In this document: positions 1-64,000 of the stretch, one piece after another
Numbering within the stretch: the stretch's first letter is position 1
How the letters are laid out: each line of letters begins with the position of its first letter
Assembly: GCA_963924555.1 (NCBI GenBank)
Contig: OZ004590.1
Span: forward strand, 1-64,000
Length of the DNA stretch: 64,000 nucleotides
Source: Crambe crambe
Taxonomy: Eukaryota; Porifera; Demospongiae; Poecilosclerida; Crambeidae
Direction: 5' to 3'
Program-made: the position numbers and the translations under genes
Notes under the pieces: generated by a model
Seen by the model: the letters and a program-made list of their open reading frames with translations, nothing else
Told to the model about the DNA's origin: nothing
The model's database searches: none

Positions 1-3000
1 CTAGCCCTAGCCCTAGCCCTAGCCCTAGCCCTAGCCCTAGCCCTAGCCCTAGCCCTAGCCCTAGCCCTAGCCCTAGCCCTAGCCCTAGCCCTAGCCCTAG
101 CCCTAGCCCTAGCCCTAGCCCTAGCCCTAGCCCTAGCCCTAGCCCTAGCCCTAGCCCTAGCCCTAGCCCTAGCCCTAGCCCTAGCCCTAGCCCTAGCCCT
201 AGCCCTAGCCCTAGCCCTAGCCCTAGCCCTAGCCCTAGCCCTAGCCCTAGCCCTAGCCCTAGCCCTAGCCCTAGCCCTAGCCCTAGCCCTAGCCCTAGCC
301 CTAGCCCTAGCCCTAGCCCTAGCCCTAGCCCTAGCCCTAGCCCTAGCCCTAGCCCTAGCCCTAGCCCTAGCCCTAGCCCTAGCCCTAGCCCTAGCCCTAG
401 CCCTAGCCCTAGCCCTAGCCCTAGCCCTAGCCCTAGCCCTAGCCCTAGCCCTAGCCCTAGCCCTAGCCCTAGCCCTAGCCCTAGCCCTAGCCCTAGCCCT
501 AGCCCTAGCCCTAGCCCTAGCCCTAGCCCTAGCCCTAGCCCTAGCCCTAGCCCTAGCCCTAGCCCTAGCCCTAGCCCTAGCCCTAGCCCTAGCCCTAGCC
601 CTAGCCCTAGCCCTAGCCCTAGCCCTAGCCCTAGCCCTAGCCCTAGCCCTAGCCCTAGCCCTAGCCCTAGCCCTAGCCCTAGCCCTAGCCCTAGCCCTAG
701 CCCTAGCCCTAGCCCTAGCCCTAGCCCTAGCCCTAGCCCTAGCCCTAGCCCTAGCCCTAGCCCTAGCCCTAGCCCTAGCCCTAGCCCTAGCCCTAGCCCT
801 AGCCCTAGCCCTAGCCCTAGCCCTAGCCCTAGCCCTAGCCCTAGCCCTAGCCCTAGCCCTAGCCCTAGCCCTAGCCCTAGCCCTAGCCCTAGCCCTAGCC
901 CTAGCCCTAGCCCTAGCCCTAGCCCTAGCCCTAGCCCTAGCCCTAGCCCTAGCCCTAGCCCTAGCCCTAGCCCTAGCCCTAGCCCTAGCCCTAGCCCTAG
1001 CCCTAGCCCTAGCCCTAGCCCTAGCCCTAGCCCTAGCCCTAGCCCTAGCCCTAGCCCTAGCCCTAGCCCTAGCCCTAGCCCTAGCCCTAGCCCTAGCCCT
1101 AGCCCTAGCCCTAGCCCTAGCCCTAGCCCTAGCCCTAGCCCTAGCCCTAGCCCTAGCCCTAGCCCTAGCCCTAGCCCTAGCCCTAGCCCTAGCCCTAGCC
1201 CTAGCCCTAGCCCTAGCCCTAGCCCTAGCCCTAGCCCTAGCCCTAGCCCTAGCCCTAGCCCTAGCCCTAGCCCTAGCCCTAGCCCTAGCCCTAGCCCTAG
1301 CCCTAGCCCTAGCCCTAGCCCTAGCCCTAGCCCTAGCCCTAGCCCTAGCCCTAGCCCTAGCCCTAGCCCTAGCCCTAGCCCTAGCCCTAGCCCTAGCCCT
1401 AGCCCTAGCCCTAGCCCTAGCCCTAGCCCTAGCCCTAGCCCTAGCCCTAGCCCTAGCCCTAGCCCTAGCCCTAGCCCTAGCCCTAGCCCTAGCCCTAGCC
1501 CTAGCCCTAGCCCTAGCCCTAGCCCTAGCCCTAGCCCTAGCCCTAGCCCTAGCCCTAGCCCTAGCCCTAGCCCTAGCCCTAGCCCTAGCCCTAGCCCTAG
1601 CCCTAGCCCTAGCCCTAGCCCTAGCCCTAGCCCTAGCCCTAGCCCTAGCCCTAGCCCTAGCCCTAGCCCTAGCCCTAGCCCTAGCCCTAGCCCTAGCCCT
1701 AGCCCTAGCCCTAGCCCTAGCCCTAGCCCTAGCCCTAGCCCTAGCCCTAGCCCTAGCCCTAGCCCTAGCCCTAGCCCTAGCCCTAGCCCTAGCCCTAGCC
1801 CTAGCCCTAGCCCTAGCCCTAGCCCTAGCCCTAGCCCTAGCCCTAGCCCTAGCCCTAGCCCTAGCCCTAGCCCTAGCCCTAGCCCTAGCCCTAGCCCTAG
1901 CCCTAGCCCTAGCCCTAGCCCTAGCCCTAGCCCTAGCCCTAGCCCTAGCCCTAGCCCTAGCCCTAGCCCTAGCCCTAGCCCTAGCCCTAGCCCTAGCCCT
2001 AGCCCTAGCCCTAGCCCTAGCCCTAGCCCTAGCCCTAGCCCTAGCCCTAGCCCTAGCCCTAGCCCTAGCCCTAGCCCTAGCCCTAGCCCTAGCCCTAGCC
2101 CTAGCCCTAGCCCTAGCCCTAGCCCTAGCCCTAGCCCTAGCCCTAGCCCTAGCCCTAGCCCTAGCCCTAGCCCTAGCCCTAGCCCTAGCCCTAGCCCTAG
2201 CCCTAGCCCTAGCCCTAGCCCTAGCCCTAGCCCTAGCCCTAGCCCTAGCCCTAGCCCTAGCCCTAGCCCTAGCCCTAGCCCTAGCCCTAGCCCTAGCCCT
2301 AGCCCTAGCCCTAGCCCTAGCCCTAGCCCTAGCCCTAGCCCTAGCCCTAGCCCTAGCCCTAGCCCTAGCCCTAGCCCTAGCCCTAGCCCTAGCCCTAGCC
2401 CTAGCCCTAGCCCTAGCCCTAGCCCTAGCCCTAGCCCTAGCCCTAGCCCTAGCCCTAGCCCTAGCCCTAGCCCTAGCCCTAGCCCTAGCCCTAGCCCTAG
2501 CCCTAGCCCTAGCCCTAGCCCTAGCCCTAGCCCTAGCCCTAGCCCTAGCCCTAGCCCTAGCCCTAGCCCTAGCCCTAGCCCTAGCCCTAGCCCTAGCCCT
2601 AGCCCTAGCCCTAGCCCTAGCCCTAGCCCTAGCCCTAGCCCTAGCCCTAGCCCTAGCCCTAGCCCTAGCCCTAGCCCTAGCCCTAGCCCTAGCCCTAGCC
2701 CTAGCCCTAGCCCTAGCCCTAGCCCTAGCCCTAGCCCTAGCCCTAGCCCTAGCCCTAGCCCTAGCCCTAGCCCTAGCCCTAGCCCTAGCCCTAGCCCTAG
2801 CCCTAGCCCTAGCCCTAGCCCTAGCCCTAGCCCTAGCCCTAGCCCTAGCCCTAGCCCTAGCCCTAGCCCTAGCCCTAGCCCTAGCCCTAGCCCTAGCCCT
2901 AGCCCTAGCCCTAGCCCTAGCCCTAGCCCTAGCCCTAGCCCTAGCCCTAGCCCTAGCCCTAGCCCTAGCCCTAGCCCTAGCCCTAGCCCTAGCCCTAGCC

Positions 3001-5475
3001 CTAGCCCTAGCCCTAGCCCTAGCCCTAGCCCTAGCCCTAGCCCTAGCCCTAGCCCTAGCCCTAGCCCTAGCCCTAGCCCTAGCCCTAGCCCTAGCCCTAG
3101 CCCTAGCCCTAGCCCTAGCCCTAGCCCTAGCCCTAGCCCTAGCCCTAGCCCTAGCCCTAGCCCTAGCCCTAGCCCTAGCCCTAGCCCTAGCCCTAGCCCT
3201 AGCCCTAGCCCTAGCCCTAGCCCTAGCCCTAGCCCTAGCCCTAGCCCTAGCCCTAGCCCTAGCCCTAGCCCTAGCCCTAGCCCTAGCCCTAGCCCTAGCC
3301 CTAGCCCTAGCCCTAGCCCTAGCCCTAGCCCTAGCCCTAGCCCTAGCCCTAGCCCTAGCCCTAGCCCTAGCCCTAGCCCTAGCCCTAGCCCTAGCCCTAG
3401 CCCTAGCCCTAGCCCTAGCCCTAGCCCTAGCCCTAGCCCTAGCCCTAGCCCTAGCCCTAGCCCTAGCCCTAGCCCTAGCCCTAGCCCTAGCCCTAGCCCT
3501 AGCCCTAGCCCTAGCCCTAGCCCTAGCCCTAGCCCTAGCCCTAGCCCTAGCCCTAGCCCTAGCCCTAGCCCTAGCCCTAGCCCTAGCCCTAGCCCTAGCC
3601 CTAGCCCTAGCCCTAGCCCTAGCCCTAGCCCTAGCCCTAGCCCTAGCCCTAGCCCTAGCCCTAGCCCTAGCCCTAGCCCTAGCCCTAGCCCTAGCCCTAG
3701 CCCTAGCCCTAGCCCTAGCCCTAGCCCTAGCCCTAGCCCTAGCCCTAGCCCTAGCCCTAGCCCTAGCCCTAGCCCTAGCCCTAGCCCTAGCCCTAGCCCT
3801 AGCCCTAGCCCTAGCCCTAGCCCTAGCCCTAGCCCTAGCCCTAGCCCTAGCCCTAGCCCTAGCCCTAGCCCTAGCCCTAGCCCTAGCCCTAGCCCTAGCC
3901 CTAGCCCTAGCCCTAGCCCTAGCCCTAGCCCTAGCCCTAGCCCTAGCCCTAGCCCTAGCCCTAGCCCTAGCCCTAGCCCTAGCCCTAGCCCTAGCCCTAG
4001 CCCTAGCCCTAGCCCTAGCCCTAGCCCTAGCCCTAGCCCTAGCCCTAGCCCTAGCCCTAGCCCTAGCCCTAGCCCTAGCCCTAGCCCTAGCCCTAGCCCT
4101 AGCCCTAGCCCTAGCCCTAGCCCTAGCCCTAGCCCTAGCCCTAGCCCTAGCCCTAGCCCTAGCCCTAGCCCTAGCCCTAGCCCTAGCCCTAGCCCTAGCC
4201 CTAGCCCTAGCCCTAGCCCTAGCCCTAGCCCTAGCCCTAGCCCTAGCCCTAGCCCTAGCCCTAGCCCTAGCCCTAGCCCTAGCCCTAGCCCTAGCCCTAG
4301 CCCTAGCCCTAGCCCTAGCCCTAGCCCTAGCCCTAGCCCTAGCCCTAGCCCTAGCCCTAGCCCTAGCCCTAGCCCTAGCCCTAGCCCTAGCCCTAGCCCT
4401 AGCCCTAGCCCTAGCCCTAGCCCTAGCCCTAGCCCTAGCCCTAGCCCTAGCCCTAGCCCTAGCCCTAGCCCTAGCCCTAGCCCTAGCCCTAGCCCTAGCC
4501 CTAGCCCTAGCCCTAGCCCTAGCCCTAGCCCTAGCCCTAGCCCTAGCCCTAGCCCTAGCCCTAGCCCTAGCCCTAGCCCTAGCCCTAGCCCTAGCCCTAG
4601 CCCTAGCCCTAGCCCTAGCCCTAGCCCTAGCCCTAGCCCTAGCCCTAGCCCTAGCCCTAGCCCTAGCCCTAGCCCTAGCCCTAGCCCTAGCCCTAGCCCT
4701 AGCCCTAGCCCTAGCCCTAGCCCTAGCCCTAGCCCTAGCCCTAGCCCTAGCCCTAGCCCTAGCCCTAGCCCTAGCCCTAGCCCTAGCCCTAGCCCTAGCC
4801 CTAGCCCTAGCCCTAGCCCTAGCCCTAGCCCTAGCCCTAGCCCTAGCCCTAGCCCTAGCCCTAGCCCTAGCCCTAGCCCTAGCCCTAGCCCTAGCCCTAG
4901 CCCTAGCCCTAGCCCTAGCCCTAGCCCTAGCCCTAGCCCTAGCCCTAGCCCTAGCCCTAGCCCTAGCCCTAGCCCTAGCCCTAGCCCTAGCCCTAGCCCT
5001 AGCCCTAGCCCTAGCCCTAGCCCTAGCCCTAGCCCTAGCCCTAGCCCTAGCCCTAGCCCTAGCCCTAGCCCTAGCCCTAGCCCTAGCCCTAGCCCTAGCC
5101 CTAGCCCTAGCCCTAGCCCTAGCCCTAGCCCTAGCCCTAGCCCTAGCCCTAGCCCTAGCCCTAGCCCTAGCCCTAGCCCTAGCCCTAGCCCTAGCCCTAG
5201 CCCTAGCCCTAGCCCTAGCCCTAGCCCTAGCCCTAGCCCTAGCCCTAGCCCTAGCCCTAGCCCTAGCCCTAGCCCTAGCCCTAGCCCTAGCCCTAGCCCT
5301 AGCCCTAGCCCTAGCCCTAGCCCTAGCCCTAGCCCTAGCCCTAGCCCTAGCCCTAGCCCTAGCCCTAGCCCTAGCCCTAGCCCTAGCCCTAGCCCTAGCC
5401 CTAGCCCTAGCCCTAGCCCTAGCCCTAGCCCTAGCCCTAGCCCTAGCCCTAGCCCTAGCCCTAGCCCTAGCCCTA
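1..5475. repeat. Telomeric array, unit CTAGCC (G-strand CTAGGG)
   Basis: About 912 uninterrupted copies of a 6-bp unit with no visible variant. The C-rich strand reads 5' to 3' inward from position 1, the polarity expected of a left chromosome end. The unit differs from the common animal TTAGGG by one base (CTAGGG). Complete homogeneity over 5.4 kb is consistent with telomerase synthesis from a template of this sequence, though assembly polishing could add to it. Confidence 0.97.
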
Positions 5476-6143
5476 ACCCCCTAACCCTAGCCCTAGCCCT
5501 AGCCCTAGCCCTAGCCCTAGCCCTAGCCCCTAGCCCCTAGCCCTAGCCCTAGCCCTAGCCCTAGCCCTAGCCCTAGCCCTAGCCCTAGCCCTAGCCCTAG
5601 CCCTAGCCCTAGCCCTAGCCCTAGCCCTAGCCCTAGCCCTAGCCCTAGCCCCTAGCCCTAGCCCTAGCCCTAGCCCTAGCCCTAGCCCCTAGCCCTAGCC
5701 CTAGCCCTAGCCCTAGCCCTAGCCCTAGCCCTAGCCCTAGCCCTAGCCCTAGCCCTAGCCCTAGCCCTAGCCCTAGCCCTAGCCCTAGCCCTAGCCCTAG
5801 CCCTAGCCCTAGCCCTAGCCCTAGCCCTAGCCCTAGCCCTAGCCCTAGCCCTAGCCCTAGCCCTAGCCCTAGCCCTAGCCCTAGCCCTAGCCCTAGCCCT
5901 AGCCCTAGCCCTAGCCCTAGCCCTAGCCCTAGCCCTAGCCCTAGCCCTAGCCCTAGCCCTAGCCCTAGCCCTAGCCCTAGCCCTAGCCCTAGCCCTAGCC
6001 CTAGCCCTAGCCCTAGCCCTAGCCCTAGCCCCTAGCCCTAGCCCTAGCCCTAGCCCTAGCCCTAGCCCTAGCCCTAGCCCCTAGCCCTAGCCCTAGCCCC
6101 TAGCCCTAGCCCTAGCCCTAGCCCTAGCCCCTAGCCCTAGCCC
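5476..6143. repeat. Proximal telomere with variant repeats
   Basis: The array continues but is no longer perfect. It begins with CCCTAA-type units around 5473-5487 and then carries scattered 7-bp units (CCCCTAG) near 5527, 5535, 5650, 5693, 6028 and 6075-6140. Variant units at the inner edge of a telomere are usual, because telomerase no longer rewrites that part. The array ends at about 6143, where element copy 1 starts. Confidence 0.93.
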
Positions 6144-6256
6144 CAGATGTTGTCATAACACTGTGAGAAAACCATCCCTGTACACCTAGAAGTGGTCACA
6201 AGACCACACCCACTCTAACTCTTCCCGTACAAACCTAGCCCTTGCTACCAACAAAG

Positions 6257-6566
6257 CCAAGATAACTGTCCAGCCCCAAACACTGGACACTATCACGGCC
6301 GTGTTCGGGTCTGGCCCCAAACACCAGACCAGAACCAAGCACCACACCCAATGAGACATCTCCGACATGGAGAACCACACCCACTGACTAAACACTACAG
6401 ACCCAACTGGCCCAATAAAAACCCCCATTCGTCTCCCTGCTACAAACAAAGCCGAGATAACTGTCCAGCCCCAAACACTGGACACTATCAAGGCTGTGTT
6501 CGGGTCTGGCCCCAAACACCAGACCAGAACCAAGCACCACACCCAATGAGACACCTCCGACACGGA
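6257..6566 (+). repeat. ~193-bp direct duplication with paired hairpins
   Basis: The segment starting near 6257 recurs near 6450. Each copy contains two perfect short hairpins that share a loop resembling CCCCAAACA: stem GTCCAG/CTGGAC and stem GGTCTGG/CCAGACC. The same pair of stems occurs in element copy 2 (near 8006-8070 and 8200-8265), and a GTCCAG/CTGGAC version occurs at about 33979-34000 in copy 3. Confidence 0.75.
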
Positions 6567-6744
6567 GAATTACCAAGCAGACACCCTCTGACAATCCCTA
6601 ACTACCACTTGCAGGATCCCACCTCAACAACAGAGAAAAAGACCCAACAGAGACAGAAAAGAAGCAAGTTCTCCTCCCAACACAAGACCGAGAAAAAGAT
6701 CGTGAAGGCCACACCCACCAGACGGAGCCGAAGCAAAATGCCAA

Positions 6745-6830
6745 TACGTCATTGCCAATACGTCATAGCCGACCAATCAGACTCACCAAACGTTGACCAA
6801 TCAGAACACTCATATAGCTAGGTATATAAG
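6745..6830 (+). promoter_or_regulatory. Promoter-like block: CRE-like, CCAAT and TATA boxes
   Basis: Two TACGTCA sites (6745-6751, 6759-6765; complement TGACGTA) and two GACCAATCAG sites (6771, 6795) precede TATATAAG at 6823-6830, followed by CCACGTG. The order and spacing are typical of a metazoan RNA polymerase II core promoter firing rightwards. The same box set occurs between the two divergent genes at 30.5-30.85 kb. Confidence 0.6.
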
Positions 6831-6862
6831 ACACACACGCCACGTGCTTTATTCATTTCACC

Positions 6863-6898
6863 CTGACGAAGACTAGATCCACTAGTTGAAACGTTGGT
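6863..6898 (+). other. Hammerhead-like core motif (CTGACGA-stem-GAAAC)
   Basis: CTGACGA at 6863-6869 is followed by a 6-bp hairpin (GACTAG/CTAGTT with a G-T closing pair) and GAAAC at 6888-6892. This matches the CUGANGA - stem II - GAAA core of hammerhead ribozymes, and similar motifs occur in the terminal regions of Penelope-like retroelements. I could not place a stem III partner or a cleavage site, so ribozyme activity is not supported; the motif itself is. Confidence 0.45.
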
Positions 6899-7055
6899 GT
6901 TTCTTTTTTCCAAAAAAAAGATTTTTTACCTGCTATATCTCTCTACTCTATTTACAACCGGCTATCGAACTGTGGCAGAGACCACTCTGCTTTGTTTTAT
7001 CAGACGCAGAACTTCATTCACCAGAACTTTCCTACCACCAGACTTACCAAGAACA

Positions 7056-7250
7056 ATGGCAACAAGAACAGCCAAAAAGAACTACCCAAAGAAGAACACA
7101 GGCGTGGGTTCGCTCAACACAAAACTTGATGCACTAGCCCTAGCCCTAGCCCTAGCCCTAGCCCTAGCCCTAGCCCTACCTAAGCCCTTTGGCCATACAA
7201 ACCTAGCCTTGGAGTCAAGAAATCAACACAAGCACATCCCATACACCTAG
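7056..7250 (+). CDS. Short ORF of the subtelomeric element, reading into telomeric repeats
   Basis: ATG at 7056 opens a basic N-terminus (MATRTAKKN..., rich in Lys/Arg/Thr), then the frame enters CCCTAG repeats and encodes alternating Ala-Leu. The first ~26 codons have counterparts in copy 2 (ATG at 8793) and copy 3 (ATG at 34475; shared TGVG motif), so the start region is conserved while the rest is telomere. It is probably the 5' end of a longer coding region cut off by telomere addition. A stable protein is unlikely. Confidence 0.3.
   Translation: MATRTAKKNYPKKNTGVGSLNTKLDALALALALALALALALPKPFGHTNLALESRNQHKHIPYT
7134..7178. repeat. Interstitial telomeric tract (about 7 units)
   Basis: CTAGCC units in the same polarity as the terminal array, placed exactly at the inner end of element copy 1 and before the ~161-bp tandem repeats. 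Confidence 0.9.
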
Positions 7251-7882
7251 ATGTTGTCACAACACTGCGAGAAAACGACCCCTGTACACCTAGAGGTTGT
7301 CACAAGACCACACCCTCTCTAGCTCTTCCCCTGGCCCTAGCTAAGCCCTTTGACCATACAAACCTAGCCTTGAAGTCAAGAAACCAACACAAGTACATCC
7401 CATACACCTAGATGTAGTCACAACACTGTGAGAAAACGACCCCTGTACGCCTAGAGGTGTCACAAGAACACACCCTCTCTAGCTCTTCCCCTGGCCCTAG
7501 CTAAGCCCTTTGGCCATACAAACCTAGCCTCGGAGTCAAGAAATCCACACGAGTACATCCCATACACCTAGATGTTGTCACAACACTGTCAGAAAACGAC
7601 CCCTGTACACCTAGAGGTCGTCACAAGACCACACCCTCTCTAGCTCTTCCCCTGGCCCTAGCTAAGCCCTTTGGCTATACAAACCTAGCCTTAAAGTCAA
7701 GAAATCAACACAAGTACATCACATACACCTAGATGTTGTCACAACACTGTGAGAAAACCACCCCGGCACACCTAGAAGCGGTCACAAGACCACACCCCCT
7801 CTAGTTCTTCCCCTGGCCCTAGCCAAGCCCTTTGGCCATACAAACCTAGCCTTGGAGTCAAGAAATCGACACAAATACATCC
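7179..7882. repeat. ~161-bp subtelomeric tandem repeat, about 4.4 copies
   Basis: Units start near 7181, 7342, 7502, 7663 and 7824 with AAGCCCTTTGG, and include ATACACCTAG and CTAGCTCTTCCCCTGGCCC. Copies differ by scattered substitutions. The last unit is cut short where element copy 2 begins. Phrases such as ATACACCTAG also occur in the ~150-bp repeats at 33.2-33.9 and 53.5-53.9 kb, so these families look related. Confidence 0.9.
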
Positions 7883-8870
7883 AGATGTTGTCATAACACT
7901 GTGAGAAAACCATCCCTGTACACCTAGAAGTGGTCACAAGACCACACCCACTCTAACTCTTCCCGTACAAACCTAACCCTTGCTACCAACAAAGCCAAGA
8001 TAACTGTCCAGCCCCAAACACTGGACACTATCACGGCTGTGTTCGGGTCTGGCCCCAAACACCAGACCAGAACCAAGCACCACACCCAATGAGACATCTC
8101 CGACATGGAGAACCACACCCACTGACTAAACACTACAGACCCAACTGGCCCAATAAAACCCCCCATTCGTCTCCCTGCTACAAACAAAGCCGAGATAACT
8201 GTCCAGCCCCAAACACTGGACACTATCAAGGCTGTGTTCGGGTCTGGCCCCAAACACCAGACCAGAACCAAGCACCACACCCAATGAGACACCTCTGACA
8301 CGGAGAATTACCAAGCAGACACCCTCTGACAATCCCTAACTACCACTTGCAGGATCCCACCCCAACAACAGAGAAAAAGACCCAACAGAGACAGAAAAGA
8401 AGCAAGTTCTCCTCCCAACACAAGACCGAGAAAAAGATCGTGAAGGCCACACCCACCAGACGGAGCCGAAGCCAAATGCCAATACGTCATTGCCAATACG
8501 TCATAGCCGACCAATCAGACTCACCAAACGTTGACCAATCAGAACACTCATATAGCTAGGTATATAAGACACACACGCCACGTGCTTTATTCATTTCACC
8601 CTGACGAAGACTAGATCCACTAGTTGAAACGTTGGTGTTTCTTTTTTCCAAAAAAAGATTTTTTACCTGCTATATCTCTCTACTCTATTTACTACCGGCT
8701 ATCGAACTGTGGCAGAGACCACTCTGCTTTGTTTTATCAGACGCAGAACTTCATTCACCAGAACTTTCCTACCACCAGACTTACCGAGAACAATGGCAAC
8801 AAGAACAGCCAAAAAGAACTACCCAAAGAAGAACACAGGCGTGGGTTCGCTCAACACAAAACTTGATGCA
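7883..8870 (+). mobile_element. Subtelomeric element, copy 2
   Basis: Near-identical to copy 1 with a few substitutions and one fewer A in the A-tract. The paired hairpins, promoter-like block (TACGTCA at 8483 and 8497, GACCAATCAG at 8509 and 8533, TATATAAG at 8561) and CTGACGA/GAAAC motif (8601-8630) are all kept. The short ORF restarts at 8793. It ends at the same base as copy 1 (after TTGATGCA) and again joins telomeric repeats. Confidence 0.6.
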
Positions 8871-8893
8871 CTAGCCCTAGCCCCTAGCCCTAG
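8871..8893. repeat. Interstitial telomeric tract
   Basis: About four CCCTAG units, one of them CCCCTAG, between element copy 2 and the first satellite unit. Same polarity as the chromosome end. Confidence 0.88.
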
Positions 8894-9478
8894 CTATGGA
8901 GTCGGGGATGCCTGAGGTTTTGCCTCACCTAACCTAAAGAAACCTAGGTTCCCTTAGGGCTAAAAATCGCCCCCATGCCGAGAAACCTTGGCCCTTGAGG
9001 GCAAAATCGATCTCGAAAACTAGGGATTTAAAGAAAACTGAAGAAACCTCAGGTTTAACCTGAGGTTAGGTTTCGAGCCTGAGGGCAAACCTGATAAGCA
9101 TGGGGGCCAGGTTCGGTAGCATGAGGGAAATATCCCTAAAGCTACCTTAACCTTGCCCTCATGAGCACCCGGTTATCCCTCGTGGCAACATAACCCGGCC
9201 CTTAGGACTAAAAACTGGTCTTATTTTGAGTTGAGGGATGGGTTTTGATGCCACAGGGGTCAGGTTACCAACCTTGGGGGATAAACTACAATTTTCTTTT
9301 GAGCAAGGCCCTCATGGCATCCCTCATGGATAATATCGAGCCCTAATGGCTAAAAAAACGTCCCTTAGGACTAAAAAAATGCCCTCACGGCTAAATTCGA
9401 GGCCCCCATGGTCGTTTTCGACCAATAATCAAACCTGATCAAACCTGATCAAACCTAGGGGGCCCCAAAAATAGCCAT
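8894..9478. repeat. Head segment of satellite unit A
   Basis: Single-copy within the unit and rich in AACCT, CCTCATGG and CCCTTAGGG words. Its counterpart is 17501-18085 with only a few differences. No coding signal. Confidence 0.8.
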
Positions 9479-11895
9479 GAATGGGTAGAAAACAGTCAGG
9501 AGGGATAACCTGAGAAGCATGGGGGATAACCTCTGAATAAAATCCCCCCAGGACATTTAACCTTGCCCCCATGAGCACTACAGATCCCCCAGGGGGTGTA
9601 CATTTGCCCTTCGGGCCGATTTTGACCTCTAACCTCAACCTAACCTAACCTGAACCTAACCTGAAGAAACCTGAATGGGTGGAAAACAGTCAGGAGGGAT
9701 AACCTGAGAAGCATGAGGGATAATTTAGTGGTAATCCAGATGAAAATGCCCCCAGGACAGCTAACCCTGCCCTCATGTACCATAGAGATCCCCTAGGGGG
9801 TGTACATATGCCCTTAGGGCCGATTTGGACCTCTAACCTCAACCTAACCTCAACCTAACCTAACCTGAAGAAACCTGAAGAAACCTGAAGAAACCTGAAT
9901 GGGTGGAAAACAGTCAGGAGGGATAACCTGAGAAGCATGAGGGATAATTTCGTGGTAATCCAGATGAAATTGCCCCCAGGACAGCTAACCCTGCCCTCAT
10001 GTACCATAGAGATCCCCTAGGGGGTGTACATATGCCCTTAGGGCCGATTTGGACCTCTAACCTCAACCTAACCTCAACCTAACCTAACCTGAAGAAACCT
10101 GAAGAAACCTGAAGAAACCTGAATGGGTGGAAAACAGTCAGGAGGGATAACCTGAGAAGCATGAGGGATAATTTCGTGGTAATCCAGATGAAATTGCCCC
10201 CAGGACAGCTAACCCTGCCCCCATGTGCCATAGAGATCCCCTAGGGGGTGTACATATGCCCTTAGGGCCGATTTGGACCTCTAACCTCAACCTAACCTCA
10301 ACCTAACCTAACCTGAAGAAACCTGAAGAAACCTGAATGGGTGGAAAACAGTCAGGAGGGATAACCTGAGAAGCATGAGGGATAATTTCGTGGTAATCCA
10401 GATGAAATTGCCCCCAGGACAGCTAACCCTGCCCCCATGTGCCATAGAGATCCCCTAGGGGGTGTACATATGCCCTTAGGGCCGATTTGGACCTCTAACC
10501 TCAACCTAACCTCAACCTAACCTAACCTGAAGAAACCTGAAGAAACCTGAAGAAACCTGAATGGGTGGAAAACAGTCAGGAGGGATAACCTGAGAAGCAT
10601 GAGGGATAACCTCGTGGTAGTCCGGATGAAAATCCCCCCAGGACAGCTAACCCTGCCCTCATGTGCCATAGAGATCCCCTAGGGGGTGTACATATGCCCT
10701 TCAGGCCGATTTGGACCTCTAACCTCAACCTAACCTCAACCTAACCTAACCTGAAGAAACCTGAAGAAACCTGAAGAAACCTGAATGGGTGGAAAACAGT
10801 CAGGAGGGATAACCCGAGAGGCATGGGGGATAACCTCGTGGTAGTCCGGATGAAAATGCCCCCAGGACAGCTAACCCTGCCCTCATGTACAATAGAGATC
10901 CCCTAGGGGGTGTACATATGCCCTTAGGGCCGATTTGGACCTCTAACCTCAACCTAACCTCAACCTAACCTAACCTGAAGAAACCTGAAGAAACCTGAAG
11001 AAACCTGAATGGGTGGAAAACAGTCAGGAGGGATAACCTGAGAAGCATGAGGGATAATTTCGTGGTAATCCAGATGAAATTGCCCCCAGGACAGCTAACC
11101 CTGCCCCCATGTGCCATAGAGATCCCCTAGGGGGTGTACATATGCCCTTAGGGCCGATTTGGACCTCTAACCTCAACCTAACCTCAACCTAACCTAACCT
11201 GAAGAAACCTGAAGAAACCTGAAGAAACCTGAATGGGTGGAAAACAGTCAGGAGGGATAACCTGAGAAGCATGAGGGATAACTTCGTGGTAGTCCGGATG
11301 AAAATGCCCCCAGGACAGCTAACCCTGCCCTCATGTGCCATAGAGATCCCCTAGGGGGTGTACATATGCCCTTCAGGCCGATTTGGACCTCTAACCTCAA
11401 CCTAACCTCAACCTAACCTAACCTGAAGAAACCTGAAGAAACCTGAAGAAACCTGAATGGGTGGAAAACAGTCAGGAGGGATAACCCGAGAGGCATGGGG
11501 GATAACCTCGTGGTAGTCCGGATGAAAATGCCCCCAGGACAGCTAACCCTGCCCTCATGTACCATAGAGATCCCCTAGGGGGTGTACATATGCCCTTAGG
11601 GCCGATTTGGACCTCTAACCTCAACCTAACCTCAACCTAACCTAACCTGAAGAAACCTGAAGAAACCTGAAGAAACCTGAATGGGTGGAAAACAGTCAGG
11701 AGGGATAACCTGAGAAGCATGAGGGATAATTTCGTGGTAATCCAGATGAAATTGCCCCCAGGACAGCTAACCCTGCCCCCATGTGCCATAGAGATCCCCT
11801 AGGGGGTGTACATATGCCCTTCGGGCCGATTTGGACCTCTAACCTCAACCTAACCTAACCTGAACCTAACCTGAAGAAACCTGAAGAAATCTGAG
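9479..11895. repeat. ~223-bp satellite, about 11 copies
   Basis: Each copy starts with GAATGGGTGGAAAACAGTC, has ATCCCCTAGGGGG in the middle, and ends with a run of CCTAACC/CCTCAACC and GAAGAAACCT words. Starts fall near 9479, 9676, 9898, 10122, 10336, 10559, 10785, 11009, 11230, 11458 and 11678. Pairs of neighbouring copies share variants, hinting at higher-order amplification. Confidence 0.92.
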
Positions 11896-12425
11896 GGCTT
11901 ATCTCCTTAACCTGTAGGTTGAGGTCTTAACCCAGGGGCACCTAATTTAGCCATGTAGGTTTATAACCTCAACCTGTATTAACCCGGGGGCACCTAATTT
12001 AGCCATGTAGGTTTATAACCTCAACCTGTATTAACCCGGGGGCACCTAATTTAGCCATGTAGGTTTATAACCTCAACCTGTATTAACCCGGGGGCACCTA
12101 ATTTAGCCATGTAGGTTTATAACCTCAACCTGTATTAACCCGGGGGCACCTAATTTAGCCATGTAGGTTTATAACCTCAACCTGTATTAACCCGGGGGCA
12201 CCTAATTTAGCCATGTAGGTTTATAACCTCAACCTGTATTAACCCGGGGGCACCTAATTTAGCCATGTAGGTTTATAACCTCAACCTGTATTAACCCGGG
12301 GGCACCTAATTTAGCCATGTAGGTTTATAACCTCAACCTGTATTAACCCGGGGGCACCTAATTTAGCCATGTAGGTTTATAACCTCAACCTGTATTAACC
12401 CGGGGCACCTAATTTAGCCATGTAG
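11896..12425. repeat. 52-bp satellite type 1, about 10 copies
   Basis: Near-identical 52-bp units (GGGCACCTAATTTAGCCATG ... AACCTCAACCTGTATTAACC) spaced exactly 52 bp from 11941. The copy in unit B has about 12 units. Confidence 0.95.
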
Positions 12426-12441
12426 GTTATATACTTTGAAA

Positions 12442-12700
12442 TCTAGCCCTTCCGAGTTGCATCTTGCCCTAATCATCCCTTCCAAGTTGCATCTAGCCCT
12501 AGTCATCCCTTCCGAGTTGCATCTAGCCCTAGTCATCCCTTCCGAGTTGCATCTAGCCCTAGTCATCCCTTCTGAGTTGCATTTAGCCCTAGACATCCCT
12601 TCCAAGTTGCATCTAGCCCTAGACATCCCTTCCAAGTTGAATCTAGCTCTAGTCATCCCTTCCGAGTTGCATCTAGCCCTAGTCATCCCTTCTATGAAAC
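12442..12700. repeat. 30-bp tandem repeat carrying CTAGCCCTAG
   Basis: Eight units of CCTTCCGAGTTGCATCTAGC-type sequence, period 30. Most contain the telomere-like decamer CTAGCCCTAG or its close variant. The 10-codon period creates artificial long frames on both strands. Confidence 0.93.
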
Positions 12701-14490
12701 CATGAAGGATATTCACTGAGACGTGCAAGCCAGGAGGGAAAGGTAAGGTCATAGCTAGGAGGGATGATATATCTGGTCACCAATTGTCCTCTCAGAATCC
12801 ATGGGGGCCACCAATTGTCCTCCTAGAAGTATCTGAAATTTCAAAGTCCCAGAATATCCAGGAAGGATCGAATACGAAACCATGAAGGATATTCACTGAG
12901 ATGTGCAAGCCAGGAGGGAAAGGTAAGGTCATAGCTAGGAGGGATGATATATCTGGCCCATGGGGGATCACCAATTGTCCTCCCAGAATCCATGGGGGTC
13001 ATCAATTGTCCTCTCAGGATCCATGGGGGCCACCAATTGTCCTCCAAGAATCCATGGGGGCCACCAATTGTCCTCCAAGAAGGAGCTGAAATTTCAAAGT
13101 CCCAGAATATCCAGGAAGGATCGAATACGAAACCATGAAGGATATTCACTGAGATATGCAAGCCAGGAGGGAAAGGTAAGGTCATAGCTAGGAGGGATGA
13201 TATATCTGGTCACCAATTGTCCTCTCAGAATCCATGGGGGCCACCAATTGTCCTCCTAGAAGTATCTGAAATTTCAAAGTCCCAGAATATCCAGGAAGGA
13301 TCGAATACGAAACCATGAAGGATATTCACTGAGACGTGCAAGCCAGGAGGGAAAGGTAAGGTCATAGCTAGGAGGGATGATATATCTGGCCCATGGGGGA
13401 TCACCAATTGTCCTCCCAGAATCCATGAGGGTCACCAATTGTCCTCTCAGGATCCATGGGGGCCACCAATTGTCCTCCAAGAATCCATGGGGGCCACCAA
13501 TTGTCCTCCAAGAAGGAGCTGAAATTTCAAAGTCCCAGAATATCCAGGAAGGATCGAATATGAAACCATGAAGGATATTCACTGAGATGTGCAAGCCAGG
13601 AGGGAAAGGTAAGGTCATAGCTAGGAGGGATGATGGGGGTCACCAATTGTCCTCTCAGGATCCATGGGGGCCACCAATTGTCCTCCAAGAATCCATGGGG
13701 GCCACCAATTGTCCTCCAAGAAGGAGCTGAAATTTCAAAGTCCCAGAATATCCAGGAAGGATCGAATACGAAACCATGAAGGATATTCACTGAGATGTGC
13801 AAGCCAGGAGGGAAAGGTAAGGTCATAGCTAGGAGGGATGATATATCTGGCCCATGGGGGGTCACCAATTGTCCTCCCAGAATCCATGGGGGTCACCAAT
13901 TGTCCTCTCAGGATCCATGGGGGCCACCAATTGTCCTCCAAGAATCCATGGGGGCCACCAATTGTCCTCCAAGAAGGAGCTGAAATTTCAAAGTCCCAGA
14001 ATATCCAGGAAGGATCGAATACGAAACCATGAAGGATATTCACTGAGATGTGCAAGCCAGGAGGGAAAGGTAAGGTCATAGCTAGGAGGGATGATATATC
14101 TGGCCCATGGGGGTCACCAATTGTCCTCCCAGAATCCATGGGGGTCACCAATTGTCCTCTCAGGATCCATGGGGGCCACCAATTGTCCTCCAAGAATCCA
14201 TGGGGGCCACCAATTGTCCTCCAAGAAGGAGCTGAAATTTCAAAGTCCCAGAATATCCAGGAAGGATCGAATACGAAACCATGAAGGATATCCACTGAGA
14301 TGTGCAAGGTAAGGTCATAGCTAGGAGGGATGATATATCTGGCCCATGGGGGTCACCAATTGTCCTCTCAGAATCCATGGGGGCCACCAATTGTCCTCCT
14401 AGAAGTATCTGAAATTTCAAGGTCCCAGAATATCCAGGAAGGATCCATGAAGGATATTCACCGAGACGTGCAAGCCGGGAGGGAAAGATA
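12701..14490. repeat. Composite ~170-260-bp array with ~31-bp subrepeats
   Basis: Alternates a constant block (GGAAGGATCGAATACGAAAC ... CAAGCCAGGAGGGAAAGGTA ... ATAGCTAGGAGGGATGATAT) with variable numbers of a ~31-bp CACCAATTGTCCTCCCAGAA / ATCCATGGGGG subrepeat. At least seven blocks. Frames of up to 190 codons here come from the periodicity. Confidence 0.92.
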
Positions 14491-14730
14491 AAAAAGAGAC
14501 GACTCTATTCCGAAGAAGAATACTCAATCCTAAAGAGATATTTCGACTAATCAATCATTCTCACAAAAAACAGTTCTAATGTAATCAATCATTCTCACAA
14601 TTTCTTTATATTTCAAATCAAGTCTCACAATTCAATTATAAAAAATTTTTCCTCTCGATTAGGACTAGAAATTTAGATACTTTTGGCTGGACATCCCTCC
14701 TAGCTATACACTTGCTGGTGGTTGAGGGGT
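14491..14730 (+). pseudogene. Inverted fragment of the SANT-like exon and its 3' flank
   Basis: Reads on the + strand as the start of the KKRRLYSEEE-type motif (about 14491-14548), then the complement of the 3'-flanking AT-rich sequence that follows the - strand pseudo-exon at 16016-16380. Unit A therefore carries the same fragment in both orientations about 1.3 kb apart. Counterparts are at 23317-23560 and, truncated, at 26079-26285. Confidence 0.75.
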
Positions 14731-14939
14731 GGAGTTTGATGTGCTTTGGGAAGGCGTGGCCACAACTTCTTGTGCATTACCATGACTTGAGGGACTTTTG
14801 TAATCTCTATCAGGCCTTTAGGGACTTTGCATGGACTTGAGGGACTTAAGTGTACTTGGTAATACTTCCAAATGTAGGAATAGACTTGAGGGACATCTAC
14901 TGTGCATTACCATGACTTGAGGGACTTCATAAATACTTA
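14731..14939. repeat. GACTTGAGGGACTT repeat segment
   Basis: About 1.5 units of the ~140-bp family that forms a longer array at 31795-32650, preceded by ~45 bp (GTGGAGTTTGATGTGCTTTG...) also present within the pseudo-exon at 16366-16412. Confidence 0.8.
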
Positions 14940-15676
14940 ACTAACCTCATGGATACTTTACCTCAACCCCTGTTAACGAAACAAAACCTCATGGCTATTT
15001 TACCTCTGAAAACCTCAACCCAGGTTAACAAGACATAACCTCATGGCTATTTTACCTCTGGAAACCTCAACCCAGGTTAACGTTGGATAACCTCATGGCT
15101 ATTTTACCTCAACCCAGGTTAACAAGACATAACCTCATGGCTATTTTACCTCTGGAAACCTCAACCCAGGTTAACGTTGGATAACCTCATGGCTATTTTA
15201 CCTCTGGAAACCTCAACCCAGGTTAACAAGACATAACCTCATGGCTATTTTACCTCTGGAAACCTCAACCCAGGTTAACATTGGATAACCTCATGGCTAT
15301 TTTACCTCTGGAAACCTCAACCCAGATTAACAAGACATAACCTCATGGCTATTTTACCTCTGGAAACTTCAACCCAGGTTAACAAGACATAACCTCATGG
15401 CTATTTTACCTCTGGAAACCTCAACCCAGATTAACAAGACATAACCTCATGGCTATTTTACCTCTGGAAACCTCAACCCAGGTTAACGTTGGATAACCTC
15501 ATGGCTATTTTACCTCTGGAAACCTCAACCCAGGTTAACAAGACATAACCTCATGGCTATTTTACCTCTGGAAACCTCAACCCAAGTTAACGATGGATAA
15601 CTTCATGGCTATTTTACCTCTGGAAACCTCAACCCAGGTTAACAAGACATAACCTCATGGCTATTTTACCTCTGGA
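14940..15676. repeat. 52-bp satellite type 2, about 13 copies
   Basis: Period 52 with AACCTCATGGCTATTTTACC ... AACCTCAACCCAGGTTAAC followed by alternating AAGACAT or GTTGGAT. The alternation suggests an older 104-bp dimer. A few units lack CTCTGGAAAC. Confidence 0.93.
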
Positions 15677-16015
15677 TCCTCCAAGAAGGAGCTGAAATTT
15701 CAAAGTCCCAGAATATCCAGGAAGGATCGAATACGAAACCATGAAGGATATTCACTGAGATGTGCAAGCCAGGAGGGAAAGGTAAGGTCATAGCTAGGAG
15801 GGATGATATATCTGGCCCATGGGGGTCACCAATTGTCCTCCCAGAATCCATGGGGGTCACCAATTGTCCTCTCAGAATCCATGGGGGCCACCAATTGTCC
15901 TCCTAGAAGTATCTGAAATTTCAAAGTCCCAGAATATCCAGGAAGGATCCATGAAGGATATTCACCGAGACGTGCAAGCCGGGAGGGAAAGATAAGTGTA
16001 TAGCTAGGAGGGATG
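15677..16015. repeat. Short composite array segment
   Basis: One to two blocks of the composite array described at 12701-14490, joined to the 52-bp type 2 satellite through GGATCCTCCAAGAAGG. Its right end leads into the flank of the pseudogene. Confidence 0.85.
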
Positions 16016-16586
16016 TCCAGCAAAAAGTATCTAAATTTCTAGAGGAAAAATTTGAATTGTGAGACTTGATTAGAAATAGAAAGAAATTGTGAGAATGATT
16101 GATTACATTAGTACTGTTTTTTGTGAGAATGATTGATTACATTTTAAATAAAAAGAACTGTTGGTTTGCTGTCACTTGCTCTGCTTTATCATGTTTTTGA
16201 TCTTGTCCTGTGTCCTTCCCCTCAAACTGCATATCTCTCTGGTACTCTCTAAGGAAATCTGCACACTCAGAAAGTTTTGCCACTTTAGACCTCTCTCCGC
16301 CAATGTCGAAATATCTCTTTAGGATTGAGTATTCTTCTTCGGAATAGAGTCGTCTCTTTTTTGCTGGGGGTGGAGTTTGATGTGCTTTGGGAAGGCGTGG
16401 CCACAACTTCTTGTATCTGAATGGTACAACGTGAGTTGAACTAGTGTGTGTGCAGAATGTAAATGACTTACGTTTCGACAGTCTTTTCAGTGTTGCCGGC
16501 CTGTTGGTAGGTTGACTGGTGGACATCTACTGAGTGTGTCATATGGCTGGCTACGGCGTGCACTTCCCCTTCAGCCTGCGCTACGG
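16016..16586 (-). pseudogene. Truncated copy of the recombinase/SANT-like gene (unit A)
   Basis: On the - strand the end of the exon equivalent to exon 6 of the 28-kb gene (16586-16472; MTHS...STYQQAGN...) is followed by a 55-bp intron with GTAAGT and CAG (16471-16417) and the last exon (16416-16137; PPAKKRRLYSEEE...). The retained intron shows copying at DNA level, not by retrotransposition. Everything upstream of this is replaced by the GACTTGAGGGACTT repeat. A 9-bp in-frame deletion near 16577 separates it from the unit B copy. The last exon is an open frame of ~93 codons, but its C-terminus differs from the parent (ends ...QQFFLFKM). 16016-16136 is AT-rich 3' flank. Confidence 0.8.
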
Positions 16587-16845
16587 ATGCATGGACTTGA
16601 GGGACTTAAGTGTACTTCGTAATACTTCAAAGTGTAGGAATAGACTTGAGGGACATCTACTGTGCATTACCATGACTTGAGGGACTTCCGTAATCTCTAT
16701 CTGGCCTTGAGGGACTTTGAATGTCTTTATCTATACTTGAGGGACTTAAGTGTACTTGGTAATACTTCAAAGTGTAGGAATAGACTTGAGGGACATCTAC
16801 TGTGCATTACCGTGACTTGAGGGACTTCATAAATACTTAACTAAC
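16587..16845. repeat. GACTTGAGGGACTT repeat, about 1.8 units
   Basis: ~140-bp family as at 31795-32650, abutting the truncated pseudogene at GGATGCATGG. Confidence 0.85.
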
Positions 16846-17260
16846 CTCATGGATACTTTACCTCAACCCCTGTTAACGAAACAAAACCTCATGGCTATTT
16901 TACCTCTGGAAACCTCAACCCAGGTTAACGTTGGAAAACCTCATGGCTATTTTACCTCTGGAAACCTCAACCCAGGTTAACAAGACATAACCTCATGGCT
17001 ATTTTACCTCTGGAAACCTCAACCCAGGTTAACAGGACATAACCTCATGGCTATTTTACCTCTGGAAACCTCAACCCAGGTTAACAAGACATAACCTCAT
17101 GGCTATTTTACCTCTGGAAACCTCAACCCAGGTTAACAGGACATAACCTCATGGCTATTTTACCTCTGGAAACCTCAACCCAGGTTAACAATACATAACC
17201 TCATGGCTATTTTACCTCTGGAAACCTCAACCCAGGTTAAAGAAACCTAACCTCATGGAT
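16846..17260. repeat. 52-bp satellite type 2, about 7 copies
   Basis: Same family as 14940-15676; ends in a variant unit (AGAAACCTAACCTCATGGAT) that also ends the arrays at ~25860 and ~32950. Confidence 0.9.
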
Positions 17261-17451
17261 ATTTTACCCCTAAATCGAGATAAGATTTATCCATGAAGTT
17301 GAGGTTGACTTAAGGGTAAAATCCTCCAAGTATATGACCATAAGGGGAAAAAAGACTCAAATTTGCGAATTTGAGGGATAAAACACTCAAGTATATGAAT
17401 ATAAGGGATCATATTATATATATGAGGGATGGTGAGGGATCCTTCTCCATG
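17261..17451. repeat. Tail segment of satellite unit A
   Basis: AT-rich ~190 bp (AAATCGAGATAAGATTTATC ... GGATCCTTCTCCATGC), repeated at 25870-26065 and 32975-33166, each time directly followed by telomeric repeats. Confidence 0.88.
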
Positions 17452-17500
17452 CCCCTAGCCCTAGCCCTAGCCCTAGCCCTAGCCCTAGCCCTAGCCCTAG
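17452..17500. repeat. Interstitial telomeric tract (about 8 units)
   Basis: CCCTAG units between the tail of unit A and the head of unit B, in the polarity of the chromosome end. Confidence 0.92.
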
Positions 17501-20500
17501 CTATGGAGTGGGGGATGCCTGAGGTTTTGCCTCACCTAACCTAGAGAAACCTAGGTTCCCTTAGGGCTAAAAATCGCCCCCATGCCGAGAAACCTTGGCC
17601 CTTGAGGGCAAAATCGATCTCGAAAACTAGGGATTTAAAGAAAACTGAAGAAACCTCAGGTTTAACCTGAGGTTAGGTTTCGAGCCTGAGGGCAAACCTG
17701 ATAAGCATGGGGGCCAGGTTCGGTAGCATGAGGGAAATATCCCTAAAGCTACCTTAACCTTGCCCTCATGAGCACCCGGTTATCCCTCGTGGCAACATAA
17801 CCCGGCCCTTAGGACTAAAAACTGGTCTTATTTTGAGTTGAGGGATGGGTTTTGATGCCACAGGGGTCAGGTTACCAACCTTGGGGGATAAACTACAATT
17901 TTTTTTTGAGCAAGGCCCTCATGGCATCCCTCATGGATAATATCGAGCCCTAATGGCTAAAAAAACGTCCCTTAGGACTAAAAAAATGCCCTCATGGCTA
18001 AATTCGAGGCCCCCATGGTCGTTTTCGACCAATAATCAAACCTGATCAAACCTGATCAAACCTAGGGGGCCCCAAAAATAGCCATGAATGGGTAGAAAAC
18101 AGTCAGGAGGGATAACCTGAGAAGCATGGGGGATAACCTCTGAATAAAATCCCCCCAGGACATTTAACCTTGCCCCCATGAGCACTACAGATCCCCCAGG
18201 GGGTGTACATTTGCCCTTCGGGCCGATTTTGACCTCTAACCTCAACCTAACCTAACCTGAACCTAACCTGAAGAAACCTGAATGGGTGGAAAACAGTCAG
18301 GAGGGATAACCTGAGAAGCATGAGGGATAATTTCGTGGTAATCCGGATGAAAATGCCCCTAGGACAGCTAACCTAGCCCCCATGAGCACTACAGATCCCC
18401 CAGGAGGTGTACATTTGCCCTTCGGGCCGATTTGGACCTCTAACCTCAACCTAACCTAACCTGAACCTAACCTGAAGAAACCTGAATGGGTGGAAAACAG
18501 TCAGGAGGGATAACCTGAGAAGCATGGGGGATAACCTCGGATGAAAATGCCCCCAGGACAGGTAACCCTGCCCCCATGTGCCACAGAGATCCCCTAGGGG
18601 GTGTACATATGCCCTTCGGGCCGATTTGGACCTCTAACCTCAACCTAACCTAACCTGAAGAAACCTGAAGAAACCTGAAGAAACCTGAATGGGTGGAAAA
18701 CAGTCAGAAGGGATAACTTGAGAAGCATGAGGGATAACCTCGTGGTAGTCCGGATGAAAATGCCCCCAGGACAGCTAACCCTGCCCTCATGTACCATAGA
18801 GATCCCCTAGGGGGTGTACATATGCCCTTAGGGCCGATTTGGACCTCTAACCTCAACCTAACCTCAACCTAACCTAACCTGAAGAAACCTGAAGAAACCT
18901 GAAGAAACCTGAATGGGTGGAAAACAGTCAGGAGGGATAACCTGAGAAACATGAGGGATAATTTCGTGGTAATCCAGATGAAATTGCCCCCAGGACAGCT
19001 AACCCTGCCCCCATGTGCCATAGAGATCCCCTAGGGGGTGTACATATGCCCTTAGGGCCGATTTGGACCTCTAACCTCAACCTAACCTCAACCTAACCTA
19101 ACCTGAAGAAACCTGAAGAAACCTGAATGGGTGGAAAACAGTCAGGAGGGATAACCTGAGAAGCATGAGGGATAATTTCGTGGTAATCCAGATGAAATTG
19201 CCCCCAGGACAGCTAACCCTGCCCCCATGTGCCATAGAGATCCCCTAGGGGGTGTACATATGCCCTTAGGGCCGATTTGGACCTCTAACCTCAACCTAAC
19301 CTCAACCTAACCTAACCTGAAGAAACCTGAAGAAACCTGAAGAAACCTGAATGGGTGGAAAACAGTCAGGAGGGATAACCTGAGAAGCATGAGGGATAAC
19401 CTCGTAGTAATCCGGATGAAAATGCCCCCAGGACAGCTAACCCTGCCCTCATGTGCCATAGAGATCCCCTAGGGGGTGTACATATGCCCTTCAGGCCGAT
19501 TTGGACCTCTAACCTCAACCTAACCTCAACCTAACCTAACCTGAAGAAACCTGAAGAAACCTGAAGAAACCTGAATGGGTGGAAAACAGTCAGGAGGGAT
19601 AACCCGAGAGGCATGGGGGATAACCTCGTGGTAGTCCGGATGAAAATGCCCCCAGGACAGCTAACCCTGCCCTCATGTACCATAGAGATCCCCTAGGGGG
19701 TGTACATATGCCCTTAGGGCCGATTTGGACCTCTAACCTCAACCTAACCTCAACCTAACCTAACCTGAAGAAACCTGAAGAAACCTGAAGAAACCTGAAT
19801 GGGTGGAAAACAGTCAGGAGGGATAACCTGAGAAGCATGAGGGATAATTTCGTGGTAATCCAGATGAAATTGCCCCCAGGACAGCTAACCCTGCCCCCAT
19901 GTGCCATAAAGATCCCCTAGGGGGTGTACATATGCCCTTAGGGCCGATTTGGACCTCTAACCTCAACCTAACCTCAACCTAACCTAACCTGAAGAAACCT
20001 GAAGAAACCTGAATGGGTGGAAAACAGTCAGGAGGGATAACCTGAGAAGCATGAGGGATAATTTCGTGGTAATCCAGATGAAATTGCCCCCAGGACAGCT
20101 AACCCTGCCCCCATGTGCCATAGAGATCCCCTAGGGGGTGTACATATGCCCTTAGGGCCGATTTGGACCTCTAACCTCAACCTAACCTCAACCTAACCTA
20201 ACCTGAAGAAACCTGAAGAAACCTGAAGAAACCTGAATGGGTGGAAAACAGTCAGGAGGGATAACCTGAGAAGCATGAGGGATAACCTCGTGGTAGTCCG
20301 GATGAAAATGCCCCCAGGACAGCTAACCCTGCCCTCATGTGCCATAGAGATCCCCTAGGGGGTGTACATATGCCCTTCAGGCCGATTTGGACCTCTAACC
20401 TCAACCTAACCTCAACCTAACCTAACCTGAAGAAACCTGAAGAAACCTGAAGAAACCTGAATGGGTGGAAAACAGTCAGGAGGGATAACCCGAGAGGCAT

Positions 20501-23500
20501 GGGGGATAACCTCGTGGTAGTCCGGATGAAAATGCCCCCAGGACAGCTAACCCTGCCCTCATGTACCATAGAGATCCCCTAGGGGGTGTACATATGCCCT
20601 TAGGGCCGATTTGGACCTCTAACCTCAACCTAACCTCAACCTAACCTAACCTGAAGAAACCTGAAGAAACCTGAATGGGTGGAAAACAGTCAGGAGGGAT
20701 AACCTGAGAAGCATGAGGGATAATTTCGTGGTAATCCAGATGAAATTGCCCCCAGGACAGCTAACCCTGCCCCCATGTGCCATAGAGATCCCCTAGGGGG
20801 TGTACATATGCCCTTCGGGCCGATTTGGACCTCTAACCTCAACCTAACCTAACCTGAACCTAACCTGAAGAAACCTGAAGAAATCTGAGGGCTTATCTCC
20901 TTAACCTGTAGGTTGAGGTCTTAACCCAGGGGCACCTAATTTAGCCATGTAGGTTTATAACCTCAACCTGTATTAACCCGGGGGCACCTAATTTAGCCAT
21001 GTAGGTTTATAACCTCAACCTGTATTAACCCGGGGGCACCTAATTTAGCCATGTAGGTTTATAACCTCAACCTGTATTAACCCGGGGGCACCTAATTTAG
21101 CCATGTAGGTTTATAACCTCAACCTGTATTAACCCGGGGGCACCTAATTTAGCCATGTAGGTTTATAACCTCAACCTGTATTAACCCGGGGGCACCTAAT
21201 TTAGCCATGTAGGTTTATAACCTCAACCTGTATTAACCCGGGGGCACCTAATTTAGCCATGTAGGTTTATAACCTCAACCTGTATTAACCCGGGGGCACC
21301 TAATTTAGCCATGTAGGTTTATAACCTCAACCTGTATTAACCCGGGGGCACCTAATTTAGCCATGTAGGTTTATAACCTCAACCTGTATTAACCCGGGGG
21401 CACCTAATTTAGCCATGTAGGTTTATAACCTCAACCTGTATTAACCCGGGGGCACCTAATTTAGCCATGTAGGTTTATAACCTCAACCTGTATTAACCCG
21501 GGGCACCTAATTTAGCCATGTAGGTTATATACTTTGAAATCTAGCCCTTCCGAGTTGCATCTTGCCCTAGTCATCCCTTCCAAGTTGCATCTAGCCCTAG
21601 TCATCCCTTCCGAGTTGCATCTAGCCCTAGTCATCCCTTCCGAGTTGCATCTAGCCCTAGTCATCCCTTCTGAGTTGCATTTAGCCCTAGACATCCCTTC
21701 CAAGTTGCATCTAGCCCTAGACATCCCTTCCAAGTTGAATCTAGCTCTAGTCATCCCTTCCGAGTTGCATCTAGCCCTAGTCATCCCTTCTATGAAACCA
21801 TGAAGGATATTCACTGAGACGTGCAAGCCAGGAGGGAAAGGTAAGGTCATAGCTAGGAGGGATGATATATCTGGTCACCAATTGTCCTCTCAGAATCCAT
21901 GGGGGCCACCAATTGTCCTCCTAGAAGTATCTGAAATTTCAAAGTCCCAGAATATCCAGGAAGGATCGAATACGAAACCATGAAGGATATTCACTGAGAT
22001 GTGCAAGCCAGGAGGGAAAGGTAAGGTCATAGCTAGGAGGGATGATATATCTGGCCCATGGGGGATCACCAATTGTCCTCCCAGAATCCATGGGGGTCAC
22101 CAATTGTCCTCTCAGGATCCATGGGGGCCACCAATTGTCCTCCAAGAATCCATGGGGGCCACCAATTGTCCTCCAAGAAGGAGCTGAAATTTCAAAGTCC
22201 CAGAATATCCAGGAAGGATCGAATATGAAACCATGAAGGATATTCACTGAGATGTGCAAGCCAGGAGGGAAAGGTAAGGTCATAGCTAGGAGGGATGATG
22301 GGGGTCACCAATTGTCCTCTCAGGATCCATGGGGGCCACCAATTGTCCTCCAAGAATCCATGGGGGCCACCAATTGTCCTCCAAGAAGGAGCTGAAATTT
22401 CAAAGTCCCAGAATATCCAGGAAGGATCGAATACGAAACCATGAAGGATATTCACTGAGATGTGCAAGCCAGGAGGGAAAGGTAAGGTCATAGCTAGGAG
22501 GGATGATATATCTGGCCCATGGGGGGTCACCAATTGTCCTCCCAGAATCCATGGGGGTCACCAATTGTCCTCTCAGGATCCATGGGGGCCACCAATTGTC
22601 CTCCAAGAATCCATGGGGGCCACCAATTGTCCTCCAAGAAGGAGCTGAAATTTCAAAGTCCCAGAATATCCAGGAAGGATCGAATACGAAACCATGAAGG
22701 ATATTCACTGAGATGTGCAAGCCAGGAGGGAAAGGTAAGGTCATAGCTAGGAGGGATGATATATCTGGTCACCAATTGTCCTCTCAGAATCCATGGGGGC
22801 CACCAATTGTCCTCCTAGAAGTATCTGAAATTTCAAAGTCCCAGAATATCCAGGAAGGATCGAATACGAAACCATGAAGGATATTCACTGAGATGTGCAA
22901 GCCAGGAGGGAAAGGTAAGGTCATAGCTAGGAGGGATGATATATCTGGCCCATGGGGGTCACCAATTGTCCTCCCAGAATCCATGGGGGTCACCAATTGT
23001 CCTCTCAGGATCCATGGGGGCCACCAATTGTCCTCCAAGAATCCATGGGGGCCACCAATTGTCCTCCAAGAAGGAGCTGAAATTTCAAAGTCCCAGAATA
23101 TCCAGGAAGGATCGAATACGAAACCATGAAGGATATCCACTGGGTAAGGTCATAGCTAGGAGGGATGATATATCTGGCCCATGGGGGTCACCAATTGTCC
23201 TCTCAGAATCCATGGGGGCCACCAATTGTCCTCCTAGAAGTATCTGGTCCCAGAATATCCAGGAAGGATCCATGAAGGATATTCACCGAGACGTGCAAGC
23301 CGGGAGGGAAAGATAAAAAAGAGACGACTCTATTCCGAAGAAGAATACTCAATCCTAAAGAGATATTTCGACTAATCAATCATTCTCACAAAAAACAGTT
23401 CTAATGTAATCAATCATTCTCACAATTTCTTTATATTTCAAATCAAGTCTCACAATTCAATTATAAAAAATTTTTCCTCTCGATTAGGACTAGAAATTTA

Positions 23501-26065
23501 GATACTTTTGGCTGGACATCCCTCCTAGCTATACACTTGCTGGTGGTTGAGGGGTGGAGTTTGATGTGCTTTGGGAAGGCGTGGCCACAACTTCTTGTGC
23601 ATTACCATGACTTGAGGGACTTTTGTAATCTCTATCAGGCCTTTAGGGACTTTGCATGGACTTGAGGGACTTAAGTGTACTTGGTAATACTTCCAAATGT
23701 AGGAATAGACTTGAGGGACATCTACTGTGCATTACCATGACTTGAGGGACTTCATAAATACTTAACTAACCTCATGGATACTTTACCTCAACCCCTGTTA
23801 ACGAAACAAAACCTCATGGCTATTTTACCTCTGAAAACCTCAACCCAGGTTAACAAGACATAACCTCATGGCTATTTTACCTCTGGAAACCTCAACCCAG
23901 GTTAACGTTGGATAACCTCATGGCTATTTTACCTCAACCCAGGTTAACAAGACATAACCTCATGGCTATTTTACCTCTGGAAACCTCAACCCAGGTTAAC
24001 GTTGGATAACCTCATGGCTATTTTACCTCTGGAAACCTCAACCCAGGTTAACAAGACATAACCTCATGGCTATTTTACCTCTGGAAACCTCAACCCAGGT
24101 TAACGTTGGATAACCTCATGGCTATTTTACCTCTGGAAACCTCAACCCAGGTTAACAAGACATAACCTCATGGCTATTTTACCTCTGGAAACCTCAACCC
24201 AGGTTAACGTTGGATAACCTCATGGCTATTTTACCTCAACCCAGGTTAACAAGACATAACCTCATGGCTATTTTACCTCTGGAAACCTCAACCCAAGTTA
24301 ACGATGGATAACCTCATGGCTATTTTACCTCTGGAAACCTCAACCCAGGTTAACAAGACATAACCTCATGGCTATTTTACCTCTGGATCCTCCAAGAAGG
24401 AGCTGAAATTTCAAAGTCCCAGAATATCCAGGAAGGATCGAATACGAAACCATGAAGGATATTCACTGAGATGTGCAAGCCAGGAGGGAAAGGTAAGGTC
24501 ATAGCTAGGAGGGATGATATATCTGGCCCATGGGGGTCACCAATTGTCCTCCCAGAATCCATGGGGGTCACCAATTGTCCTCTCAGAATCCATGGGGGCC
24601 ACCAATTGTCCTCCTAGAAGTATCTGAAATTTCAAAGTCCCAGAATATCCAGGAAGGATCCATGAAGGATATTCACCGAGACGTGCAAGCCGGGAGGGAA
24701 AGATAAGTGTACAGCTAGGAGGGATGTCCAGCAAAAAGTATCTAAATTTCTAGAGGAAAAATTTGAATTGTGAGACTTGATTCGAAATAAAAAGAAATTG
24801 TGAGAATGATTGATTACATTAGTACTGTTTTTTGTGAGAATGATTGATTACATTTTAAATAAAAAGAACTGTTGGTTTGCTGTCACTTGCTCTGCTTTAT
24901 CATGTTTTTGATCTTGTCCTGTGTCCTTCCCCTCAAACTGCATATCTCTCTGGTACTCTCTAAGGAAATCTGCACACTCAGAAAGTTTTGCCACTTTAGA
25001 CCTCTCTCCGCCAATGTCGAAATATCTCTTTAGGATTGAGTATTCTTCTTCGGAATAGAGTCCTCTTTTTTGCTGGGGGTGGAGTTTGATGTGCTTTGGG
25101 AAGGCGTGGCCACAACTTCTTGTATCTGAATGGTACAACGTGAGTTGAACTAGTGTGTGTGCAGACTGTAAATGACTTACGTTTCGACAGTCTTTTCAGT
25201 GTTGCCGGCCTGTTGGTAGGTTGACTGGTGGACATCTACTGAGTGCATCATATGGCTGGCTACGGCGTGCACTTCCCCTTCTGTGGTTTCAGCCTGCGCT
25301 ACGGATGCATGGACTTGAGGGACTTAAGTGTACTTCGTAATACTTCAAAGTGTAGGAATAGACTTGAGTGACATCTACTGTGCATTACCATGACTTAAGG
25401 GACTTCCGTAATCTCTATCTGGCCTTGAGGGACTTTGAATGTCTTTATCTATACTTGAGGGACTTAAGTGTACTTGGTAATACTTCAAAGTGTAGGAATA
25501 GACTTGAGGGACATCTACTGTGCATTACCGTGACTTGAGGGACTTCATAAATACTTAACTAACCTCATGGATACTTTACCTCAACCCCTGTTAACGAAAC
25601 AAAACCTCATGGCTATTTTACCTCTGGAAACCTCAACCCAGGTTAACGTTGGATAACCTCATGGCTATTTTACCTCTGGAAACCTCAACCCAGGTTAACA
25701 AGACATAACCTCATGGCTATTTTACCTCTGGAAACCTCAACCCAGGTTAACAGGACATAACCTCATGGCTATTTTACCTCTGGAAACCTCAACCCAGGTT
25801 AACAAGACATAACCTCATGGCTATTTTACCTCTGGAAACCTCAACCCAGGTTAAAGAAACCTAACCTCATGGATATTTTACCCCTAAATCGAGATAAGAT
25901 TTATCCATGAAGTTGAGGTTGACTTAAGGGTAAAATCCTCCAAGTATATGACCATAAGGGGAAAAAAGATTCAAATTTGCGAATTTGAGGGATAAAACAC
26001 TCAAGTATATGAATATAAGGGATTGTATTATATATTTGAAGGATGGTGAGGGATCCTTCTCCATG
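17501..26065. repeat. Composite satellite unit B (~8.6 kb)
   Basis: Second copy of unit A in the same order: head 17501-18085; ~223-bp satellite 18086-20885 (about 13 copies); 52-bp type 1 20886-21520 (about 12 copies); 30-bp repeats 21540-21790; composite array 21791-23316; inverted exon fragment 23317-23560; GACTTGAGGGACTT segment 23561-23765; 52-bp type 2 23766-24386; composite segment 24387-24715; pseudogene 24716-25310; GACTTGAGGGACTT 25311-25563; 52-bp type 2 25564-25860; tail 25861-26065. No intact gene. Confidence 0.92.
24716..25310 (-). pseudogene. Truncated copy of the recombinase/SANT-like gene (unit B)
   Basis: Same structure as 16016-16586: end of exon 6 (25310-25185), intron with GTAAGT/CAG, last exon to 24848. 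It retains the ETTEG residues deleted in the unit A copy. A 2-bp deletion near 25062, inside the KKRRLYSEEE motif, shifts the frame and splits it into two overlapping frames. It is clearly non-functional. Confidence 0.85.
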
Positions 26066-26078
26066 CCCCTAGCCCTAG
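26066..26078. repeat. Interstitial telomeric tract at a truncated unit
   Basis: CCCCTAGCCCTAG joins the tail of unit B to sequence that starts inside the exon fragment (AAGAATACTCAATCC). Unit C therefore lacks everything to the left of this point. Confidence 0.85.
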
Positions 26079-27896
26079 AAGAATACTCAATCCTAAAGAG
26101 ATATTTCGACTAATCAATCATTCTCACAAAAAACAGTTCTAATGTAATCAATCATTCTCACAATTTCTTTATATTTAAAATCAAGTCTCACAATTCAATT
26201 ATAAAAAATTTTTCCTCTCGATTAGGACTAGAAATTTAGATACTTTTGGCTGGACATCCCTCCTAGCTATACACTTGCTGGTGGTTGAGGGGTGGAGTTT
26301 GATGTGCTTTGGGAAGGCGTGGCCACAACTTCTTGTGCATTACCATGACTTGAGAGACTTTTGTAATTTCTATCAGGCCTTTAGGGACTTTGCATGGACT
26401 TGAGGGACTTAAGTGTACTTGGTAATACTTCCAAATGTAGGAATAGACTTGAGGGACATCTACTGTGCATTACCATGACTTGAGGGACTTCATAAATACT
26501 TAACTAACCTCATGGATACTTTACCTCAACCCCTGTTAACGAAACAAAACCTCATGGCTATTTTACCTCTGAAAACCTCAACCCAGGTTAACAAGACATA
26601 ACCTCATGGCTATTTTACCTCTGGAAACCTCAACCCAGGTTAACGTTGGATAACCTCATGGCTATTTTACCTCAACCCAGGTTAACAAGACATAACCTCA
26701 TGGCTATTTTACCTCTGGAAACCTCAACCCAGGTTAACGTTGGATAACCTCATGGCTATTTTACCTCTGGAAACCTCAACCCAGGTTAACAAGACATAAC
26801 CTCATGGCTATTTTACCTCTGGAAACCTCAACCCAGGTTAACATTGGATAACCTCATGGCTATTTTACCTCTGGAAACCTCAACCCAGGTTAACAAGACA
26901 TAACCTCATGGCTATTTTACCTCTGGAAACCTCAACCCAAGTTAACGATGGATAACTTCATGGCTATTTTACCTCTGGAAACCTCAACCCAGGTTAACAA
27001 GACATAACCTCATGGCTATATTACCTCTGGATCCTCCAAGAAGGAGCTGAAATTTCAAAGTCCCAGAATATCCAGGAAGGATCGAATACGAAACCATGAA
27101 GGATATTCACTGAGATGTGCAAGCCAGGAGGGAAAGGTAAGGTCATAGCTAGGAGGGATGATATATCTGGCCCATGGGGGGTCACCAATTGTCCTCCCGG
27201 AATCCATGGGGGTCACCAATTGTCCTCTCTGAATCCATGGGGGCCACCAATTGTCCTCTCAGAATCCATGGGGGCCACCAATTGTCCTCCAAGAAGGAGC
27301 TGAAATTTCAAAGTCCCAGAATATCCAGGAAGGATCGAATACAAAACCATGAAGGATATTCACTGAGACGTGCAAGCCAGGAGGGAAAGGTAAGGTCATA
27401 GCTAGGAGGGATGATATATCTGGCCCATGGGGGGTCACCATTTGTCCTCCCGGAATCCATGGGGGTCACCAATTGTCCTCTCAGAATCCATGGGGGCCAC
27501 CAATTGTCCTCTCAGAATCCATGGGGGCCACCAATTGTCCTCGTAGAAGTATCTGAAATTTCAAAGTCCCAGAATATCCAGGAAGGATTGAATACGAAAC
27601 CGTGAAGGATATTCACTGAGACGTGCAAGCCAGGAGGGAAAGGTAAGGTCATAGCTAGGAGGGATGATATATCTGGCCCATGGGGGGTCACCAATTGTCC
27701 TCCCGGAATCCATGGGGGTCACCAATTGTCCTCCCAGAATCCATGGGGGTCGTCCTCTCAGAATCCATGGGGGCCACCAATTGTCCTCTCAGAATCCATG
27801 GGGGCCACCAATTGTCCTCCAAGAAGGAGCTGAAATTTCAAAGTCCCAGAATATCCAGGAAGGATCGAATACGAAACCGTGAAGGATATTTATGGA
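26079..27896. repeat. Satellite unit C, left-truncated
   Basis: Corresponds to about 14511-16000 of unit A: rest of the inverted exon fragment and AT-rich flank (26079-26285), GACTTGAGGGACTT segment (to 26505), 52-bp type 2 satellite (26510-27030) and composite array (27031-27896, three blocks). The frames here are repeat artefacts. Confidence 0.88.
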
Positions 27897-28035
27897 GCCC
27901 TAATCCCTAGCTAAGTCGTAGATATCTAAATTTCTATTTCCAATTGAGAGAAAGAATTTTTTTTAATTGAATCGACAACTGTTTGTGACAATGATTTGAA
28001 TTGATTTGAAAGGAAAATTTGTGAGGATGGAGTAG
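27897..28035 (-). other. 3' flank of the recombinase-like gene
   Basis: AT-rich sequence downstream of the stop codon at 28036 on the - strand. It resembles the flank that accompanies the pseudo-exon copies (TATCTAAATTTCTA, TTGTGAGAATGATT words), which shows that the subtelomeric copies include 3' flanking DNA. GCCCTAATCCCTAGCTA at 27897-27915 is a degenerate telomere-like junction. Confidence 0.6.
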
Positions 28036-30135
28036 TCACTTTGCTTGTTTGATTATGTTCTTTATTTTATCCTGAATGTTTTGTGCTGTCCTTCCTATGA
28101 ACAGATCCTGTCCCTGGTGCTTGCTTAGGAATTCAGCACACTCTGAAATCTTTGCAACTTTGGACCCCTCTCCAATTTTGAAGTGACTCTTCAGTATGCT
28201 TCTCTCCTCTTCGCTATAGAGCCGCCTCTTCTTTGCTGGTGGTTGTTCTGATTGTCTGGGGGAAGGCGTGACCACCACTTCTTGCATTCTCTTGTATCTG
28301 AATTGTACAGCGTGAGTTGTGTGTGTGTGTGCAGATTGTGATTGACTTACGTTTCCACGGCTTTTTCCGCATTGCCGGCCTGTTGGTAAGTGGACCGGTG
28401 CACATCGAGGGAGTGCGTCATGTGAACGGCGACTGCACGCACCTCCCCCTCCGTGGTCTCTGCCTGTGCTACAGTTGTCGCCATCTGTTTTCTCGCCATC
28501 GTTGGGGACACCTGAAATTTCTTTCCGAAAAACTCGGACAGTTTCTCCAGCTCGTTGCCTATGTGGGTCACCTTTTCCCCGGATGGTGTTGTGAAAATGA
28601 GATCGGGGCCGGTCTTTTGTCCCGCATACTTCACTAATAGCTGGTGCACCCTGTTGTGCATGGCAATGCTCGCCGATCCATGCGAGGCTGTTGTCTTGTG
28701 CTCCCACACCTTGACTACGTGGAAATTTGTAGTCTTCTGGGCATTGGCCACCTCGGAGGCCGTCATGTTGGCCACTGCCCCCTGCCGTTGAAAATTGGTG
28801 TAGACCAAGTGGCACATCAAGAACCTGGACAGTAATATATAGTCATTAGTAGAAGCAGTGGATGCAGCAGTAGTAGTATTGACTTACCTCCTGACCATTA
28901 TGTCCTGAGGATCTTTCTCTGACATCTCCAGGATCTTCTCAAAGGTGGAGTCGGACACTAGGAAGTTTGTTAGCTCAGTTGGTAGCGACATGTTGCTGCT
29001 AACATAGTCCTTCTTCCTTGCAGCCATCATGTTTTTCTCCCGGTTTAGCCCCTTCTTCATCGCTGTTGCTTTTATGGTCGCGATGTTTACCCTCGAAGCC
29101 AACCTCTCATTTTCTTCACTGGGCTCATCGGGCATGCTGTACGAGAAAGATGAAATGTTCTTAGGGTATGCATTGTCAATGCTCGTCTAGCTTACCGGTG
29201 GACGATGAATCTCTGTGCAAAGCAGAGTGTGTTTAGCTTTGTAATGATGCCGCTGGGTCCAAGTCTCCTTCTTCTGAGCTCCTCGACAAAGGATTCAATC
29301 TTCTTAACTATCACCACCTGCTCAATGTCCAGCTTCTCCGGGTTTGCATAGAACAGGAACTTTGATAGATCTGTGCTCATTTCTTTCTGCTGGTTGATCT
29401 TCTTAGAGCCACCAGAAAGACTGCCGAGATATCTGTAAAGAGAGATAGATAGATAGTTAGATAGATAGAAGGAATACAACAGACAGATAGATAGATAGAT
29501 AGATAGATAGCTAGACAGAGGAGATATACTTACTCCCTGAATTCAACCAAGACTGGTGTGTTGTGCGGGAATGTCTTGAGGTTGCGCGTGTCCCCAAACC
29601 TCTGACGACCGGTCGATGTGATTTCCAACTTCAGTAGGTCGAGTGATTTTTTCTCTTCTGCAGCAGCCACCGCTCCAGTGTCTTGCTCCTTCTCAGTAGA
29701 AGGTCCGGGAGCTGTAGAGTCCGCTGAACTGATCAGCCCCACAATCTTGGTGAGATCGGTATACTGCCTTTTCAGGGCAGTGGAGAGATCGCGATGCTTG
29801 GATCCCTGGTGGATGTGATTCCATGGGCGCTTCATTGTCACGCCGCACCCAGGGACCTGGCAGGTGAAGTATCGCTCTGAGAGTGTGTGCGTAGGGAAAG
29901 GAGAAAGAATTAAACTTGCATACCGATCTAGCTAGTAACCTGTAGCTAGCAAGTTACTTGGCAGTTAGCTAGTTAGATAGTTACTAGATCGGAAAGTTGT
30001 CGCTCACCTTCGACGTTAATGTAGCTAGCTCTGTCACTTAGTGACAGTACTTGATTAGGTTCTACTCACCAGTCTTGTCAAGAGGCTTTGAGGGGGGAGA
30101 CTCTGGCACACATGAGACGACGTCCTGCTGCTGCA

Positions 30136-30187
<52 letters not shown>

Positions 30188-30536
30188 ATCTTCCTCTGGT
30201 TGGAAGCTTGCTTTGTGTCCATGCACTGGTGTGGAGTTCAGCATGGCTTTGGGGATCTTGTCGAGTGAAGTGACTGCAAAAAAAAGAGACACAATGCGAG
30301 ATTAGACACAGTACTTGCAAGTGATTGAAGGACCTACAATACTCGTAGGTGACGTTGAAGTCGACGGTGCAGAATTGGTCTTCGACCTCTTTGCCATCTG
30401 CATATATTCTGCAGAGGCCAGGGTTGATCTCGTGACCGAGTTCTTCTAGCTTGCAGGAGATTGCAGAGAGATCGTCATCCTGGTGGACTTCCAGGCTGAC
30501 TGACTCTTCATCAACTAGGACTGTGACGGTAGGCAT
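28036..30536 (-). CDS. Tyrosine-recombinase-like protein with C2H2 finger, polyQ and SANT-like domain
   Basis: Seven exons join in phase: 30536-30338, 30273-30070, 29876-29534, 29432-29196, 29136-28888, 28824-28351, 28297-28036, giving about 655 aa. All introns are GT-AG. Residues 1-66 resemble a small beta-rich domain (MPTVTVLVDEE...). A polyQ tract lies near 96-116. A C2H2 finger (CQVPGC...HIHQGSKH) is at about 140-162. Residues ~450-560 look like the C-terminal half of a tyrosine recombinase, with Arg-522, MTHS (His-548) and STY (Tyr-557). A SANT/Myb-like segment (KKRRLYSEEE...) starts near 591. Multi-exon genes of this kind occur in several animal genomes and probably come from a domesticated or mobile recombinase. 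Whether catalysis is possible is unclear, as the first catalytic Arg/Lys box was not seen. It shares its promoter with the + strand finger gene. Truncated relatives fill the satellite units. Confidence 0.78.
29442..29515. repeat. (TAGA)n microsatellite in intron 3
   Basis: Two runs of GATA/TAGA tetranucleotides lie within the intron between 29533 and 29433. Confidence 0.85.
30120..30188 (-). repeat. CAG/CTG trinucleotide repeat encoding polyQ
   Basis: About 20 nearly pure CTG units on the + strand lie in exon 2 of the recombinase-like gene and encode a glutamine run interrupted by one Leu. Length polymorphism is likely. Confidence 0.9.
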
Positions 30537-30846
30537 CTTCTTTTACTTCTTCTGATTCGGGAAAGGTTGATAATGACCGTCTATGGCTGATTTCGCGCCT
30601 TTTATACTTGATTCTGACCGGTCTTGATTAGTTGACCAATCAGATTCGCGAGCGATGACGTAACTGGATTAGTTACGTCGCGAGCGATGACGTAACTGGA
30701 TTATTGACCAATCAGATTCGTTTCAGATTTGGCGGGAAATTCGAGTTTGACAGGTCCTGATTAGTCTCACCAATCAGATTCGGTAAGCAGAACCTGCGCA
30801 GATTTGGGAGATATAGTACTCAATTACATTCATTGGTGAAGTGACT
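30537..30846. promoter_or_regulatory. Divergent promoter with CRE-like and CCAAT boxes
   Basis: Only ~310 bp separate the two start codons. GACCAATCAGATTCG occurs at 30634 and 30706 and CACCAATCAGATTCG at 30768. TGACGTAAC occurs at 30656 and 30688, with TTACGTCG at 30673. A TATAAAAGG reads leftwards at 30598-30607, and ATATAGTA at about 30810 could serve the + gene. Part of it (GCGAGCGATGACGTAACTGG) is directly repeated. The same box types appear in the telomere-adjacent elements. Confidence 0.65.
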
Positions 30847-31702
30847 ATGGCAGAAGCTCAACCTAAGAGAGCCAAGAGGCAGTGCAGTATCTGCAGCAAT
30901 TGGTACTGCAAGCTAACAGACCACCTCAAGAAGGCCCACAAGTTGGAGACAAAGGAGGAGAGGGAGCCTTATGTAAAGGAGGCTTTCAAGAAGACTCCAG
31001 ATCTGAGGGTTCAGAGTGAGTGTGTGCAATAGAGTAGTCTCTGCTGTTGCTTATCTTAGAATCTTCTTTACAGAGAGACTGGCAGAGGGAAAGACCTGTA
31101 TCACACGCAAGAGAGGAAGAGAGTATGAATGCCCCTACCCACACTGCAAGGGATCCAGCTATGATAGGCTGGCTGACCATCTCTCTTCGGTGCATAACCT
31201 AAAGGGAGAAGAGTGGAAGCCGCTTAGACACAGACTCCTCAATATGGCGCACACTGAGGACTGGAACGACCTGTACAAAGAGGAGGAAGAGATGCTAGAC
31301 TTGCTTCCGAGAAAAGCGGAGGATTTCAAGGGGGAAACAATCTCAATAGACTACCTGAAGGAAGACACAGACCAGACAGCTGAACAACTTGCTCTGCCTC
31401 TTCCGAAATGGGCGAACGAAGAAAATTTAAAAGAGTTACTGGACGGACAGGACCAATCAGACGCAGACTCCATCTTTGGAAGACCTAAGCCAATCAGGCC
31501 GCAGATGGAAGAAATTTTCCCCAACGTGAAGAGGAGGGCAGAAAGAGAAGCAGAGAGAACAGAGAGAGCAAAGAGAGCGGCAGAGAGAGAAAAGAGAGCC
31601 GAGAGAGAAGCAGAAAGGGAAGCAGAGAGAGCAGCAGAAAGGGAGGCAGAGAGATGCAGGGGAAAGAAGAAGAAGAGGAAGAAGAATCCCTTCATTCTTT
31701 GA
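30847..31702 (+). CDS. Two-zinc-finger protein with basic C-terminus
   Basis: Two exons, 30847-31015 and 31074-31702, with a GTGAGT...TTTACAG intron, join in phase to give 265 aa. Finger 1 is C13-C16-H26-H31 and finger 2 is C76-C81-H92-H97 (YECPYPHCKG...HLSSVH). The middle is acidic (YKEEEEMLDLL). From about 220 the protein is a charged Glu-Arg-Ala repeat helix (AEREAER-type), and it ends in KKKKRKKN, a probable nuclear signal. Fingers of this style are often found at the N-terminus of recombinase-like proteins of the neighbouring family, so the divergent pair may function together; that is inference. It is unlikely to be a pseudogene, since both frames and the splice sites are intact. Confidence 0.75.
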
Positions 31703-31794
31703 AGGTACTCAGACTTTGACTTGTTTTTTATCTTGACTGTGAATGTCTTTATGTTGTGAATGTTAATGTCTTTATCATGCAATTACTTTGACTC

Positions 31795-32650
31795 GACTTG
31801 AGGGACTTCCGTAATCTCTATCTGGCCTTGAGGGACTTTGCATGTCTTTATCTGGACTTGAGGGACTTAAGTGTACTTCGTAATACTTCAAAGTGTAGGA
31901 ATAGACTTGAGGGACATCTACTGTGCATTACCATGACTTGAGGGACTTTCGTAATCTCTATCAGGCCTTGAGGGATTTTGCATGTCTTTATCTGGACTTG
32001 AGGGACTTAAGTGTACTTCGTAATACTTCCAAGTGTAGGAATAGACTTGAGGGACATCTACTGTGCATTACCATGACTTGAGGGACTTGCGTAATCTCTA
32101 TCAGGCCTTGAGGGACTTTGCATGTCTTTATCTGGACTTGAGGAACTTAAGTGTACTTCGTAATACTTCCAAGTATCGGAATAGACTTGAGGGACGTGGA
32201 CTGTGCATTACAATGACTTGAGGGACTTACATAGTCTATATCAGGCCTTGAGGGACTTTGCATGTCTTTATCTGGACTTGAGGGACTTAAGTGTACTTCG
32301 TAATACTTCCAAGTGTAGGAATAGACTTGAGGGACATCTACTGTGCATTACCATGACTTGAGGGACTTGCGTAATCTCTATCAGGCCTTGAGGGACTTTG
32401 CATGTCTTTATCTGGACTTGAGGAACTTAAGTGTACTTCGTAATACTTCCAAGTATCGGAATAGACTTGAGGGACGTGGACTGTGCATTACAATGACTTG
32501 AGGGACTTACATAGTCTATATCAGGCCTTGAGGGACTTTGCATGTCTTTATATGGACTTGAGGGACTTAAGTGTACTTGGTAATACTTATAAGTATCGGA
32601 ATAGACTTGAGGGACATCTACTGTGCATTACCATGACTTGAGGGACTTCA
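31795..32650. repeat. ~140-bp GACTTGAGGGACTT satellite, about 6 copies
   Basis: Units begin at 31795, 31935, 32075, 32215, 32355 and 32495, each with four GACTTGAGGGAC-type boxes. Units 32075-32354 and 32355-32634 form a 280-bp higher-order pair sharing TATCGGAATAG and GGGACGTGGACTG variants. 31703-31794 is the short 3' flank of the finger gene. Confidence 0.92.
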
Positions 32651-33166
32651 TAAATAACTAACCTCATGGATACTTTACCTCAACCCCTGTTAACGAAACA
32701 AAACCTCATGGCTATTTTACCTCTGGAAACCTCAACCCAGGTTAACGTTGGATAACCTCATGGCTATTTTACCTCTGGAAACCTCAACCCAGGTTAACAA
32801 GACATAACCTCATGGCTATTTTACCTCTGGAAACCTCAACCCAGGTTAACGTTGGATAACCTCATGGCTATTTTACCTCTGGAAACCTCAACCCAGGTTA
32901 ACAAGACATAACCTCATGGCTATTTTACCTCTGGAAACCTCAACCCAGGTTAAAGAAACCTAACCTCATGGATATTTTACCCCTAAATCGAGATAAGATT
33001 TATCCATGAAGTTGAGGTTGACTTAAGGGTAAAATCCTCCAAGTATATGACCATAAGGGGAAAAAAGATTCAAATTTGCGAATTTGAGGGATAAAACACT
33101 CAAGTATATGAATATAAGGGATCATATTTTATATATGAGGGATGGTGAGGGATCCTTCTCCATGCC
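32651..33166. repeat. 52-bp satellite type 2 plus tail (satellite unit D, partial)
   Basis: About six 52-bp units (32660-32950) are followed by the ~190-bp tail. Together with the 140-bp array this is the right-hand end of a satellite unit, lacking the left part. Confidence 0.9.
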
Positions 33167-33178
33167 CCTAGCCCTAGA
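33167..33178. repeat. Interstitial telomeric tract
   Basis: CCCCTAGCCCTAG joins the unit tail to the middle of a ~150-bp repeat unit (AAAACCAAACAAACAGGGCC). Confidence 0.82.
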
Positions 33179-33945
33179 AAACCAAACAAACAGGGCCCTA
33201 TACACCTAGCAATCCGAATAAAGGATCCCTAGCAGTCAGAATACTGCAATATATAGCCCCGAAGATAACCACATCCTCTCTGGTGGCCTTAGCCAAACCC
33301 TTACCTATATGGCTGGTTCTAGGTCCGAAAAACAAAACAAAAAGGACCTTATACACCTAGCAATCTGGATAAAGGACCCCTAGCAGTCCGAATATGACCA
33401 CATAGAGCCCAAAGATTACCACATTCTCTCTGGTGGCCTTAGCCAAACCCTTACCTACATTGCTGGTTCTAGGTCCGAAAACAAAACGAACAGGACCCCA
33501 TACACCTAGCAATCCGAATAAAGGATCCCTAGCAATCCAAATACTACCACACATAGCCCCAAAGATAACCACATCCCCTCTGGCTGCCTTAGCCAAACCC
33601 TTACCCACATTGCTGGTTCTAGGTCCGAAAACCAAACAAACAGGGCCCTATACACCTAGCAATCCGAATAACGGATCCCTAGCAGTCAGAATACTGCCAC
33701 ATAAACCCCCAAGGATAACCACACCCTCTCTGGCGGCCTTAGCCAAACCCTTACAGACATATGCTGGTTCTAGGTCCGAAAACCAAACAAAAAGGGCCCT
33801 ATACACCTAGCAATCCAAATAACGGATCCCTAGCAGTCAGAATACTGCTACATAAACCCCAAAGGATAACCACACCCTCTCTGGCGGCCTTAGCCAAACC
33901 CTTACAGACATATGCTGGTTCTAGGTCAGAAAACCAAACAAGGGA
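33179..33945. repeat. ~150-bp subtelomeric tandem repeat, about 5 copies
   Basis: The landmark CTGGTTCTAGGTCCGAAAA recurs at about 33312, 33462, 33612, 33763 and 33914. Units contain ATACACCTAGCAATCCGAAT and CTTAGCCAAACCC. The family reappears at 53.5-53.9 kb and is related to the ~161-bp repeat at 7.2-7.9 kb. The first unit is cut at the telomeric junction. Confidence 0.9.
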
Positions 33946-34589
33946 AGACCTACACACCAAACACAGACCTCACAAGCTAGTCCAGCACCATACACTGGAC
34001 AGCACTTACGTGGAATCCACCCTGACACCACAATCAGGGCTGACATCCACACACCAACTGTCAGTAACTGTACATGAGCACCAAACTCAGCCAGACTGAC
34101 AAACAAACGGAAACCAACCCCTTAATACTCTCTCCCCCTTTCTTCCACACTTCCATACACCTCTACTACATATGCAGGACCTCCACACTCCAAAGAAACC
34201 AAAGAATCGACCAGAATCCACCCGAGACACACAGAGATCGACGAAGCCACACCCACCCTGACGCTAAGTCGATCACGAGAATGGACAACCAATCAGATCC
34301 ATCCCCGGATTGACCAATCAAAACACTCGCATAGATAGATATAAAAACACACCACGTGTAGTTCTAGAACATTCAGACCTTGATAAAGGACGATCACTAG
34401 TCCGAAACGTCGGCACTTTTTTTCAATCAAAAAATTCTATCCAGCTATTTCCATTCTCTCTATTCAGCAGTAAGATGTCCAAGACAGTCAACAAGAAGAA
34501 GAACCAGACACAGACAGGCGTGGGCGTACTCCAGACCACGACCAGGAGCAAATCCCGCTCTAAACAAGCCAGCCAGACCCCTAACCCAG
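33946..34589 (+). mobile_element. Subtelomeric element, copy 3 (diverged)
   Basis: Keeps the layout of copies 1 and 2: GTCCAG/CTGGAC hairpin near 33980, two CCAATCA boxes (34288, 34312), ATATAAAA at about 34338, CACCACGTG, a degenerate hammerhead-like motif (TTGATAA, stem GGAC/GTCC, GAAAC at 34404-34408) followed by a T-tract, then a small ORF (ATG 34475; MSKTVNKKKNQTQTGVG...) that runs into CCCTAG repeats. Divergence from copies 1-2 is large, so this is an older copy or another subfamily. Confidence 0.5.
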
Positions 34590-34613
34590 CACTAGCCCTA
34601 GCCCTAGCCCTAG
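34590..34613. repeat. Interstitial telomeric tract
   Basis: ACTAGCCCTAGCCCTAGCCC at the inner end of element copy 3, again in terminal polarity. Confidence 0.85.
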
Positions 34614-34675
34614 AGCGTCTGCCCGGATAGCAGGAGGTCTGTGGTTCGAATCCCAGCTGAGACTCAGATTTTTTT
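34611..34675 (+). pseudogene. 3' part of a tRNA or tRNA-derived SINE head
   Basis: TAGAGCGTCTGCC resembles the end of a D-arm. TCTGC/GCAGG forms a 5-bp anticodon stem with a 7-nt loop. AGGTC could be the variable loop, and GTGGTTCGAATCC contains a B-box; the T-stem has one bulged base. It is followed by ATTTTTTTC, a pol III-type terminator. The acceptor and most of the D-arm 5' half are replaced by telomeric repeats, so it cannot be a functional tRNA. Confidence 0.55.
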
Positions 34676-34936
34676 CAGAGAAAAAAAGTCTCGAGCGGCA
34701 ATGATACAGGACAGAGAGACATAGAGCAAAGGTTCCCTGCACCTAGCCCTGCCCTAGCCCACCCCCAGCACTAGCCCTAGCCCATTTTTAAGTCAAAAAA
34801 AGCTATTTTTTCAGTAAATTTTGTTTTTTGGACAGGTTTTTCGGGGCATTGTGTCCCATTTGTGGCCATTTTTGTGTCCCTTTTGTCGTTACGTTAACTT
34901 GAATTGATCTTTGTGAAGAACTGATAGACTCTAGGA
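34676..34936. other. Spacer with degenerate telomere-like repeats
   Basis: A T-tract/A-tract hairpin (34663-34692) is followed by scattered CCCTAGCC words at 34742-34790, then T-rich sequence leading to the death-domain gene. No gene seen. Confidence 0.6.
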
Positions 34937-35888
34937 ATGTTTAGGCTGTGTATGCGCTCACTGAATATAAAACCACGTGAGCTCAAAGAACTCCGTGCAA
35001 AAATAGAGCTTGAGACCTGTCCTCCAAGAGTTCTCTACTCTGTAAATAGTTCTGATCAAGAGAACAGTCAGAGGTTCACTTGTAAGATCACAATCGAAGG
35101 AGCTACTGTAAGTGAAACACAAGATGAGGCTTACTTCACCACTAATGGTATCTTGCCACCATGCACATCTGCTTCTGCAGCTTCAGGAAGTAAGTGTACG
35201 AGTCATATCTATGATTATTATTCCTATACCTCTTTTGTGAAATTTAATACAAGGAATGCACCGTCAAGATGCGATGGATCAATCTGGTTCATCTTTGCGG
35301 TCTTCCTTCTCATCTCATCCAAATCATCCCTCCCCATCTCTGTCCCAGTTGTATTCTGAGCCTCATGGACAACTGATGCAGCAGACACAACACATGTTTC
35401 AACCAAGCACCTCTCAAACTTACATCCAGCAAACACCACCAAGCTATCAAGATGTTTCTGCATACAATGTAGCCCCCTGGCCTCAACAGAACTCTCCAGG
35501 AGCTTACGATTCTCCAACTTCATCTCTGCGGCATCATATTCCACATGCTCTACAAACACAAAACTCCCTTTCCCTTTCACAAAGCAGTAATTCTCCAGAA
35601 CTATCACAGAGTCGTACAGCAGCACCGACACTCAACGAAGCCCTTCGTATTTTGTACCCTATTGCACCCAAGTGGGAGAACCTCGGTGTCTTTCTGGACC
35701 TACCAACAGATGAACTGTCTACTATCAACCACAACTATCGTGACAGAGCACACGACTGTCTGCGTGAGATACTTAAACTCTGGCTGAAACGTGTGACCAT
35801 CTGTCCTACTTGGATCTCTCTGAGAGATGCAGTGGAAGTTATAGATCAGGAAATTGCAAGAACTATTTCACAAAAATATGTAACTTGA
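34937..35888 (+). CDS. Death-domain protein
   Basis: Two exons, 34937-35189 and 35254-35888 (GTAAGT ... TACAAG), join in phase to about 295 aa. The first ~84 residues have no firm match. Residues ~85-200 are low-complexity Ser/Gln/Pro-rich (SYQDV, PHALQTQNS). The last ~90 residues form a death domain: LYPIAPKWENLGVFLDLP, then TINHNYRDRAHDCLREILKLW and SLRDAVEVID, with the usual Trp and amphipathic helices. Death-domain proteins act as adaptors in apoptotic and immune signalling and are greatly expanded in sponges and some other invertebrates. It is the first ordinary gene inward of the subtelomere. The start is the first in-frame ATG; upstream exons cannot be excluded. Confidence 0.75.
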
Positions 35889-36226
35889 ATCAAAAGTAAG
35901 GTCCATATTGATCCATGTGCTGCAGTGCAGGTCATTAATGTTATTGCTGCATGCAATCCCTTAGCCCTTAGCTTTACTAGTAATTAAGATCATGCAGATT
36001 TAAGATTGAACCAGCTTTGAAGTAACAGGCTTGAAATTAATAGCTAAGCCATAGGAGCTATTTTTTCAAGACCCTTTCAAACTGCACTGATACAAAATTG
36101 GGCCAGCTAGTGTAGAAATTAGTCATAGTAGCTGTTAATTTTATTTAATATTCTGCATGTGCATTCTACAGTAACTATAGTCAGAAGGTTAGCACTAAGT
36201 ATAATACTAAAGTTAATTTACATCTA
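35889..36226. other. Intergenic, AT-rich
   Basis: Convergent 3' ends of the death-domain gene and the GLYAT-like gene. No repeats or genes recognised. Confidence 0.6.
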
Positions 36227-36835
36227 TTACAACACATCTACCAAAAATCCAGTGTTAACAAACCCAAGTTTAGTAATCAATGGGTTATTTCTATTTGTAC
36301 TGCCTATTATACTCCAGGTTGGGAAGTTCTCTTCATGAGGCAGTGGCATTTTGCAGAGATTTGCTATCAAGGCATACCCAAGACCTTTACTTCTGTGTTC
36401 TTTGAAAGTGAAGAAGTGTGCATGTTGTCGTCCAGGGAAGTATGTGTTCCATCCAACGAGGGAGCCATCTTTCTCACTAAATGCTGCCACATTGTCAAAG
36501 ATTCTGATGCGTTCCTTGAGGAATGGAACTCTGTTTTCCCAGCCGTTGAAATAGGTATACTTTTCAGCCAGTATGTGCGCATGATGAGGCTCCAACTTTC
36601 CTAACCGGTAACCACTTGGACAAGTTCTGCAATGGTTATAAGTATACATTTCTATTGCATGCTACAAAAATGATAGTGGCTAACCTGTTTGAATATAATT
36701 CAGCAATTGCTTTTTCTGGTAGGATGTATAAGCCGCTATGGAAATCGCTCACTAGTCTACCTCCTCCGTCTTCACCTTCAGAGCACTCGTCTCTAGCATG
36801 CTTCATCAAGTAGTTGGCATGCTCTGTCTCAATAT
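36227..36835 (-). CDS. GLYAT-like GNAT acyltransferase, last two exons
   Basis: Exons 36835-36685 and 36626-36227 join in phase through a GTTAGC...TTGCAG intron. The C-terminal ~130 residues carry a GNAT core: a central strand (DGSLVGWNTYF), FTFKEHRSKGLGYALIANL matching the acetyl-CoA-binding R/Q-x-x-G-x-G/A loop, then STNRNNPLITKLGFVNTGF, which resembles the end of glycine N-acyltransferase-like proteins. The upstream exon (AEHAN-type start after CAG, YLMKHARDECSEGEDGGG...) is open. The 5' exons lie further right; an open segment at about 37005-37100 ending in AAGAG|GTAGTT is a candidate, but its phase does not join directly. Confidence 0.68.
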
Positions 36836-37779
36836 CTGTGAAGTGGAATATGGTACATCGAATTCATACTATGCTTGTATTGTGTACATATATAACTTCC
36901 TAGTATACTCTAGCCACAATGCTTTAGCTATTATAGCTATCACCATGACAGAACAGCTTGTTAAACACAACAACAACAAACCATGTAGTAACAAACCATG
37001 TAGTAACTACCTCTTTCCCCAAGTCAGAAATTTGCCCTCAATTATCAGCTCCAATAAAGCCTCACTGGATGTCGCATAGCAGTGCAAATCCGCAACCTAT
37101 AGGCTTACCATATATGATAGCTACTTATGGGGAAGCTAGCTAACTTACATCTGACACCCGAGGTGACTCCCACTGACACACAATGGCTGAAAAATTGGGC
37201 CAGGAGTTGGTGTAGAACTTAGCTCCTTCCAGCTTTCCTTCCATGGTGTACTTTAACAAATCCATCATCTATTATTATTATTATAATTGTAATCAACTAT
37301 TCCTGTGCTTGTAGCATTTAGCTTACATAAATGGCCTTGGGCAATGGAGCACGTTTCAACTGGTGGAATAGAGAAGGTAGATTTCTGACTTGGTGACATG
37401 CCATGAGGTATTCACTGTAGCCAGTTTAGCTGCACCTGCAATAATTCTTTGAGGGTGGTATGTTTGATCTGCCCAGATCAGTCTTGACATATGTGGAATG
37501 TAGTTGATATTTCAGGTTGAATTTCTGGGTTGCTGAGGAAAGGTTTAATTATAACTAGCATTCCACTGGAGTTCTCTTCTCTTTCACTAGCATTGCACGC
37601 GCACGCGCAATCCTCTCTGCTCTGACATCACCAGAACCCGACTTGTTATTTGTTATACCTGAGTAGCCTCCCTCACATTTTATTATGCCCTTTGGGCTTT
37701 ACATTGCTAAGATTGATATTGATATTGATATTGATTGATATTGATCTCTCACGCATGCTCTGAGGGAACCAGCTCATAG
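36836..37779. other. Intergenic with short repeats
   Basis: May contain unresolved 5' exons of the GLYAT-like gene. A (GATATT)n/(TGAT)n microsatellite lies at 37708-37745, with ATT/TTA runs near 37270. No other gene recognised. Confidence 0.5.
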
Positions 37780-38064
37780 GTGAAAAACATGAAAGTGATG
37801 AGGAGCTTGCTTCTTGTTCTGATGGTGCTTGCTGCATGGTGGAGTAACGTGGGATGCACTAATCCCACCTCCATAAATCCTTGCAGCAATGAGATAAAAG
37901 ACACAGTCTCCTATCACAATAGCGACATTTATGCGGTCCAGCTCAACTTAACTCTATGCAACATATCAGAGGAGGTGCAGAGCATGAAAAAGTTTCATCT
38001 ATTACAGTACTTGCACTCCTGGATAACTCTAAAGGCGATTTTTACCCATTTGATTCCCAAATAG
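37780..38064 (+). CDS. Possible signal-peptide ORF
   Basis: 94 codons beginning with two Met-rich turns and a hydrophobic stretch (LLLVLMVLAAWW) followed by Cys. It looks like a secretory signal, with two NxS/T sites. It overlaps the first piece of the decayed transposon ORF in another frame. It may be a first exon or simply chance; I could not find its second exon. Confidence 0.25.
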   Translation: MKNMKVMRSLLLVLMVLAAWWSNVGCTNPTSINPCSNEIKDTVSYHNSDIYAVQLNLTLCNISEEVQSMKKFHLLQYLHSWITLKAIFTHLIPK

Positions 38065-39520
38065 AAGCTCTAACATTCATGTTGACAAATAGCCCTGGTC
38101 CAATTGTATGTAGCTACTTGATCTATAATTATGGTATATTTATCTCATTCACATATAATAGGGTGAGGAAAATCTTACATTTATCTTTCATATTTTCCAA
38201 AAAATCAGCACTGATGTTCCCACACCTTCCATTATCACATGTATATCTAGCAATATTTATTTATATATATATAGCATTATACTGTGAGGGGAATTCCATT
38301 TTACATGAATTATCCTAGTGTTATTATTATCAAGATTTCCAATATTGCCTCATAAAGAAATGAAGTGAGTTTATCATAATATTATATAGCTAGTCATGTT
38401 TGAGTAATATTTATAATTGTTTTAGAGAAATCTATCATGGAAGACGATGGATAGATTTTCTTCTTCATGGAGAAGTTGTCACCATTACTGTCAATGATAT
38501 TGTCTCTCTGGCATTCCCACCTTCACGTTCGTCTTTTAACCAGATGACTGATGCAGTATGTTACTGATGTGAAGTACATGGCACAAAAATTACTTGATAA
38601 TTTTATAGGAATACCAATCCTTTTGTGCTCCTTCAGAGATTAAAAAAGCTGCATGTGGGAGACCAGTTATTATGGTTCCACTTATTCTCTTTACTGATGA
38701 TACGAGTGGGAACCGAAGTAAGATCTGGAATAAATTTGATTATTGGAGTTTAAAGTTAGCTGGTTTGCCAAACAAGGAAAATGGAAAGCTGCATAATATT
38801 CACCTTATTATATAGTTGTTCTAATTATCACAGCCATTGGTGGAAGATCTCTTTAAGTTAGAAACCAAAGGCATCACCATATATGATGCAGCTTTAGAGA
38901 CTGAAGTCCTACTTCTTGCTCCAGTTTTATGTGTGCTATGTGATAATCCAAGACATTCTGAAATCATGAGCCACTCGGGACCCTCTGCAGAATATGTATT
39001 GCAGAATATGTATGGTAAATAGTTATACTGAAAAAAATATAAAGTGCATAAAGGTATGATTGTATCATACAGGCTGGTATTCAAAACAGAAATTTCCAAT
39101 TTAAGGAACAAAAAAATGACACTGGAAGCAAGGAAAGAGGTTGATTCTAAGCTGACAGAAAAGGAGAAGTCTCAGTGTAGAACACAGTGTGGTATCACTA
39201 CTGATCCTAACCCTCTCCTCGACCTTCCAATTGATCTCTATACTAAGTAGATGAGTTGAATGTTTTAATGAATTATTATTGCAGAAGTACACCTGTGGAG
39301 GTTTTGCATACCATTCTGTTAGGACCTTACAAATATTTATTATGAAATTTAATTCCAAGGCTTTCTAATCACAGAAATTCAGTCAATGCTTGAGGATTTC
39401 AACTTCTCTGGATTTAAAATAAAACTGGGATGTAAACTTGTCAAATACCATCGTTCTTTTGTCGGAAGAGATTTTAAGTGTCTTGCACAATGTGGCCTAT
39501 ATATTCATTTTCAGGAAATA
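37940..39520 (+). pseudogene. Decayed transposon-type ORF (DDTSGN / CDNPR family)
   Basis: Pieces in order on the + strand: SSITVLALLDNSKGDFYPFD near 37990-38105; GEENLTFIFHIF near 38162; RWIDFLLHGEVVTITVND near 38445-38555; then a long open piece 38611-38815 with ILFTDDTSGNRSKIWNKF and LAGLPNKENGKLHNIHL; then EDLFKLETKGITIYDAAL...LCDNPRHSE (38833-39020); NPLLDLPIDLYTK (to 39250); PVEVLHTILLGPYKYLL (~39293); and KLVKYHRSFVGRDFK (~39440). I recall these motifs as a conserved protein associated with transposons in fungi and animals. Between pieces there are possible GT-AG introns but also in-frame stops (38816-38830, 39020, 39247), so it may be a multi-exon relic. No host function is implied. 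Confidence 0.6.
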
Positions 39521-39560
39521 GTTTACTGTGGGTGAAAGAGACACTTGGGTTGCTTTGTCA

Positions 39561-40106
39561 AAGGTGAGTTATGTTTTATTTTAATTTTACATTCTTTTTT
39601 TTTTTTTTTTCAAGGTCTTTAAATTCTGTTACTGTGATCGTTATTCGGAGAGTGATCAAGAGGAGTGTAAGGATCTATGTAAAAAACTGCACTGAGCTAA
39701 ACAAACGTAATGTACCTGGCACGCGATACAGGAAATTATTGGTTGTGTAATGATTATTTAGCTATCACAGCCGCTTCCGTGCAGATAAGGCTGCCTGCAC
39801 TTGTTTCCTCTTCCTGCTAGCCATAGGCGCCAGGCGGCCACGACAAGGCCGTTCAAAGCCATTATTTCCAAGGCAACCGTACTATACTATTATATATCCC
39901 ACCTGATTGGCTAGAATCCACTTCTACATCTGAGTATCCTTGCATGCCCATATCCATACGAAAGGTACTGCCTAGGCATGTGCGACATAGAAGAAAAATC
40001 AGGGGAAAAAAATTATTTGCTTATTTTCTATAATCATTACAAAAACACTTTGAGATGAAATATACTCTTATAGCTGAATTACAAGTGAAAGAAAGTGTCA
40101 TTGGCC
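39561..40106. other. Intergenic
   Basis: A poly-T run at 39595-39612, a GC-richer stretch at 39775-39880 and an ATTATATATCCC box near 39890 beside a CCTGATTGGCTAG (inverted CCAAT). These could be regulatory, but there is no start codon context that I can assign. Confidence 0.4.
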
Positions 40107-41673
40107 TTAATCGAAGGACAGTTTTGCCCTCTTCATCTGAACTTCTTGAAATGATTCCAAAATTTTCGCAGTAACATCACTTGCTTCCACTGGTGTTGGG
40201 CTTAGGGAGTGTGTTGAGGATAGCCCTGGCTTTTCAATTAACACCTCTTGTTTGTAAGCAGCGTTGCTATCTCTCATAGCCTTAGCCCATCCACACTTCT
40301 TACAGCTGCTATACGACTCCTTGTGGCGATCATACATTAGCATCAAGTACTCTTTTACATCGTCGTTTAAGATGCTGCATAATACCACTAATCCTTTGAC
40401 ACTGTCGCTTATTTTTCTTGGTGTCGTCGAGTTGTAGTTGAAGAGTGGACCCTTGAACAGTAAGTCCATTCCTCTTATATATATGTATGGCCTAAATGTG
40501 TACCTTGAAGCTGTATGGTAAGAACAACACCTTCAATTACTACATCCAGGCAGTGAGACATACCTTTAATCATTACCACAGGTCCATCTTCCCTGATCAC
40601 TTCTGTAAATGCCAGAAGTTCCAATAGCACCTGTCTTTCTAGTAAAACAAATGTGTTGTGGGAATGATTTGTACTGCAGTGCAATGTGTGACATTTGTGG
40701 TATGCTAACCAGATTTTGGCTTCTCAAGTTGAACTTGCACCTTTCCAGACACTGGTGCTATAGGTGTGAATGGTTTTTTAGCTTTGTCTATGAGGGCAAC
40801 TGCAACACCTGCTCCTGGTAGTGTCTGTAGGATGTATAAAACATTTGTCTGTAGGAGTATTACATATACTAGCAACACACCCTTAAGTCTCCGGTAGGCC
40901 TTCCAATCACTACATCGAGTTTCCCATGTGGTACATCACAACTCCCATCTGCCTTCTCTAACCAGCATTCCTGATGGATAACCCATGGGGGGCATGTTAA
41001 GGATGACAGTGCCTTGATGATTGTGGGTACATCAGCTACACTTTCCTACAGGTATGAAAGGTAGTGTCAATGTGCTTGTATCTTATATACATTATGGGGA
41101 TGACAGCACTGAGCTGACAGGGTCATAGTACACACCTTATTAGCAATACTTTCCTGCAGGTCCACCCCTGAGTCTGAAACTGTTCCACTAAAAAACCCAT
41201 TAATGCATTTGAGAGCGTCCTTCTTCTGTGAATTAGCAACAGGTAAGCCTAGTAAGGCTACAAGAGGAAATGACTTGTCGCTCGCAACCACCAACTTTGC
41301 TAAAAAAATTGCCTCATGATTGAATAAGAAGTACCACTTATACCCACTAACCAGCAATATTTGAAAAAGCTACTGCTCGAGATCCAAATAAAACTTGAGA
41401 CAGAGAATACTTCTCCTTGAACTTGTCTGCCACTGTGAGTTGGATGCTCTCGAATTGAGCTAATCGAATTTCCTTTACAGCCTTGCTGATCAATGTTAAA
41501 TCAAGGGTGTTCAGGATACTATTGGTCACATATGGGCGGCCAATGAATGGGTAAGGCAGAATTTCCTCATCAGCTGGTTCACTTGTTTCACCGTCACGTT
41601 CTTCCTCAGGACTATCTTCTGACTCATTACCTGATAGTTCTAACTCATAACCTGCTGGGCTCTCATCAGCCAT
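40107..41673 (-). CDS. Unrecognised 6-exon gene, paralogue of the gene at 60.7-63.3 kb
   Basis: Exons 41673-41352, 41299-41136, 41045-40881, 40824-40710, 40638-40564 and 40471-40107 join in phase to about 401 aa. All introns are GT-AG; the acceptor of the last exon lacks a clear pyrimidine tract. The N-terminus is acidic (ELSGNESEDSPEEE). Then come GRPYVTNSILNTLDLTL, CPPWVIHQEC, GKLDVVIGRPTGD, GPVVMIKGMDLLFKGPLF and near the C-terminus CKKCGWAKA. I do not recognise a named family. The spacing of KLDVV and VQLEK, with an Asp followed by Glu-x-Lys, weakly recalls restriction-nuclease-fold proteins. The same motif order in the 60.7-63.3 kb gene supports that both are real. Confidence 0.65.
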
Positions 41674-43285
41674 TACTGGAGAAAAAGGTGGACAAAGAAG
41701 AAAACGTAGTCACTTTCCAGCCAAGAAAATTTGATTAGAAGCCCCAAATCCTGCTCTGGAATTGAGCAGGGCTCAAAAGGGCACCTTCTGAGGCTCCTTT
41801 AAAGGTCCCATGCCCTGATTTCACTTTGGGACTCAGCTTACCAAAGCAATGGAGGACCAGGGAGAACGTGAACGGCAGCACCGGGAAGACGGAAAGACAG
41901 CACCAGCAGGAGACAACACGCGAACAGGCAGCACAGGCAGCAAAGTGTTTCTTACCAGCAGAAGAAGGCCAGCAAACAGCTCCAACTGTGAAAAATTTGA
42001 TAAGAGAAATGCAGGCGATTAGCAAGTAATTGTAACATTAGTCATAGCTCACCCAAGGAACAGACCTTACCAGTACCAGTTAATGGGAAGAAGGCCGAGA
42101 GCAGAAGAACTAAAGTAACAACGAGAGACAGCAACGAGCGACAGCTTCTCTACCAAAAGGCCTTTTATAGGCTCTAACCATAGCTACGAGTCATAATTAT
42201 AATTATCACTATGACGTAATTAATTTGTACCTGACCCTTGACCCACATTGTTGGATCAATCACTGCTAGCTCCCTACCTCTACCGTGTCTCCTTCAGGGA
42301 ACCCATAGTTAGGAGAGAATTGCAAGATTGCAAGGATGATTGTAAGTTGTGAGGATTGCAAGTCGGTTGTCCAATGAGAGATGCAAAACTTGAGGCTGTT
42401 CCTCAATAGATGCAGTTGTGCTTTACATTTGGACAACAGACTTGTAGATGAGACATGGTGTAATGTTGTGTGTTGCAGGACCTTGTAAACTAGTGGCACA
42501 GATCACATACAGTATTTCGTGACATGTCTGCTTCTTCCTCTGGGTTGGCTATGCCACTATTATTATTATAGCTAATTTGAGCCTGACCTTTGACCCTAAT
42601 CTCGATGCTAAGTAAGTTTATCCCCCTTGCAGGCAAGCCAGCTTAAGGACTGAACAGTTTGGTTTGAACTGGAGCGCTACCAGCTACTATGATGGATGCT
42701 ATTTTTATGTCTCTTTCTGGTGAGGATTGTATGGACTATAGATTCCATATCATTAATTAATTAATTAATTAGTGTGTGGAATGCTGTCCAGTGGTACAAG
42801 TGCCGTGTAATAAGTGAATTACCCTGACAGTAAATCTCAAATTTGATTTTGTTTCCTCTAGATTGGCAGCGACAGCTAGCCTTTCTTTTAATAGACACCA
42901 GGTTTGAATGAAACTGTTGGAGCTATGACACGGGTCTGAAATGAGGCAAAGAAATAGCTTAGAGACCAGACAGGCAAGGTGTCTGCCAATGCTGTCACTG
43001 CCAATCTTGAGGCTTATTGTGTTCGTCACCTACTAAAGTATAGGCCCATTATGTTAATAAAGTTCTTGCCTATATCACATAATTCGTGGTGGTAAATATC
43101 TCTTTACAAACTTGATGGAAGACTAAATGAGGCTAAGATTTAAATGTGAGTTTTTACGTGTAAGTGGCAGGCAGCTGCACACGTAGAAAAACTGTAATGC
43201 CTACCTCAAAATACTTGTATATAACTATTAAGCCTTGACACTTGGACTAGGTGCACTCTCAGCTTCAGGAAGTCTAATGATACTA
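41674..43285. other. Intergenic with dispersed repeats
   Basis: 41826-42029 (+) is a 67-codon Gln/Arg/Thr-rich frame without known motifs. Its 3' end (41996-42033) reappears at 63964-64000. 42225-42530 recurs at 47620-47890, and 42775-42930 recurs near 47938-48180. AATT runs lie at 42752-42770. These look like copies of old non-coding elements; no gene supported. Confidence 0.55.
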
Positions 43286-43293
43286 CAACTAGC
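43286..43293. repeat. Target-site duplication of the Merlin element, left
   Basis: CAACTAGC, identical to 44631-44638 on the other side of the element. Confidence 0.9.
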
Positions 43294-44630
43294 GGATCAT
43301 CTGACTTATCCGGCACCTCGAATATTAATTAATTTCGCGATGACCTTTGACCTTTCCGCGAACTTGGCGCTAAAAGAGCGGGAATTTCAAGTGTCAGAAA
43401 TGTCTTTGCTTGAACTTGGCCCAATTTTATTTGGGGATATAGAGAAGCTAATTTCATATATGAGGGGGAAGGGGCTTCTTGCTTCAACTTTGACTTGTTC
43501 CAGGTAATTATAATTATACCTGCTGTGTCAAACAATCAATAAACAAACAAAAACAAACAAACAAATTAATTAATTAATTAATTAATTAAGATAAATCAAA
43601 CACATTGATTCTAGATGCAACATAGCCATGCGGGAGATCCCAAGGAGTGATGCAAGAGATAAGTATAGTTGGTGGTGTAGACAATGTAAGGGACGGAAGA
43701 GCATCCGAACAGGTAGCTTCTTCCAAAAGTCCAACAACACTCTGCAACAATGGATGCTGATGTTGTACCTGTGGGCCAGACAGTACCCTGTTACTGATGC
43801 AGCAGAGGAGGCAAAAATGAGCTTGAGAGTGGCCATTGATATTTACCAGTGGTTTCGGGAGGTCTGCACCACCAAACTCCTGCAATCTCCGGTGGTACTT
43901 GGGGGGCCTGGAGTGATAGTCCAGATTGATGAGTCACTGTTTCGGCATAAGCCAAAGGTGTGATGGAATAACAGTAGCTAATATATCAGTATTTATTTTC
44001 ACACTCCCATAGAACCATAGAGGAAGGGCTACCACCCAAGAAGTCTGGGTTTTTGGATTGGTGGATACTTCACATACTCCAGCACTGGGCTTTATGAACA
44101 TAGTAGGTCAGCGTGATGCAGCCACATTGCTACCCATCATACAAGCCCATGTTGCACCTGGGACTATTGTCCATTCAGATCAGTGGGCTGCGTACAACAG
44201 GATAGCTTCACTTCCAAACGTGGCCTCCCACTCTACTGTAAATCACTCGATCACATTCGTCGATCCAGTAACCCACACCCACACTCAAAATGTAGAGTCC
44301 TATTGGAATAGAGTGAAGACAAAGTTAAAGCATATGAAGGGCTGCCATGCTCATCAGGTTCCAAGCTATTTGGACAAATTCATGTGGAGAGAGAGACATG
44401 GCACCACCAAAGCAATGGCTTTTTCAAATATGATGAGGGACATAGCAGCTATTTTCCCTGTATAATTAGTACCCCAACTAAATCAGGCCTTACTTTGATT
44501 CATTGATTCATAAAATAGTCTTGACAATCAAACAGCAAAATCAACACAATCTTGTAGCAGAGGTCAGAGGTCATCGCGAAATGGCGCAAAATTAATTAAT
44601 ATTCGAGGTGCCGGATAAGTCAGATGATCC
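43294..44630 (+). mobile_element. Merlin-type DNA transposon, apparently intact
   Basis: 1337 bp with terminal inverted repeats identical over about 42 bp (starting GGATCATCTGACTTATCCGG) and a more diverged extension containing GCGATGACCT. The flanks are an exact 8-bp duplication CAACTAGC at 43286-43293 and 44631-44638, the size typical of Merlin. It carries a complete three-exon transposase. It sits inside a dispersed repeat whose two halves lie at ~43155-43285 and ~44690-44860. Confidence 0.92.
43400..44465 (+). CDS. Merlin transposase (ISXO2/IS1016-like DDE)
   Basis: Exons 43400-43503, 43615-43957 and 44013-44465 join in phase to 299 aa, ending at TAA. An N-terminal zinc ribbon is formed by C33-x2-C36 and C56-x2-C59 (TCSRC ... 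WWCRQCKG), followed by RKSIRTGSFF. The DDE triad is visible: D140 (VQIDESLF), D205 (VHSDQWAAYN) and E244 (NVESYWNRVK). The length fits the family. It cuts at the terminal repeats and reinserts the element elsewhere in nuclear DNA. Intron 1 contains AAAC and AATT microsatellites. No stop or frameshift was seen, so the enzyme may be functional. The start at 43400 is the first ATG after the left terminal repeat; an upstream frame reads through the repeat but is not expected to be used. Confidence 0.9.
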
Positions 44631-44638
44631 CAACTAGC
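44631..44638. repeat. Target-site duplication of the Merlin element, right
   Basis: CAACTAGC, identical to 43286-43293. Confidence 0.9.
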
Positions 44639-47600
44639 TACTTCATCCTTACCTTCTTGAATAAGCCTTCCATATCCTTGAATATCTTTCGATGCAGGTT
44701 TACCATCTTTAGTAGAATAGAGCCTCGACTCACACAAAAACGGCTGAGCCTGCCTGCAGCCCAAAAAGGTTGTAGAAACTGATAGCTGATTTGTGCTTTT
44801 ATGTAAGTGGCAGGCAGCTGCATGCAAGTACTTACCACAGGGCACTACAATCCTACAAAGTGATGTAGAAATCGATCAAGCAATTACTGTATGTAGCCAT
44901 GGGCTTTTTGGTAGATATAATTATTATTGCTAAAGCACCATAGGGCAGGGGTTCTGGCATTATATAATAGGCATACCCACAGACTAAGAATGATTATTAT
45001 TATTATATTTTGGGATGCCACAACCTTCACTATTAAAATTGACATAGTGACATAGTTACAACAAGCCTTCTACTCTGGTGGCATGGATGCTGGCTATGCA
45101 AGATTACATTGGTGGTTGCTGTCACCATTACTGTCACTTTTTAAACTTTACCATCTCATGTTGTTGGCTAATCACAGAAATGGCATAGTAGAGTGAAGGT
45201 CAGCACACTAGCAACCTCAACAGCTCGTTGACTGTTCCCATGAGGTCAACCTCACTCCAAGATAGTGTTGATGAGCTGTATGCTGTTGATAAGACAGTGC
45301 TTTGACTATGAATGGTGCTTTGACAGTGTCGATGCTGTTGATAAGACAGTGGTTTGACTAGAAGCCTCAGTGATAACTGACCATTGTGCTGATTTCTAGC
45401 AAATTGTGTGGATAGTAAACTTATGCCAGTATAGGGCTATGTCACCCATTATAATTATGGGCTTGAGGTAGGTAACCTGCAGGTGGAGCAAACCCACCAG
45501 CATGGATCCCAAGCCACACCACATGGGATATCCATGTTTACCATCTTGCCTACAATATCATGTTGTTGGCTAAATGGCCATCCTAGGCATCCTTGCCATA
45601 GTACAGTGAAGGTCAGCACACTAGCTTCTAACCTAAACAGCTCTCAACAGGTATATAGTTTGGTTGACTGCTCCCATGAAGGTGCAACATTCTTGAGGCT
45701 AGTTGTAGATAGTTCTAGAAGCCCCTGCAGGATTGGGTAATCAATTGATAACTGACCAGTGTTTTGAGACTACTACAACTAAAGCAGCTGCAGGCTGCCA
45801 ACTGATTTCTAGAAAACCATGTGGATAGTAAACTTTCCTGCTACATTTCATACTTGGTTTGGAGTGTATGGAAATGTGAACGAACAAGTCTGTAGTATCT
45901 TAATATGGGAACAGACAAACTGACAGAATAACACAGAGAGAGGAATTGGTATAGTTCAGAGAAGGGAGGGGGCTTGGCCACTTTAGTGGACTGAATGGCG
46001 AATCAAAACCACCTCTATGGCATTTTACTCTCTGGGGTTAACGTTATCTGAACCGAGCTTAGACTAACACCTGGCTCGAGGTCAAAGGTATCCTGATTCG
46101 TAATCGGCTTAGAAAGGTGTAGATGCAATATGTGTAGCCAATAGCATATCACTCCCCAAAGGGTGTTCAATGCCACTCTGATGGGGTCCATTGTATTTGA
46201 ATAGCCACGTGAATATCGAAATCCCATTCAAGCACTTTTTGAATTTTAATACACCTCGTGGGTGAAGTAGTTTGGTAATTATGGGTGTGATAATTGAAAT
46301 TCAGGATGAGATTGTTAAACTTGAGCTCTACATTTGGACTGACCTGTGGGGCATCATTATAATTGTGAGCTAGAGCAAAAATGGAATTAATGTGTGGCCT
46401 GAATGTGGGCTTGAGCTAGGTAACCTGCAGGTGGAGCAAACCCACCAGCATGGATCCCAACAAGTTCTTACCATATCTGTGTTGTTGGCTAATCACAGAA
46501 ATGGTCCTGGCAGTGAAGGTCAGCACACTAGGACCTCAACAGCTCGTCAACAGGTGGTTGACTGTTCCCATGAGGTCAACATAGTGTTGATGCTGTTGAT
46601 AAGACAGTGCTTTGACTAGAAGCTGCAGGGTTGGTATGGAAATATGACTGATATCGCTTTAGTGGCAAATGAAAACCACCTCTGTGGCACTTTACCCTGT
46701 GGGGTTAATGCTTAGAACAACACCTGGCTGTACCATGGCATGCAGTCCCTAGCCCTAGCCCTAGCCCTATCCTATCCTGATTCTGATTCGTAATCCTCTT
46801 AGATGCAATATGGGTAGCCAATAGCATATCATCTGGGCCCATTGTATTTTAATAGCCACATGAATATCGAAATCCTTTAATGTGGCTAACAATTCTTTGA
46901 TGTGAATTTTAATACACCTCGTGGTGAAGTAGTTTTTATCTTGCTTTACATTTGGACAACCGACTTGCAGACGAGAGGTGACCTGTGGTAACCACTATCC
47001 GGCCTTTCTGCTGAGCATAAAATCAGTGAAATAACGTGGCCTGAACCCATGTCACCCATTAATAATCCTTCTGTGGCTCAAATGTACACTGCCCTAGTTA
47101 TCGTAGCATAAATTGCTTTTTAAAGAAAAGCAGCAATAATATTTACCACCACCAATTATGCACACATGGGCAAGAACTTTATCAAAATAACATGGCCTGA
47201 ACTCGTCCATCGTGTCACCGATATTCCATCCATGCTGGTCAATAAGTTTTATATGTAAGTGGCAGGCAGCTGATGCTTCCCTCAAAGTACAAGCCTTGAG
47301 CCTGCTGCCCAAAAGGCTGTAGAAACTGATAGTTGATTTGTGCCTTGCCGTTGAGTTAAATACTTACCACAAAGCACTTGGATATGTCTAGTGCCTACAG
47401 CATGCTAGCATATTAAAATATATATAATAGGCATCGTTAATTTTCGAGAATTTTTGGTGATTTTTGCTCGTTAATCTTTATCCCTCAGCCAGCAAGGTCA
47501 CATGGACCAATCAGATTCGTGCTGACATCATTGCCTGCAAATCTGATTGGTCCATGTGACCTCGGTGGCTAGTATAGTGTCGAGCACTGTATGTCTATGC

Positions 47601-49400
47601 TCTAACATTATGGCCTGACCTTTGACCTGACCTTTGTTGGATCAATCACTGCTCTCCTTTACCAGCACCCAGCTCCCTACCTCTACCATGTCTCCTTCAG
47701 GGAACCCATAGTTGGGAAGATTGTAAGATGATTGTAAGTCTTGAGGATTACTACTCTGTTCCTGAATAGATGTTTAATAGATGCAGGTTTTTACTGCATC
47801 AATTTGTGCTTTACATATGGAATGTGTTCCAGGACTTTGTAGACTAGTGGCACAGGTGGGGGACCACATACAGTATTTCACGATATATAGCAGCCTATCC
47901 TACCTTTAATTTTGGCTGCAACCTTAATTAGTGCTGTCCAGTGGTACGAGTGGTCCCACGGGATTCTGTACTACCGTGCCTGCTTAGCTGTGCCAAGTAT
48001 ATAGGAATGGGTCGAGGTTAGAATCTTAAATCAGTCAAATCGCAGATTAATACTTTAGAGAAACGAGTGAATTACTGTGACAGTAATCTCTTCTTTGGTT
48101 TTGAATCTCGTTTCTGCTAAATTGGCAGTGACAGCATTGGCAGACGCGTCTGCATCTGGAAATACTTTGCTTAAAAAACGGAGAGTTCTAACGCAGGTCT
48201 GAAATGAGGCAAAGAAATGGGTTCTCGGTCACTTAAACAATACAAATTTGTTGCTATAGTCAGCCATGGACAAGTAAGGCTAACCGACAAACTTGGGGAC
48301 TGGATATCTAGAGACCAATGCTGTCACTGCCTTTATTACTGTCACCTTCTAAAGTATAGGCCCACACTTGATTTCCTATGTTGTTGGCTAATCACAGAAA
48401 TGGCAGAGCGAAGGTCAGCAGCAACAGCTCGTCAACAGGTGGCTGACTGTTCCCTTGAGGTCAACCCGCACTCAAGATAGTGTTGATGAGCTGTATGCTG
48501 TTGATAAGACAGTGCTTTGACTAGAAGCCGCAATCAAGTGATAACTAAATCATGTGGATAGTAAACTGATTCCATTTTCCTTTCTCCTCTCTAGAAGGCT
48601 ATGCCAGTTTACTTGGCTTGGTACTTTACTCTCTTTTAATGCCTGGAGTTAATGTTATCCGAAACAGGCTTAGACTAACACCTGGCTGTACCGTGACACG
48701 TATATTCTCGTCACTATAGGCATATCACCTGACTCACACAGAGGGGATCCCTAAGGAAACCAAAGAGCTCGAGGTCAAAGGTTTAGTCAGGTATCCTCAG
48801 AAAGGTGTAGATGCAATATGGGTAGCCAATAGCACGTCATCTCCCAAGAGAGGTGCAATACCACTCTGATGGGGCCCATTGTATTTGAATAGCCACATGA
48901 ATATCGAAATCCTATAATGTGGCCTTTTTCACTGGAATAATTCTTTGATGTGAATTTTAATACTCCTGGGAAAGTAGTTTGGTAATATGGGTGTGATTAT
49001 TGAAATTAGGTATGATGGCAATCGTATGTCTCCACGAGATTGCAAAGTCGGTTGTCTGTGTAAACTTGAGGCTGTTCCTGAATAGATGCAAGTTTTATTG
49101 TGCTTTACATTTGGACGACTGACTTGCAGACGAGACGTGACCTGTGGTAACCACTATCTGACCTTTCTGCAGAGCATATCAGAAATTGTATTAGTGTGTG
49201 GAATGCCAAGTTGTGTGTTCCGGCACAGGTGGGGCATCGTTATAATTACGAGCCAGAGCCAAATCAAAAAATAATGAACCCATCCGTCATGTCGCCCATT
49301 ATAATTATGGGCTTGAGCCTAGGTAACCTAGGTAACCAGCAGGTGGAACAAACTTTCATTCGGGGCCTCCTAGGAAGATGGAAGCGCCTGGAGAGCAGCT
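44639..49400. repeat. Dispersed non-coding repeats, several families
   Basis: Recurring pieces: GGCTAATCACAGAAATGGC ... GGTCAGCACACTAG ... TGCTGTTGATAAGACAGTGC at 45170-45365, 45565-45690, 46488-46625 and 48386-48530; TAACACCTGGCT ... ATTGTATTTGAATAGCCAC at 46020-46260, 46690-46940 and 48655-48970; TAAGTGGCAGGCAGCTG at 43162, 44808 and 47256; GTGACCTGTGGTAACCACTAT at 46977 and 49136. 47505-47570 contains an inverted repeat around CCAATCAGATTCGTGC / GCAAATCTGATTGG. Frames are short and unconvincing. Confidence 0.7.
46748..46770. repeat. Interstitial telomere-like tract
   Basis: TCCCTAGCCCTAGCCCTAGC embedded in a dispersed repeat that lacks it in other copies; polarity as at the chromosome end. 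Confidence 0.8.
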
Positions 49401-52400
49401 AGAGTGGAGAAAACATCCCAACTGTAGGTTTTTCTTGTTTCCATTTTTGATGGTCCAACCGTACGTAGGTATGGTAGCTATAGCTGATATGTTTCCATAG
49501 CTGGTGTTTACCTTGTACCAAATGGCAGTCTAAATGGTATTTCCGTGGCTGGCTGATGTTTCCTTTTGGCTGTGCGATGTAATTTTGAGTGGTCCGGTGT
49601 GAAATTTTTTTTTGGATGGACGTGCCCACTTTACCCACTTTTATGAGGAGTTTGATAAGCTATGCTAGTGTGAATTTTGCAAAAATGGTTATGACTACCG
49701 TCTGTGAGATTTCGATGAAAAGTAAGCAGGCATGCTTGGGTCGTAGTGTTAGCTAGATTGTTAAATGGCCATTTATTAATATCGGTCTAAATATGCCACA
49801 TAGCTTATGTTTCCGTCCAACTGTAGGTACATTGGCTATTGCCAGTTTGTTAATTGTTGTAGCCAGATTTTTATAGCCTTTTTGTCGAATGGCAGTGCAC
49901 ATGGGTACTAAATAGCCGTAGCTGTTGTGTTTCCGTAGCCATTCCAACTGTAGGTACAGTGATATTTCCAGTCCAACCATTGCAAAAACCACCTTATAAT
50001 TTCTTCTTTTTTTTTTTTTTTTTTTTTTTTTCCATTTCTGATAGTCCAACCTACACTGGCTATAGCCAGTTTGCAGTTTGTTAAAGTTGTGCAGAAGGTG
50101 GACACGAGATTGGAAATGGAACTTTGTAGTCACACGCTTCAGTAGATGATGATAGCAAACACTATAGCTACATCTGTCTACATGGCTTGACCACACACTT
50201 TAGTAGATGACGACAGCAAACCAAACTCTTTTGATACGTAATCGGCAAGGCCAATTAGGCATCAGCAGCAGTGCATATTGTACTTTGGTCTTCTGCATTG
50301 GCTGATCCTTCGGTCTCTGACTGCCAGTCTTCTCTCGGTTACCGGCTATGCTATGATTCTAGTGAGTAGTTTGTAGAACAATTGTCTTGCATCAGGCAGG
50401 GATAGGTGGTGGCCTCAAAGTAATGAAATGTTTTCAAAGCCTTATTGTTCTTAGCCACTAGCTACTGTATAGTGCTACTACTTTATGCAACAGTACAGAA
50501 GGTGGTACTAATGACGAGACTAAGGTTGGACCATTAGAAATGGAAATACCAGCTATGACTATAGCAATCTTACCCATGTAGCTGGTTCAAGCTAATCACA
50601 TATCGAACCCATTGACTGATCCTTCAGCTTCGTGTCCGATGCCTGACTTAATGCCTAGATTCACTTTCGAAATCAGTCAATTTTTTTTCTTCCATTTTTT
50701 CGGAATTTACCAAATGTATCTATAGTAGCATGGTAATAACCCCTTAATGACGAAAATCTCCTAGGGATGTACTAGTATATTGAAATCCCCCTGATGGTTT
50801 TCGAGATATGGTGACTTGACGAGTATTTCGCATGTGTTGTGGGGATATACTAGTTCAGCGAGTGAGCTGACTCTCAAAAATATATATATCGTGCTGCTTT
50901 TCTTTACTAAATGTTCCAGCAAACTAAGGATTAAGACCCGAGAGGGATACCACCCAGCCACATCATGTCCTAATTGTTACACCCGCCCATGCAAATACAA
51001 TAAGACTTTGATCTGTAAGGAATGTGTATTCAATTTACCTTTGTTGTTAACAATTTGTCATCATTGGCCTATACGAGTCCTACTCGCTGCATGGACTGCA
51101 TCTGTCCCCTGCCAACTGTCATAGATTATACATATCACTGGCTACTCCTTGTAGCGATGTAGGATTTATGTCGATTCTCATGCAGCGATGTAGGGTTTGT
51201 GTCGATACTATGACAGTTACAGAGTACAAATGCAGTACCCTACCTTGTTTCTGTACTTTTATTGTTTTCTACGTATGTTATGTATGCAAGGAATAACAGA
51301 TATCGTATGCAAAGAATGATTGATATTTTATGTATTCCAACCGACTTGCAAACTGAGAAGATGGGGGATCAGCCAATGCACCTGATTGCTGCTGATGCCT
51401 AATTGGCCTTGCCAATTAGGTACCAGAAGAGTCAGGTTTGCTCTCTCCACTCTAATAATGTCAGTAATGATACGAGGTAAATTACTTGCAGCACACTAAT
51501 TGCCAATTAATTTTCGTTTCTTTTTTTACCAAACAGTTGAAGACACAGAAGAGGTGGAGAATAGACCAGCTGACTAGTGGTGCTCGATGATTTTTTTTTT
51601 TTTGCCCGAGGGCATCTAGAGATTACCCTTTGTCGTTATCTCCCTCTGCATAGCTTCGACATCATCTGGTAAGACCCTATGAGTTACTATAGATGTTACT
51701 TTTGCAACTGCATCTTAATGGTCATAGCTGAATTTTATTCTCATCACTGCCCCAGTCCATAGCGAAGCCACTTTAGTGGACTAATGAAAACCACTTTATC
51801 TCTTTTAATGCCTAGGGTTAATGTTATCCGAAACAGGCTTAGACTAACACCTGGCTGTACCGTGACACGTATATTCTCGTCACTATAGGCATATCACCTG
51901 ACTCACACAGAGGGGATCCCTAAGGAAACCAAAGAGCTCAAGGTCAAAGGTTTAGTCAGGTATCCTTAGAAAGGGGTAGCCAATAGCACATCAATGAAAT
52001 AAGTAACTGATTTTGTATAAAAATCAGCTATGGATCTACGACGTATTTAATAGACTTTTCAACTACGAGTCGTCTATCAATCGTGTATATATAGAATCAC
52101 TGGTGTAGAGTCACAAGTGATTTCGAAATCATTGGCTGATTCAATAGATGAAAATTGATTTGAATTCATTGGAATCTGATTCCAATTCCACATTTTTATT
52201 AATGCACATGTGATGTCATTAAACTTTCATCAATGTAATGATACAGTCAATTTTAATTGAATGTCTTTTACTTGTAATGATAGTTCTGTGCCGCTGAAGT
52301 AGGAGCTACAATGACGAGTCGTAATTATGATACAGACAAGTGCCATATATTATTATGAATCAACTTACAATAACCAGGAGGAGGCCATTGTGTTTCGTCA

Positions 52401-52560
52401 CTATCATAAGGAGCTAATTAATAAACCAGCAGTCGTTATTACTATGCAATGTTGTATGAATCGACTTACAATAACCAGCCGGATGTGGATCACCACTGTC
52501 AAATAGCAGTGGTCTTTCTTGTATATTATTATGACATCTCTGTATTACCGATAATTGTAA
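49401..52560. other. Non-coding, dispersed repeats
   Basis: Contains the GGCTATAGCCAGTTTG and CCAACTGTAGGTAC word family, also seen on the opposite strand at 56.4-60.3 kb; a poly-T run at 50007-50031; a GCCAATTAGG...CAGCAGTGCA pair at 50245 and 51385; and 51797-51966, almost identical to 48631-48796. The frame at 50816-51124 (102 codons) has no family motif and I do not call it a gene. Confidence 0.6.
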
Positions 52561-52566
52561 CCATTA

Positions 52567-53301
52567 TTAATAATATGTACATGTAGCTACTACCTTAGCT
52601 GTTTCCCTTTTCTGGGCCTTTACTCTCCTTGCCTTCTTCGAAATCTCCACCCTTTTCTCCACGTCTTCATCACCGCTGCTAATTACACTCTCAATCGTGA
52701 CCTAATCATCATAATAATTATAGAGTACCTAATAAACCTCACCTTAGGTATTCCTTTTCGGATCCTTTTAACTTCATCCTTATTCTTCACATTTACCGTC
52801 CCTTCATTCATCCCTTGCCATCTACATATTGTGATATTGTGTAATTGCTATAATGAGAATTAGAGCTGCAACGTACATATGTAATCCTGCTGGCCTTGAC
52901 TGACTTCTTCCTCTTCCTCTTTTTTTCATCAGACCTGGCCACAGGAGAGTCGTGATTAGGCCTGTGAAATTTCGAGAGACCACGAGTCAGTGCAGAATGT
53001 ACGAGTGTGAAATGTATGTTACTACTGTGAAATATACAAGCATTTCCAGTGACAATTGATCAAAGTGAAGAGAAAATAATCACCACATGCTGAATGACGG
53101 GAAAAAAAAAAAAAGTCTGCAGATGATGATGAACATCTTACTATGTAGCTAAATTCGCCTCTTCCAAAAGCTCCATCAGGTTGCCATGGCTACGAGAATG
53201 TCTCTGGGTCATCGATTTTCTGAATTTCTTTCTAGCACGTACTCGATTAGCAATCGTCTCTGTTCCAGACTGGTTGTTGGCAATGTCTTCATTTTTACAG
53301 G
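52567..53301 (-). CDS. Possible lysine/arginine-rich multi-exon gene
   Basis: Open pieces on the - strand bounded by splice-like signals: about 53301-53150 (ANRVRARKKFRKSMTQRHSR...NLMELLEEANLA), 52961-about 52874 (SPVARSDEKKRKRKKSVKA), 52821-52743 (WQGMNEGTVNVKNKDEVKR), 52701-52567 (VTIESVISSGDEDVEKRVEI...). The last two join in phase through GTGAGG...ATTAG. The join between the second and third does not work in phase with the donor I see. All pieces are very basic, suggesting a nuclear or nucleic-acid-binding protein. Family unknown; the 5' end was not found. Confidence 0.35.
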
Positions 53302-53504
53302 ATTAGTATGTGAATATTTCTGTACGAGAGGGAAGGTTTAATTTAGATGCTAGAAGGGTTACTAAATCTACTAAAGTGCAACCTTTTTAAAAATGCTTTA
53401 CAGTGAATATGACAGTGGTATATAAGAGACGATAAAGATACACTGAGGGAAGCCAGAGTAGGTTATGTTTGGAATTGCTGAACACTTGCTGCATGGGCAT
53501 AAAT

Positions 53505-53935
53505 AACGAGGATGCCCTATACACCTAGCAATCCGAATAAAGGACAACTAGCCCTCAAAATACCATCACATGTACACCCCATTTAGGATAACCACACCCT
53601 CTGGCGACCTTAGCCAAACCCTCACAGATATATGCTGGTTCTAGGTCCGAAAAACAAACAACAAGAGGCCCCATACACCTAGCAATCCGAACAAAGGACA
53701 ACTAGAGGCCCTATACACCTAGCAATCCGAATAACAGGCAACTAGCTCTCAGAATAACCACACCCTCTGGCGGCCTTAGCCAAACCCTCACAGATATATG
53801 CTGGTTCTAGGTCCGAAAAAACAACGACGAGAGGCCCCATACACCTAGAAATCCAAATAAAGGACAACTAGAGGCCCTATACACCTAGCAATCCGAACAG
53901 ACAACTAGCCCTCAAAATACCATCACAATGCTCCT
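53505..53935. repeat. Island of the ~150-bp subtelomeric repeat
   Basis: Degenerate units with ATACACCTAGCAATCCGAAT, CTTAGCCAAACCCTCACAG and ATGCTGGTTCTAGGTCCGAA, the same family as 33179-33945, about 20 kb further inward. It is followed by a C-rich stretch (CCTCCCACCCCCACCCCC) at 53932-53955 and a CT-rich stretch to 54000. Confidence 0.85.
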
Positions 53936-54041
53936 CCCACCCCCACCCCCGCACGAAACCCTGACTATAATCCTTCTCCCTCCCTCCTTTCCTACTTTCT
54001 TTTAAGTGGTACTATGAAACAGATCAACGATTCTATTTGCT

Positions 54042-54960
54042 TACAATATGGCTCTGCCAAAGGATCGTATGAGAGCAAAGAAGGGAACATCTCTAGGCTT
54101 TCTGAAAGCCCAATACCACGAAGCAAAGGCTCCAGCCAAAGTCACTTCACCCAAGGCAAGAACAAAGTTGGCCAGCCACAACATACCAAAAAAATTGTAG
54201 ATTTGAATCCCCAGATGGAAGCTGTAAACCAATAAAAAATCATAGGTGAGATGGCCAAGTATGAAAGATTAATTAATCAAATCCTAGTCAAATAACTTAC
54301 TTTGAGGTAACAAATTGATACTATATTCACCGTTTGGATCATTGACAAACTTTGTACCATTAAAAGTCTGCAAACAAGAGTTGCTTAAAGGAGAAATATC
54401 ATGTACTTAACGACCTATATATGAAACAAGCACATTCATCAATACATGCTAGACACAAATCTAGGAAGGGCACACATACCGTAGGCATGCAAGGAGTTCC
54501 ATTGGTGACCACCCCAAGGCCTGTAATATTACGATCACTCAGTGATGCTGATGCGTTCACGACGATGGCATAAGTACGCTCAGAGGCTGTCACAAGAAAA
54601 CTGAGAAGTGGAGTCGAGAAAGTTCCAACAAGCCATAAATACACGTACGTAATTACACATTAAGTACGTTATAAAGAGGATACACAGCAACAATGCCCCA
54701 GTAGACAAGAACAATAGCGATTAAAATCCATGTCACCAAAGGGTAAAAGACAGAGGTAGGAACACCACCTACAGCCCTGCAAAGTAAATAAGCACACACA
54801 CAAAAAAAGTCAGATCACTGAACCCATACTGGCTACTTTACTAACTTGCTTGCTTCGTTGACGATGGCAATGGAGATAGCTATTTTTCTGCCCAAAAAGA
54901 TGGGGATGACGATGATATATTAATAGTATCACAGCTGCTAGAATACCTGCACACAAAGAA
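54042..54960 (-). pseudogene. SLC44 (choline-transporter-like) fragment
   Basis: Pieces on the - strand in SLC44 order: hydrophobic ILAAVILLIY (~54945-54915); GRKIAISIAIVNEASK, exon end 54846; AVGGVPTSVFYPLVTWILIAIVLVYWGIVAVY (54776-about 54681); ASERTYAIVVNASASLSDRN...GTPCMPT (about 54592-54480); TFNGTKFVNDPNGEYS (54367-54301); FFGMLWLANFVLALGEVTLAGAFASWYWAFRKPRD...SFGRAI (about 54222-54042, donor GTAAGC). SLC44 proteins are multi-pass plasma or mitochondrial membrane transporters for choline and ethanolamine. The N-terminal part was not found to the right and the expected next exon (RYHxGSLAFG-type) was not found to the left. The frame shifts inside the first piece (near 54925), and the last two exons do not join in phase (a 7-T homopolymer lies between them). 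It is probably a broken copy; consensus errors are the alternative. Confidence 0.65.
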
Positions 54961-55088
54961 ATGATTACTAAAACACTGTCTATTCTTTAATAGTAGCATA
55001 CGCAACAAGGGTTTCGTGCAAGATGGATGTACTTAGTAAACTGCCATCAAATGCTCGAGCACGAGAGCAGGGTAGAAACTCTATGGTT

Positions 55089-55335
55089 GTATTATATGGA
55101 CATCGCTGACCCAGGTGTACTCCCGATATCGAAACCGTGGGAGCTGGCTATCAATCGACTCCCTCGCAACAGAAGTGGAAGCACACGTGGTACGTGATAT
55201 TTCTACCGTGTTAGTGTTATTTGCAAAACTGGTGAGAGTAGTGTTAAGGATGGCAAACCGAGATGCCAGCCCTTCGATATTCTGGAAACAGGAGAATTGG
55301 ACGAAAGCAAATACCGATACTGCAGCCCTGGAAAG
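55089..55335 (-). CDS. Candidate exon, unknown product
   Basis: After a TTTCCAG acceptor at about 55336 the - strand stays open for ~80 codons (AAVSVFAFVQFSCFQNIEGLASRFAILNTTLTSFANNT...) to a stop near 55089. Asn-x-Ser/Thr sites suggest an extracellular stretch. The complementary + strand frame (55115-55381) is also open. It may be an upstream exon of the SLC44 fragment or unrelated; no motif recognised. Confidence 0.25.
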
Positions 55336-55389
55336 AAGTACAAAGAATCAAATAAACCACATGTACGAATATTTAGACTGAACAAACTG

Positions 55390-58300
55390 GCTATATGCTA
55401 TAACCATGAACCTACAGTTGGAAATCTGAAATTGACAGCTTTATAGCTCTGGAGAAAGCCACACACCTACAAACTTACTAGGATTGAACAGTATTAATAT
55501 GAGCTCTGGCTAAGCTAGAATAGGAGCTCTGCTAAAACAGGGAGTGGTCACAAAACCTGGGTGGTGTAAACTAATCTGGGCTGCCACACTCGTGCATGGT
55601 GGATATATGAAGCGACTACCTGAATGCCTCATTTCAGGGCCCGAGGTCCAATTAATAATGTAAAGGAGCCCTGTAGTAAGTTTGTTGGCAGTGTCCATGT
55701 AATATAAATCTGTCTAGCCTCATCGGGAGGTTCTTTCCCCTTTTCTTTTTGTGCAGAGAGCCTGGGGACGATGCTAGGTTTGTATGCCTGGGCCAGCCAC
55801 CTAACTCACTACCTTAACGGTGCTAATTTGTGTGCCACATCGGTCCTATCGCCACCTATATTATCTCACAGGTTTGTGTCACGTAAATTTCTCCTCACCA
55901 AATGTAGATCATATCAGTCATCTTGGTGAGAAAATTTGTTGGCTTCTAGACAGACATGACGTGCTAAAATTTAGTTCAACTAGCCAAAAATCATCAAGAC
56001 CGATTTGGGTTTTAACAGTCAAAAAGTGAATCTAGATTCATATCACATTAGAATGCTATTGGTCTCATAAAAGAATTGATTTTTTTTTGGAAATTTAAAA
56101 AAAAAATTTGTGACCAATTTGGATTTTAACAGTCAGAAGTGAGGCTAGATTCAGATTTGAGTGCTATCCGGCTTGTAAAAAATTGCAAGTCTATATATTA
56201 TAGCCGTGGCAAATTTCAATCCAGGCACCATGCGTGAATGGACAAGAAGGTTCAATATGCAATGCACCCTACTTTTGCTAATTGCTAATCGGCAAGGCTG
56301 ATCATGTATCAGGTTTTTCTGTCCTCATCTACTTTAGTTTGTGATCGACTCATATCAGCTACGAAGGTAAGATTGTGTGTGATGAATGTAGCATTTCCAA
56401 CTTTTCTCCACCTTCAGTACAGTTGCATAACTTTAACAAACTGGCTACGGATATTTTAATAAACTGCCAATATAAATCACCAACAGTTGGACTATCAGAA
56501 ATGAACCCACAATAACATAGGGGTACCGGGGATTTAGGTTGACACGAGGCTGATCTCCTGGTGCTTCAATCTTCCTGGGCCCTCAAGAAGAGGCTTTCTC
56601 CTCCATGGTTTGATTCGAGGCTGATTTCCCGTCAAATAGCTGAAGAGATAGATTGTCTTCAGCCAGATTTTCTAAATAACAATAGGTGATTTTGAGGGAG
56701 CTACAGCATTCAAAGACAAGATGCAAATTGGACCGAGTTGAAGTCATTTAGCAATTCACTGACATGACAGTTAAGACAAACTCTGCATACTAACTTGCAT
56801 AGCACCTTATGAAGTATAAATTGAGACTTCCTGAATACACAGGTTGCCTCATTTCGGGGATCACGATTAGAGGGTATTTATACAATCCTTGCTGCAAGGA
56901 GTAGCCATAATGCCTAATTGACCTTGCCAATTAGGTACCAGAAGAGTCTCTCCACTAAAGTGATTGCTATAATGTCAGTGACGATACAAGGTAAACTGCA
57001 GCACACTAATTGCCAATTCAACAACTTGTGACTAATGGGAACAGGTCCCATAAACTTGTCACCAATGGGACCAGGACCAACGAGACCAGGTCCCAACATC
57101 AACTCGGGACCACCTTTGTGATAAGTTTGATTAAACTATAGGTGATTTGTAAACACATTACAAGGTCATTCCAGACATTATTTCCCAAGCCAGGGTAAAA
57201 GCCTCGACCAATTTGGGCTTGAAACAGTCAAAAATGCATCTATGCATCATGCTCGACATTTGGCTTCATATCGGAGTGTCATTGGTCTAGCAACATTTTT
57301 TTGGAAATTTCCAGCCTTGGTAAATTGCAAGAACAAACAAACAAACAAAAAACAAAAACAACAACAACAAAAAAACAAAACCAAAAACATTGACCAATTT
57401 GGGTTTTAATAGTCAAAAGTGAATCTAGGCATCACATTCAATGCATCAGATTGACAATAGAACGCTAGCGGTCTCGTAAAAAAATTGGTGTAGCATTGGT
57501 AGGAAAACAATTTTTGTGACCAAATTTGATTGTAATGTTCAAAAAAGTGAGGTTAGGCATCATGCTGAATGTTTAGATTCACCAGAATGGAAGGTTCAAT
57601 ATGGATTCACATTTTACCCTCTTGCAAAAAATTGCAAGTCTATATTATAGCCTTGGTAAATTAAATATCTAGGCACCATGTGTGAATGGACAAGAAGCTG
57701 AAGGCAATGCACCCGATTTCTGCTGATGGCTAATTGGCAAGGCCGATTATGTATCAGAAGAGTTGGGTTTGCTATCATCGTCTACTGAAGTGTGTGATCA
57801 GCTTGAATCAGCTACAAAGGGTTAAAAATTTCATTTCCAACCTTGTGTCAGTCCACCTTCTGCATAAAGATATTTTAACAAACTGGCAATCGGAAACATT
57901 GGCTATAGCTATTTAGACTGCCATTTTAACACACTGGCTATAGCCATGAACTCCTGTAGGGGTACCCAGTTGGAAAGAGGATTTATCTCGTGGTGGGCTA
58001 TGAAAAGGGGTTATGTCTTCAGATAGATTTTCCAGATCACAATGGAGCTGATTTTGAGGGAGCTATCATGGGCCTACTGCATTCAAAGACAAGATGTAAA
58101 TTGGACCGAAACAGTGAGAGTTGAGGGTGACAATCTTATAGGAAAGCTGTGGGTAGAGTGTACCTACAGTTGGAATGGCTATGGCTAAATGGCTATAGCA
58201 ATTCAGACTGCCATTCAACAAAAAGGCTATGACCAATCCATCAACAAACTGGCTATAGTTAATGTACCTACAGTTGGACCATCAACGTGAGCTATGTGGC

Positions 58301-60722
58301 ATATTTAGACTGACGTTAATTTCAACAAATGGCTATAACCACTTTTCAATCTAGCTATAGCCATTGCCATTTGGTACCTACAGTACGGTAGGACCATCGG
58401 AAATGGAAACATCAGCTATGGAAACATATCAGCTACAGCTACCTGTACCTATGGTTGGACCATCGAAAATGGAAACAAGCCACGATATTTAGACCAAACA
58501 GGCTATAGATAAACTTACAATTTGAGTCTTGAACAGGTTTTCTCCACTTGAGGCTGCTCTCCTGGCGCTTCCATCTTCCAAGGCAGCTATAGCCATGAAC
58601 CTACGGTTGGACCATTCAACGTCAGCCATGGAAATACCAGATAGAGCTATTTAGACTGCCCATTTGGTACCTACGGTACGGTAGGACCATCAGAAACATC
58701 CACTGGCTATAGCCAATGTAGGACCATCAATGGAAACATGAGCCAAACTTGAATCGACAAACTGGCTATAGACATTTTAACAGATGGCTATAGCCAATGT
58801 AACTTACCTTACGGTTGGACTATCACAAATGGAAACATCAGCTATAGTCTAGCTATTTAGAATGCCATTTAACAAACTGATGAACTTCTGTACGGGTGCC
58901 AGGTTGGGAAGAGCTTATCTCCATCTTCCTGGGCCCTAAAGTAGAGGCTTTCTACTCGGTGGCTTGATTCGAGGCTGATCTCCATCTCCCTGGACCTCGT
59001 GGGCCATCTGTGGTAGTGTGATAGGGTCGTCCAGCTAGAAGGAATATACACACAACAAAAATAAATTATCAGGTGGTTTTTGCTAAGACTGGAAGCATCA
59101 GTGTACCTACAGTTGGAATGGCTAGACTGATTATGTATCAGAAGAGTTGGGTTTGCTATCATCATCTACTGAAGTGTGTGATTAACTCGAATCAGCTACA
59201 CAGTGTGTGTAGCTATAGTTAGCTAAAGCTAAAATTTCATTTCCAACCTTGTGTCCATAACTTAATCAACAAACTGGTTATAGACATTATAACAAACTGG
59301 CTCTTGGCTCATTACTAACCCACCAAAATGGGAGGGTTATGATAATTATACCAGATTTTCCAAATAACAATAGCTGAACCTCACATAGCCCTAGAGTTGA
59401 AGTCTTTTAGCATTGGACAACCCACTTGCAATTCACTGACATAACAGTTAAGACATACCAGAAGAGTCAGGTTAGCTCTCTCCACTAAAGTGATTGCTAC
59501 AAGAGTTTCAATAAGGTAACCAATTATTTGCAGGGAGTTTGATTTCTTTTTTATCCAACGACTTTTGAATAATGGGACCAGGTCCCAACATCAACTTGGA
59601 ACCAATGGGACCAGGTCCCACCAACTTGGGAGACAAGTTTCCAGATTACAGAGAACTCCTATTGGTGATTTCCAAGCACATTACAAGGTCGTTCTGACAT
59701 TATTTCTCAAGCCTTGGTAAAAGCCATAACCAATTTGGGTCTGAAACAGTCAAAAGTGCTCGTGCTCATCATTTAGCTTCACATCTATAATTATTTCTAG
59801 GCACCACGTGTGAATGGACAAGAAGCTGGAGGTTCAATATGGATTCACATTTTACCCTCTTGCAAAAAATTGCAAGTTTATATCATAGCCTTGGTAAATT
59901 AAATATCTAGGCACCGTGTGTGAATGGACAAGAAGCTGAAGGCAATGCACCCGATTTCTGCTGATGGCTAATTGGCAAGGCTGATTATGTATCAGAAGAA
60001 TTGGGTTTGCTATCATCATCTGTGACTACAAAGTATGTGTAGCTATAGCTAAAATTCCATTTCCAATCTTGTGTTATAACTTTTAACAAACTGCAAACTG
60101 GCTATAGCCAATGTAGGTTGGACTATCAGAAATGGAAACATCAGCTATAGCTACCATTTAACAAATGTGCTATAGCCATGAACTTCTGTACTAACCCGGT
60201 TGGAAATTAGCTCGACACGAGACATATCTCATGGTGCTTCCATCTCCCTGGCCCTGGCCTAGGTAGCTTAGTAGATGGCTCCAGACAAAAACGGGCTGGG
60301 AGTGGCTGGTGGCTAAGAACATGCATTCAAAGAATTGGACCGAAACAGTGAGAGTCTGCACAATTTAGGAAAGCTGTGGTAGAACTATGGTAGAGCCATC
60401 CAGTTTGAAGATTCATGTCCAGCCGAGTATACACACAATGGGCACTGTCAAACTTTCCATCTTACTTTTACTTCTGACCTCTGAATTCATAACATTCACA
60501 TCGTTATAATCATGCCAATATTATAGTAATTATATGCTTGTTCCCTCCTTTCCCCGGTCATCTCCACTTCTGCATCCACCAATCAGATCGTACATTTGTG
60601 ACACCACAAAAAATAAACACCCCCAGGGGCCTTAGACAACTCCCATGCATTACATGGTGCCTTTCCACCTTGGTGCAAAATTAATATATTCAGCATAGTT
60701 TTGGAGAATGAAGTCAAAATAA
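55390..60722. other. Non-coding, dispersed repeats
   Basis: Dense in repeated phrases: GACCAATTTGGGTTT with AACAGTCAAAA (55998, 56112, 57207, 57387, 59730); GTGTGAATGGACAAGAAG...TTCAATATG (56232, 57681, 59808, 59918); TAATTGGCAAGGC (56288, 57731, 59970); ACAAACTGGCTATAG (many, 57900-60180); GGACCAGGTCCCA (57047-57090, 59577-59615). A CAAA/ACAACAA low-complexity run lies at 57330-57385. No convincing gene frames. 56906-57015 repeats 51395-51505. Confidence 0.6.
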
Positions 60723-63267
60723 CTAAGATAGTCTTAGTTTTTTTATGAATTCTTTCTTGCTCTCTGTAGCTACCCGCTTAGGGACAACAATGCTTGCACC
60801 TCTGCCAGCAGGGCGCACGCGTGGCTTGGTCTGTTGTAATTGGTTGGAATATTTTTCTCCCAGTTCTCCATATGCTTTGTTCCAGCCACACTTTATGTCA
60901 ATGAGAGGAGCCACCGAATTGACAAAATTCGCATCTAGCTTGGGGAACCTAGACAAATCATGAGGTAAGGTTCTTAAAAAATCACATTGAACTTTAGTAC
61001 CTGCCAGTTCCTGCTTTTATACAGAGCACCAAAAGAACACACCCCATTATATCGAAATTTCCATTATTCCACCACCTCATCACTGATCTCAGCGTCAGTA
61101 AGCAATCATCTTGCTTGAATGAAAATATCGGTCTGATGAAACTTTGACTACCTGCAATTAGTTATGAAAGTATAGTACATTAGTTTGTTTATTAATTTAA
61201 ATAATTACATGAAATTAGCCTCACTGCTGGACAACCATTCAACTGGGAGAAAATCAGTCCCTCCAGAACAAGAGAAAGATCTGCACAATGTAGTTGATAC
61301 AAACCATTGACATGACACTATTTCAACATACTAAGTGCATGCAAATTGAGTGACATGTCGGTCTTGTTAGACATCACGAGATCGGCATCCTCCTTTGAAT
61401 GTCCATTCACTATCATCACTACTTCACAGGTTGTGGCTGGTGAAGAACCTGCATCTGGTACAGGATGGTTTACCAGCAGGTCAAACTTCGCAGTTGGTAG
61501 AGAAGACTCAATAGTTTGGCATTGTGCGTGTATGCAGTAAGGAGCTTCTACTATGGTTTGCAAAATGTTTGCAAACAACTCTTGCTCATTGGTAAGCTCC
61601 TGAAATAAATAAATTTATTTCAAGGCTAATATGCAATAAAAAAAACTTACAGTGCGACTAGTGGTTTCGGGATTTTGAAGTTTTTCTGTGTGAATACTGG
61701 CAACAGAACACAAAGAAATAACATCGGAGTGCAGCATTTTCACAAATTCTTCATCTTCACACGCTTCATCCAATGATGGCAAAAACAGGTGAGACAAGTT
61801 AAGTACATGATCAGTCTTCAGTTCCACCTTGAGCCTTTTTTTCATTTCATTACTGCTTACAGCTGGTGGTGTATTTTTTCCATGTTCAGGTTTAGTCAAT
61901 GCATCACACATTACGGTGACTGATGGACGTGTGGTGCATTTACTTGTCCAGTCACCTAAAAAAGACAAAAGGGGCTAACAACTTGTGGATAAAAGAAAAA
62001 AATATTTATTATAAAAAAAAGAGAAGTAGGGATGGCTGTGCACAGTTCAAAAAAAGTTCAGCAACAAGAGAGTGAACTCCTCTTACCCATTACCTACTTC
62101 ATAAGTGAAGTAGGAATAGTCACTGGGTAAGGGGAGTTCACTCTCCTGTTGCTGAACTTTTTTGAACCGCACACAGCCATCCCTACTTCTCTTTTTTATT
62201 TAGAATAAATATTTTTTCCTTTACTTGTTCATCTCTTTTGATGTAATGCTCCATTATTTTATTATAGGCAACCGGATGCTATCAAAAGTTAAAAGTTCAC
62301 ATATTGTAGCTATGTAGTTCATGGAAGAACTATAGTTTATAATAAGATAAGTAAAGAAAAAATACTTATTCTAAATTAAAAAAAGGCAAGTAGGGATGGC
62401 TAATGTGTAAGGTTCCAAAAAGTTCAACAAGAGGGTGAACTTCAGTCAAGTAACCCCCTTACCCATTGCCAAACTACAAGCTAACTATTCCTACTTCACT
62501 CCCATGACAGGCCAAGATGATATAGAGTAGCGCACTGCTAAAAGTCTGCCATATTCAAGTGTGAAAGTATTTTTGAACACGTCGAGTTAAAGCTAAAGGA
62601 TTATAGCTGAACCGTTTTGAAGTAGTTTGGTATAAAAATTACGGCATTTGAATGAACCATTTCTGAAATAATGGCCTGGAAGATTATGATGAACGACCAG
62701 ATGAAAACGGCGATTTTAGGAATCGCAATAAAGAGACACCGCTTTGTCTTCTGCTCTTCATACTCGAGTCCTAGCACATTAGTGTTCTGTCTTCAAGTAA
62801 GGAGGGGTTAATTCATAACCACACTAGCACTCCGAGTATCGAGAAGCTAATGACAGATTTAACAGTTGCGAGGTCAAGGTCCAAGAATCACATGTACGAG
62901 GCGGGGCATAAAAAAGTCTGCCTCGTTGTAGGTTGAAAGCTAACAAGTTGGAAAATGACATGGTATTTTTGAACATGTCGATTTAAAGGTAAAGGATTAT
63001 AGCGCAGTCATTTCTGAGTAGATTGGTATAAGAATTATAGCATTTGAATGAACCATTTCTGAAATAATTTGTTTGATGATGATGATACACCTGCTTACTT
63101 GTTGGTGAAATAGCCACAGGATGAATAGGAATTCCGTTTAGATTTCCCAAGGCATTCTTTACTACTTCCTTAGATATGAGGGTTCCACGCATATATGGAT
63201 TTGCTGATACTGGGAACACTCCAAAATGATCATCAGTTATTGAGAAGAGTTCTTTCAGTGAAACCAT
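60723..63267 (-). CDS. Unrecognised 6-exon gene, paralogue of the gene at 40.1-41.7 kb
   Basis: Exons 63267-63099, 61955-61651, 61599-61332, 61280-61209, 61151-61001 and 60948-60723 join in phase to about 396 aa, with GTAAGC, GTAAGT, GTATGT, GTAATT and GTACTA donors. Motifs shared in order with the other gene: APYCIHAQC (CPPWVIHQEC), AKFDLLVNHPVPD (GKLDVVIGRPTGD), CPAVRLI...FIRPIFSF (GPVVMIK...FKGPLF) and IKCGWNKA (CKKCGWAKA). The N-terminal thirds differ. The C-terminus is basic (KPRVRPAGRG...KRVATESKKEFIKKL). The first intron (61956-63098) holds an inverted-repeat element. Family and function unknown; conservation of motifs across two multi-exon genes argues it is protein-coding. Confidence 0.68.
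61991..62223. mobile_element. Foldback (long inverted-repeat) element in intron 1
   Basis: Two ~100-bp arms, about 61991-62088 and 62124-62223, are near-complementary (GAGAAGTAGGGATGGCTGTG with its complement, GTTCAGCAACA, AGAGTGAACTCC). The centre, CCTACTTCATAAGTGAAGTAGG-like, is itself palindromic. No coding capacity. Confidence 0.85.
62345..62505. mobile_element. Second, partial copy of the foldback element
   Basis: Contains one arm (AAGTAGGGATGGCTAATGTG, AAAAAGTTCAACAAGAGGGT) and the central TATTCCTACTTCAC, with substitutions and no complete opposite arm. Confidence 0.7.
62550..63080. repeat. Direct repeat pair flanking intronic sequence
   Basis: About 62563-62675 and 62965-63072 share GTATTTTTGAACA, GTCGA.TTAAAG, AAAGGATTATAGC and CATTTGAATGAACCATTTCT. 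Spacing is about 400 bp. They could be long terminal direct repeats of a small element or a segmental duplication. Confidence 0.7.
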
Positions 63268-63362
63268 TCCACAACTAATAAAATAATAAACAACTTTAGG
63301 CTAGGAGAATAACTACAACACCTGGGAGATTGCAATACACACAGAATGCTAGGCAGAGATAA

Positions 63363-63610
63363 GGCCACTACAACTTGTTTTCCTGTTTCTGGTCAGCCAC
63401 CCGCATGTTTTAGAACGATATCAATAAATTGGGAAACATGTGGTATGCACATGCGTATTTATTTATTTTAGTAAACAGCTTTAGTTAATTGCAGTGTTTA
63501 TACAAGTACAAGAGATGATGTAACTAGTTGCTGTAATCCTAATTCCCCCCCCCCCCAATCAGTTGTGGGAAAATCCCTGACCAGAAACAGGAAATCAAGT
63601 TGTAGTGGCC
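63363..63610. mobile_element. MITE with ~33-bp terminal inverted repeats
   Basis: Left end GGCCACTACAACTTGTTTTC and right end complementary to it over about 33 bp (one or two mismatches), 248 bp in all. TAA on both sides could be a 3-bp target duplication, as in PIF/Harbinger elements. It contains a C-run at 63544-63556 and no coding capacity. It lies upstream of the 60.7-63.3 kb gene. Confidence 0.75.
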
Positions 63611-64000
63611 TAAAATATTACTGTCAGGAGAACTGACAGCTATTACACCATGAAATATTTCAAGAGTAGCTAGCAAAGTTAGTTGCGGTTTTTAGCTTGT
63701 ATCAAGCTACGGTTGAATACTTACAGGTCAGGAGACTGACAACAGGAATCCAAGGAAACAGTCCTGAGCAGGCAAACGGGAGTCACAGCAGGGAGACTCA
63801 GTGACAGCTACCACACAATGAAATATTTTAGTTCATACAATGAAATATTTTAATAACCTAGCTAGTAATAAGTCTCAAATTTGACAATTTTGCCAAGGAA
63901 CAACCATTACATAAAATTAATGACAACAAGAGCAGACTAGTTTGCTGCAAAAGTATTTCTTACCAAAATTTGATAGAGAAATGCAGGCGATTAGCAAGTA
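63611..64000. other. Upstream region of the second unknown gene, with short repeats
   Basis: CTGACAGCTATTACACCATGAAATATTTCA (63631) resembles GTGACAGCTACCACACAATG (63801). The last 37 bases (63964-64000) match 41996-42033, upstream of the paralogous gene, and end in a - strand TTTTG|GTAAGA donor-like site, so they may be a shared 5' exon. Confidence 0.5.

Follow-up and report, generated by a model that had tools for sequence, protein, structure and literature searches.

Leader copies of a Penelope-like element at chromosome ends of the sponge Crambe crambe, and a probable internal start of reverse transcription at a telomere-matching site

Introduction

Which sequences lie beneath the telomere at the end of a Crambe crambe chromosome, and why do they leave for telomere repeats at one and the same point? 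The question is raised by the first 64,000 nucleotides of contig OZ004590.1 (hereafter the window; all coordinates refer to its forward strand), in which a terminal (CCCTAG)n tract of 6143 bp (1..~6144) is followed by two repeats of about 1 kb that again end in telomere repeats. A sequence-only reading had proposed for them a telomere-attached retroelement of the Athena type, with a hammerhead-like motif.

Leader copies in the window

The first repeat (copy 1, 6145..7133) corresponds to the core and tail of a pLTR, that is, to the 5'-truncated leader of what appears to be a Penelope-like element; it is 99% identical to the leader of a complete element on C9, and its truncated end is capped by the terminal tract. 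A promoter-like block, recognised by motif matches, occupies 6773..6830 (CCAATCA at 6773 and 6797, TATATAAG at 6823) and is followed by a predicted type I hammerhead with a minimal stem III (6858..6899) and by the first 26 codons of ORF1 (7056..7133, MATRTAKKNYPKKNTGVGSLNTKLDA), cut off at the telomere junction. The end of the tail, GCACTAGCCC, and the telomere tract of 43 bp left beneath it (7134-7176) together span 7131..7176, and the same tract caps the truncated 5' end of the leader of copy 2. The latter begins with 161-bp subrepeats (7177..7882), which represent the 5' part of the leader (7158-7877 is colinear with the complete element and 97.9% identical to it), continues with core and tail (7883..8870; hammerhead at 8596-8637, ATG at 8793) and lies on a residual tract of 24 bp (8871..8894), beyond which the subtelomere begins.

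Copies 1 and 2 are identical at 980 of 988 aligned positions (99%), with one internal gap of a single base. Each contains two CCAATCA boxes, two TGACGTA/TACGTCA sites, TATATAAG, the CTGACGA...GAAAC motif and the ATG (7056 in copy 1), and both leave the element at GATGCA/CTAGCC (the slash marks the exit) before the telomere repeats. GCACTAGCCC has four occurrences in the window (expectation 0.24), and no more than two in any of 100 shuffles. Compared with the complete element at the sequence level, the repeats of the window are pieces of leader (161-bp subrepeats, promoter block, hammerhead and ORF1 start) and not whole retroelements, and the 3' end of the leader copies is an internal point of that element.

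Further inside, two telomere-like units (33165..33177) precede a diverged leader of a second family (family B), composed of subrepeats of ~150 bp (33178..33945) and of a core with its tail (33946..34613; TATA at 34340, ATG at 34475, tail GCACTAGCCCTAG at 34589) that ends in about four CTAGCC units. Because the subrepeat array precedes the core, the full leader spans ~33178-34613. Its parts follow the same order as in copies 1 and 2 (two CCAATCA, TATAAAAACA, a hammerhead-like motif, ATG, GCACTAGCCCTAG), and BLAST aligned just 48 bp between it and these copies (83% identity). The subtelomere blocks of the window are themselves duplicated, with telomere remnants between them (17452-17500, 33165-33177).

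The sequence-only reading had rightly recognised two near-identical copies of about 1 kb, each combining a promoter-like block with a CTGANGA-GAAAC motif. Its third copy is real in the order of its parts, but much diverged, and longer than the 33946-34613 assigned to it; its short basic ORF represents just the beginning of a longer ORF1, truncated at the telomere junction.

The complete element and its proteins

The leader was found joined to a reverse transcriptase (RT) frame on C9, near another chromosome end, in a tandem array of open copies with a period of 5561 bp. The complete element of family A, to which copies 1 and 2 belong, comprises, in order, the 161-bp subrepeats, the promoter block, the hammerhead, ORF1 and a frame of 904 codons (ORF2) for a reverse transcriptase with a GIY-YIG-like domain; the leader includes the first 26 codons of ORF1, and in the array the subrepeats come close behind ORF2. 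The three open copies, one of which was the query, are identical across the 903 residues compared.

RVT_1 matched ORF2 with 38.6 bits (cut-off 29.6), and ORF2 has in common with other RTs of the genome the blocks YIDD and ADKG, which we take to be markers of Penelope-like elements (PLEs). The Pfam GIY-YIG model matched a C3 relative, whose identity across residues 810-903 of ORF2 is 76%, with 23.7 and 24.6 bits in two scans (cut-off 22.6); it matched neither the C9 protein, searched as a peptide up to E 5, nor its locus in the genome scan. The C9 protein contains VVY...YVG...R...E in this order, presumably the positions of the GIY-YIG family. ORF2 had no match among solved structures at E 0.01, and a profile of six ORF2 sequences had five weak ones, to four reverse transcriptases and a kinase, with E values no better than 0.19. 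No PLE-specific model matched in the Pfam and NCBIfam searches. From the RVT_1 match above cut-off, the GIY-YIG domain C-terminal to the RT as in canonical PLEs (by the Pfam match in the C3 relative), and the tandem or partial-tandem units in which pLTR and tail reach into an ORF, the element appears to be Penelope-like, with an RT protein that appears to carry a GIY-YIG-like endonuclease domain.

The hammerhead

The predicted hammerhead of copy 1 has the stem I CACC/GGTG, the core CTGACGA, the stem II GACTAG/CTAGTT and GAAACGTT before the predicted cut; stem III is the palindrome ACGU alone. The core CUGANGA...GAAA and three stems can thus be assigned. Among 15 distinct sequences, 56 of 60 cells of stem I and all 60 of stem II were paired, levels reached by 0 and 3 of 5000 shuffles, respectively, and the pair 3-8 was Watson-Crick throughout (C-G in seven, U-A in eight). 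The family-B leader of the window has a putative U3-A8 variant (34376..34413; core TTGATAA, stem II GGAC/GTCC, GAAACGTC) with a weak stem I, in which two of five positions pair. Rfam gave no match in the whole window at curated/gathering thresholds, and a permissive scan of 6780-7000 (to E 10) returned nine chance-like matches and no hammerhead; when the 300 nt at the end of the leader were folded (z -1.14), 26 of 200 shuffles were as stable. The prediction is supported by covariation, including the switch from C3-G8 to U3-A8. A chance look-alike of promoter and hammerhead was considered and rejected. Small dimeric hammerheads in Penelope elements were reportedly described by Luense and colleagues in about 2017.

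Chromosome ends and internal copies

Five placed chromosome ends carry leaders with differing, telomere-capped 5' truncations; the telomere left beneath these leaders is 24-146 bp long. Relative to the start of the query, near-identical leaders are capped at 0, -706, -150, -113, -622 and -373 bp, with an inner copy cut at position 674. The individual residual tracts measure 43, 24, 43, 58, 58, 61 and 144/146 bp; beneath an inner copy on C3 there are 7 bp. C3 and C47 look like one and the same chromosome end. Comparison of 11 near-complete copies gave 28 variable columns, of which 20 are singletons.

Diverged copies are dispersed in the genome and some lie inside chromosomes, so that the element is not confined to the ends. 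These internal insertions, one of which (L029) has flanking target duplications of ~54-59 bp, indicate that non-telomeric sites are used too. The genome also appears to encode a host telomerase, whose RNA-binding domain was matched with 57.9 and 34.6 bits (cut-off 25), the stronger match having an internal stop.

The break point at the telomere-matching site

The family-A set consists of the 21 matches reaching query position 970 at least. Thirteen of them end at the tail and eight run into ORF1. In the truncated copies the element ends at an internal CTAGCCC(T), base 79 of ORF1, which is the telomeric C-strand sequence of the species; the junction reads GATGCA/CTAGCCC in 12 of the 13 and is shifted by one base in the other. 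CTAGCCCT, eight bases of the telomeric C-strand, is present at this place in six of the eight copies that continue, the match being altered in L024 and absent from L025. The 16 family-B tails comprise seven with the same ending, four with a coding continuation (CTAGCCCT in only two of these), two that break earlier, before CTAGCCC (L088 and the second insert in L029), two unclear cases and one lost tail. The fold of the tail in five copies was no better than shuffles (z -0.88 to 0.92), so that no initiation structure was seen. Healing by telomerase at the 3' side of the element was rejected, as it would yield CTAGGG, not CCCTAG, on the sense strand.

A defined 3' end point, which the sequence-only reading had offered as an option, is borne out to the base in 12 copies, and junctions are not scattered among tail-reaching family-A copies; the RT frame it had suggested searching for was found, full-length versions running into a reverse transcriptase and not into a host gene.

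Discussion

The best reading of these data, and in our opinion a probable one, is that reverse transcription starts internally, at the telomere-matching site, on eroded chromosome ends. From the anatomy of the copies we infer priming from the G-strand overhang. The transcript would start just 5' of the hammerhead, or result from read-through of a tandem unit, and the element's protein would bind the ORF1 start. The CUAGCCCU stretch would then adjoin or pair with the 3' G-strand end of the eroded telomere (GGGCTAG-3'), and reverse transcription would begin there, not at the 3' end of the RNA, and proceed in the direction of the 5' end of the RNA. Host telomerase would then cap the incomplete 5' end, and successive rounds would stack leaders outward (e.g. 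from 8870 to 7177, and from 7133 to 6145). At non-telomeric sites the endonuclease would presumably be used.

A bolder version, to which we give limited credence, is that the element has converted its internal initiation site into a template like that of telomerase: CUAGCCCU(AG) of the mRNA would align with the G-strand where telomeres have become critically short, and the RT, a relative of telomerase, would start there and might stutter extra telomere units at non-telomeric sites, as a back-up for end healing beside the host telomerase. Stuttering is hinted at by L020, with three CTAGCCC units that are lacking at that place from a relative of its 3' flank (identity 92%), and by the irregular CCCAGCACTAGCCCTA repeats of L083. 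No contiguous empty site of L020 was found, relatives of its two flanks lying apart.

The main alternative is recombination, which could produce a similar picture if break-induced replication or unequal exchange had carried the leader and junction of a single old telomeric insertion from end to end, and if the ends had later been eroded and healed by telomerase at various points, which would also account for the differing truncations. With 99% identity among the telomeric copies and some shared neighbours, one old junction could have spread in this way: e1 and e2 (at one end) share three variable sites, the C10 and C9 copies share one, a 4-base insertion is common to the C9 copies, C3_128k and C20 have the same subtelomeric flank ATGCCCTAGGAAAAATTT, and subtelomere blocks of the window are duplicated with telomere remnants between them. 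We nevertheless regard this course as rather unlikely, since the same break point is found in diverged family-A and family-B copies, some of which lie at internal sites whose flanks are unrelated (at one such site there are long duplications on the two sides), and since flanks and residual tract lengths are unlike between most ends.

The SART and TRAS elements of the silkworm insert in telomeric repeats, and if the endonuclease cut within such repeats, the outer tract would be what is left of the target instead of a new cap. The GIY-YIG-like domain and the telomere repeats on both sides of the leaders agree with such an insertion; it is improbable, however, as inner tracts of at most 146 bp against an outer one of 6143 bp would not fit random insertion in a full telomere (later shrinkage of the inner tracts being possible), and non-telomeric insertions also exist. 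That a host gene or ordinary satellite lies by chance beside telomere repeats has next to no probability: the element's RT protein has no match inside the window, but the leader elsewhere continues into a reverse transcriptase and diverged copies are dispersed.

An internal start on eroded ends, which we prefer, can be set against known systems as far as the accessible parts of the sources describe them. Athena/Terminon PLEs of bdelloid rotifers are called endonuclease-deficient, and among the accessory functions that Terminons may have are GIY-YIG-like endonucleases (PMC6431247). Telomere attachment, 5' truncation by telomere repeats, head-to-tail arrays and a hammerhead are common to them and the Crambe element, as is a short stretch of telomere sequence in reverse complement, which is supposed to pair with the overhanging G-rich strand (PMC6431247, PMC12477314, PMC3846280); the 5' telomere cap and the centromere-facing 3' end in telomere repeats agree as well. 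In Crambe, however, the RT protein ends in a GIY-YIG-like domain, the telomere stretch (7134) lies ~235 bases past the hammerhead (6899), inside ORF1, and not immediately beside it, and the element also inserts internally. Since that domain is absent from Athena RT proteins as these sources present them, the Athena-type assignment of the sequence-only reading is to be abandoned; its telomere-attached retroelement holds as regards the Penelope-like kind and an orientation suited to G-strand priming, but the copies are leader (pLTR) pieces only.

Poseidon PAc of Anolis, a canonical endonuclease-containing PLE, offers a precedent for a start of reverse transcription inside the element, close to the beginning of the ORF, and for a matching genomic 'tail'; its initiation site shows no homology to the AT-rich DNA that is cleaved, whereas the corresponding site here matches the telomere repeat (PMC11167929). 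PAc has one ORF and the Crambe element two, the number given for endonuclease-lacking PLEs (PMC6431247). Endonuclease-containing Penelope families of Adineta vaga share a pLTR with the first ORF codons, an optional tail and target duplications, of 9 bp against ~54-59 bp in L029, and no telomere association of these families was found in the accessible part of that paper (PMC3846280). Telomere-localised PLEs of Mycosphaerella graminicola likewise have 3' ends with telomere repeats and point away from the telomere, but this subtype is described as lacking an endonuclease (PMC4522978). Telomere attachment has been described, in the available portions of these reports, for endonuclease-deficient PLEs (PMC6431247, PMC12477314, PMC4522978); within a partial coverage of the PLE literature, no report of a telomere-attached PLE with an endonuclease in its RT protein was found, and a literature search on the CTAGGG telomere gave nothing relevant.

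If the preferred reading is true, cut-and-prime and end-prime modes need not exclude each other, and the 'tail' of ordinary Penelope elements would be tied to telomere attachment. The element offers a natural system for studying the choice of start site by a telomerase-related reverse transcriptase, and the C3-G8/U3-A8 switch among related leaders provides natural evidence of selection on the hammerhead.

Anatomy of the element and its genomic copies

The window is the left end of contig C13 and starts with a (CCCTAG)n tract of 6.1 kb, followed by two family-A units, copy 1 (6145-7133) and copy 2 (7883-8870), which are identical at 980 of 988 aligned positions; a 43-bp telomere-repeat tract and ~700 bp made up of 161-bp repeats separate them. 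A third, diverged unit (family B, 33178-34613 including its own ~150-bp subrepeats) has its parts in the same order. The whole genome (143 Mb, eukaryotic, 119 contigs) was searched with copy 1 as query, and at least 83 matches were obtained (the counts of this search being lower bounds), 11 of them near-complete at 99-100%. Nine of these 11 lie at most ~27 kb from the ends of large contigs (two on C13, one each on C10, C20 and C3, the last at 5.5 kb, and four on C9); of the remaining two, one is on the small contig C47 and the other lies 128 kb within C3.

The four C9 copies are spaced by exactly 5561 bp. In this array the frame past GATGCACTAGCCCTAGACGG continues as ORF1, which is followed by an overlapping ORF2, open over 904 codons (stop to stop) and carrying a reverse transcriptase (RVT_1, 38.6 bits). 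Of the C9 copies, three have an open frame and do not differ from one another. The C-terminal block of ORF2 shows a GIY-YIG layout; the Pfam GIY-YIG model gave no match to the C9 protein itself, and its cut-off was passed by a C3 relative 76% identical over ORF2 residues 810-903. Within the 64-kb window, the ORF2 protein has no match. Since the 161-bp repeats follow closely behind ORF2 in the C9 array, the leader of the element has them as its 5' part. Penelope-like elements (PLEs) are described as tandem units with a pLTR that holds promoter, hammerhead and ORF start, and a tail reaching deeper into the ORF (PMC11167929; PMC3846280). By anatomy and domains the present element is Penelope-like, and the units of the window are therefore leader copies.

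Several further traces were recorded. Between 8894 and 33177 subtelomere blocks are duplicated with an interstitial telomere tract (17452-17500) between them, and a further telomere remnant lies at 33165-33177; in layers, this region preserves a series of earlier chromosome ends. Decayed family-B subrepeats at 53514-53897 (longer matches 76-83% identical) form an older leader remnant, and a 20-base remnant at 34764-34783 matches the tail of family B (GCACTAGCCC at 34768) and may represent an extremely truncated insertion. A short telomere-like tract occurs at 46747-46764, with no leader seen in the 450 bases ahead of it. The tRNA-like stretch GGTTCGAATCC, perhaps a SINE, follows the family-B copy (34611-34660) and recurs at C3:293687, 294137 and 294476. 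The window also holds matches to an INCENP ARK-binding-like region (31007-31699, 39.8 bits), a Death domain (35241-35885, 24.1 bits) and an ISXO2-like transposase domain (44013-44462, 70.8 bits). Elsewhere, diverged family copies cluster internally (C3:0.2-3.9 Mb, C16:4.28-4.65 Mb, C5:5.2-5.5 Mb), perhaps in former ends or pericentromeric regions.

The 3' break point

Tails were compared for the 21 family-A matches reaching query position 970 or beyond, fragments ending upstream (e.g. L031, L033) being left out. Thirteen stop at the tail (copies 1 and 2, C47, C10, C3 at 5.5 and 128 kb, C20, two on C9, and loci L020, L023, L029 and L030), 12 of them with the junction GATGCA/CTAGCCC and L023 with GATGC/CCTAGCCC; eight run on into ORF1 (three on C9, L021, L024, L025, L028, L032). 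The break falls at base 79 of ORF1 (7056 to 7134), where six of the eight continuing copies have CTAGCCCT, altered in L024 and absent from L025. This motif, which is longer in the C9 copies (CTAGCCCTAG), is the C-strand sequence of the species' own telomere. For family B, 16 tails (the window, 13 fetched stretches and two inside L029) were drawn from 31 matches: seven finish in CTAGCCC units, four go on as coding sequence (two with CTAGCCCT, L090 and L092), two break earlier (L088 and the second L029 insert), L091 and L093 are ambiguous, and L086 is without tail. For an Anolis element, measurements placed the initiation site 111-118 bases into the ORF, where the genomic tail ends (PMC11167929); the new point here is the sequence of the break site, the telomeric C-strand.

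Chromosome ends

The order leader, telomere repeats, subtelomere was found at C13 (twice), C10, C3 and C47 (which probably represent a single end), C9 and C20, and the subtelomere beyond the leaders differs between most ends. Residual telomere tracts under the leaders measure 43, 24, 43, 144/146, 58, 58 and 61 bp; at C3:128548 a 7-bp tract precedes subtelomeric sequence identical to that of C20 after its 61 bp. The outer tract is 6143 bp at C13, with 0.9-1.4 kb visible within the fetched flanks at the other ends. On one colinear leader, the 5' cuts lie at 0, -706, -150, -113, -622 and -373 bp from the query start; the inner C9 copy is cut at position 674. Among the 11 near-complete copies, 20 of 28 variable columns are singletons; three variable sites are common to copies 1 and 2, one to the C9 copies and C10, and the C9 copies have a common 4-base insertion. 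Short tracts, varied 5' cuts and mostly singleton variants fit repeated attachment to short ends, then capping. The main rival is that ends recombined with one another and were eroded and healed, which would leave similar marks. The host genome appears to encode telomerase, with two predicted RNA-binding-domain matches (57.9 bits, with a stop inside, and 34.6 bits).

Internal insertions

Locus L029 (C5:5500576-5501237, ~5.50 Mb) holds three short leader inserts between copies of one ~54-59-bp target, so the element can use non-telomeric sites. The family-A insert among them extends from about CATATCACC to GATGCACTAGCCC; in the relative L021, CATATCACC is found 31 bases past the TATA box start. 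This insert resembles a transcript copied from its putative start to the tail without having been cut at the hammerhead. The middle insert is chimeric, its start coming from family A and its body from family B, as would be expected if the template had been switched at the hammerhead. Locus L020 (C3) terminates in three CTAGCCC units; a relative of its 3' flank (92%) is without them at the matching place, and the sequences related to its two flanks are found at separate places. The extra units could reflect stuttering, an RNA already holding telomere repeats, or a lost target.

Hammerhead motif

A pattern allowing either pyrimidine at position 3 and either purine at position 8, applied to the loci at hand, gave 15 distinct predicted hammerheads. 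Pairing was found in 56 of 60 cells of stem I (shuffle mean 43.5, 0/5000 as high) and 60 of 60 of stem II (equalled by 3/5000), both tests being inflated by the relatedness of the sequences. Positions 3-8 are C-G in seven and U-A in eight. Genome-wide, the form with C at position 3 gave 241 matches versus 7 for the reversed pattern, with G8 in all 100 of the matches listed; 97 of these 100 belong to other families (e.g. CTGATGAAGGCTAGAGTATTCTGGTC, CTGAGGAAGGCCTGAGCACCAGGCC), several as close opposite-strand pairs. The U3 form gave 23 versus 16, a count not in itself clearly above background, with A8 in 19 and G8 in 4. Stem III is the palindrome ACGU only; small Penelope hammerheads with such a minimal stem III reportedly act as dimers. 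Hammerheads with U3-A8 exist in nature and are active (PMC3088659). Rfam reported no hammerhead motif in the window at curated thresholds or in a permissive scan of 6780-7000.

Proposed mechanism

At the sequence level the analysis establishes the element with its ORFs, the break point, the telomere caps and the shortness of the residual tracts. From these we propose that the leader would drive transcription, an element protein would bind the ORF1 start, reverse transcription would initiate internally at CUAGCCCU on an eroded G-strand end, and telomerase would then cap the product. Taken as one reading, this is reasonably probable, slightly weakened by the copies in which CTAGCCCT is not conserved and by the missing Pfam match in the C9 protein. 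By the features tested the element is not Athena/Terminon, because its reverse transcriptase protein has a GIY-YIG-like domain and its telomere stretch lies away from the hammerhead; Terminons can have GIY-YIG-like endonucleases among accessory functions (PMC6431247). According to that source, the PLEs known before had either one ORF with reverse transcriptase and endonuclease, or two ORFs without endonuclease; two ORFs are combined here with a GIY-YIG-like domain. If the proposed reading is true, the element would behave at chromosome ends like the telomeric (Athena/Terminon) group.
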